Below, piece by piece: positions 1 through 39,672 of a stretch of DNA of 39,672 nt. The notes below the pieces were generated by a model that was not told the DNA's origin, did no database searches, and saw nothing but the letters and a program-made list of their open reading frames with translations. Each line of letters opens with the position of its first letter. Within the stretch, counting starts at the first letter, position 1. The stretch covers positions 1-39,672 of the forward strand of contig JACRCP010000197.1 of NCBI GenBank assembly GCA_016218965.1, in the 5' to 3' direction. Position numbers and translations under genes: made by a program. This DNA is from Deltaproteobacteria bacterium. GTDB taxonomy: Bacteria; Myxococcota; SpSt-1050; JACRCP01.

Positions 1-87
1 CTCCCCTATCGCCCCCTGGATGTCCTCGGAACAGCCCAGGACGGCCAGGGCAAAAAGCGCGATCCCCTGCAATATCTTCTGCGTCAT
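1..87 (-). CDS. Lipoprotein, N-terminal fragment (cut by window edge)
   Basis: The minus strand from 87 reads MTQKILQGIALFALAVLGC followed by SEDIQGAIGE and runs off the left edge. It begins as a bacterial lipoprotein signal: short basic N-terminus, hydrophobic core and a lipobox (VLGC) with Cys19. A strong ribosome site (GGAGGT) lies 8 to 13 bases before the ATG. It is divergent from the lipoprotein at 190, with 102 bp between them. Only 29 codons are visible, so nothing can be said about the mature protein. Confidence 0.6.
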   Translation of the reverse strand, partial: MTQKILQGIALFALAVLGCSEDIQGAIGE

Positions 88-152
88 GGCAGGCCACCTC
101 CCGCACCACAAGCATACCACAGTCCGGGGTCGGCTTTCACCCGGTGGTTTTT

Positions 153-181
153 TTGCCGGCGACTTTGATTGGTGCTAAACA
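153..181 (+). promoter_or_regulatory. Sigma-70-like promoter, leaderless arrangement
   Basis: -35 TTGCCG at 153-158, 17-bp spacer, -10 TAAACA at 176-181. The ATG at 190 is 8 bases after the -10, so transcription is expected to begin at or within two bases of the start codon. No Shine-Dalgarno sequence precedes the ATG, which agrees with a leaderless mRNA. Confidence 0.5.
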
Positions 182-189
182 ATTGCGCG

Positions 190-684
190 ATGAATCGAAA
201 CTCCGGACATGGTGTCGCCACTGCGTCCGCACTCGCCGCCATCGTCTGGGCCGCGTGCGGCCCGAACCCCCCGAGTTTCGACGAAGGAAGCCCCTCGGGG
301 GGGGGGTTCAACCTGCCGACGTCCTGTTGCTGCATGCGCGACATCGTCATGGGGGCCGCGATTGGGGGAAATCGGTGTCCGGACGGGTACACCGAGGCGC
401 CGGCCGACAGGTGCCCCGGCGGCGCGAACTACCCCAACGATGTGTGCGATACCGACTGGAAAGATGCCGGCGCGCCCGAGGACGCCGCGGCCGATTCCGG
501 CGCGGACGCAGGCGGCGACACCGGCTTTGACGCCGGGCCCGGTTTCTGTTGCTGCAACGGCCCCGACGTCGCGCCCCCGATAGACGCGGACGGCGGCCCC
601 GCCTGCCCCGATGGTTTCAACAACCTCACCCCGGACCTCTGCCCCGGCGGAGACAATTACCCCAACGGCCTGTGCGGGACTTGA
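190..684 (+). CDS. Secreted lipoprotein with duplicated Cys-rich module
   Basis: A 164-aa protein starting MNRNSGHG, with a hydrophobic signal and lipobox WAAC (Cys at residue 23), so likely lipid-anchored outside the cytoplasm. After the signal come two copies of a module of about 45 residues. Each has a CCC or CCCM cluster, then C-P-D-G-(Y/F), then CPGG-x-NYPN-x2-C. They are joined by a low-complexity D/A/G linker (AAADSGADAGGDTGFDAG), a style common in myxobacterial lipoproteins. I chose ATG 190 over TTG 169 and GTG 172 because it gives a clean signal peptide and fits the promoter ending at 181. Function unknown; the paired cysteines suggest disulfide-stabilised repeats. Confidence 0.75.
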   Translation: MNRNSGHGVATASALAAIVWAACGPNPPSFDEGSPSGGGFNLPTSCCCMRDIVMGAAIGGNRCPDGYTEAPADRCPGGANYPNDVCDTDWKDAGAPEDAAADSGADAGGDTGFDAGPGFCCCNGPDVAPPIDADGGPACPDGFNNLTPDLCPGGDNYPNGLCGT

Positions 685-709
685 TCCTTTTGTCTTCCTG
701 TGATAACTA
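681..709 (+). promoter_or_regulatory. Probable promoter of the rpsB operon
   Basis: -35 TTGATC at 681-686, 17-bp spacer, -10 TAACTA at 704-709. The expected start near 716 gives a leader of about 170 bases before rpsB. The leader is GC-rich and can fold, and could hold S2-type autoregulation, but I recognise no known motif in it. The -35 overlaps the stop of the upstream lipoprotein gene. Confidence 0.45.
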
Positions 710-887
710 AGCCGCGCTTTTCGGACACGCGTCCGGGGGCACATTACACACGCGCCGGGAGGCGCGCGGGAGGTCCCGATTTCGCCAAGGCTTCGTCGCG
801 GTGCGCCCCGACAAAGCAACGAGGCGATCAAGGGTCCCGCGGGCCGATGATCGAGCGCGGCGGAACAACCAGACCCAGGAGGAAGGA

Positions 888-1790
888 ATGCCAGTCATTA
901 CGATGAGGGAGATGCTGGAGGCCGGCGTGCACTTCGGCCACCAGACAAGGCGCTGGAACCCCAAGATGAAGCCGTACATCTACGGCTCGCGCAACGGAAT
1001 CCATATCATTGACCTTCAGAAGACCATCAAACTCTTCCGCGACGCCTACAAGTTCGTGTCCGACACCGTCGGCACCGGCAACAAGGTCCTCTTCATCGGG
1101 ACCAAGAAGCAGGCGCGCGACATTGTCTCGACCGAGGCCCAGCGGGCGGGGATGTTTTCGGTGACGGGGCGCTGGCTGGGCGGCACGCTCACGAACTTCA
1201 AGACCATCAAGGCGAGCCTCGAACGCCTCCGCGCGCTTGACAAGATGGCCCTCGACGGGACGTTCGCAAAACTCACCAAGAAAGAGGTCGCCAAGCTCGA
1301 TCTCGAGCGCGGAAAGCTCATGAAGAACCTGGGCGGGATCAAGGACATCGCCAAGCTTCCGGGCGCCATCTTCATCATCGACCCGGGCAAGGAGTACAAC
1401 GCCGCCCGCGAGGCCGCGCGGATGAAGATCCCCATCGTGGCCGTCGCCGACACCAACTGCAACCCCGACGGGATCGACTACGTGATCCCCGGCAACGACG
1501 ACGCAATCAGGGCCATCCAGCTCTTCACGCAGAGGATTGCCGATGCCTGTCTCGAGGGCGCCAAACGCCACGAGGAGGTGGCGGCACAGCGGGGACGCGA
1601 GGGAGAGGGCGAGGCCAAGGAACGCCGGGGCGGCCGCGAGCGCGAAAAGGAACGCGCCGGAGACGCCCCCGCGCCCAGGGTGGACCGCGTTGCGCGGACA
1701 GCGCGCAAACCCGAGGGCGAAGCCGCGGCGGGTCCGACCTCCGCGTCGGGCGAAGCCGGCGGCCGACCGGGCGGGAACGACGCACAGTAA
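888..1790 (+). CDS. rpsB: 30S ribosomal protein S2
   Basis: The N-terminus [19 protein letters not shown] and the following [11 protein letters not shown] and IHIIDLQKT segments are diagnostic for S2, which joins the small subunit late and helps hold S1. Start ATG 888 follows a near-perfect Shine-Dalgarno (AGGAGGAAGG, 877-886). The S2 fold ends near residue 230. The remaining roughly 70 residues form a charged, low-complexity tail rich in E, R, K, G and A, so at 300 aa the protein is longer than the usual 240 to 260. It is first in the conserved order rpsB-tsf-pyrH-frr. The tail stays in frame to a clean stop and is probably a real, disordered extension. Confidence 0.97.
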
Positions 1791-1799
1791 GGAACCGGA

Positions 1800-1895
1800 T
1801 TTTTGCCACAGAGGCCACAGAGGGCACAGAGAGAGTTTCCAACAACGGCATCGTCCGGAGCCGCTCTGTGATCTCTGTGAACTCTGTGGCAAAAA
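1800..1895 (+). repeat. Palindromic CCACAGAG-type repeat element
   Basis: A 96-bp element in the rpsB-tsf gap. The outer arms TTTTTGCCACAGAG (1800-1813) and CTCTGTGGCAAAAA (1882-1895) are perfect inverted copies. Inside each arm the CACAGAG core repeats about three times with a 9-bp period (left 1805-1833, right 1864-1888). The centre (about 1834-1863) is unrelated spacer. A half copy lies before frr at 3279. This looks like a dispersed non-coding repeat, not a gene. Confidence 0.8.
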
Positions 1896-1935
1896 AAAGC
1901 CCGGGGGCCCTGATTTTTCAAGGAGGATCGTAGTC

Positions 1936-2538
1936 ATGGAAATCACAGCGGAGCTGGTAAAACTCCTTCGCGAAAAGACCGGCGCACCGATGATGGACTG
2001 CAAGAAGGCCTTGACCGAGTCCGGCGGCGACGAGGCCAAGGCCATTGATTGGCTCAGGCAGAAGGGCCTTGCCACCGCCGCCAAGCGGTCGGGACGGGCG
2101 GCGAGCATGGGCGCCGTGAGCTCGTACATCCACATGGGCGGGAAGATCGGTGTTTTGGTCGAGGTGAACTGCGAGACCGACTTCGTGGCCAAGACCGGTG
2201 ACTTCCAGGGTTTTGTAAAAGAACTCGGAATGCAGGTTGCGGCCGCCAGCCCGCAGTACGTCCGCCGAGAGGAGGTCCCGGCCGAGATCACCGAAAAGGA
2301 AAAGGAGATCTACCGCAAGCAGATGGAGGGGTCGGGCAAGCCGCCGCAGGTCATTGACAAGATCGTGGACGGCAAGCTCAACAAGTGGTACTCCGAGGTG
2401 TGCCTCATGGAGCAGCCGTGGGTCCGCGACGACAAGAAGAGCATTGACGGTCTGCTCAAAGAGCTCATCGGCAAACTCGGCGAGAACATCGTCGTGCGGA
2501 GGTTCGCGCGGTTCCAGCTGGGTGAAGCGTCCAAATGA
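1936..2538 (+). CDS. tsf: Elongation factor Ts
   Basis: Guanine-nucleotide exchange factor that recycles EF-Tu from its GDP form. The N-terminal UBA-like domain carries [13 protein letters not shown] (family signature [12 protein letters not shown]), and the core has ETDFVAK. At 200 aa it is the short form without the long second core half found in E. coli (283 aa). Start ATG 1936 has AGGAGG at 1921-1926. The last bases overlap pyrH (ATGA, 2535-2538), so the two are translationally coupled. The 145-bp gap to rpsB holds the repeat at 1800-1895. Confidence 0.97.
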
Positions 2539-3269
2539 CCGCCCCTGCATTCAAAAGGGTCATACTCAAGCTTTCGGGCGAGGCGCTTGCCGGTCCGCAG
2601 GGCTACGGCCTTGACGGAGTGACGCTCGAAAACGTCTGCGCCGAGCTCAAGGAGGTCCGCGAGGCCGGGGTCGAGATGGCTGTCGTCGTGGGGGGCGGCA
2701 ACATCTACCGCGGGGTGCGCGGGGCCGCCCAGTCGGGCGTCGACCGCGCCGCGGGCGACTACATGGGGATGCTGGCGACCGTGATAAACGGCCTGGCGCT
2801 CCAGACCTCGCTCGAGCGGATCGGGGTCCCCACGAGAGTCCAGTCGGCCATAGAGATCTCGCAGCTCTGCGAGCCGTACATCAGGCGGCGGGCGATCCGG
2901 CACATAGAAAAGGGCCGGATCGTGATTTTTGGCGCCGGGACCGGAAACCCGTATTTTACGACCGACACGGCCGCGGCCCTGCGCGCCATGGAGCTTGGCG
3001 CCGAGGTGATCCTCAAGGCGACCAGGGTCGACGGCGTCTACGACTGCGACCCCGAGCAAAACAAGAACGCCCAAAAGTTCAAGGCGCTCACGTACCTCGA
3101 CGTCTTGAAGCGCAACCTCAAGGTCATGGACTCGACGGCGATTTCGCTCTGCATGGACAACAACCTGCCGATAATCGTGTTCAACCTCCAGACCCGCGGG
3201 AACGTCATGCGCGTGCTTCGCGGCGAGGAGGTCGGAACGCTCGTCGGCCAGCTCAGAGGCAAAGAGTAG
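2535..3269 (+). CDS. pyrH: Uridylate kinase (UMP kinase)
   Basis: Phosphorylates UMP to UDP in pyrimidine nucleotide synthesis. A member of the amino-acid-kinase fold, hexameric in known bacterial relatives and unlike eukaryotic UMP kinases. Visible motifs are ILKLSGEAL near the start, [11 protein letters not shown] around residue 52, the [11 protein letters not shown] loop around residue 135 and [11 protein letters not shown]. Its 244 aa match the family length. The start codon overlaps the tsf stop in an ATGA quartet, typical of this operon. Confidence 0.97.
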
Positions 3270-3278
3270 CGATCGGAG

Positions 3279-3314
3279 TTTTTTGCCACAGAGAACACAG
3301 AGGGCACAGAGAGA
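3279..3314 (+). repeat. Half copy of the CCACAGAG-type repeat
   Basis: TTTTTTGCCACAGAG followed by two more CACAGAG units at 9-bp period, nearly identical to the left arm of the element at 1800-1895 and in the same orientation. The inverted right arm is missing. It lies in the pyrH-frr gap, 54 bases before the frr start. Confidence 0.75.
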
Positions 3315-3367
3315 GAAAACGAATCGACCGAATCGCCAGAAGACCCCGGTTTCCGGAGGAAAAAATC

Positions 3368-3928
3368 ATGTTGCAGGACGACATCGTAAAAAAGTTCAAG
3401 GACCAGGTTCAAAAAGCCCATGAGGCGCTGGCGCAGAAGCTCGGCAAGGTCCGGACCGGCCGGGCGCACATAGGCATCCTCGACGGCGTCAAGGTCGACT
3501 ACTACGGCACGCCCTCGCCGCTCAACCAGGTGGCCAACTTGAGCGTGCCCGACCCCCGCACGATCACGCTCAAGCCGTTTGACCGGAGCCAGGTGCAGGC
3601 CATCGAAAAGGCCATTCGTGCCGCGGACCTGGGTCTAAACCCCCTGACCCAGGGCGACATCATCCGCGTCCCGATCCCCGCGCTCAACGAGGAGCGCCGC
3701 AAAGAGCTGGTAAAACAGGTCAAGAAGTTCGGCGAGGAGATCAAGGTCGAGATCCGCAACTTCCGGCGCGACTCAAACGAAGAGATCAAGACGGCCGAAA
3801 AGGGCGGAAAGCTCACCGAGGACGAGTCAAAGAAGGCCCAGACCACGGTCCAAAAGGAAACCGACGCCGCCATCGCGGCCGTCGACGGCATCATCGCCAA
3901 AAAAGAAAAAGATCTGATGGAAATCTGA
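3368..3928 (+). CDS. frr: Ribosome recycling factor
   Basis: With EF-G it splits the post-termination ribosome. The 186-aa length and the segments KVRTGRAH, LDGVKVDYYGTPSPLNQVA, PDPRTITLKPFD and the Lys/Glu-rich three-helix-bundle C-terminus are typical of RRF. Start ATG 3368 has GGAGGA at 3356-3361. It ends the rpsB-tsf-pyrH-frr unit. In many genomes uppS and cdsA follow; here a convergent lipoprotein gene comes next. Confidence 0.97.
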   Translation: MLQDDIVKKFKDQVQKAHEALAQKLGKVRTGRAHIGILDGVKVDYYGTPSPLNQVANLSVPDPRTITLKPFDRSQVQAIEKAIRAADLGLNPLTQGDIIRVPIPALNEERRKELVKQVKKFGEEIKVEIRNFRRDSNEEIKTAEKGGKLTEDESKKAQTTVQKETDAAIAAVDGIIAKKEKDLMEI

Positions 3929-3945
3929 TCCGGGCCTCACGGATC
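3927..3945. terminator. Small hairpin between convergent genes
   Basis: GATCCG (3927-3932) and CGGATC (3940-3945) form a 6-bp stem with a 7-base loop. It overlaps the stops of frr (plus) and the lipoprotein gene at 3944 (minus). There is no T tract on either side, so terminator function is only suggested by position. Confidence 0.3.
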
Positions 3946-4273
3946 AGCCCTCTTCGGCGCAGACGCTGAAGCCGAGAGTCGTGTCCGTGCAAACGGCCGG
4001 CTCGGTGCAGTCGGCGTCGTCGGTGCACACGGTCCAGCAGAACATTCCGCCGTTGTCCAGGCACTGCACGCCGACCGGGCACGGGCACGCTTCGCTACAT
4101 GTTCCGTCGTCCGGGCAAAACGCGGGGCCGCCCGCGTCGGTACCTGCGTCTGTTCCTGCGTCCGACACGTTTCCGCCAGTCCCGGCATCGATCGCCTCGT
4201 CGCCCGAACACGCGGCCAAAGCTATGCCCAACGCAATCCCGAGCGCCGTCGCCGCTATGCTGTTTCTGTCCAT
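3944..4273 (-). CDS. Small Cys-rich lipoprotein, tandem paralogue A
   Basis: 109 aa beginning MDRNSIAATALGIALGIALAAC, a lipoprotein signal with lipobox LAAC at Cys22. A D/A/G/T-rich linker (DAGTDAGTDAGG) leads to a Cys-rich domain. Its C-terminal part (GVQCLDNGGMFCWTVC to GFSVCAEEG) is almost identical to the end of the neighbouring lipoprotein at 4352-4834. Start ATG 4273 has GGAGGAGGGG just upstream. A terminator at 4294-4321 separates it from that neighbour, so it either has its own promoter or depends on read-through. Function unknown; a secreted or surface protein is likely. Confidence 0.75.
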   Translation of the reverse strand: MDRNSIAATALGIALGIALAACSGDEAIDAGTGGNVSDAGTDAGTDAGGPAFCPDDGTCSEACPCPVGVQCLDNGGMFCWTVCTDDADCTEPAVCTDTTLGFSVCAEEG

Positions 4274-4293
4274 CTCCCCTCCTCCACGAAAAA

Positions 4294-4321
4294 AGGCCCG
4301 CACCCTTGCGGGTACGGGCCT
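4294..4321 (-). terminator. Rho-independent terminator between paralogous lipoprotein genes
   Basis: AGGCCCG (4294-4300) pairs with CGGGCCT (4315-4321), with CACCC/GGGTA nearly pairing inside. Read on the minus strand the hairpin is followed by a run of six T (plus A run 4289-4294). It lies 30 bases past the stop of the 4352-4834 gene and about 20 bases before the start of the 3944-4273 gene. It could end the first transcript or attenuate read-through into the second. Confidence 0.7.
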
Positions 4322-4351
4322 CTTGGGTACTACAGAACCTGGGTCTGTGGA

Positions 4352-4834
4352 TTACTCGGACGCCTCGGCGCAAACGCTGAAGCCGAGGGTCGTGTCCGTG
4401 CAAACGGCCGGCTCGGTGCAGTCGCCGTCTTCCGTGCAGACCGTCCAGCAGAACATGCCGCCCTGGTCAAGGCACTGCACGCCGACCACGCACTCGGCCG
4501 CCGCACCGCACGCCTCGCCAGCCGCCTTCGTGCCGGCCTCGAAGCAGAAGTTGCCGTCGGCCGTGTAGTAGCAGCCGCCCAAGTCGCACGCGTCGCCGAC
4601 CGTGGTGCACTCGCCGAAGCACTGGGGATCGGAGCCGGTTACTTCAAGGCACTTGCCCTTCACGCCAGCTGCCGTTTCGCACGCATCGCCCGCGGCTGCG
4701 CATTTGGCCGGGGTCTCGCCGCCGGTGCCGATGTCAGCCGCTTCGTCGTCGCCGCAGCCGGCGAAGTAGACGCCCAGGCTGAGCGCGGCGAACACGCCGA
4801 TGATCCACAGAGTCGCTTTCGTTGTCTTGTTCAT
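4352..4834 (-). CDS. Cys-rich lipoprotein, tandem paralogue B
   Basis: 160 aa beginning MNKTTKATLWIIGVF, with lipobox YFAGC. The mature part has two Cys-rich stretches. The first (KCAAAGDACETAAG to CDLGGCYYT) is unique to this copy. The second (CVVGVQCLDQGGMFCWTVC to GFSVCAEAS) is shared with the downstream gene at 3944-4273, at DNA level too, which points to recent tandem duplication. Start ATG 4834 has GGAGGA 4 bases upstream (minus-strand AAGGAGGAACG). A good promoter lies at 4921-4949. Function unknown; probably lipid-anchored and disulfide-rich. Confidence 0.75.
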   Translation of the reverse strand: MNKTTKATLWIIGVFAALSLGVYFAGCGDDEAADIGTGGETPAKCAAAGDACETAAGVKGKCLEVTGSDPQCFGECTTVGDACDLGGCYYTADGNFCFEAGTKAAGEACGAAAECVVGVQCLDQGGMFCWTVCTEDGDCTEPAVCTDTTLGFSVCAEASE

Positions 4835-4920
4835 CGTTCCTCCTTGTTTTGAGTACACTTGCCTATCGTGTCCGACCGGCCGTCACTCCGACCACCGGTC
4901 CTCCCTGAAAAAGCGGGAGC

Positions 4921-4949
4921 ATCCTAATGGAACCAAGAACCCTTGTCAA
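4921..4949 (-). promoter_or_regulatory. Sigma-70-like promoter of the 4834 lipoprotein gene
   Basis: On the minus strand, -35 TTGACA (4944-4949), 17-bp spacer, -10 TAGGAT (4921-4926). The predicted start near 4914 leaves a leader of about 80 bases before the ATG at 4834. Confidence 0.6.
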
Positions 4950-5106
4950 CTTTTTTCACCCTGGCCTCTCCTCCACCTCCTTTCGCTCTCCTTTGCTCGA
5001 CGTCCTTCCTCCGCTGGACTGGCCTGCCGTTCGGGGCGGCCTGACCGCTGTATCGTACAAACCCTTTCGGGCCTCCAGCCTGGGTTTCCGCTCACCTTTC
5101 GCGCCC

Positions 5107-5135
5107 ACCATAACCAAGCCGCGCCCCGTTGTCAA
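5107..5135 (-). promoter_or_regulatory. Second leftward sigma-70-like promoter
   Basis: Minus strand: -35 TTGACA (5130-5135), 17-bp spacer, -10 TATGGT (5107-5112). It could be a distal promoter for the lipoprotein gene at 4834, with a leader of about 265 bases, or drive a non-coding RNA. I found no convincing ORF that starts from it. Confidence 0.45.
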
Positions 5136-5245
5136 ATAAGCGGATACGGGGATCGCCCAAACCATGACAATTTGTTCAGGGTGCGTCCATTCGACCGATA
5201 CCCTGCCGCCCCCCGCCCTGCCATATATAAGGTGGAAGGAAACCA

Positions 5246-5287
5246 GTTGAAAGGTCAAAGGCACAAGGCGCAGGGCACGAGGCAGAC
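5246..5287 (+). repeat. Degenerate 7-bp periodic repeat at pseudopilin gene start
   Basis: Six consecutive heptads AGTTGAA, AGGTCAA, AGGCACA, AGGCGCA, GGGCACG, AGGCAGA. They lie on the chosen TTG start (5247) of the TadE-like gene. The first unit resembles the starts of the genes at 7988 and 9899. Confidence 0.6.
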
Positions 5288-6356
5288 CGGAACCAGGGGA
5301 CGGGATTCCACTGCCCGCCGCCTGCTCCGGCGACTTGGCCTGACCGGCTCCGCTGTCTTTGACTCGGGCGCCCCGTTCCGCGAGAACGAGCCGGATGCGA
5401 GGCGCCAAGGAACGAGGGACCAAAGCGTACTTCAGGTACGCTGCGGGACCGAGCGACGAAGGCAACAAAGCAGGCGGCCGTTGTCGCGAGAACGGGGCCA
5501 GGCGGCGGTCGAAACCGCGATCATCCTTCCGCTCATGGTCTTCATGGTCCTGGGCATCATCCAGCTCACGCTCATCCAGCAGGCGCGGCTCATGACCGAG
5601 CACGCCGCCTTCAACGCCGCCCGCGCCGGCATCGTCTGGAACGCCAACAACGACAAGATGGTCAACGCGGCGATGATCACCCTCGTCCCGGCGCTGCCGA
5701 TCATGAAAAAAAACGACATCTTCGGCTCGCTCCTGTCGTTTGCCAAATGGGGCCTCATTGCGCAGGCCACGCACCTCACCGACAAGGGCATCGCGACCCT
5801 CCAGGGCTTCGCGCAGCAACTCAACATCCCGCTCAGCGGCATTCCGGACTTGAGCCTGATACAGGTCGAAATGGTCAACCCAAGGCTCGAGAACTGGGAC
5901 AAGGACCTTCCCAGCCAGTGGAACAAAAAAAACGAAATCGACTTTGACGAGGTCTTCCTGGATTCGACCAGCAACGCCGACGCCGAGAAACTCCGGCAGT
6001 TCAACCGGATGACCATCCGCACCCGGTTCCTCTACCCGATGCGGATCCCCTTTGCCAACTGGACGATTCACACCGCCTACATGGCGCAGGTGGCGGGGGT
6101 CCGTCTGACCGGTCCAATTCAAAGGCCCATGCTCCGGGGCGAGCGGTGGAACCAGTCGTCCCGGGCGCTGGACACCATCGAGGGAAACCTCAAGGTCGAT
6201 CCGCTGCAGATGCTTTTTGGCGACAAGGACAGGAATCTCTTGAGCATCTTGTGGCAGCTCCACGACAACGGCCTGTACTTCATCCCGTTGCGGGCGACGT
6301 ATACGATGAGGATGCAGTCCAACATCTTCAAAGACAACCTCAACGAGGGGTTCTAA
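5247..6356 (+). CDS. TadE-like pseudopilin with long basic N-terminal extension
   Basis: The key feature is SRERG, then QAAVETAII LPLMVFMV: a Gly at the cleavage position, Glu at +5 and a hydrophobic helix. This is the class III (Flp/TadE) prepilin pattern cut by a TadV-type peptidase. The extracytoplasmic part is about 260 residues and ends in a second conserved-looking half (YFIPLRATYTMRMQS). The chosen start TTG 5247 has GGAAGG upstream and gives 369 aa with an odd 84-residue Arg-rich leader. TTG 5481 would give a normal 6-residue leader, and then the repeats at 5246-5498 would be untranslated. It is first in a cluster of similar genes; the next start is 11 bp downstream. Role: probably a minor pilin or assembly protein; the exact start is uncertain. 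Confidence 0.7.
   Translation: MKGQRHKAQGTRQTGTRGRDSTARRLLRRLGLTGSAVFDSGAPFRENEPDARRQGTRDQSVLQVRCGTERRRQQSRRPLSRERGQAAVETAIILPLMVFMVLGIIQLTLIQQARLMTEHAAFNAARAGIVWNANNDKMVNAAMITLVPALPIMKKNDIFGSLLSFAKWGLIAQATHLTDKGIATLQGFAQQLNIPLSGIPDLSLIQVEMVNPRLENWDKDLPSQWNKKNEIDFDEVFLDSTSNADAEKLRQFNRMTIRTRFLYPMRIPFANWTIHTAYMAQVAGVRLTGPIQRPMLRGERWNQSSRALDTIEGNLKVDPLQMLFGDKDRNLLSILWQLHDNGLYFIPLRATYTMRMQSNIFKDNLNEGF
5370..5498. repeat. Imperfect inverted-repeat (REP-like) element
   Basis: Outer arms GCCCCGTTCCGCGAGAACG (from 5370) and CGTTGTCGCGAGAACGGGGC (5479-5498) are imperfect inverted copies. The centre has a perfect 7-bp hairpin AGCGTAC-TTCAG-GTACGCT (5424-5442). Half-similar segments flank the hairpin on each side (GAACGAGGGACCAAAG and GGACCGAGCGACGAAG). 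The whole element lies inside the N-terminal part of the TadE-like frame, and its right arm encodes the residues around the prepilin cleavage site. Confidence 0.65.
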
Positions 6357-6366
6357 TGGTGGCTTG

Positions 6367-7944
6367 ATGCTGGGTGTACTGAAAAAACTCCAAAAGGACG
6401 AGCACGGCCAGGCGATAGTCATCGCCGCGGTCGGCATGCTCATCATGGCCATCGGCGTTCTGGCCACCGCTCAGATCGGCTACGCAGTCTACGAAAAGCA
6501 AAAACTCCAGACCATTGCCGACGCGACGGCATACTCGCTCGCCACCATGCAGGCCCGGGCGTACAACTTCTTCGCGTTCACAAACCGCGCCATGGCCGTT
6601 CACTACGTGGCCATGATGCACATGCAGGGGATTATCTCCCAACTGACGCTGATGGAGGCGCTCTTCGGGAGCGTCTCTGATCTGTTCCACGACATTTACA
6701 GCCTCGGGTGCTGCATTCCAAAGTGCTACTGCGCTTGCTGGACCTGGGCCCAGAGCCTGTCGCAGGCGGCGAACGCCGCCAAGCAGGGGATCACCCCGGT
6801 CATCGACGCACTCGACCCGGCGTTCTCACAGGCGACGAGCGCCCTGTTCCAGATCAATCAACAGACCCTCTACCGCTCTCAGCAGGTCTACAAGTACGCC
6901 ATGTACCTGGTAAATGGCACGGGGATGCTCCAGGTCGCCTCTCAGTCAGACCCGGACATCGATGTCGGCGTCTCGCGTCTTGTCTCGGGCGTCATCAACA
7001 TGCTTGTCTGGAGCGGCCTTTTCGACGCCGGTTCCGAAGGGCTCCCGCTGCCCACGGGCGCGGCACCAGACAACCAGAAGGCCCAGCGCATGGCGACGGA
7101 GGTGGCCAACGCGACGCGGGACCCGGCGTATGTCACCTCGCGTTCGATGTCGGGGGGCATCCCGGTCATCGGCTCGCTCGTGGGGGCGACGGCTTCGGGG
7201 ATCCACGGTCAATCCAAGTTCATCACCGACCAGGACCCCAAGTACATCTACCAGAAGGGCTACTATGACAGCGAGCTTGCCGAGGGGATCGCGATGACCT
7301 CGGCCGACACCCTTTCTATCGGGAACATCTCGTCGGGCGGCTTTGACATGAGCAAGCTCTCGGGGTGCGGATCGTTCTTCAGCCCCGAGGTCTCGGTCCA
7401 GCACGCCCCGATGCAGAAAGGGAAACACATCAGGTACAGTCAGCGCACGATGGGGTCGGGATGCGGCGGGCCGCTCTACTGCCCCGAGTACAAGCACAAG
7501 AGCGGCGACCAGAACCACAACAACTGGCAGGGCCCGGCGGCCTACATCTCCCTCAAGCCGGACAATGTCAACGATGCAGGCCATGACTTCGGCCAACACG
7601 GAGTGTTCATCTGGCTCAACAAGAAGACAAAAAAGCTCACACGGGAGTCGCTCACGCAGAAATTCACGCTGCACGCCCCGGGATACACCACGGGGCTTGA
7701 CACCAGGATCGGAGAGAACAGCCTTCTCTCGAAAGCGTCGTTTACGGGTCTCAACGCCATCGCGGCCGCCCAGGTCTACTACCATCGCCCCGGAAACTGG
7801 CGCGAGCAGCCCAATCTGTTCAACCCGTACTGGAGGGCACGTTTGTATCCGACGGCGCAGTTCATCAACAACTGGCTGATAGGCGCGAACGCCTTGCCGC
7901 ACGAGATCAAACAACTTGTCGACGGGTTTCTGCTTATTCACTGA
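6367..7944 (+). CDS. TadG-like pilus assembly protein
   Basis: 525 aa with a short leader KKLQKDEHG, then QAIVIAAVGMLIMAIGVL, a single N-terminal membrane helix, and a following region (YAVYEKQKLQTIADATAYS) typical of TadG/Tad-domain proteins, where the stretch after the helix reads 'LQNAADAAALA'. Unlike its neighbours it has Ile, not Glu, at +5, also usual for TadG types. A cluster of five Cys (115, 116, 120, 122, 124) and later CGG/YCP pairs suggest an oxidised extracytoplasmic domain. Start ATG 6367 is preferred to the TTG just before; the ribosome site is weak, so coupling to the gene ending at 6356 is likely. Probable role: anchoring or assembly of a Flp-type fibre in the envelope. Confidence 0.7.
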   Translation: MLGVLKKLQKDEHGQAIVIAAVGMLIMAIGVLATAQIGYAVYEKQKLQTIADATAYSLATMQARAYNFFAFTNRAMAVHYVAMMHMQGIISQLTLMEALFGSVSDLFHDIYSLGCCIPKCYCACWTWAQSLSQAANAAKQGITPVIDALDPAFSQATSALFQINQQTLYRSQQVYKYAMYLVNGTGMLQVASQSDPDIDVGVSRLVSGVINMLVWSGLFDAGSEGLPLPTGAAPDNQKAQRMATEVANATRDPAYVTSRSMSGGIPVIGSLVGATASGIHGQSKFITDQDPKYIYQKGYYDSELAEGIAMTSADTLSIGNISSGGFDMSKLSGCGSFFSPEVSVQHAPMQKGKHIRYSQRTMGSGCGGPLYCPEYKHKSGDQNHNNWQGPAAYISLKPDNVNDAGHDFGQHGVFIWLNKKTKKLTRESLTQKFTLHAPGYTTGLDTRIGENSLLSKASFTGLNAIAAAQVYYHRPGNWREQPNLFNPYWRARLYPTAQFINNWLIGANALPHEIKQLVDGFLLIH

Positions 7945-7964
7945 TGAAAGGCCGGGCGTGACAC

Positions 7965-8006
7965 GGTCGAAGGCCGAAGGTTGAAAGATGAGAGATCAAA
8001 GACAAG
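7965..8006 (+). repeat. Degenerate 7-bp periodic repeat spanning a pseudopilin start codon
   Basis: Six heptads: GGTCGAA, GGCCGAA, GGTTGAA, AGATGAG, AGATCAA, AGACAAG. The ATG at 7988 lies inside the fourth unit, and the purine-rich unit before it (GAAGG) is the best available ribosome site. Copy-number change upstream would alter that site; downstream it would shift frame. Confidence 0.65.
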
Positions 8007-9037
8007 ACGATGAGCGCGGCGCCGCGGTGCTTGAGTTTGCCATCATCACCGGCGTGCTGGCCCTGCTCGTGTTCTGGAGCCACTTCTTCTTCGACATCAT
8101 CCAGGTCCGGATGAAGACCCTCGAGGCGGCCCGGACTTCCCTGTTTGAAATGACGGCCTATCCCCTCTCGGACTTCAATCAGGGTTCGCAGACCGCGCAC
8201 GACCGCAGATACAAGGATGCGGCGGACGTCATCGCAGAGGACATCCGAAAGATCTACGGCACCGACCTTGACTCGGCATACAAGTTCAAAAAAACCAAGA
8301 TCGAGACGAAGCGCCTCAGTCTGGACAGCCTGACGGTCGGGTCCGTCAAGCTCACAAACGGAACGCCGTACTCCATGCAGTTCATGAACCTCCTGAACAT
8401 GATCCTCCAACTCCCCGCCTACAAATCGTTCAACAAAAAGGGGTTCGTCTCGGCCGAGATCAAGTCGGACATCACATCGAGCTTTGTCCCGACGGAGTTC
8501 AAGTTCGGCAAGAGTTTCCGGGTCAGGCCGCTCACCAAGCACATGGGACAGAAATTCTACATGCTGGTCGACCCGTGGAAGCTCGAGGACGGGTGCAATG
8601 TCATTCCACCCGGCGACTACGACACCACGAACGGCCCGCTTGGCACGTGCACAAACGCCAGTGGCGGGGGTGAGTCACTTCTGCACAAGCAGGTCGGCCG
8701 TCTCTCTTACCTGGGATTCTCCGCCCCCGCGCTCGGCGGCGCCGGAAACATCCTCGGCGCCGGCGCCATGAACCCGTTTGCGGTGCGGGTGGCCTCCGTC
8801 AACTTCCTCGAGGACTCGACTTCCGGGAAAGACGGCCGCAGCAAACTGTCGGTCGATGGCGGCGAGGACCAGTTTTACACCGCCCCGTACTGCAACGAGG
8901 GAGGCATAGGCGGTGCGGGCCCGTGCAGCGGCCCGTATCTGGATGCGTTCATGTCGCGCGGGGACCACTTCATGGGATGCCCCAAAGAGCAGTACGACGG
9001 CAAATGGGATTGTGAGTACAAAAAGTTGAATCCGTAG
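7988..9037 (+). CDS. TadE-like pseudopilin
   Basis: 349 aa. The leader MRDQRQDDERG is followed by AAVLEFAIITGVLALLVFW: Gly11 at the cleavage site, Glu16 at +5 and Phe at +6, matching class III prepilins. A large extracytoplasmic domain follows, rich in Cys near the end (GCNVIPPGDY, GTCTNASGGG, YCNEGG, GPCSG, GCPKEQ, DCEYK), which probably form disulfides. It follows the TadG-like gene after 43 bp of heptad repeat that also carries the start codon. Too large for a major Flp pilin, so a minor pilin or adhesin-like tip subunit is the best guess. Confidence 0.7.
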   Translation: MRDQRQDDERGAAVLEFAIITGVLALLVFWSHFFFDIIQVRMKTLEAARTSLFEMTAYPLSDFNQGSQTAHDRRYKDAADVIAEDIRKIYGTDLDSAYKFKKTKIETKRLSLDSLTVGSVKLTNGTPYSMQFMNLLNMILQLPAYKSFNKKGFVSAEIKSDITSSFVPTEFKFGKSFRVRPLTKHMGQKFYMLVDPWKLEDGCNVIPPGDYDTTNGPLGTCTNASGGGESLLHKQVGRLSYLGFSAPALGGAGNILGAGAMNPFAVRVASVNFLEDSTSGKDGRSKLSVDGGEDQFYTAPYCNEGGIGGAGPCSGPYLDAFMSRGDHFMGCPKEQYDGKWDCEYKKLNP

Positions 9038-9080
9038 ATTGCGGGTCTTGCCCGCGGGAAAAGGGCACGGGGCATCGGCG

Positions 9081-9902
9081 ATGGAGAGGGACAAACAATT
9101 GAACGCACAAGAACGGACAGGGTTGCTCCGGACGGCCGGAACCGCCCTCGTAGGCCTTTGCATTGTCTCCGCCGGGCTTCTGCTCGGCGGGGTGCGGCAC
9201 GACCTCGAAGCCGTCGCGGACGGCGACCCGGGGGCGCACTACTTTTCGCACGAGATGCCGCGCATGCCGGGCGCGCGGGAGGCTCCGCTGGGGGCGGGGC
9301 TGTCGTTTAACAACATGCCGCTTGAGGTTTCGTTTTTCCAGACCGAAAAGCCCGTGGCCGAAGTGCGGGAGTTCTACCTTGCGAAGTTTGCCGCAATGAA
9401 GCTTTCGACATCCGTCACCGACGGCGGCGACGAGGGCGCGGTGGTGTACGGGAACGACACCCAAAAGAAGGTCCAGCGGATCATCTCGATCCAGCGCAGG
9501 GGCGGCGCGACGTTTGTCTTCCCGGCGCAGGTCCCGTTGCTCGCCGTCCCCTCTTTTGCGCCGCCCGAAAACCTTGACGTCGCGCTCATGCCGGGGGCCT
9601 CGGGTTTTGTCCAGATCGGCTCGTCCGACTACGGGCGCCCCTCGCGCCTCATCATGTGGCACCACGAAAAAGAAACCCAAGCCGTGGCCGCGTTTGTCAA
9701 GGACGAGATGAAGCGGCTCGGCTGGGCCGAGGCCGAGGGCGGCGGGCCGTCGCTTATGGGGACGGTGCTCGAGTTTTCGCGCCCCGGCGGGTCCGCCACG
9801 TTCACGGTCTTCAGGCAGAAGACCGAAGGTCCGACGTCGGTCGTGGCGAACGTCCAGGGGCGGGCAGCTTTCGACTCGCGCCCGACGACCGGTGAAAGAT
9901 GA
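9081..9902 (+). CDS. Membrane-anchored protein of the pseudopilin cluster
   Basis: 273 aa; start ATG 9081 chosen over TTG 9039 because it gives a standard N-in signal anchor (TALVGLCIVSAGLLLGGV, residues about 20-37). The rest is predicted outside the cytoplasm, with no recognised domain: repeated beta-like segments (VSFFQTEKPVAEVREFYLAKF, VVYGNDTQKKVQRIISI, SATFTVFRQ). The AEVREFYLAKF piece resembles segments in small secreted proteins that act on trans-envelope complexes, but this is weak. Its stop overlaps the start of the Flp-like gene at 9899 (ATGA), so the two are coupled. A structural or assembly partner of the pilins is inferred from position only. Confidence 0.6.
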   Translation: MERDKQLNAQERTGLLRTAGTALVGLCIVSAGLLLGGVRHDLEAVADGDPGAHYFSHEMPRMPGAREAPLGAGLSFNNMPLEVSFFQTEKPVAEVREFYLAKFAAMKLSTSVTDGGDEGAVVYGNDTQKKVQRIISIQRRGGATFVFPAQVPLLAVPSFAPPENLDVALMPGASGFVQIGSSDYGRPSRLIMWHHEKETQAVAAFVKDEMKRLGWAEAEGGGPSLMGTVLEFSRPGGSATFTVFRQKTEGPTSVVANVQGRAAFDSRPTTGER

Positions 9903-10147
9903 CGACCGGACAGAAACAATCGACACCGTGCTTTCGACTCTCGGCTCGCGCCTCGTGCCTCGCGCCTCGTACCTCGCGCCTCGCCGCCGGCGAGCGCGGC
10001 CAAGCGATGGCGGAGTACGCCATCATCTCCTTTGCTCTCCTGGTCAGTTCCATCACCCTCGGCCACTTCTTCCTCCCGGTCCTCATGGACGCATACCAGT
10101 TCTACTTTGACCAGTTCTACTTCATGCTGAACCTCCCCATTCCGTGA
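9899..10147 (+). CDS. Flp-type pilin-like protein
   Basis: 82 aa, the only gene here of Flp-pilin size. GERG at 31-34 is followed by QAMAEYAIISFALLV, so cutting after Gly34 leaves Glu at +5 and Tyr at +6, the exact Flp signature. The mature part is about 48 residues: one hydrophobic helix and an aromatic tail (YQFYFDQFYFML). The leader of 34 residues is long for this family and is encoded largely by a 7-bp repeat (9931-9986). The start overlaps the stop of the previous gene, and its own stop overlaps the next start (GTGA). It is the best candidate for the major fibre subunit, though no TadA ATPase, TadB/C or peptidase gene is in view. Confidence 0.7.
   Translation: MTTGQKQSTPCFRLSARASCLAPRTSRLAAGERGQAMAEYAIISFALLVSSITLGHFFLPVLMDAYQFYFDQFYFMLNLPIP
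9931..9986 (+). repeat. Eight-unit 7-bp repeat in the Flp-like leader
   Basis: Heptads CTTTCGA, CTCTCGG, CTCGCGC, CTCGTGC, CTCGCGC, CTCGTAC, CTCGCGC, CTCGCCG. Two matching units (CTTTCGA, CTCGCGC) also occur at 9868-9881, just before the start codon. Translated, the tract forms the Ala/Arg/Leu/Ser-rich leader of the pilin. Confidence 0.75.
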
Positions 10148-10422
10148 TCCGCTGGACAAAATTCGCCATCTACGCTGCGTTCACGGTTGCGGGGATCGGG
10201 CTTGTCTATTCGAAGATCTCCGCCGACCTCCGCGCAGGCGGCGCAACGTGGGCAGAACGGGTTTCGATCGGAGCCTGGGGACTTGCGGGGTTGTACCTTG
10301 TCGCGTACGCCTTCGTCCTCGCGTCCGAGGCGGCAATGGGCCGGCGGCACCGGCTGGTTTTTGACGTCGCGGCGTTTGTGGTATTCTGCGCCGCGCTCGT
10401 CGGAAGGATGCTCGGAGCATAA
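10144..10422 (+). CDS. Small membrane protein with three predicted helices
   Basis: 92 aa starting at GTG 10144, which overlaps the upstream stop (GTGA). Hydrophobic segments at about residues 7-24, 40-61 and 72-90 separated by short basic loops suggest an inner-membrane protein. I recognise no family. Its tight coupling to the Flp-like gene points to a role in the same system, perhaps as a small assembly or stability factor. Confidence 0.6.
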   Translation: MIRWTKFAIYAAFTVAGIGLVYSKISADLRAGGATWAERVSIGAWGLAGLYLVAYAFVLASEAAMGRRHRLVFDVAAFVVFCAALVGRMLGA

Positions 10423-10433
10423 CAGAGGGACAA

Positions 10434-11147
10434 ATGAAAGCCTCGTACCATGTCGCTTGCACCGTGGCGGCGTTGATGTTTAGCCCGGCCCCGGTTCGTG
10501 CGGAGGGCGAACAGACCTGCACGCTCTATCCGCGGCCAAAGGCGGCCGCGAAGGCCGGCGACTGGGTCGAGTACCGCATGACCGGCAAGGTGCCGGCAAC
10601 GATGCGCATGGCCGTGACCGGAGTCGAGGGCACGGGCGAAAACGCGCTGTACTGGCTCGAAGTTTCGATGAGCGACGCGTTCCAGAAAGGCGTGGTCAAA
10701 AGCCTGCTTGTAGGCGACCCGCTCACACCAAAAAAGGTCAAGCGCATCATCATGAAGACGGGGTCGACGCCTGCGATGGAGATCCCTCCCTCGATGATCG
10801 CCAAGATCGACCTTGCGAAGAATCCGCTCCAGGCCCAGGGGCCGTGCGCGGCGAACCCGGGCTCAGGCGTCGCTGTCCCCACGGAGGAAAAGGCCGTCAT
10901 CGCCGGCAAGACCGTGGGTGTGCGGGTCTCCCGGGTCGAGCGTGACGGAAAGAAGCTCGTCTTCAAGCACAGCGACGGGGTCCCGCTCACCGGCCTCGTC
11001 TTTGCCGACTTCGGCGCGCAGAAGGTCGAACTCACCGGTTTCGGCCACGACGCCAAAACGCAGATCACCGAAGAGCCCGTCCCGCTCGAGCAGGCAATGC
11101 CGGGAATCACCGACCTGCCTCCCCCGGCAGCCCCGGCAACCCGGTAA
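10434..11147 (+). CDS. Secreted protein of unknown function
   Basis: 237 aa with a type I signal peptide (MKASYHVACTVAALMF, likely cut after PVRA near residue 23). The mature protein starts with a Cys-containing segment (GEQTCTLYPRP) and is otherwise rich in beta-type alternation (DWVEYRMTGKVPATMRMAVTGVEGTG, VGVRVSRVERDGKKLVFKHS). A Pro/Ala tail closes it. A weak AGGGA ribosome site precedes the ATG, and the gene follows the small membrane protein by 11 bp, so it belongs to the same unit. No family recognised; a periplasmic partner of the envelope system is plausible. Confidence 0.65.
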   Translation: MKASYHVACTVAALMFSPAPVRAEGEQTCTLYPRPKAAAKAGDWVEYRMTGKVPATMRMAVTGVEGTGENALYWLEVSMSDAFQKGVVKSLLVGDPLTPKKVKRIIMKTGSTPAMEIPPSMIAKIDLAKNPLQAQGPCAANPGSGVAVPTEEKAVIAGKTVGVRVSRVERDGKKLVFKHSDGVPLTGLVFADFGAQKVELTGFGHDAKTQITEEPVPLEQAMPGITDLPPPAAPATR

Positions 11148-11149
11148 TC

Positions 11150-11178
11150 TTGCAACCCCCATTCGATTCTGTTACTTT
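11150..11178 (+). promoter_or_regulatory. Probable promoter of the 11221 lipoprotein gene
   Basis: -35 TTGCAA (11150-11155), 17-bp spacer, -10 TACTTT (11173-11178), giving a leader of about 36 bases that includes a GGAGG ribosome site. This suggests the lipoprotein is at least partly expressed on its own, although it follows the cluster directly. Confidence 0.45.
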
Positions 11179-11220
11179 TTCACTGTTGGGCGGGTTTCGC
11201 GGCACATCCGGAGGGTCACG

Positions 11221-13197
11221 GTGAACACATCAATACGATGGCTCGCTTTGCCGGTCGCGGCGATTGTGGCCGGGTCTTTTTGCGCGTGCTCCGAGGACAC
11301 GTTCGAGTCGATCCCGCCGGACATCTCGATCTACGAGAGCGACCCCTCGACCGAGATGCAAAAACTCGACTTCGGCTCGGTGCCCGAAAGAATCCCCTTC
11401 CGCAAGACGTTCTTCGTCCGAAACAAGATCGAGCACGCGATGGATCTCACGTTTTCGCTTTCGCTTCTGGACACGTCGGGAAAGCCGGCCTCGGGCAACA
11501 CAGTGACGTTCTCGCCCGCCGAGGGCATTGTCAAGGGCGGCGAGGCGATCCCTGTGACGGCCACCTTCACCCCGCCGGCGGCGCAGCAGTACACGTTCAA
11601 GATGCACGTCGAGACCAACGCCCGCACGACCTCAAAGAAGAAGTTCGACATCCCCGTCGCCGGGAGCGGGATGACGCCCAAGATCGTCATCGAGATCGAC
11701 GGGGACGTCCCCGAGGACCCCGTTCTCGACTTCGGCGACGTCTACGTCTACTCGTCGCTCCCGAAGGAGGCAACGGTCAGAAACGACGGGACCGGCACGC
11801 TCACAATATCGAGCGTCTCCGCGAGCAATACGGAAGGCGCATTCCAGATCCTCGACCCGCCGCTCCCCACGGCAGAAAACCCCATCAAGATCGAGCCGAA
11901 GAAGTCCGTCCTGTTCACCGTGACCTTCTCGCCGGTTGCCGTGCAGGCGTACAAGGGGACGTTCACGCTCAACAACGACGACGCGACCAACCGCGCCGCG
12001 TCCATAGAGGTTCTGGGCAACGGGGTCCCCACCCCGGTCAACGGCCCGCCCGTGGCCAACGTGGTCTGCCCCGAGGGCGGGATCATGCTTCCCGTCCCCG
12101 GCGAGGTCGAGCTTGACGGCACCGGCTCGACCGACAAGGACGGGGACATCCTCACGTACAAGTGGTCCCTCAAGGAGAACATGGCCCCCGAGGGGAGCGA
12201 CTACTGCTTCGACTGCAACCGCGGCCAGCTCACGCACCACAAGGAGAGCAACAAGGACAAGCCGAAGTTCTTCGGCGACCTCGTCGGCGACTACACGGTG
12301 CAGTTAATCGTGAACGACGGGCACAACCACGACAGCGACCCGCCCGCCGAGTGTGTCATCCACGGCTACGCCGCCCAGCAGCTCCACATCGAGCTCCTCT
12401 GGGACAACCCGGTGACCGACGTCGACCTCCACCTCGTGAACTTCAGCGACGGGATCGTCTTCAACCCCGCCGAGACCGGCGGGCTCTTCACCTGCCCCTG
12501 CGACTGCAACACCAACCGCAACCGCAACCCCGACTGGGGCCTCCGCATCCCGTACGTCGCGGGCTGCACGAATCCCAACGGGAACGCTTGCGACCTCGAG
12601 TGCTCACCGACCTTCGACCAGTCGTGCAAGATCGACCCCAACGACCCCGCGACCGCCCGCAACCCCGACTGCTACAAGGGCGGCGACAGGTGCGTGCTCA
12701 CGTGCGAGCCCGACGCGGCCGATCAGTTCCTTGAGGACGCCCAGGACGACAACCCGAAGCTCGACATCGACGACACCAAGGGCTATGGCCCCGAGAACAT
12801 CAACATCGTCAAACCCTCCGAAGGCCTCTACCGGATCTTCGTACACTACTTCGACGACTACGGCACCGGCAACACCGGCTCCACCGTGCGGCTGTACATC
12901 AACGGCAAAACGAAGCCCGAGTGGAAGTTCGGTCCCAAGGTTTTGTCCAACGGCGGCCAGCTCTGGGAGGTCGCGCTGGTCCAATGGCCGGCGGACGACA
13001 ACGACGACGCGATCGTCACCGCGGTCGACGCCGTGCGCGACGCCAGCCCCGTCATCGGCGCGACGTGCAGGCTCCCGACGGACGGCGGCACCGATGACGC
13101 GGCCGCCGATGCCGCGGCTGATTCGGGCGCCGACGCCGGCACACCCGACGCCGAAGTGCCCGATGCCGGGACCGCCGACGCGGGCGCCGCAGACTGA
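11221..13197 (+). CDS. Large lipoprotein with Hydin-like, PKD and YfaP-like domains
   Basis: 658 aa from GTG 11221 (GGAGG at 11209-11213). The signal ends in a Cys pair (SFCAC), consistent with a lipobox. Residues about 45-155 and 165-270 are two immunoglobulin-like ASH/Hydin-type domains (LDFGSVPERIPFRKTFFVRN; LDFGDVYVYSSLPKEATVRN). Residues about 275-375 resemble a PKD domain (VELDGTGSTDKDGDILTYKW). Residues about 385-595 start LLWDNPVTDVDLHLV and end with FDDYGTGNTGSTVRLYI, typical of YfaP/DUF2135-like modules, with a Cys-rich insertion. The tail is a D/A/G low-complexity stretch. It is probably a cell-surface or outer-membrane-anchored scaffold; partner unknown. Confidence 0.75.
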   Translation: MNTSIRWLALPVAAIVAGSFCACSEDTFESIPPDISIYESDPSTEMQKLDFGSVPERIPFRKTFFVRNKIEHAMDLTFSLSLLDTSGKPASGNTVTFSPAEGIVKGGEAIPVTATFTPPAAQQYTFKMHVETNARTTSKKKFDIPVAGSGMTPKIVIEIDGDVPEDPVLDFGDVYVYSSLPKEATVRNDGTGTLTISSVSASNTEGAFQILDPPLPTAENPIKIEPKKSVLFTVTFSPVAVQAYKGTFTLNNDDATNRAASIEVLGNGVPTPVNGPPVANVVCPEGGIMLPVPGEVELDGTGSTDKDGDILTYKWSLKENMAPEGSDYCFDCNRGQLTHHKESNKDKPKFFGDLVGDYTVQLIVNDGHNHDSDPPAECVIHGYAAQQLHIELLWDNPVTDVDLHLVNFSDGIVFNPAETGGLFTCPCDCNTNRNRNPDWGLRIPYVAGCTNPNGNACDLECSPTFDQSCKIDPNDPATARNPDCYKGGDRCVLTCEPDAADQFLEDAQDDNPKLDIDDTKGYGPENINIVKPSEGLYRIFVHYFDDYGTGNTGSTVRLYINGKTKPEWKFGPKVLSNGGQLWEVALVQWPADDNDDAIVTAVDAVRDASPVIGATCRLPTDGGTDDAAADAAADSGADAGTPDAEVPDAGTADAGAAD

Positions 13198-13274
13198 CAA
13201 CAAGGACCAGAGCAGTTGAGGAGTGTAGGGGTGAAGGGGTGGAGTCTGTTGCCGATTGTTGCCCGGAGGCACCG

Positions 13275-15968
13275 TTGAAACCGCTCTACATTATCGACGC
13301 CACGTCGTACATCTACCGCGCGTTCTTCGCCATACGGCGCCTGAGCACGTCAGACGGGCGGCCCACCAACGCCATCTACGGCTTCATCTCGATGCTCTCG
13401 CGCGTCTACAAGGACTTCGACCCCGAGCGCGTTTGCCTCGTGTTTGACGCCAAGGAGAAGACCTTCAGACACAAGATGTACCCCGCATACAAGGCCACGC
13501 GCAGCGCGCCGCCCGAGGGTTTGGTCGAGCAGATCCCCGCCGTCCACGAGATCGCCAAAGCGTTTTGCGTCCCCGTCCTATCGGTCCCGGGTTTCGAGGC
13601 CGACGACGTCATCGGGACGCTCGCCGCCCGCGAGGCCGCCGCGGGCCGGGAATGCGTCATCATCACCGGCGACAAGGACCTCATGCAGCTCGTGAGCGAT
13701 CGCGTGACTCTCTACGACACCATGAAGGAGCAGCGCACCGACACCGCGGGGGTCCGCGCGCGCTTCGGGGTCGGGCCCGCGCACGTGGCCGACGTGCTGG
13801 CGCTCGCGGGGGACTCATCCGACAATATCCCGGGTGTGCGCGGGGTCGGCGAGAAAACGGCGACCGGCCTCGTGTCGAGGTACGGCCGCGTCGAGGAGAT
13901 CTACGCCGACCTCTCGCGCGTTGAAAACGTGAAACTGCGCGAAAAGCTCGAGGCATCGCGCGAAGACGCGCTTCTTTCAAAAAAGCTCGCCACGATCGTG
14001 ACGGACGTCCCGCTCGATCTGGCCGAAGACGCCCTTGCCGCGCGGCCCCCCGACCGCGAGCGCATAGAGGAGATCCTCCGCCGTTTCGAGATCACCAAGG
14101 TCCCCCTCCCGGGCCCCGCGCGGGCGCCGGAGGGACCGCGGGCCGCGGGCGCGGACAGCGCAGAGAAGAAGATCCGCGCCCTCGCGGAACGCGACTACGT
14201 CACGGTGCTCGACATGCAGGCCCTTGGCGAGGCCCTCGCGGCTGTGCGCGCGGCGGAGATTGTCTCGATTGACACTGAGACGACGTCGGTCGAACCGGTG
14301 CGCGCGGCGCTCGTCGGCGTCTCGCTTGGCGTCGGGGGTGGGCGGGCGTTCTACATCCCAATCGCGCACCTTGGGCTTGACGCGCCGCGTCAACTCCGCT
14401 GGGAGGACGTGCGCGGCCCGCTTGCGGAAGCGCTCGACAAAAAGGCCCTGGCCGCGCAGAACGCCAAGTACGACCTGATAGTGCTTTCGCGCCACGGTCT
14501 CCCGCTAAAGATCGGCGACGACACCATGATCGTTTCGTACCTTCTGGACCCCGAGGCCCAAAGCCACGGCCTTCGCGCGCTTGCCAGGCTCTACCTGAGC
14601 TACGATATCTTGAGCTTCGACGAGGTGGTCGGAAAGCGCCAAAAGGAAGGCGCGTTTGCCGATCTGCCGGTCGACATCGCGTCGCGCTACTCGTGCGAGG
14701 ATGCCGACGTGACACACAGGCTCAGGGACGCCCTCCTGCCGAAGCTCACCGGACCCCTTCTGGCGCTGTACCGCGAAGTCGAGATGCCGCTTGTGCCCAT
14801 CCTCGCCCGCATGGAGATGGCGGGCATGCGGGTGGACCCGAAGCGACTTGAGGCCCTCTCGGCCGAGCTCGGAGCTTCAATGAAACGGACCGCCGAAGAG
14901 ATCTTCGCGGCCGCCGGGACCGAGTTCAACATCGGGTCGCCGCGCCAGCTCGCCGACGTCCTTTTCAACCGCCTCGGGCTCCGCACGGTCAAAAACACCA
15001 AGACCGGCCCGTCCACCGACTCGGAGGTGCTCGAGGAGCTCGCGGCCGAGCATGAACTTCCCGGAAAGGTCCTGGCATACCGGTCGTTCCAGAAGCTCAA
15101 GGACACGTACCTCGATGCGTTCCCCGCGCTCGTCAACCGAAAAACGGGGCGTATCCACTGCAGCTTCAACCAGACGGTCACCGCCACCGGCAGACTCTCG
15201 TCTTCCCAGCCGAACCTGCAGAACATTCCCATCCGGACGCCCATCGGAAGGATGATCCGCGAGGCGTTCTGCGCCCCGGACGGGCGAACGCTCATATCGG
15301 CCGACTACTCGCAGATCGAACTCCGCGTGCTCGCACACCTATCGGGCGACAAGACGCTCTTGCGCGCGTTCGAAAACGGCGAGGATATCCATGCGCGAAC
15401 CGCGTCCGAGGTCTTTGGCGTCGAGATCGGCAGGGTAACGTCCGACCAGCGCCGGGCGGCCAAGACCATCAACTTCGGGATAGTCTACGGGATGGGCGCG
15501 TTCAGACTCGCCCGCGAGCTCGGGATCAAGCGCACCGAAGCGCAGGAGTACATCGACAGCTACTTCGCGCGGATCCCGGGCGTGCGCCGGTACCTCGACT
15601 CGATCATCTCAAATGCCCGCGCCGAGGGGTCGGTCAAAACCATCACCGGACGTGTACGCTACGTCCCGAACCTCAACTCCCGGAACCCCCAGGCCCGGCA
15701 GGGCGCCGAACGCGTCGCGACGAATACCCCCATCCAGGGGAGCGCCGCGGATATCATGAAGCTTTCGATGATCCGCCTTGACGGCACGGTTTCGCGAAAG
15801 GCCGATCTCCTCTTACAGGTCCACGACGAGCTGGTGTTCGAGGTAGACGCCCAAGACGCCGGTACTCTGGCCGCGGAGATTCGCAAAACGATGGAGACGG
15901 CCGTGTTGCTTTCGGTCCCATTAAAGGTCGACGTGGGGACGGGGAAAACCTGGGCGGATGCCCACTGA
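13275..15968 (+). CDS. polA: DNA polymerase I
   Basis: Repair and Okazaki-fragment processing polymerase, 897 aa. Start TTG 13275 is chosen because GGAGG lies six bases upstream and LKPLYIIDATSYIYRAF matches family N-termini; GTG 13239 is possible. The 5'-nuclease domain covers about residues 1-290. The 3'-5' exonuclease domain looks active: D333 and E335 in SIDTET, the D in DDTMIVSYLL, and the YSCEDADVT motif. The polymerase domain has motif A DYSQIELRVLAHLSGD (D677), the O-helix RRAAKTINFGIVYG and motif C QVHDELVFEV (D851). It is a full-length, proofreading-competent type. Confidence 0.97.
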   Translation: MKPLYIIDATSYIYRAFFAIRRLSTSDGRPTNAIYGFISMLSRVYKDFDPERVCLVFDAKEKTFRHKMYPAYKATRSAPPEGLVEQIPAVHEIAKAFCVPVLSVPGFEADDVIGTLAAREAAAGRECVIITGDKDLMQLVSDRVTLYDTMKEQRTDTAGVRARFGVGPAHVADVLALAGDSSDNIPGVRGVGEKTATGLVSRYGRVEEIYADLSRVENVKLREKLEASREDALLSKKLATIVTDVPLDLAEDALAARPPDRERIEEILRRFEITKVPLPGPARAPEGPRAAGADSAEKKIRALAERDYVTVLDMQALGEALAAVRAAEIVSIDTETTSVEPVRAALVGVSLGVGGGRAFYIPIAHLGLDAPRQLRWEDVRGPLAEALDKKALAAQNAKYDLIVLSRHGLPLKIGDDTMIVSYLLDPEAQSHGLRALARLYLSYDILSFDEVVGKRQKEGAFADLPVDIASRYSCEDADVTHRLRDALLPKLTGPLLALYREVEMPLVPILARMEMAGMRVDPKRLEALSAELGASMKRTAEEIFAAAGTEFNIGSPRQLADVLFNRLGLRTVKNTKTGPSTDSEVLEELAAEHELPGKVLAYRSFQKLKDTYLDAFPALVNRKTGRIHCSFNQTVTATGRLSSSQPNLQNIPIRTPIGRMIREAFCAPDGRTLISADYSQIELRVLAHLSGDKTLLRAFENGEDIHARTASEVFGVEIGRVTSDQRRAAKTINFGIVYGMGAFRLARELGIKRTEAQEYIDSYFARIPGVRRYLDSIISNARAEGSVKTITGRVRYVPNLNSRNPQARQGAERVATNTPIQGSAADIMKLSMIRLDGTVSRKADLLLQVHDELVFEVDAQDAGTLAAEIRKTMETAVLLSVPLKVDVGTGKTWADAH

Positions 15969-15982
15969 TGTTCGTGGCGGGT

Positions 15983-15998
15983 GGGGCGGAATCGCCCC
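15983..15998. terminator. Hairpin after polA
   Basis: GGGGCG-GAAT-CGCCCC forms a 6-bp GC stem 15 bases after the polA stop. No T tract follows, so it is at best a weak or factor-dependent terminator. Confidence 0.3.
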
Positions 15999-16047
15999 CC
16001 GGGGAAAACCCTAGAGCTTCGCAACAGAAAACCCAACAAAATCGGAC

Positions 16048-16076
16048 TTGACAACGTATGTTAACAGATGTAGCAT
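16048..16076 (+). promoter_or_regulatory. Sigma-70-like promoter of the ATP-grasp gene
   Basis: -35 TTGACA (16048-16053), 17-bp spacer, -10 TAGCAT (16071-16076). Expected start near 16083; leader about 30 bases. The surrounding bases are AT-rich for this genome. Confidence 0.65.
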
Positions 16077-16097
16077 TACGTTGCGTTGCTGTTAACT
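16059..16097 (+). promoter_or_regulatory. GTTAAC inverted boxes over the promoter (candidate operator)
   Basis: TGTTAACAG (16059-16067) lies in the -35/-10 spacer and CTGTTAACT (16089-16097) lies just past the predicted start site. They are inverted copies whose centres are 30 bp apart (three helical turns), a spacing that would suit a dimeric or looped repressor. No matching regulator gene is in the window. Confidence 0.4.
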
Positions 16098-16113
16098 CGG
16101 CCGTGGAGACGCC

Positions 16114-17187
16114 ATGAAAAAGGTCATTTTGCTCTACAACGACTATCTTGAAATCTACAGCCGGCTTGAGGCCTGCCCGGGCGAGCTCGAGGAGGTATTC
16201 AGTGCCGTCGAAGCCATCCAGGAATCTCTCGAAAACCTAGACTTCGACGTAGTCCCCGTTTCGAGCACCAAGCTCAACATGGAGCTTCTGGCCTTGCTCA
16301 AGAAAAACAGGCACCTCCCGGTGTTCAACCTGTGCGAGTCCCTCGAGGGCGACAGCGAAAAGGAAAAGATACTGCCGGAGTTCATGGAAAAACACGGGAT
16401 TGTCTATACCGGGAGCGGGCCGGGCGCCATCGAAACCTGCCTGGACAAGTTCGCCGTCAAAAAGGTCTTCCAAAGGCACGGGATTCCTACGCCCGGGGCA
16501 TCGCTCATCAAGAGCGCCGTCAGAAATGGGCATTTCAGGAACATCAACTTCCCGCTGATAATCAAGCCGGTCCACGAGGACGCATCCATAGGGATCGCCC
16601 CGGCATCGGTCGTCCAAAACGAAAGAGATGCTCTCGACAGGGCCAGGTACCTGATCCGGGAGCTCGAGCAGCCCGCGATGGCCGAGGAGTTCATCGAGGG
16701 CCGCGAGATCTCGGTCGCCGTGTGGGGCAATTTCCCGCCCACACCGGTCGAGTCCTCGGAAATAGACTTTTCCGAACTCCCCCCGGAACTTCCAAAGATT
16801 GTCACCTACAACTCGAAATGGAACAAGGAATCCCCGGAATACTGCGGCACCAAGCCCATCTGCCCCGCCAGGATTGACGAAGACCTCAAGGCCCGCGTGT
16901 TCGACATCGCGGTCCGGGCGTTTGCAGCCACGGGCTGTCGGGACTACGGGCGCGTGGACATGCGCGTATCCAAGGCCGGCCAGCCCTATGTGGTGGACGT
17001 GAACCCCAACCCCGACCTCTCACCCGACGCCGGGTTTTTCCGCTCGGTATCGTCCAAAGGCCTCGATTTCACGCAGATGGTCGGCAAGATTATGGGCTTT
17101 GCCGAGGAGCGCGCCGAGCGGGCTGTTGGCGCCCGCGCCCCCGTGACCAAGCCCGCCGTCAAAAAGGCCGTTGCCGTGCGGAACTGA
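16114..17187 (+). CDS. ATP-grasp ligase related to D-Ala-D-Ala ligases
   Basis: 357 aa. N-terminal half: a Rossmann-type pre-ATP-grasp domain (VFNLCESLEGDSEKEKILPEF, then YTGSGPGAIETCLDKFAVK, the Ddl-like GxGxxA...DK segment). ATP-grasp core: FPLIIKPVHEDASIGI binds ATP, MAEEFIEGREISVAVWG follows, and RVDMRV...PYVVDVNPNPDLSPD supplies the metal-binding acidic and Asn residues. The order matches D-alanine ligase family enzymes, but the substrate-binding residues differ enough that a peptidoglycan Ddl role is not safe. It is a lone gene with its own promoter and candidate operator. It could form a dipeptide or amino-acid conjugate; substrate not predictable. Confidence 0.75.
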   Translation: MKKVILLYNDYLEIYSRLEACPGELEEVFSAVEAIQESLENLDFDVVPVSSTKLNMELLALLKKNRHLPVFNLCESLEGDSEKEKILPEFMEKHGIVYTGSGPGAIETCLDKFAVKKVFQRHGIPTPGASLIKSAVRNGHFRNINFPLIIKPVHEDASIGIAPASVVQNERDALDRARYLIRELEQPAMAEEFIEGREISVAVWGNFPPTPVESSEIDFSELPPELPKIVTYNSKWNKESPEYCGTKPICPARIDEDLKARVFDIAVRAFAATGCRDYGRVDMRVSKAGQPYVVDVNPNPDLSPDAGFFRSVSSKGLDFTQMVGKIMGFAEERAERAVGARAPVTKPAVKKAVAVRN

Positions 17188-17203
17188 CCGCGTTCCGAAA
17201 AAC

Positions 17204-17255
17204 CGCCTTTGCGCCCTTTGTGCCTTCGCCTCGCACTCAGCGCTCAGCACTTTTT
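17204..17255 (+). repeat. Degenerate CTTTG/CAGC periodic repeat
   Basis: A tract of CCTTTGC/CCCTTTG-like units followed by heptads TCGCACT, CAGCGCT, CAGCACT and then a T run. It resembles the 7-bp periodic tracts at the pseudopilin genes, with different unit sequence. It lies between the ATP-grasp gene and the lipoprotein promoter and is not coding. Confidence 0.45.
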
Positions 17256-17274
17256 TTAGCCTGTGTTTAGCCTG

Positions 17275-17303
17275 TTGCATCTTCGGCAGCCGTGGCATAG
17301 AAT
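17275..17303 (+). promoter_or_regulatory. Sigma-70-like promoter, near-leaderless
   Basis: -35 TTGCAT (17275-17280), 17-bp spacer, -10 TAGAAT (17298-17303). The ATG at 17314 lies 10 bases after the -10, so the leader would be only about 0 to 4 bases. There is no room for a Shine-Dalgarno. Confidence 0.55.
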
Positions 17304-17313
17304 TTCCGCCGGA

Positions 17314-18630
17314 ATGAAAAACAGGCCAAAAACCTTCGTCGTTCTTGTCGCTTCCGTGGCGTGGGCCTACGCGTGCTCGGGCGGTGAGGGGACCGGGACG
17401 CCGGCGGACGTAGGCGGCGGCCGAAAGGTCTGCCGCGGCGACTCGGAGTGTCCGCCTGGACAGAAGTGCCAGGGCGGTTACTGCGCCGAGCCGTCAAACG
17501 CCCAGTGTACGTCCAACTCCGACTGCGGCGGAGGCATCTGCGGCCTCATCACCAATACCTGCACACCAGGAAGCGTCGATGCGGGCGACGCGTCGTTGCC
17601 TGCCGACGCCGGGACCGACGTTGAAGAGGCCCCCGACGGCGGCGAAGACGCAGGGGCGGGTGATGCGGGGTTCGACAGCTCCCTGAACTCGGGCCCAGTC
17701 GAGGACTCCGCCTATGATGCGGGGATGCCCGAAGACGTGGGGGGCGAAATCGACGGCAGCGCGGGTTTCGACGCCGGCCTCCCGGGCCCGTGCACAAGGA
17801 TCTGCGATTGTCCTCAGGGATACTACTGCGACATGAACAGCCTGCAATGCGCGCAGGCGGCCACGCGGCGGTTCTATTGCTGCGAAAAGTACGGGTGCCC
17901 GACCGGCCACACCTGCGAGCACATCGCCGGAACGCTCGGTTTCTGCCCCGCGACAAACGGGAGGTGTTCTTCGACCTGCGACTGCCCGCAAGGCTACGTC
18001 TGTACCGGCGGCCGGTGCAGCAAAGGCGCCCAGCCTGTGTATTGCTGCACCAGACTCGGATGCCCCAAGAACGCGGGTTGCGAAGACCCCTACGGCCAGC
18101 AGTCGATGTGCCCGGACCAAACAGGATGGGAGTGCACGAACAACTGCGATTGCATGCAGCAGCACGTCGAATGCACTCCCGAACACAAGTGCCTCGCCAA
18201 CGACCAGGCGACGCACTGCTGCGACCTCCCGAACTGCACGAGCGGCTCCGAGTGCGTCAAGGCCGACGGCCTAACCTTGGATGTCTGCGGCCAGTGCGGC
18301 AACGACTGCGACTGCCCGCAAGGCTACCCGTGCATGGGCAACGAGTGCATCATGGCGTTTCAATCGCCTTTCTACTGTTGCGAAAAGCCCGACTGTCCCG
18401 CGGGGCAGGATTGCACCGACCGGAACGACAACATGGGTTCCTGCCCAGGCGCGCCGGGACAGTGCTTCACGGATTGCGACTGCCCCCAGGGTTTCACATG
18501 CAAGGCGGGGACGTGTGACGAGGACATTACGTTGCCGGCGTACTGCTGCGACCGGCCAAACTGCCCGGAGTACGATGCCTGCACCGACAAGTGGGGAAAC
18601 CCCGGCAAATGTCCCAAAATCGAGATCTGA
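17314..18630 (+). CDS. Lipoprotein with five tandem 12-Cys repeats
   Basis: 438 aa with lipobox AYAC near residue 21. Residues 40-90 carry two CxxDxxCPxGxxCxxGxC-like units. A D/A/G-rich linker (about 90-158) leads to five repeats beginning at residues 160, 218, 274, 328 and 384, a period of 54-58. The unit is C-x3-CDCPQGY-x-C-x4-C-x7-YCC-x4-CP-x-G-x2-C-x9-CP, though the third copy has CDCMQQHVEC in place of CDCPQGYxC. The protein is cysteine-rich enough that it must be oxidised outside the cytoplasm. I know no named family with this unit; an extracellular scaffold or adhesin, or a metal- or peptide-binding protein, are possibilities. It is preceded by a near-leaderless promoter. Confidence 0.8.
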   Translation: MKNRPKTFVVLVASVAWAYACSGGEGTGTPADVGGGRKVCRGDSECPPGQKCQGGYCAEPSNAQCTSNSDCGGGICGLITNTCTPGSVDAGDASLPADAGTDVEEAPDGGEDAGAGDAGFDSSLNSGPVEDSAYDAGMPEDVGGEIDGSAGFDAGLPGPCTRICDCPQGYYCDMNSLQCAQAATRRFYCCEKYGCPTGHTCEHIAGTLGFCPATNGRCSSTCDCPQGYVCTGGRCSKGAQPVYCCTRLGCPKNAGCEDPYGQQSMCPDQTGWECTNNCDCMQQHVECTPEHKCLANDQATHCCDLPNCTSGSECVKADGLTLDVCGQCGNDCDCPQGYPCMGNECIMAFQSPFYCCEKPDCPAGQDCTDRNDNMGSCPGAPGQCFTDCDCPQGFTCKAGTCDEDITLPAYCCDRPNCPEYDACTDKWGNPGKCPKIEI

Positions 18631-18635
18631 CACCG

Positions 18636-18650
18636 CGCCCCGCCGGGGCG
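18636..18650. terminator. GC hairpin after the Cys-repeat lipoprotein
   Basis: A short perfect stem CGCCCC-GCC-GGGGCG, six bases past the stop, without a clear T tract. It lies directly before the left parS-like site. Terminator role is suggested by position only. Confidence 0.3.
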
Positions 18651-18656
18651 GCGCCC

Positions 18657-18672
18657 CGTTTCACGTGAAACA
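18657..18672. promoter_or_regulatory. parS: parS-like centromere site, left of mnmG
   Basis: CGTTTCACGTGAAACA matches the bacterial parS consensus TGTTTCACGTGAAACA at 15 of 16 positions; the central 14 bases are a perfect palindrome. ParB binds such sites near replication origins to load the segregation complex. It lies 72 bp before the mnmG start. Confidence 0.85.
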
Positions 18673-18743
18673 GGTAACGGGGAATCCAAAACGCGGGCAA
18701 TCCCAATGCTGGAACCGCGGCGGGCACGGAGAGGTCGAACGGT

Positions 18744-20618
18744 TTGGAAGACACTTTTGACATCGCCGTAGTCGGCGCAGGCCATGCCGGCTGCGAGGCG
18801 GCCCTGGCGGCGGCCCATCTGGGATGTTCGGTCCTTCTGGTGACGCTCGACCTCGGGAAGGTCGCGACCATGTCGTGCAACCCCGCCGTCGGAGGGATTG
18901 GCAAGGGCCACATTGTCAAAGAGATTGACGCGCTCGGCGGCGCCATGGGCCTTGCCGCAGACCACGCGGGCATCCAGTTCCGGCTACTCAATCGTTCGAA
19001 GGGCCCGGCTGTGCGCGGCACCCGCTGCCAGGCCGACATGAAGGAATACTCGGATTACATGGCCGGCCTTCTTGTGAAGAACCCGGGCATTGCGCTTGCG
19101 GCCGGAGAGGTCACGAACATCTCGCTGCGCGGGGTTGGCTTCGAACTCGAACTCGCGCCCATGGCGGGCGCTCGCGCCGCCGGTGCGCCTGCCCCTTCGG
19201 GTCGGCTCCTTGCCAGGACGGTTGTCGTGACCACAGGGACTTTTCTCGACGGCCTGATGCATACCGGGCTTCAAAACCGGCCCGGCGGCCGCCTGGGCGA
19301 CCCCGCGAGCAGGTGGCTCCCGGCCGGACTGCGGGCGCTCGGGTTCGAACTCGGCAGGCTCAAGACCGGGACCTGCCCGCGGCTGGACGGCTCGACCATC
19401 GATTTCGACGCGATGCGGAGACAAGACGGCGAAGACCCGCCGCCAATGTTCTCGTTCCTCTCGGTCGAGCCGCAGCTTCCCCAACGTCCCTGCCATCTGA
19501 CTTCGACAACCCCGGCAACCCACACCGCCGTCCGAAAGGGCCTGGACCGTTCGCCGCTTTTCTGCGGAATCATCAAGGGCCGCGGTCCCCGTTACTGCCC
19601 TTCCATCGAAGACAAGGTCGTGCGATTCCCCGGCCGTGACCGCCACGTTGTGTTCGTCGAGCCCGAAGGCCTCGGGACGGACGAATACTATCCCAACGGG
19701 ATCTCCACGAGCCTCCCCGAAGACGTCCAGATAGAGATGGTCCACACTATCCCGGGGCTCGAAAACGCAAAGATCCTCAGGTTTGGGTATGCGGTGGAAT
19801 ACGATTTCGTGTTTCCGACCCAACTATTCGCGTCCCTGATGGCGAAAATCGCGCCGGGCCTTTTCCTTGCCGGACAGATAAACGGCACCAGCGGCTACGA
19901 GGAGGCGGCGGGGCAGGGGCTCATGGCGGGGTTGAACGCCGCACGTTTCGTGCGCGGCGAGCCGCCGGTGATCTTGCGGCGCGATCAGGCATACATCGGC
20001 GTGATGATCGACGACCTCGTGACTGCCGGCACGACCGAGCCATACCGCATGTTCACCTCACGCGCCGAACACAGGATGTCACTTCGCGAGGACAACGCCG
20101 ACGTCCGGCTCACGCCGCTGGGCCGGCAGATAGACCTGGTCGACGACGCCCGCTGGGACGCATTCAACGAAAAGGCCGAAAGGGTGCGCGCCGTTCAGGC
20201 CCGCCTCCGGACGCAACGCGTTCCGGACGGAATCGGGACCGTCCCGGCCTACGACCTCCTCCGCCGCCCCGGCGTCCGCTACCGTGATGTCTGCGGCCCC
20301 GCCATGGAATCGTCGGGGAACTCGACCCTCGATCGGGCTGTGGAAAACGCTGTCGAGATCCTGGTGAAATTCGAGGGCTACATCGAACGCGAGCGCCAAA
20401 GGGCGGGCAAAATCGCCGACATGGACGGCGTGGCCATTCCCGAGCTTCTGGACTACAAGTCTGTCCCCGGCCTCTCGCGCGAGGTTGTCGAAAAGCTCTC
20501 AGCGATCCGTCCGGCAACCCTCGGTCAGGCGGCCAGGATCCCAGGGATGACGCCCGCCGCTGTCTCGATGGTTGCGATATTCCTGGCCCGGATTCGGAGT
20601 GTTTCACGTGAAACCTAG
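18744..20618 (+). CDS. mnmG: tRNA uridine-5-carboxymethylaminomethyl synthesis enzyme MnmG (GidA)
   Basis: FAD-dependent protein that, with MnmE, installs the cmnm5 modification at U34 of certain tRNAs. 624 aa. The FAD-binding [16 protein letters not shown] near the N-terminus, the [23 protein letters not shown] segment, [16 protein letters not shown] and the later [17 protein letters not shown] are family hallmarks. The start is TTG 18744 (GAGAGGT upstream). It is flanked by parS-like sites, the second inside its last codons, and rsmG begins before its stop. MnmG-RsmG next to the origin is a very common arrangement. Confidence 0.96.
20600..20615. promoter_or_regulatory. parS: parS-like centromere site at the mnmG/rsmG junction
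   Basis: TGTTTCACGTGAAACC matches the parS consensus at 15 of 16 positions and again contains the perfect 14-base palindrome. It is inside coding sequence: it spells the last residues of MnmG and contains the GTG start (20608) of rsmG. Confidence 0.85.
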
Positions 20619-21261
20619 GCAACTTATTGAAAATATTAAGGAAATGGCTGGGCGCGCCCGCTTCGAGACCCTCAATCCGTTGATCGGGCCGATCCGCGCG
20701 CATGCCGAAACCCTTGCGGAATGGTCGGTGGTGTTCAATCTTACCGGCCCCGGGACCGACGAGCAGGCCGCCGAGTCGCTCTATTTCGACTCGCTCATCG
20801 TCGCCGGTCATCTCGCGAAGGCCCTGGCGGGGTGCGTCCGGATCGACGATGTAGGTTCGGGCGCGGGGTTCCCCGCCCTTTTCCTTCCTCCGCTTTTTGC
20901 CGCAGAGGTATCGTTCGTCCTGCACGAGGCACGCCGGAAGAAGGCAAGCTTTTTGAGATTCGCGGCGCGCTCGATGGGGCTTGCAAACGTCGTGGTGTCC
21001 AACCGGCGCGTGGAAGCGGGTTCGTTTGCGTCCGACGCGGTCCTCTCGCGAGCAACACTCCCCCCGAAAGACTGGCTTGCGCTTGCGGCAACACTCATCC
21101 GGCCGGGCGGGCGGGCGGTCCTCCTGAAAACCGGCCACGGCGGCGCCGGCGGGATCGTGACCCCAAAAAACCTCGTTCATGAAAGCACTTTCGAGTACAC
21201 CCTCCCCCTCTCGGGCAGGGAGCGCGCGGCTGTGGTATACGTCAGCCGGGCGACCCGTTGA
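20608..21261 (+). CDS. rsmG: 16S rRNA (guanine-527-N7) methyltransferase RsmG (GidB)
   Basis: 217 aa. SAM-dependent methyltransferase of the 530 loop of 16S r[18 protein letters not shown] is the SAM-binding motif I. The [19 protein letters not shown] part corresponds to the conserved VLLEs...KKv.FL segment. Start GTG 20608 has GGAG at 20596-20599, and the gene overlaps mnmG by 11 bases. Upstream GTG 20599 is an alternative. It precedes the CCA gene, not parA/parB as in many genomes. Confidence 0.9.
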
Positions 21262-21278
21262 CGGCCGCGGAGATTCGG

Positions 21279-22625
21279 ATGACCCGGGTCCTTGCCAAAA
21301 AAGTGCCTGCATATGTCAGATCGCTGGTCAAATTCCTTTGGCGTCACGGGATCATCGCGTACCCCGTCGGGGGCGGCGTTCGCGACCTTCTTTTGGGACG
21401 TGACGCCCCGGAGTGGGATCTCGCCGCTTCGGCCTCTCCCGACACGCTGATGTCCGCGCTCCCCAAGACCGTCCCCACGGGCCTGAAACACGGCACCGTG
21501 ACGGCGCTCTGGGAGAAGCGCTCGCTCGAGATCACCTCGTTTCGGACCGAGTCGGCGTACTCCGACGGCCGCCGCCCCGACGAAGTTCGTTTCGGCGTCA
21601 CGTTGGAAGAAGATCTCTCGCGCCGCGACTTTACCATCAATGCGATGGCAATCGACCTTCGGGCCGGCCGGATCGTGGATCCGTTTGGCGGCCGACGGGA
21701 TCTTGCACGCCGGCTCATCCGTTGCGTTGGCGATCCGCGCCTGCGTTTTTCCGAGGACGGCCTGCGCCCGCTCCGGGCGATCCGGTTCGCCACCGTCCTG
21801 GGCTTTGCGATCCACCCCGCCACACGCCGGGCCATCCAAAAAACGATCGAAATATTAAAAAAGGTCTCGGCCGAGCGCGTGCGCGACGAGATCCAAAAGA
21901 TGCTTCTGGCGCCGCGCCCGTCGCGGGGTTTCGAAATCATGCGGCGCACCGGCCTCCTCTTCGAGGTGCTGCCGGAGGTCCTTGAAGGCGCAGGCGTACG
22001 CCAGAACCGCTGGCACCGCCATGACGTGTACCGCCACGGATTGCGGGCGCTCGACGAGTCGAAGGGACCGCCACTGCTTCGGCTCGCGGTCCTCCTGCAC
22101 GACGTCGCAAAGCCGCGTTGCATCGGCGGCGAGGGGCCCGACCACACTTTCTACGGCCACGACAAGGCGTCGGCCGCTATGGCTGAAGAGATTCTGATGC
22201 GCCTCAGATTTTCAAAAAGGGAGACCGAGACGGTTTCTTCCCTCATCGCGCACCATATGTATTTTTACTCGCCCGAGTGGAGGGACGGCACGGTACGCAG
22301 GTTCGTGTCGCGGGTCGGACCGGACCTCGTGCCGCAGATCCTCGAACTCCAGCGCGCAGACATCATCGCGCACGGGGTGGGCAAAAAGGCGGCGCTTGCG
22401 CGTCTCGAAATGCTCGCCCGCAGGATCGAGGTCCTGTCGCGCAAGACAATGGCCCTCAAAACAACCGACCTCGCAGTCAACGGAAACAACGTCATGCGCG
22501 CGCTTCGGATCGGCCCCGGGCCGCGCGTGGGGGCGGTCCTTTCGGGCCTCCTCGATCGCGTCATGGACAACCCGTCTCTGAACACCCGCAAGGCCCTGCT
22601 CGACCTGATCCGAAAGGAGAGGTAG
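21279..22625 (+). CDS. CCA tRNA nucleotidyltransferase / poly(A) polymerase family, with HD domain
   Basis: 448 aa from ATG 21279, which has GGAG just upstream; TTG 21258, overlapping the rsmG stop, is possible. N-terminal nucleotidyltransferase: PVGGGVRDLLLGRDAPEWDLAAS with the DxD-type catalytic pair, SRRDFTINAMA, PLRAIRFA. The middle has the neck motif (EIMRRTGLLFEVLPE), and the HD domain has LLHDVAKP, HDKAS and ADIIAHG. Class II CCA enzymes and poly(A) polymerases share this layout and cannot be told apart by eye; the HD domain suggests a CCA-adding enzyme with phosphohydrolase ability. Confidence 0.85.
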   Translation: MTRVLAKKVPAYVRSLVKFLWRHGIIAYPVGGGVRDLLLGRDAPEWDLAASASPDTLMSALPKTVPTGLKHGTVTALWEKRSLEITSFRTESAYSDGRRPDEVRFGVTLEEDLSRRDFTINAMAIDLRAGRIVDPFGGRRDLARRLIRCVGDPRLRFSEDGLRPLRAIRFATVLGFAIHPATRRAIQKTIEILKKVSAERVRDEIQKMLLAPRPSRGFEIMRRTGLLFEVLPEVLEGAGVRQNRWHRHDVYRHGLRALDESKGPPLLRLAVLLHDVAKPRCIGGEGPDHTFYGHDKASAAMAEEILMRLRFSKRETETVSSLIAHHMYFYSPEWRDGTVRRFVSRVGPDLVPQILELQRADIIAHGVGKKAALARLEMLARRIEVLSRKTMALKTTDLAVNGNNVMRALRIGPGPRVGAVLSGLLDRVMDNPSLNTRKALLDLIRKER

Positions 22626-22634
22626 CCAACGCGC

Positions 22635-22871
22635 ATGGAACGCAAGAGGCTCAAGACGATCGTGTTCCTCGCCGCGATGGCGGCCATATTGGCCACGTTT
22701 GTCCTCCTGTCCATCTTCGACCAGCCGCCCAGGATGCCCGCCGACACGGATCACCCCCGTCATTCCATCGAGTCGTCATGCGTCCAATGCCATCATCCCG
22801 CCGGATCCAAACCGCTCAATCCCCACCACACCGAGCGGCGCTCGTGCCTCAAGTGCCACAAGGCCCCGTGA
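22635..22871 (+). CDS. Small membrane-anchored di-heme c-type protein
   Basis: 78 aa: a basic N-terminus, one membrane segment (about residues 8-27), then a short domain with two CxxCH heme-attachment motifs, C49VQCH53 and C71LKCH75, and extra His (H54, H64, H65) that could be distal ligands. GGAGAGG lies at 22617-22623, about 11 bases before the ATG. The topology places the hemes outside the inner membrane, as in small cytochrome subunits that feed a terminal reductase. No partner oxidoreductase is nearby, so its role is open. Confidence 0.75.
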   Translation: MERKRLKTIVFLAAMAAILATFVLLSIFDQPPRMPADTDHPRHSIESSCVQCHHPAGSKPLNPHHTERRSCLKCHKAP

Positions 22872-22888
22872 CGACCGCGCGGTCACGC

Positions 22889-22917
22889 TTGACACGCGCG
22901 CGGCGGGGCGACACAAT
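22889..22917 (+). promoter_or_regulatory. Sigma-70-like promoter of xseA, leaderless
   Basis: -35 TTGACA (22889-22894), 17-bp spacer, -10 CACAAT (22912-22917). The xseA start GTG (22924) begins 6 bases after the -10, so the predicted first transcribed base is the G or nearly so. No Shine-Dalgarno precedes it. The -35 lies past the end of the heme protein gene, in an otherwise GC-rich gap. Confidence 0.55.
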
Positions 22918-22923
22918 CGCGCC

Positions 22924-24273
22924 GTGCAAAGGGACCTCTTCACGGACACGGCGCGCCACATATTCACGGTAAGCGAACTCACGCGCGCCGTGCGCGGCGC
23001 CGTCGAGCGCGCCTTCCCTTCGGTATGGGTGTCAGGGGAGATCTCGAACTTCCGCGCCCCCACGGGCGGGCACATGTATTTCACACTCAAGGACGCCTCG
23101 TCGCAAATCCGGGTGGTGTTTTTCAAGGGCGCCAACCGCCACCTCAAGTTCACCCCGGCCGACGGCATGGAAGTGGTCGCCCAGGGCCGGCTCTCGGTGT
23201 ACGAACCGCGCGGCGACTACCAGTTGATTTGCGAAGGGATCGAGCCAAAGGGTATCGGGGCGCTGCAGGCGGCTTTCGAGGAACTCAAGTTGCGTCTCGA
23301 GTCGGAGGGCCTTTTTGACGCATCCCGGAAAAGGCCGCTCCCCGTTTTTCCGTCAGTCGTGGGACTCATCACCAGCCCGACCGGCGCCGCAATGAGCGAT
23401 TTTTTGAAGACCGCGGCCCGGCGGTTCTCGGGCGTCCACGTGCTCGTCCATCCCGCCCGCGTGCAGGGCGCCTCGGCTGCGGCCGAGGTCATCGCGGCGC
23501 TTGGCTGGTTCAACGATCACCGTGCCGCCGACGTCGTGGCCATCGTCCGCGGGGGCGGGTCGATCGAGGACCTCTGGCCTTTTGACGAAGAGGCGCTCTG
23601 CCGCGCGATTGCCGGATCCGGTATCCCCGTCGTGACCGGCATCGGACACGAAACCGATTTCACACTCGCCGACTTCGCCGCCGACGCGCGCGCCCTGACC
23701 CCAACCGACGCCGCCCGGCTTGCAGTCCCCGATGCCGGGAAACTTCGCGAAAAGATTTTGTCCCTTCGGGACGACGCGGAATCCGCGCTTTCGCGCACCC
23801 TGGGCGGCCTGCGCCTTGAGCTTGAGAGGCGGACGTCTTCACTCGACCGCTCGCGCAACATCGTCGACGAGGTACGGCAGGAGATCGAGGATCGGGCCGA
23901 GGCAATGTCCAGGTCGGCGCTCTCGATCATCCACCGGGACCGGGGCCACCTATCCGACGTCATGCGCAGGGCTTCCGAGAACCACCCGCGCCAGCGCGTA
24001 GCGCTCGCCCGAGCCCGGTTCTTGGACCTTTCCCGGCGGATGGACACCTCGACGCGTGTTGTGCTCCGCGACAGGCGCCGGCGGCTCTCCGACTCCGCCC
24101 GACTGCTTGAGGGGCTGAGTCCCCTTGCCGTCCTCGACCGGGGCTATAGCCTAGTCCACGACGCGTGCGGAAGGATCGTTTTGGACTCGGAAACCCTGCG
24201 GGCGGGGGACAACGTGTCACTCAGGTTTGCACGCGGCGGGGCGGACGCCACGATCACTTTGACGCGCAAATGA
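22924..24273 (+). CDS. xseA: Exonuclease VII large subunit
   Basis: Catalytic subunit of the single-strand DNA exonuclease (XseA with XseB). 449 aa, matching E. coli length. GTG 22924 gives the conserved N-terminus (HIFTVSELTRAVRGAVE; WVSGEISNFRAPTGGHMYFTLKD) at the expected distance. The OB-fold runs to about residue 115, then the catalytic region (GLITSPTGAAMSDFL; VARGGGSIEDLWPFDEE-like VRGGGSIEDLWPFDEEALCRAI; TGIGHETDFTLADFAADAR...TPTDAA) is intact. A long coiled coil follows and the LDRGYSLV end. Its partner xseB is about 4.4 kb away on the other strand, also with a leaderless promoter. Confidence 0.93.
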   Translation: MQRDLFTDTARHIFTVSELTRAVRGAVERAFPSVWVSGEISNFRAPTGGHMYFTLKDASSQIRVVFFKGANRHLKFTPADGMEVVAQGRLSVYEPRGDYQLICEGIEPKGIGALQAAFEELKLRLESEGLFDASRKRPLPVFPSVVGLITSPTGAAMSDFLKTAARRFSGVHVLVHPARVQGASAAAEVIAALGWFNDHRAADVVAIVRGGGSIEDLWPFDEEALCRAIAGSGIPVVTGIGHETDFTLADFAADARALTPTDAARLAVPDAGKLREKILSLRDDAESALSRTLGGLRLELERRTSSLDRSRNIVDEVRQEIEDRAEAMSRSALSIIHRDRGHLSDVMRRASENHPRQRVALARARFLDLSRRMDTSTRVVLRDRRRRLSDSARLLEGLSPLAVLDRGYSLVHDACGRIVLDSETLRAGDNVSLRFARGGADATITLTRK

Positions 24274-24279
24274 CGCAGA

Positions 24280-24296
24280 AGCCGGCCCGTCCGGCT
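24280..24296. terminator. Hairpin between convergent xseA and larA
   Basis: AGCCGG (24280-24285) pairs with CCGGCT (24291-24296) around CCCGT, between two convergent stop codons. No T tract, so only a weak bidirectional terminator is suggested. Confidence 0.3.
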
Positions 24297-25695
24297 ACCC
24301 CCCCGCCGCCACCGGGGTCACAAAGAGCTTGTTCCCGTTGTTGATCACCCGGAGCTTCCCGTCGCCGCGCGCGGCCCGCTCATCGACCCAAGCCTGTATC
24401 GACTCCGCTTTTCGAAATCCGGCCGACTCCAGGAGTCCCGCGTCGAGACCGCAAAAAAGGTGCATTCTGATCCGGTTCGCCTTGAGAAGCTTGAGCACCC
24501 GGTCGGTCTTCCAAAGATAGAGTTCGAAGGCTCGTTCGATCTCGCTCGCGCAGGCTTCCAGCGGCATGTCGCGAAAGCGCACGAGATTGTCCCAGAACAG
24601 CGCCTTCGATTTGCCGTCCGGCGCAAGGCCTCGAACCTCCGGCGGCAAATCCTCACGCCCGTTGCAAGGGGCCACGACAAGCGCCTCTCCCCCGTCCTCG
24701 ATGGCGCCCTTGAGCGCCATGTCAAAGCAATTCTGGACCCCGTACAACGCCTGCGAGGCCGGCGGGCCGCCGGGCGAGATGACGACATACCGGGTTCTCT
24801 CGACCTCGTACGCGCCGAGCTTGTCCGCGACCCCGGTCATCTCCTGCGTTACAAGATCCGGGTTCCCCGCGCGCACCCAGTATATGGTATCTTTCTCGCT
24901 CACCATGTCGAGCGCGAACGTGTCCACGGCACGCTCCACCAGACGCCCGTCCGGCGAGAGCCAGTGGCGTTCCGACAGCTTCCGGCCGTCCCGGGCGTCA
25001 ATGGCAAACGGGTTGAAACGCCGCGACTCGACCGCGTGCCACGGGCTCCTTCCGGCGAACGCGTTCTCGTGGTCTAGCGAGTTTTTGTGATTTTTCTCAA
25101 TGGTGCGCCGCGAAGAGAGCCCGGGAATGATCTGTTTGTCGACGGTGGAATAGCCAGCCATGTAGTGATGTTTCGACTCGTGGCCGTAAACGCGCAAGTC
25201 CGTGCCGAGCCATTCCTTGTTGACCAACACCTGGGTCCCGCCGGGCGTCTGCCCGATCCCTACGAATTCGGATCTGTCGCAGTCATGAAGCACCTGCTTC
25301 GCGGGAACCGAAAGACCTGCGAGGAGTTTTTCAACGTGCGGCTTGAGGTTGCGGGCGTACACGGCGGGGTCGTGCGAGCCGGTTGCCACAAAAACCCGCA
25401 GATCCGAAGGCCTCCCGGCCAATACTTCATTGACCAACGCCTCCGCGATCTCCTTCTGGAGGCCCGCGCGGAATTCGTCGGAGATCACGATGCCCACGCA
25501 GCGGCCCGCTGCCATCTCGCGGAGCTTGGGCCGCGCGAAGGGAATCGAAAGCGCTTCACTGATTTCTTCGGCGGCGGGTTTCGGCGAGGCGCCGGTCTTG
25601 CGCGTATCCAGCACCGGGCCGGCAAGAAATGCCCGCGGGACGTCAAACTCCACGAACTCTTTTCCATAGGCCAGCCGCACATGTTCCCTGTCCAT
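24295..25695 (-). CDS. LarA-family nickel-dependent 2-hydroxyacid racemase/epimerase
   Basis: 466 aa, start ATG 25695 with GGAGGT upstream. In Lactobacillus LarA the nickel-pincer enzyme uses His108, His174, Lys184 and His200. Here His108 (in GSHDP), His177 (HYMAGYS), Lys187 (VDKQIIPG) and His203 (KNH) lie at matching spacing (177 to 187 is 10 residues, 187 to 203 is 16, as in LarA). The protein is therefore likely a working enzyme of this broad family, which includes racemases and epimerases of lactate and other 2-hydroxyacids; the substrate is not clear. The cofactor genes larB, larC and larE are not in view. Lies downstream of tlyA with a separate promoter. Confidence 0.85.
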   Translation of the reverse strand: MDREHVRLAYGKEFVEFDVPRAFLAGPVLDTRKTGASPKPAAEEISEALSIPFARPKLREMAAGRCVGIVISDEFRAGLQKEIAEALVNEVLAGRPSDLRVFVATGSHDPAVYARNLKPHVEKLLAGLSVPAKQVLHDCDRSEFVGIGQTPGGTQVLVNKEWLGTDLRVYGHESKHHYMAGYSTVDKQIIPGLSSRRTIEKNHKNSLDHENAFAGRSPWHAVESRRFNPFAIDARDGRKLSERHWLSPDGRLVERAVDTFALDMVSEKDTIYWVRAGNPDLVTQEMTGVADKLGAYEVERTRYVVISPGGPPASQALYGVQNCFDMALKGAIEDGGEALVVAPCNGREDLPPEVRGLAPDGKSKALFWDNLVRFRDMPLEACASEIERAFELYLWKTDRVLKLLKANRIRMHLFCGLDAGLLESAGFRKAESIQAWVDERAARGDGKLRVINNGNKLFVTPVAAGG

Positions 25696-25724
25696 CGGGA
25701 CCTCCGTGAACAAAGCCGCTCGGG

Positions 25725-25752
25725 ATAATAGCACGATCCCGGCAATTGTCTA
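25725..25752 (-). promoter_or_regulatory. Probable promoter of the LarA-like gene
   Basis: Minus strand: -35 TAGACA (25747-25752), 16-bp spacer, -10 TATTAT (25725-25730). The -35 covers the tlyA stop codon. The predicted start near 25718 leaves a 22-base leader with the GGAGGT ribosome site. Confidence 0.5.
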
Positions 25753-26505
25753 ACTATTTCGGGGAGTTGTAAGGAAAAGGAGGGATTCGATGTTCCCGTC
25801 GGCGCCCGCGATGGGCGAGGCAATTTTTCCGCACACGGTCATTCGATGCTCCCGCGCCATCGCCTCGACGGCCGACACCGCCTCATCCCGGAGCGCCGGG
25901 TCGCGGACGATCCCGCCCTTGCCGACCTTGCCCCTGCCAACCTCAAACTGCGGCTTGACGAGCGCGACCACGTCGGCCGCCGGCGGAAGGCATTTGGCGA
26001 GCGGCGGGATTATCAGGCGAAGCGAGATAAAAGAAACGTCCACAACCGCGATATCGCAGGCGAACGGGAGATCCTCCGGAACGATCTTCCTGGCGTTGAA
26101 ACGGTCGCGCACGACGACGCGCGGGTCGGCCCGGAGTTTTTCGGCAAGCTGCCCGCGCCCCACGTCCACGCAAAACACCCTGTGCGCGCCGCGCGAAAGC
26201 AGGCAGTCGGTGAACCCGCCTGTCGAGGCGCCCACATCAATCGCCGAACGCCCCGTAACGTCGATTCCGAACGCGTCGAGAGCGGCCGCCAGTTTGACTC
26301 CGCCCCGGGACACGAACGGCCCCCGCACGCCGGTCAACCTGATTGCCGCGTCGCACTGGATCCGGGTCCCGGCCTTCTCGACCCTGGCGCCACCCACAAC
26401 CACCTGCCCGGCGATCAGGAGCGCCTGCGCCTCCGCGCGCGACCTCGCGAGTCCACGCCCGACGAGCAGCGCGTCAATCCGCTCTTTCTTTTTTGCGATG
26501 TTCAC
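25750..26505 (-). CDS. tlyA: TlyA-family rRNA methyltransferase / S4-domain protein
   Basis: 251 aa. An N-terminal S4 RNA-binding domain (ERIDALLVGRGLARSRAEAQALLIAGQVVV) is followed by an FtsJ-type Rossmann methyltransferase (SAIDVGASTGGFTDCLL is the SAM motif; VVDVSFISLRLIIPPL and ALVKPQFE follow). Mycobacterial TlyA methylates ribosomal 2'-OH groups; many homologues are annotated hemolysin. The GTG start (26505) overlaps the dxs stop, with GGAG a few bases upstream, so it is translationally coupled to dxs. dxs-tlyA pairs occur widely in deltaproteobacteria and others. Confidence 0.88.
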   Translation of the reverse strand: MNIAKKKERIDALLVGRGLARSRAEAQALLIAGQVVVGGARVEKAGTRIQCDAAIRLTGVRGPFVSRGGVKLAAALDAFGIDVTGRSAIDVGASTGGFTDCLLSRGAHRVFCVDVGRGQLAEKLRADPRVVVRDRFNARKIVPEDLPFACDIAVVDVSFISLRLIIPPLAKCLPPAADVVALVKPQFEVGRGKVGKGGIVRDPALRDEAVSAVEAMAREHRMTVCGKIASPIAGADGNIESLLFLTTPRNS

Positions 26506-28412
26506 CGTGCTCCGATGATCTTCAGGCCGGCGGCCTTCGGCTCCTCGAGAAGACGCCGCACGGCCTCTGCGATCCCCGTTTCGTCAAGGTCGAGCGAACG
26601 GAGGACCTCTGCGCGGTCACCGTGCGGAATGAACCTGTCGGGCAGGCCAAGCCGCCGGAAGCGCGGCGGCAGTGCGCCCCGCAAGGCGAGCGTCTCGAGG
26701 ACCGCTGTTCCGAACCCGCCGGCCAAGGCGTTTTCCTCAACGCAAAGAAGCGCCCGCACCCCCGTCACAGTGTCGAGGATCATCTCTTCATCGAGCGGTT
26801 TTGCGAACCGCGCGTCGACCACGGCCGCCGAAACCCCCTCGCGGCAAAGCGTCCTGGCCGCTGCGACCGCGGGCAACACCATCGTGCCGACAGCGATGAC
26901 CGCAACGTCGGCCCGCCCGTTCGGCCCGAATACCGCGGCGCCCCTTCCGCGCGGAAGGACGACAGGCGAGGATCCCGCCTCCGCATCGGGAACAACCGCC
27001 CGCGGGTACCGCACGAAGCACGGGCCTCCGTAATGCAGGGCGCTGTGAAGCATGTTTGCAAGGTCGCCCTCGTCCGCGGGGGCCATGATGGTCACGCCCG
27101 GGATGAGGCGGCAGAACGAGAGGTCGAACGCCCCGTGGTGAGTCGGGCCATCCGTCCCCACGATGCCCGCCCGGTCGAGCGCGAAGACGACGGGGAGGTT
27201 CTGCAACGCAACATCATGGATTATCTGGTCGTATCCCCGCTGGATGAACGTGGAGTAGATGGCGACAACCGGCATGACCCCCGTTGTGGCCAGCCCGGCC
27301 GCGAAAGTCACAGCGTGTTCTTCGGCGATCCCGACATCGTAGAAGCGCTCAGGGAAGCGTTTCTGGAACTCCGAAAGCCCTGTCCCTTCGGTCATTGCGG
27401 CGGTGATGGCCACGATCTCGGGCCTCCGCTCCGCCTCGGACACCAGCGACTCGCCGAACGCCTTGGTGAAAGTCCGCCCGCCGGCCGCGGACTTACCCGT
27501 GGCCACATCGAACGCGTTGACACCGTGGAAACGCGCCGGGTCTTCCTCGGCGAATACATAGCCCTTGCCCTTTTGGGTATGGACGTGGACAAGGACCGGC
27601 CCGTCGAGCTCACGGACGCCCCGCAGCACCTCGATGAGCTCACCCGTGTTGTGCCCGTCAATCGGGCCGACGTACTGGAAGTTCAAACCCTCGAACAGCA
27701 TGCCGGGCGTGAAGAGGGCTTTTGACGAATCGATCGCACGGCGGATCATCATTATCGCCTCGCCCCCGCCGCGCGGGAGGTTTTTTAGCCAGTCCTTCAC
27801 CTGGCGGCGGAAGCGGTTGAACGACTCAGTCGCGAACTTCCGTGAGAACCACGCCGAGAGTGCCCCCACGTTGGGGTTAATCGACATCTCGTTGTCGTTT
27901 AAGACTACGATCAGGTCCTTTTCGAGATGCCCCGCGCTGTTGAGGCCCTCAAAGGCCAGGCCGCCCGTGAGGCTGCCGTCGCCGATCACGGCGATGACCT
28001 TTCCCTGGCCTCCTGCAAGCCGGAGTCCCTCGGCAATACCGAGGGCCGCCGACACCGACGTCGAGGCGTGGCCCGTCCCGAAAGCGTCGTGCGGGCTCTC
28101 GCCGCGGCTGGTAAAGCCCGAGATCCCGCCGGTCTGCCGAATTGTCGCGAACCGCTCGCGCCTGCCGGTCAATATCTTGTGCGCGTAGGCTTGGTGCCCG
28201 ACGTCCCAGATGAGCCGGTCGGTAGGCGAATCGAAGACGTAGTGGAGGGCGATGGAAAGCTCGACGACCCCCAACGACGACGCAAGGTGCCCGCCGTTTT
28301 TCGAAATCACCTCAATGATCTCACGGCGAATCTCGCCGGCGAGCGCCGGGAGCTGCTCGATGGGGACTTTCTTGAGATCCCCGGGTCCGTCTATTGTCTC
28401 AAGCAGCGCCAA
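26502..28412 (-). CDS. dxs: 1-Deoxy-D-xylulose-5-phosphate synthase
   Basis: First enzyme of the MEP isoprenoid pathway: condenses pyruvate and glyceraldehyde-3-phosphate with thiamine diphosphate. 636 aa, full length. Visible parts: DVGHQAYAHKILTGR, the ThDP/Mg motif GDGSLTGGLAFEGLN...LNDNEMSI, VGPIDGHNT, DVGIAEEHAVTFAAGLA with the catalytic Glu, and DRAGIVGTDGPTHHGAFDL. The TTG start (28412) lies 6 bases after the xseB stop, so expression probably depends on coupling. It is between xseB and tlyA, a frequent arrangement. Confidence 0.96.
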   Translation of the reverse strand: MALLETIDGPGDLKKVPIEQLPALAGEIRREIIEVISKNGGHLASSLGVVELSIALHYVFDSPTDRLIWDVGHQAYAHKILTGRRERFATIRQTGGISGFTSRGESPHDAFGTGHASTSVSAALGIAEGLRLAGGQGKVIAVIGDGSLTGGLAFEGLNSAGHLEKDLIVVLNDNEMSINPNVGALSAWFSRKFATESFNRFRRQVKDWLKNLPRGGGEAIMMIRRAIDSSKALFTPGMLFEGLNFQYVGPIDGHNTGELIEVLRGVRELDGPVLVHVHTQKGKGYVFAEEDPARFHGVNAFDVATGKSAAGGRTFTKAFGESLVSEAERRPEIVAITAAMTEGTGLSEFQKRFPERFYDVGIAEEHAVTFAAGLATTGVMPVVAIYSTFIQRGYDQIIHDVALQNLPVVFALDRAGIVGTDGPTHHGAFDLSFCRLIPGVTIMAPADEGDLANMLHSALHYGGPCFVRYPRAVVPDAEAGSSPVVLPRGRGAAVFGPNGRADVAVIAVGTMVLPAVAAARTLCREGVSAAVVDARFAKPLDEEMILDTVTGVRALLCVEENALAGGFGTAVLETLALRGALPPRFRRLGLPDRFIPHGDRAEVLRSLDLDETGIAEAVRRLLEEPKAAGLKIIGAR

Positions 28413-28418
28413 ATCCGC

Positions 28419-28700
28419 TCACGCCCCGGACTCGTCGTCCGTATCCGCCACCGCCCCGCCCTCGTCGCCGAACGGCTCGGCCCGAAGATCCCCGCCCCTG
28501 CCCGAAAGAATCTCAATCCGCTTTTCAGCGGCGTCAAGCTGTGCAATCAGCGCACGGGAGATCTTCATGCCTTCCTCGTACGCCGAAAGCGCCTCCTCAA
28601 GCGGCAGGTCCCCGGCCTCGAGCTTTTCGGTAAGCTCCGTCAGCCGTGCAAGCTGCGCCTCGAAAGACAGACCCTTCTCTTTTGATTTCTTGCCGGCCAT
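28419..28700 (-). CDS. xseB: Exonuclease VII small subunit
   Basis: 93 aa. LSFEAQLARLTELTEKLEAGDLPLEEAL and AYEEGMKI are the conserved XseB core that binds the coiled coil of XseA. A 25-residue acidic C-terminus follows (about residues 68-93). The ATG (28700) has no Shine-Dalgarno: the preceding bases are CCCCGCCG, and the -10 of a promoter ends 8 bases upstream. It heads the minus-strand group xseB-dxs-tlyA. Confidence 0.9.
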   Translation of the reverse strand: MAGKKSKEKGLSFEAQLARLTELTEKLEAGDLPLEEALSAYEEGMKISRALIAQLDAAEKRIEILSGRGGDLRAEPFGDEGGAVADTDDESGA

Positions 28701-28708
28701 CGGCGGGG

Positions 28709-28737
28709 ATGTTACCAGATTGCCCGCGCGCTATCAA
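28709..28737 (-). promoter_or_regulatory. Sigma-70-like promoter of xseB-dxs-tlyA, leaderless
   Basis: Minus strand: -35 TTGATA (28732-28737), 17-bp spacer, -10 TAACAT (28709-28714). The ATG at 28700 begins 8 bases after the -10, so the transcript would start at, or one to two bases before, the start codon. Confidence 0.55.
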
Positions 28738-28830
28738 ACCGCCTGAGCACGCCCGCCCGAGCACGCCGCGTTCGACTTCCCGATCGCCGCCGGGAACCCC
28801 CGAAGGAAAGCATCCTACGAAAAGCCGGCC

Positions 28831-28859
28831 TTGACGCTGGTCTGCGCGTGTCCTAAAGA
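28831..28859 (+). promoter_or_regulatory. Sigma-70-like promoter of the pRiA4b-like gene
   Basis: -35 TTGACG (28831-28836), 17-bp spacer, -10 TAAAGA (28854-28859). The predicted start near 28866 leaves about 32 bases of leader with a GGAGG ribosome site. Together with the xseB promoter it forms a divergent pair. Confidence 0.55.
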
Positions 28860-28897
28860 CGATCCAGTGTGCCCCACCAGGCAAGGAGGACGCCGCC

Positions 28898-29494
28898 ATG
28901 CCCACCTATTTCGACTTCGTGGTCGCCATCCAAGAGATCAAGCCCCGAATCTGGCGGCGGTTCCTGCTCCCGAAGACCGCCACGTTCCACGACCTCCATA
29001 TGGCTATTCAGGACAGCTTCGGCTGGGAAAACTGCCACCTCTTCGAGTTCTCGGACGGAGGGTTCGAGGGCGATCAGATCGCGGGCTCGCCCCAGACGGA
29101 GCTTCCCTTGTTCGGGGAGGAAGTCCCTCCCGCGACGACGGTGAGGCTCTCGTCCTACTTCGCCGAAGGGAGGCGGATCTGCACGTACCTCTACGATTTC
29201 GGGGATTCGTGGTGCCACGAGGTTTGTCTCAGGGGGATGGTCGAGGACAAAGAGGCATTCAAGAGGCGGCTCCTTGATGGGGCACGTGCCTGTCCTCAAG
29301 AGGACTCCGGCGGAATCGGCGGGTACAGGAGATTCTCCAAGATCGTCAACACGGGGAAAGACCCCTACGGGGAGGACGTGGAGGAAGCGTTGGAATGGCT
29401 GGACGGCTGGGACCCCGAGACGTTCGATTTGGCGAAGGCCAAGGCGAAGTTCGACAAGAAGGGCGGGAAGGGTTCATCGAAGGCAAGACGATGA
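28898..29494 (+). CDS. Plasmid pRiA4b ORF-3-like protein
   Basis: 198 aa, start ATG 28898 with GGAGG upstream. IKPRIWRRFLLPKTATFHDLHMAIQDSFGWENCHLFEF is the opening of the pRiA4b ORF-3 family; YLYDFGDSWCHEV and the final LEWLDGWDPETFDL are also characteristic. Members are found on plasmids, near IS1096-type transposons and as lone chromosomal genes; the molecular role is not established. The Lys/Ser/Gly tail is unstructured. It has its own promoter and a separate transcription unit. Confidence 0.82.
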   Translation: MPTYFDFVVAIQEIKPRIWRRFLLPKTATFHDLHMAIQDSFGWENCHLFEFSDGGFEGDQIAGSPQTELPLFGEEVPPATTVRLSSYFAEGRRICTYLYDFGDSWCHEVCLRGMVEDKEAFKRRLLDGARACPQEDSGGIGGYRRFSKIVNTGKDPYGEDVEEALEWLDGWDPETFDLAKAKAKFDKKGGKGSSKARR

Positions 29495-29720
29495 CGTCCG
29501 CCTGTCGATTCCTCCGGCCTACGACACCATCTTCACGTCGCGCTCGACAACCTTCCAATGTCCGCCGACATGGCGAAGGTGGGTGGTAGAACGCCCACAT
29601 CCTGCGGCCAGCCGCGCGCGGGCGGAATCCGTCTGATCACGGCCGTGTTTGGGGCGGGAACCGGCTTTGCCCCGGGGCGCGCTGAAGCGTTTTTCCAGCG
29701 AATACCGCCTGATGCCTCTC

Positions 29721-29736
29721 TGGCACGGTTCGTGCA
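29721..29736 (+). promoter_or_regulatory. Sigma-54-like -24/-12 promoter
   Basis: TGGCACG (29721-29727), four bases, then GTGCA (29732-29736). The sigma-54 consensus is TGGCACG-N4-TTGCA; only one base of the -12 element differs. A start near 29748 leaves a leader of about 19 bases with GGAGGTG as the ribosome site of comM. The region 29495-29766 otherwise holds no clear gene or sigma-70 site. Confidence 0.5.
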
Positions 29737-29766
29737 ACCTCCCCGAGCCGTCTCTTTGGAGGTGCG

Positions 29767-31317
29767 ATGCTTTCACGGACCGTTTCGGGGACGCCGCTTG
29801 GGGTGGACGCCATCTTGGTGGAGGTCGAGGTCGACCTCAACACCGGGCTCCAGTACTTCAATACCGTGGGGCTCCCAGAGGGCGCGGTCAAGGAGAGCAA
29901 GGTCCGCGTGCAGAGCGCCATCAAAAACGCGGGCTACGAGATCCCGCCAAAACGCATCACCGTCAACCTTGCCCCCGCCGACATCAAAAAGGAGGGCGCG
30001 GCGTTCGACCTGCCAATCGCCATAGGCATCCTCGCCGCGGCGCAGACCATCCCGATCGACGCGCCTTCGAACTACGTGATACTTGGCGAACTCTCGCTCA
30101 CGGGCGAGATCAAACCCGTCCGCGGCGTTCTTCCAGTCGCCGTCGCGGTCAAAAAACACGGTTACAAGGGCCTCATTATCCCTCGGATCAATTCGGGCGA
30201 GGCCGCAGTGGTCAAAGGGCTCAATGTCCTCCCGGCCGACAGCCTGGGCGAGGTGATCAACTTCTTCAACGGAGCAGGGGAGATCACCCCCGCGGAAGCG
30301 CAGGACGCCACGGCAACGGGCGATACAGCCGAGTACGCAGACGATTTCGCCGACGTCAAGGGCCAGGAGCACGTAAAACGCGCGGTCGAGGTAGCTGCCG
30401 CCGGCGGCCACAACATCTTGATGGTTGGTCCCCCAGGGTCGGGCAAAACGATGCTCGCGCGGCGCATCCCGTCGCTTCTGCCGCCCATGAGCTTTGAAGA
30501 GGCGATCCAGACAACCAAGGTCTACTCGGTCGTCGGAATGCTAAAAAGCGGCGTCCCGCTCATCACGCGCCGGCCGTTCCGCGCGCCGCACCACACGATA
30601 TCCGACGTCGGACTGATAGGCGGCGGGTCCGTTCCGAAACCCGGCGAGGTCTCGCTTGCGCACAACGGGGTTCTGTTCCTCGACGAGCTGCCGGAATTCG
30701 ACAAGCACGTCATCGAGGTCCTGCGCCAGCCCATCGAAGACAAGGAAGTCACGATATCGCGCTCGCTCATGTCGCTCACGTACCCGGCCAACATCATGCT
30801 CGTCGCCGCGATGAACCCGTGCCCGTGCGGGTACGCCGGTGACCCCTGGCACCAGTGCACATGCACATGGCAGATGGTCCAGAAGTACCGCGCGCGGATC
30901 TCGGGGCCGCTTCTGGACCGAATAGACATCCACGTCGAGGTCCCGCCGATGCGCTACCAGGAACTCTGCCGCGGCCGCGACGGCGAATCGTCCGCCTCCA
31001 TTCGCGAGCGCGTGCACCGGGCGCGGAGCGTGCAGCTCGACTGCTTCAAGAAGAGCCGCGGGGTTTTTTGCAACGCGCAGATGTCCTCGCGGATGATCCG
31101 GCGGCACTGTGCCGTTGACGAGGCTTCGAGCGCCCTTCTCGAAAACGTCATCGACCGCCTCGGCATGAGCGCGCGCGCCCACGACCGGATTCTCAAGGTG
31201 GCGCGCACTATTGCGGACCTCGATCAATCGACCGAAATCCGCCCGGAGCATATTTCCGAGGCGATTCAGTACCGGACTCTCGACAGGGCGCGCCCGAATC
31301 CGTGCCAAAACCAGTAA
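29767..31317 (+). CDS. comM: YifB/ComM-type Mg-chelatase-like AAA+ ATPase
   Basis: 516 aa. ComM homologues are hexameric helicases that aid branch migration during natural transformation. N-terminal S5-like/Lon-protease-like domain (about residues 20-170: [29 protein letters not shown]). AAA+ core: Walker [28 protein letters not shown], Walker B VLFLDEL, sensor parts, then [11 protein letters not shown]. The C-terminal part has [15 protein letters not shown] and a helical lid. Start ATG 29767 has GGAGGTG. It is followed 11 bases later by recA, an arrangement that fits a shared role in DNA uptake or recombination. Confidence 0.9.
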
Positions 31318-31328
31318 AAGGAGACGAG

Positions 31329-32357
31329 ATGGGAAAAACGGCGGAAAAGGTGGCGGAAAAGCTCAAGGCGGTCGCGGCGGCGGTCGCGGCCATCGAAAAA
31401 CAGTTCGGCAAGGGGTCCATCATGACGATGGACGGGGGCGGGCCCCGCGAGCAGGTCCCGGCGATCCCCACCGGGTCAATGGGGCTCGACCTCGCCATCG
31501 GCACCGGCGGCTACCCGCGCGGCAGGGTCGTCGAGGTATTCGGCCCGGAATCGTCCGGGAAGACGACGCTTGCGCTCCACGCGATAGTGGAAGTGCAAAG
31601 GTCGGGCGGGACCGCCGCGTTCATCGACGCCGAGCACGCGATAGACGCGACCTACGCCAGAAAGCTCGGGATCGACCTCGAGCGTCTCCTGATATCCCAA
31701 CCGGACTGCGGGGAGCAGGCGCTCGAGATCGCCGAAACCCTCATCAGGAGCGGCGCCATCGACCTCGTGGTCATCGACTCCGTCGCCGCGCTCGTCCCCA
31801 AGGCCGAGATCGAGGGCGAGATGGGCGATTCGCACGTCGGGCTCCAGGCAAGGCTCATGAGCCAGGCCCTGCGAAAGCTCACGGCCATCACGCACCGGCA
31901 GAACGCCGTGGTCATCTTCATCAACCAGATCCGCATAAAAATCGGCGTAATGTACGGGAATCCCGAGACCACTACGGGAGGGAACGCCTTGAAATTCTAC
32001 GCCACGCTCAGGCTCGACATCAGGCGCACCAGCACCATCAAAAACGGCGAGGAACAGGTCGGGAGCCGCACGCGCGTCCGCGTCGTGAAAAACAAGGTCG
32101 CGGCGCCCTTTCGCGAGGCGGAGTTCGACATCATGTACGGCGAGGGGATCTCGCGTTCGGGCGAGATCGTGGATCTCGGCATCGAGCACGGTGTAATCGA
32201 GAAGAGCGGGGCTTGGGTCTCGTACAAAGGCGAACAGCTCGCGCAGGGACGCGAGAAGGCCCGCGACCTCTTGAAAGAAAACTCCGCGCTCGCCGCCGAG
32301 ATCGCGGCGGCAATCACCGACGGACAATTGCGGCAAAAGACCGAAAAGGCGGCGTAA
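31329..32357 (+). CDS. recA: Recombinase RecA
   Basis: 342 aa. Strand exchange and LexA/UmuD co-protease. [11 protein letters not shown], Walker [55 protein letters not shown] (L2 area) and the C-terminal [20 protein letters not shown] are all present. ATG 31329 is preferred because AAGGAG lies six bases upstream; the GTG at 31302 would overlap comM. No LexA box is evident in front, and the gene is part of the comM unit. Confidence 0.97.
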
Positions 32358-32369
32358 GGAGGACTACCG

Positions 32370-33037
32370 ATGAGAGTTGACCCAACCGGAAACAATTTCT
32401 TCCCCGATCTTGAAACCCTCGCCGCCATGACCGAAGCCGCGGCAAATCAGCGGTGCACCGGCGAGCCCGAAACGCCCCTGCCCCCTCGGCACTGGGCTTT
32501 CCTTTCCGATGCCATCAACGACGCCATCCGCGTGGAAACCGGCCGCCTCAGACCGGCGACGAAGGCGCTCGCGGAAAAGGCGCTGGACCGCCTGCGCGAC
32601 GGGAGCGTGGACGACAAGTCGCTCTTGCTGATCCTCGGAGGGCTTCACTGCCTCGGCCGCTCGAAGGAGAACATGGGTCTCGATTGCAGCGGGTTCGTCA
32701 AGCACCTCGCAAAGGAGGCCGGCGCCCCGCTTGAAAGTTCCATCACCGCCCCTGGGAAAAACGGTTGCACGCAGATGAAGGGATCTTTCCCGCCGGTTGC
32801 CCCGGAAGACGCGCGGACCGGTGATCTGATCTTCTTCAACAACAAGGCCGATCCCCAAAAGACCGCGTCGCACGTCGGAATCGTCATCGTCGCGCACGAC
32901 GGCGAGAAGCTGTTCCTGCACATGACGAATCACGGCGTCGACATCAACAAGATGAGCGATATTGCCTCGAATGAAACCAGAGCCACTTGGGGCGGGCAGC
33001 TTTGCGGTTTTGCCCGGAACCCTGCAGTTTGCCCCGC

Positions 33038-33041
<4 letters not shown>
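32370..33041 (+). CDS. NlpC/P60-like cysteine peptidase
   Basis: 223 aa. [10 protein letters not shown] has the catalytic Cys106, and SHVGIVIV supplies His168; a third His may be 184 or 188. GDLIFFNNK is the usual strand before the His. Such enzymes cleave peptide links in peptidoglycan or act as acyl hydrolases. No signal peptide is visible, so it could act in the cytoplasm or leave by a non-Sec route. It follows recA by 12 bp with a GGAGG ribosome site, and its stop overlaps the convergent pckG stop by 4 bases. The N-terminal 90 residues resemble no family I can name. Confidence 0.75.
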
Positions 33042-34861
<1,820 letters not shown>

Positions 34862-34892
34862 TGCACTCTCCTCCGGAAACCCGGGTCGCGAC

Positions 34893-34921
34893 AAGATGCC
34901 ACACGGGCACCATCATTGCAA
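34893..34921 (-). promoter_or_regulatory. Probable promoter of pckG
   Basis: Minus strand: -35 TTGCAA (34916-34921), 17-bp spacer, -10 CATCTT (34893-34898). The leader would be about 25 bases and contains the GGAGGAGAG ribosome site. The -35 hexamer is the same as that at 11150. Confidence 0.4.
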
Positions 34922-34965
34922 AGACAGTCCGCCAACGAACCGTCTGCCGGCAAACCGCCCGGCAC

Positions 34966-34994
34966 TTGACTATCATGTCTGGATTACATAGTAG
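34966..34994 (+). promoter_or_regulatory. Sigma-70-like promoter of the YeiH-like gene
   Basis: -35 TTGACT (34966-34971), 17-bp spacer, -10 TAGTAG (34989-34994). The leader would be about 27 bases. It diverges from the pckG promoter across about 45 bp. Confidence 0.5.
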
Positions 34995-35027
34995 TAATGA
35001 AAAGCGCTTCAATTGACGGGGCTGCGG

Positions 35028-36476
35028 ATGGAAGAAAAAAAGTCTGCGCTTCTTTCGAGTGAGGATTGGTGGTCGGTGTGGGTGGGCCTGGGGATCTTTT
35101 TGCTTTCCCTCGGCGTCCTCGGCGGGGTTGATCTGCTGGGCTGGGGGGCGAAGTTCCACGTGTGGCTTGACCCTTCCGCCTCGGTAAAAGCCATCTCCCC
35201 CGGGTACAAGGGCCTGCCCGCCCCGTTGAGCGTCTTTTTCACCTACCTTTTCCTGCTGGGCGTGATGGCCTTCGGGGCGCGCTTTTTGGGTCTTGATCTC
35301 AAGAAGTTCGCCCTCGGTTTCACCGGCATCTTCGTCATCAGTGTCGCCTGCTGGCTCCTCGGGCACTACGCGTACATTGCCGCGACTTCGGACAAGCTCA
35401 AGGGCCTTGGGATCTCGTGGTCGCTCAATCTCACCGGCGAGGCGGGGTTCATCATTGCGCTTGTGGCAGGGCTCGTGGTCGGCAACTTCTTCCCGCGACT
35501 CACCGCTTTTCTGGGCGAGGCCTGCCGCCCCGAGTGGTACATCAAGACCGCCATCGTAATCATGGGCTCCGGCCTCGGTGTCAAGGCGGCACAGGCGACC
35601 GGACTTGCCGGGGCGATCATCTTCAGGGGTTTCTGCGCAATCGTCGAAGCGTACCTCATCTATTGGGCGCTCGTGTACCTTCTGGCCCGAAAATACTTCA
35701 AGTTCAGCCGCGAGTGGGCCGCTCCTCTCGCCTCGGGAGTCTCGATTTGCGGGGTCTCCGCGGCGATTGCCACCGGCGCCGCCATCCGCGCCCGGCCCGT
35801 CGTCCCCATCATGGTCAGCTCGCTCGTCGTCGTGTTCGCGGTCGTCGAGCTGATTCTGCTTCCGTTTCTGGCGCAGCACTTCCTGTACCACGAACCGCTT
35901 GTGGCCGGCGCATGGATGGGCCTTGCGGTCAAGACCGACGGGGCGGCGGTCGCGAGCGGGGCGATTGTCGATTCGCTCATCCGCGCCAAGTCCCTCGCCG
36001 TGCAGGGCATCGAGTACAAGGAAGGCTGGATGCTTATGACCGCGACGACCACGAAGATGTTCATCGACGTGTTCATCGGAATCTGGGCCTTCGTGCTCGC
36101 CATCATCTGGTGCACGAAGGTCGACAGGAAGGAAGGCGAAAAGGTCAGCATCCGCGAGATCTGGCCGCGGTTCCCGAAATTCGTCCTCGGCTATGCTTTC
36201 ACCTTCGCCGTCCTGCTCGCCGTCTGCCTCTCGGCACCCGATCTCTCCAAAAAATGCCTGCTGGCAACCGAAGAGGGCACAGTATTCAGGGTCCTCTTTT
36301 TTGCGATGACCTTCTTCTCAATCGGGCTCGTCTCAAACTTCAAAAAGCTGTGGGAAGAGGGGATCGGCCGGCTCGCGGCGGTCTACCTCATAGGCCTTTT
36401 CGGGTTCATCATCTGGATCGGGCTATTCATCTCCTGGTTGTTCTTTTCGGGGATCAAACCGCCGGTCGTGCAGTGA
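35028..36476 (+). CDS. YeiH/UPF0324-family membrane protein (putative sulfate exporter type)
   Basis: 482 aa with about 12 hydrophobic segments. The core GEAGFIIALVAGLVVGNFFP, YIKTAIVIMGSGLGVKAA, ASGVSICGVSAAIATGAAI, AGAWMGLAVKTDGAAVASGAIV and FFSIGLVSNFKKLW matches the UPF0324/YeiH family. Typical members have about 340 aa; this one carries an extra N-terminal membrane region of about 130 residues, seen in long-form relatives. 'Sulfate exporter' is a family label, not proven. Start ATG 35028 was chosen over TTG 35013 because it is ATG and keeps the promoter distance normal. Confidence 0.8.
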   Translation: MEEKKSALLSSEDWWSVWVGLGIFLLSLGVLGGVDLLGWGAKFHVWLDPSASVKAISPGYKGLPAPLSVFFTYLFLLGVMAFGARFLGLDLKKFALGFTGIFVISVACWLLGHYAYIAATSDKLKGLGISWSLNLTGEAGFIIALVAGLVVGNFFPRLTAFLGEACRPEWYIKTAIVIMGSGLGVKAAQATGLAGAIIFRGFCAIVEAYLIYWALVYLLARKYFKFSREWAAPLASGVSICGVSAAIATGAAIRARPVVPIMVSSLVVVFAVVELILLPFLAQHFLYHEPLVAGAWMGLAVKTDGAAVASGAIVDSLIRAKSLAVQGIEYKEGWMLMTATTTKMFIDVFIGIWAFVLAIIWCTKVDRKEGEKVSIREIWPRFPKFVLGYAFTFAVLLAVCLSAPDLSKKCLLATEEGTVFRVLFFAMTFFSIGLVSNFKKLWEEGIGRLAAVYLIGLFGFIIWIGLFISWLFFSGIKPPVVQ

Positions 36477-36499
36477 CCGCCCATTGGGAGTGACGTGGG

Positions 36500-36664
36500 A
36501 TGGACGAATGCAAGCCGAAAATCGCCGACGAACTTTTGAAGATGCAGGAGGAGCCCCTCCTCCCGGTCGAAAAGAAACTAATCGCCTGGAGCCTCATCCT
36601 CGGGGTCGCGCTGCTCGTCGTCCTCGCCTGGGTCTCCGCCACTTTCTTTACGGGCCAGCCTTGA
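36500..36664 (+). CDS. Small single-pass membrane protein
   Basis: 54 aa beginning MDECKPKIADELLKMQ. A charged N-terminal helix (about residues 1-25) is followed by one strongly hydrophobic segment (LIAWSLILGVALLVVLAWV) and a short tail (SATFFTGQP). GGGAG precedes the ATG by about nine bases. It follows the YeiH-like gene by 23 bp, so it may be an accessory subunit; its last 17 bases overlap the convergent tatC end. Codon use is similar to neighbours. No family recognised. Confidence 0.6.
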   Translation: MDECKPKIADELLKMQEEPLLPVEKKLIAWSLILGVALLVVLAWVSATFFTGQP

Positions 36665-37391
36665 CGCCATCTTCCCGGCCGGCGGGTTTTCTGTTCGCGA
36701 TCCTCGACGCAAGGATGCCTATCTCGTAGAGCACAAAAAGCGGCCCGGCGACCAAAAGCAGCGTAACGGCGTCACCGGTCGGCGTGATAATCGCCGTCGC
36801 GACCATGATGATGATGAGGGCGTACCGCCGTTGTTTGATCAGCGTCTCGACCTTGACGATCCCGAACCTCGTCAGGAGGAAGATGACCAGAGGGAGCTCG
36901 AAGAGGATCCCGAAAACCAGAAGGAGCGTCGAGGCGAGGGAAAAATAGTCGTTCATCGTGATGATCGGCTGGATGTGCTCGCCCGCGTAGGAGATGAAAT
37001 ACTCGAAGGTAAACGGGAAGATCACGAAGTAGCCGAAGAGCGCCCCCCCGATGAAGAACACGCTCCCCGCGATGACGAAGATCGCGGCAAACTTCCGCTC
37101 CTTCTCGTAGAGTCCCGGCCGGACGAACGCCCAAATCTCGTAGAGCACGACCGGCGACGCGACGAACAGTCCGCACACGAACGAGAGCTTGAGGTACAGA
37201 AAGAACGGATCGAGAAGCCCCGTGAAGTATATCTTCTCCTGCCCCTTCGGCAGCACATTCATGAGTGGGCGGATCAGGAGCTCGAACAGCCTGTCGCTCA
37301 GCGCGTAGCAGATGGCCATGCCGATCGCGACCGCTATTGCGGCGACGACCAGCCGCTTCTGCAGCTCTTCGAGATGTTCCATAAAAGTCAC
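36648..37391 (-). CDS. tatC: Sec-independent protein translocase TatC
   Basis: 247 aa, six predicted membrane helices. FMEHLEELQKRL is the conserved N-terminal segment with Glu of the twin-arginine binding site; SPVVLYEIWAFVRPGLYEKERKF and FGILFELPLVIFLLTRFGIV are characteristic loops. It recognises RR-signal peptides and, with TatA/B, exports folded proteins. The GTG start at 37391 lies 6 bases after the tatA/B stop; ATG 37382 is an alternative. Part of the minus-strand pair with tatA/B. Confidence 0.94.
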   Translation of the reverse strand: MTFMEHLEELQKRLVVAAIAVAIGMAICYALSDRLFELLIRPLMNVLPKGQEKIYFTGLLDPFFLYLKLSFVCGLFVASPVVLYEIWAFVRPGLYEKERKFAAIFVIAGSVFFIGGALFGYFVIFPFTFEYFISYAGEHIQPIITMNDYFSLASTLLLVFGILFELPLVIFLLTRFGIVKVETLIKQRRYALIIIMVATAIITPTGDAVTLLLVAGPLFVLYEIGILASRIANRKPAGREDGVKAGP

Positions 37392-37397
37392 GGCGGC

Positions 37398-37787
37398 TTA
37401 ACCTGCCCGGGGTGAGGGTCCGGGATTGCCGGGTTCGCCTGCCGGGCCGCCCGGCGCCGGCTCCGGCTTTTTCTCCTCCGGGGCGTCCCCCGACGCGGCC
37501 TCGGTCGCGGTGCCCGCGGCGGTCTCTGTGGACTTTGGGTCTTCCGGAAACCCGTAGGCTCTCGCCGTCGGGTCCACCGCCGACGGACGGGGAGGATAGA
37601 TCTGGCGCAGCGGCTCGTCGTCGAGCGCGGCGGTGTTGATCTCTTTTTTGACGTCATCGGCCGCCCGCTGGAACTCGCGCACCAGCTTGCCCACGGTCCG
37701 CGCAAGCTCGGGGAGCTTCTTTGGCCCCAGGATGAGAAGGGCCAGTATCCCGATGACGAGAAGTTCCTGAAATCCCAGTCCGAACAT
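37398..37787 (-). CDS. TatA/TatB-type translocase subunit
   Basis: 129 aa. MFGLGFQELLVIGILALLILGPKKLPELAR is the signature N-terminal helix, hinge and amphipathic helix. The Pro/Glu/Lys/Ala C-terminus (after residue 75) is unstructured. MFG-x-GF-x-E start and the total length lean to TatB, but the phrase LGPKKLPELA fits both; a single TatA/B-type protein could serve both roles here. ATG 37787 has GGGGGAGG upstream. Lies directly before tatC. Confidence 0.88.
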   Translation of the reverse strand: MFGLGFQELLVIGILALLILGPKKLPELARTVGKLVREFQRAADDVKKEINTAALDDEPLRQIYPPRPSAVDPTARAYGFPEDPKSTETAAGTATEAASGDAPEEKKPEPAPGGPAGEPGNPGPSPRAG

Positions 37788-38102
37788 GCGCCTCCCCCGG
37801 CTCCCGACCGGGGCGCCATCCTACACTAGCGTGACGGAAATTCCTAGCGCACCAGCCTATGGGATTCGGAATAGCCCGACTTCGCAGACAAGCCACCGTC
37901 GGTTGCGCACTGGAATCGGGTCCCGCCTGCCCTCACCGGGCCTTTACGAGCACCGTCCGGCGGGAGCCATGTGCGACACGGTGGAAGGCCTTGTCCGACG
38001 GCGGTGTTCCCCGGGACGTGCTCCGAATCGCAGCGCGCCTTGCCGAATCCCGGCCGAATCCCGGCTTGCGCGCTCCCGCTGGTTCACATATATTCCGATC
38101 GT
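37788..38102. other. Gap between tatA/B and the kinase unit
   Basis: About 315 bp with no convincing gene. It holds the ribosome site and upstream region of tatA/B on the left and the kinase promoter (38066-38094) on the right. No tRNA or known RNA motif was seen. Confidence 0.5.
38066..38094 (+). promoter_or_regulatory. Sigma-70-like promoter upstream of the kinase gene
   Basis: -35 TTGCGC (38066-38071), 17-bp spacer, -10 TATATT (38089-38094). The next ATG (38103) lies 8 bases after the -10, which would make the small ORF there leaderless. Confidence 0.55.
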
Positions 38103-38201
38103 ATGGCCATTTCATCGCGCGCAGCGCCAATGGGTTGGGAAGCCACGCTGGTACGTGCCTTCGGCCGGAATCGCCTGGTGCAACGCACAGGTGCGCCATG
38201 A
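38103..38201 (+). CDS. Possible 32-aa leader ORF coupled to the kinase
   Basis: MAISSRAAPMGWEATLVRAF, then GRNRLVQRTGAP and a TGA that overlaps the kinase ATG (ATGA, 38198-38201). The start lies 8 bases after the predicted -10 and has no Shine-Dalgarno, matching the leaderless pattern of other genes here. The kinase itself has only a weak ribosome site (AGGT six bases upstream), so it could depend on translation of this ORF. Coding status is uncertain: the ORF is short and Arg-rich. Confidence 0.4.
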   Translation: MAISSRAAPMGWEATLVRAFGRNRLVQRTGAP

Positions 38202-39586
38202 AACCCGGGCGTCCCGGACAGCCCGACCTCGGCCCTTTTTCCCTGGCCCGCTTCCTCGGGCGCGGCGCGACGGGCGAGGTCTGGCTTGGAAGACACGTCG
38301 AGTCGGGAACCCGTGTGGCCGTCAAGATCCTTCACGATCGCTCCGGCGCGCGCCCGGCGTCTCGCGAGCGCTTCCAGGGCGAGGTCCAGGCCATTGCGAA
38401 CCTGGCGCATCCTTCCATCGTCAGATTGTTCGACTGTGGCTCCATCAACGACGCCGCCGCGCGACGCGTGGGCGGTCCGGTTGTTGCCGGATCCCCGTAC
38501 CTCGTGATGGAGCTCGTCGACGGCGGATCTCTCGAACGGCGGTGCGGGACGCTGTCTTGGGAAGAGGTCCGCGGGGTGCTGCGCCAGGTCCTGGGCGCCC
38601 TGGCCCACGCGCACGCGCGACGCGTCATTCATCGGGACATCAAACCCGGCAACGTGTTGTCCACACGCGACGGGATGGCGGTGAAGCTGACCGACTTCGG
38701 CCTCGCGACCTCGCCGCGCGCGTCCCTGCCGGCTTCGCCGGACGACCCGGCGCCGGGCACGCCGGCCTACATGGCGCCCGAACAGTTCTCGGGTACGTGG
38801 CGTGACCACGGCCCTTCAACCGATCTCTACGCCGTCGGCGGGCTTGCCTGCGCCCTTGTCACCGGCTTCCCTCCTTTCGGTCCCGCGACCGACTTCGAGG
38901 CCGCGCGCGAGGCGCATCTCTGCGCGGCGCCGCCTTCGCTTCCGTCCGGGTGCCCCGCGCGTTTCGAAGAGTGGGTCCATGTACTGATGCGCAAGGAGCC
39001 TCACCGGCGTTTCCGCTGCGCCGCAGACGCGGCGGCGGCGCTTGACGAGGTCCGCTGGCCGGGCCCCCGGCCCCGGCCGGCACGGGAGGCAGGACTCGGA
39101 GGCCGCCGGCGCGGCTCGACGCCGGATATCGGGTTTGCCGCGGAATTCGCCGCGCCCCGCGCAGACGGTATGCCCGCGCCCCAGGCGCCGCAGACGCCGC
39201 TTTCAGGTACGGGTCTCGGCCTGCACGGCGTGTGGACGGCCAGGATGTTCGGCCGGGAAGCGGAATGCGGCGCCCTCTGGCATCTCATGGAAACCGTCGC
39301 GCAGGACGGCTGCGCGAGGCTTTCAATCCTCCGCGGCCCGAGCGGCTATGGCAAGAGCCGCCTGGCGGAGTGGCTCGGCGAGCGCGCGGCCGAGTCGGGC
39401 GCGGCGGCCGTCCTCGCGGCGATGCACTCCCCGGTCCCGGGCCATTCCGACGGCCTCCGCGACATGCTCGGCCGTCTCTTCCGTACGCACGGGCTGTCCC
39501 GCGAGCGGGCGTTGGCGCGGCTGTTCCGCTGGCTAGCCCGACTTCCAACCTTCGCCCCTGCGAGTCCCGTAATATCGCGGGGTTAG
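38198..39586 (+). CDS. Ser/Thr protein kinase with AAA-type ATPase domain, apparently truncated
   Basis: Kinase domain about residues 10-275: GRGATGEVWLGRHVESGTRVAVK (Lys43), HRDIKPGNVL (His145-Asp147 region), DFGLATS, APEQFSG. A linker rich in Pro/Arg follows. Then FGREAECGALWHLMETV and the P-loop GPSGYGKSR (residue 380 on) open a STAND/AAA_16-type ATPase. Proteins with this layout usually continue for 500 to 900 residues with TPR or similar repeats. Here the frame ends at 39586 in a sequence (TFAPASPVISRG) that no longer looks like the ATPase, close to a drop in GC. It is probably disrupted at about 39545. ATG 38198 chosen; kinase domain looks complete and catalytic. Confidence 0.8.
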   Translation: MKPGRPGQPDLGPFSLARFLGRGATGEVWLGRHVESGTRVAVKILHDRSGARPASRERFQGEVQAIANLAHPSIVRLFDCGSINDAAARRVGGPVVAGSPYLVMELVDGGSLERRCGTLSWEEVRGVLRQVLGALAHAHARRVIHRDIKPGNVLSTRDGMAVKLTDFGLATSPRASLPASPDDPAPGTPAYMAPEQFSGTWRDHGPSTDLYAVGGLACALVTGFPPFGPATDFEAAREAHLCAAPPSLPSGCPARFEEWVHVLMRKEPHRRFRCAADAAAALDEVRWPGPRPRPAREAGLGGRRRGSTPDIGFAAEFAAPRADGMPAPQAPQTPLSGTGLGLHGVWTARMFGREAECGALWHLMETVAQDGCARLSILRGPSGYGKSRLAEWLGERAAESGAAAVLAAMHSPVPGHSDGLRDMLGRLFRTHGLSRERALARLFRWLARLPTFAPASPVISRG

Positions 39587-39590
39587 CTCG

Positions 39591-39671
39591 TCATTCAGTG
39601 ACTACGGCTCTCACCCATGTCCTCACGGGTTTCATAACCTCCATCGGCATTCGCAGCGTCTCGTAGATCTC
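39591..39671 (-). CDS. Possible C-terminal fragment of another gene at the right edge
   Basis: On the minus strand the last 81 bases can read EIYETLRMPMEVMKP followed by VRTWVRAVVTE and a TGA at 39591-39593. The 26 residues look like a plausible protein end, and base composition is lower in GC than the rest. A hairpin follows at about 39567-39590. Too short to name. It may belong to a mobile element that broke the kinase gene. Confidence 0.35.
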   Translation of the reverse strand, partial: EIYETLRMPMEVMKPVRTWVRAVVTE

Positions 39672-39672
39672 C

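Follow-up and report, generated by a model that had tools for sequence, protein, structure and literature searches.

Heptanucleotide arrays at a Tad pilus locus as probable members of a genome-wide, sequence-diverse repeat population

The Tad pilus genes of a deltaproteobacterium of the phylum Myxococcota are accompanied, at three places, by runs of imperfect 7-bp units, which raise the question of whether these repeats form a phase-variable switch of a surface structure or belong to something wider. An earlier note on this locus had proposed such a switch, with an STRR-like repeat family that invades gene starts as its other option. Off-frame leader repeats of this kind need to be judged against the repeat background of their own genome. 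We analyzed the window, i.e., the whole 39,672-nucleotide contig (C88) that holds the locus, together with a sample of 1.66 Mb (26%) of the source genome (6.29 Mb in 418 contigs, 94.7% complete, with 0.28% contamination). The reading we favor, with a probability of roughly 0.75, is that the three tracts belong, as ordinary cases, to a set of short, imperfect heptanucleotide arrays found throughout the genome, without a dedicated pilus switch, and it removes a tempting phase-variation claim for the Tad pilus.

Heptad tracts and gene starts at the Tad locus

When the window was scanned for every period from 4 to 14, with at least 20 of 28 lag-7 self-matches as the threshold for a tract, exactly three period-7 tracts emerged over its whole length (Table 1). 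They lie at the three pilus genes where heptad runs had originally been placed, and they stand above chance. Tandem Repeats Finder reports tract 1 weakly, misses tract 2 at its thresholds and detects tract 3 clearly, the last scoring 59 at period 7 and 71 at period 14, with the 14-bp period at 96%. The unit sequence had been described as differing between the genes; however, tracts 1 and 3 appear to represent one unit family, AAGGC/GAGGC, on opposite strands. A TGAAAG(A/G)T core said to be shared by all three starts is indeed present at each of them, at 5248, 7982 (given earlier as 7981) and 9893, with no further site on either strand of the window. Across the 1.66 Mb it is not enriched (40 occurrences versus ~31 expected), and, since the motif was also derived from these same three sites, we give it little weight.

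Table 1. Heptad tracts, Tad genes and the hairpin element in the window
Feature	Position	Strand	Description
Heptad tract 1	5250..5284	+	Units AAAGGTC AAAGGCA CAAGGCG CAGGGCA CGAGGCA; self-match 20/28; G-rich on + strand; in the gap separating divergent gene 4352-4834 (-) from tadE
Hairpin, 129 nt	~5368-5499	+	Strong, quasi-palindromic; separates tract 1 from the tadE pilin-like domain
tadE-like gene	5481..6356	+	Alternative start TTG 5481, more plausible; start in the earlier note TTG 5247
tadG-like gene	6364..7944	+	Tad, PF13400, Pfam 1.2e-5; homologues in 17/29 relatives
Heptad tract 2	7965..8002	+	Units GGTCGAA GGCCGAA GGTTGAA AGATGAG AGATCAA AGA; self-match 21/28
Second TadE-like pseudopilin gene	7988..9037	+	Leader MRDQRQDDERG, followed by AAVLEF; weak TadE match 8018-8134
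Flp-like prepilin gene	9899..10147	+	ATG overlaps upstream TGA; orthologues in G001, G002 and G020
Heptad tract 3	9931..9984	-	CGAGGCR family; G-rich on - strand; within the Flp leader coding region

The tracts had been located at start codons or in leader-coding regions, which is correct for tracts 2 and 3 and probably incorrect for tract 1. Translation from TTG 5247 would give TadE a leader of ~80 aa, with the TadE domain (Pfam PF07811, 3.7e-11) beginning only at residue 84 of this reading, and codon usage lends coding support to tadE only further downstream of 5247. The in-frame TTG at 5481 gives the leader LSRERG ahead of QAAVE, and the orthologues in two genomes of the same order, G001 and G002, have leaders of ~14 aa (MLRGIKNFIRSNDAQ). 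A TadE start at 5247 thus looks doubtful. Given the position of the domain and the short leader offered by TTG 5481, tract 1 is probably noncoding and ~200 bp upstream of the functional start. Tract 2 begins ~20 nt past the tadG stop and spans the ATG of the second TadE-like gene, whose orthologues in G001 and G002 have leaders of ~10 aa. Only in the Flp gene, which has no alternative in-frame start besides its ATG, is a tract clearly inside a translated leader: this leader is 34 aa long, with ~18 aa encoded by tract 3, as against ~13 aa in the Flp proteins of G001 and G002, and the tract constitutes most of the extra length.

A single TadE locus scores above the family cut-off in the source genome. 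Around the related Tad genes of seven other genomes no heptad tract was found, and the pilus tracts are not conserved, the Tad operons of the nearest sampled genomes being without them. Also beside the Tad genes of the window is a large ORF (10813-13197, + strand) with matches to HYDIN/CFA65-like Ig, ASH and PKD domains.

Heptad arrays across the genome

Period-7 tracts are abundant in the 1.66-Mb sample, numbering 139, whereas periods 8, 10, 11, 13 and 16 yield only 10, 3, 4, 6 and 4, respectively. Multiples of three show higher counts as well (50-89 tracts per period), with only 4-18 of those between genes, an excess that is expected of coding repeats. According to gene calls from a home-made codon-usage finder with uncertain starts (1246 genes, 86% coding), the midpoints of 87 of the 139 heptad tracts lie between genes, in DNA that makes up 14% of the sample, and by the same calls the other 52 lie inside genes. 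Gaps of at least 45 bp hold 68 heptad tracts versus a mean of 0.15 in 20 Markov-2 simulations; a chance origin of the tracts is excluded genome-wide.

The contigs that were not picked for repeats carry one tract per 13.9 kb, which translates to an estimated ~450 per genome; at this density of about one per 14 kb, the three tracts in the 39.7 kb of the window are ordinary. The earlier contention that repeats at three members of one system are unlikely to be chance holds for the repeats themselves (68 versus 0.15), but their clustering is unexceptional: besides the window, three tracts fall within 5 kb at no fewer than nine places in the sample. Counted as overlapping triples within 5 kb, there are 18, at about a dozen places, which rules out clustering specific to the pilus. 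Denser than the pilus locus is a 3.3-kb cluster in which four gene junctions in a row carry a tract (L047:4000-7256); it surrounds a FecR-domain gene and a gene for an AI-2E-family transporter.

The genes adjoining the tracts, as classified by Pfam, are diverse, and no concentration at surface or adaptive genes was found among them: they include ThiG, thioesterase, FecR, AI-2E transporter, thiolase, kinase, ABC ATPase, epimerase, sigma-54 activator, phosphoesterase, histidine kinase and PHP-domain genes. The same kind of tract is hence distributed across genes unrelated to pili, a finding that the earlier note itself had named as speaking against its proposal. An association specific to pseudopilins was likewise rejected, as the type IV pilin-like family PF07963 has eight matches, the seven of which on contig C22 show no tract at their starts; the remaining match, on C325, has two tracts nearby. 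Downstream of the PF07963 genes of C22, a gene with a GspK-like N-terminus (MRHESAQGKRRKERGVALLVVM; G000:C22:37652-38971, - strand) has its start codon inside a heptad tract, and the stop of the neighboring gene lies in this tract as well. As a lead, tracts outside the window that overlap a called start belong to genes with a hydrophobic N-terminus in 6 of 7 cases versus 32% of genes (one-sided P = 0.005), in a test that was devised post hoc, weakens with the limit on start extension (P = 0.04 at 20 aa and 0.14 at 40 aa) and had an earlier, looser version that was not significant (P = 0.11-0.27); such a bias would fit a tolerance of leader changes.

While the unit length is fixed at 7, the unit sequence is very diverse. 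The 139 tracts have 74 distinct consensus units and no single characteristic unit such as GGGNATC or TAACTGA; they can be grouped into the families GAGGCNN (34), GGGATTT (12), GGCTGAW (12), GAGTCGT (11), GGCCAGT (10) and AATTCGG (5), with 55 others. Pairs of identical units (154 versus 13) and of units one step apart (589 versus 233) are commoner than among random intergenic 7-mers, and the units are thus related to each other beyond chance. Over the whole genome, the GAGGCR unit pattern has 232 matches versus 14 for the reversed-pattern control, and a threefold GGGATTT pattern 88 versus 0. Contig C412 has at least five separate near-perfect GGGATTT arrays, more than any other contig among the matches listed. 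Both the GAGGCR unit and the GGGATTT pattern are absent from two genomes of the same order, and a single GGGATTT match was found in one other genome sampled from the phylum, which points to a lineage-specific richness in heptads. In a 164-kb sample, G001 has two heptad tracts of another unit.

Stop codons and the origin of the arrays

The arrays are anchored at the ends of genes. Of the 58 tracts between co-directional genes, 37 are no more than 15 nt away from the upstream stop versus 19.5 expected under uniform placement, a count reached in none of 100,000 simulations, whereas 14 tracts are equally close to a called start. Of the stop-proximal tracts, 34 of 37 are G-rich on the sense strand, whereas the tracts further from the stop split 8 to 11. 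Lag-7 identity, averaged for 48 genes that have a G-rich tract, stays at ~0.25-0.28 until 8 nt before the stop, is 0.35 over the last 7 nt, and then jumps to 0.60 in the first unit, which opens with the stop, and to 0.75-0.77 over the next two; hence, the arrays tend to begin at the stop codon. Past the native stop, further stop triplets appear at spacings that are multiples of 7. Capture of the stop by an ORF reading into a pre-existing tract was rejected, as it predicts periodicity upstream, where identity is 0.28 at -14 to -8 and 0.35 at -7 to -1. Sense-strand G-rich placement after or over a stop is found genome-wide; in the window, only tract 2, at 20 nt, approaches it. Inverted partner arrays occur within 150 bp of 16 of the 139 tracts versus 1 in the control. 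Three inverted pairs lying 17-43 bp apart (L032:2427-2510, C384:6546-6644 and C19:20810-20890) are able to form imperfect hairpins.

This combination of exact period-7 excess, noncoding bias and stop-proximal, sense G-rich placement is that of dispersed intergenic heptamer arrays, for which there are close precedents. The GGGNATC and GGGGA(C/T)T heptamers of Xanthomonas and Nostoc (Rehm et al. 2015, PMC4692102) are over-represented in noncoding DNA, lie on the coding strand mostly within 50 bp of a stop or overlapping it, and include some inverted pairs; they have no exclusive link to surface genes, 83% of them stay in the same gene context when two Xanthomonas genomes are compared, and a role in phase variation was judged unlikely (PMC4692102). 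The present tracts resemble them in genome-wide dispersal, noncoding bias, stop-proximal coding-strand placement, inverted pairs and the GGGATTT class. They differ in that one unit type and a preference for four units characterize the published heptamers, whereas here we find at least six families, to none of which 55 of the 139 tracts belong, and GGG is missing from most units. The TAACTGA direct repeats of marine Beggiatoaceae (MacGregor 2015, PMC4679880) are likewise dispersed intergenic arrays of a few heptamers, in which the units of one strand contain stop codons; unlike the tracts reported here, they have one exact unit, in most cases placed directly ahead of a start codon. Mrazek et al. 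2007, as represented in these two papers (PMC4679880, PMC4692102), found that heptamers ranked first among the longer-unit classes in most genomes surveyed and put forward slippage in steps of 7 nt as their origin; the abundance of heptanucleotide arrays is a likeness to the long simple sequence repeats described there. Our verdict is that the tracts are a sequence-diverse form of these known dispersed heptamer arrays, incidental to the pilus, and that they are set apart by the variety of units within a single genome and by how sharply the arrays set in at the stop codon. The STRR-like family of the earlier note was therefore largely right in kind, but the repeats prefer the stop codon of the upstream gene to gene starts, and what they make up is a population of many unit sequences with only the 7-nt length in common.

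As to their origin, duplication in 7-nt steps, through replication slippage or misalignment, most likely creates and enlarges the arrays, which would persist mainly where coding constraint is low while decaying through substitution; we infer both this origin and the near-neutrality of the arrays. Their commonest site is directly after a stop, in sense orientation, with the stop within the first unit. At tight gene junctions, such as those of the Tad operon, an array can extend into the start of the next gene, an intrusion that a protein whose N-terminal leader is cleaved off should tolerate, and the Flp leader has probably been lengthened in this manner. Two observations sit uneasily with this proposal, namely that all three tracts of the window are in one operon and that slippage alone does not account for arrays starting at the stop codon.

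On account of the latter, a function in the 3' regions of genes is possible, if improbable. Here, sense G-rich heptads would act in the transcript, with proposed roles in termination or ribosome recycling, in mRNA stability, or in the formation of a G-quadruplex or hairpin; the tracts at the pilus genes would be decayed or misplaced copies. The strong stop anchoring, the sense orientation and the inverted partner arrays speak for such a function, as does the report of GGGNATC heptads with the same placement, most of them transcribed (PMC4692102). However, the unit sequences are too variable for a single binding site, the GGG runs of a classical quadruplex are found only in the GGGATTT class, and a fail-safe role is not favored, as stops in all three frames follow 11% of the anchored tracts versus 16% of the non-anchored ones. 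A bolder and slightly more tentative conjecture is that a bacterial process copies any 7 nt with which a gene happens to end, seeding at the stop an array whose first unit contains that stop and which grows downstream in 7-nt steps; if true, this would explain the fixed unit length, the gene-specific sequence and the sense G-richness. With a constant unit length and an inconstant sequence, this genome lends itself well to the question of why repeat arrays in bacteria so often step by 7 nt, and the arrays that start at stop codons add to its value for that question.

Phase variation at the pilus tracts is, judging from sequence features, highly unlikely. Under this proposal, gain or loss of one 7-bp leader unit would throw the prepilin out of frame and turn the pilus on or off; as at contingency loci, the unit is not a multiple of three and one tract, that of Flp, is inside the 5' part of the coding sequence of a surface gene. 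No in-frame start follows this tract, and the 14-bp sub-period of tract 3 shows that unit duplication has happened there. Contingency loci, however, have near-perfect, slippable units, whereas the pilus tracts have adjacent-unit identities of 71%, 74% and 79% for tracts 1, 2 and 3 (the 1st, 5th and 19th percentiles of the 139 tracts) and a longest perfect stretch of 12-13 nt, and are poor material for slippage, among the most degenerate tracts of the genome. Moreover, heptad tracts are spread genome-wide beside unrelated housekeeping genes, the orthologous Tad operons are without them, and tract 1 is probably outside coding DNA. Even in Flp, frame arithmetic indicates that after loss of one unit GTG 9892, which has an open frame and precedes the ATG by 7 nt, would share the reading frame of the pilin body, and such a loss need not abolish expression. 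Least probable of all is a mobile repeat family invading gene starts in the strict STRR sense, which would fit dispersed copies on both strands and several related unit families, but not the want of a common unit sequence, the fact that we noticed no conserved flanking element, or the preference for stops over called starts.

A hairpin element upstream of the TadE pilin-like domain

The hairpin that follows tract 1 (Table 1) folds at -72.1 kcal/mol (z = -7.45), which places it in about the top 1% of intergenic windows in the sample. The element (5372..5497) is not a heptad tract and has no match in Rfam. The alternative tadE start, TTG 5481, lies in its 3' arm, which also codes for SRERG, the last residues of the leader. 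Allowing up to 3 mismatches, one part of the hairpin has only two copies in the source genome, with one weaker match in G006. A 47-bp copy at G000:C217:12417-12463 (L124), which is 87% identical to positions 5443-5489 of the window and bounded by GAATCGCG...CGCGATTC, lies between two genes that read like dnaX and ybaB.
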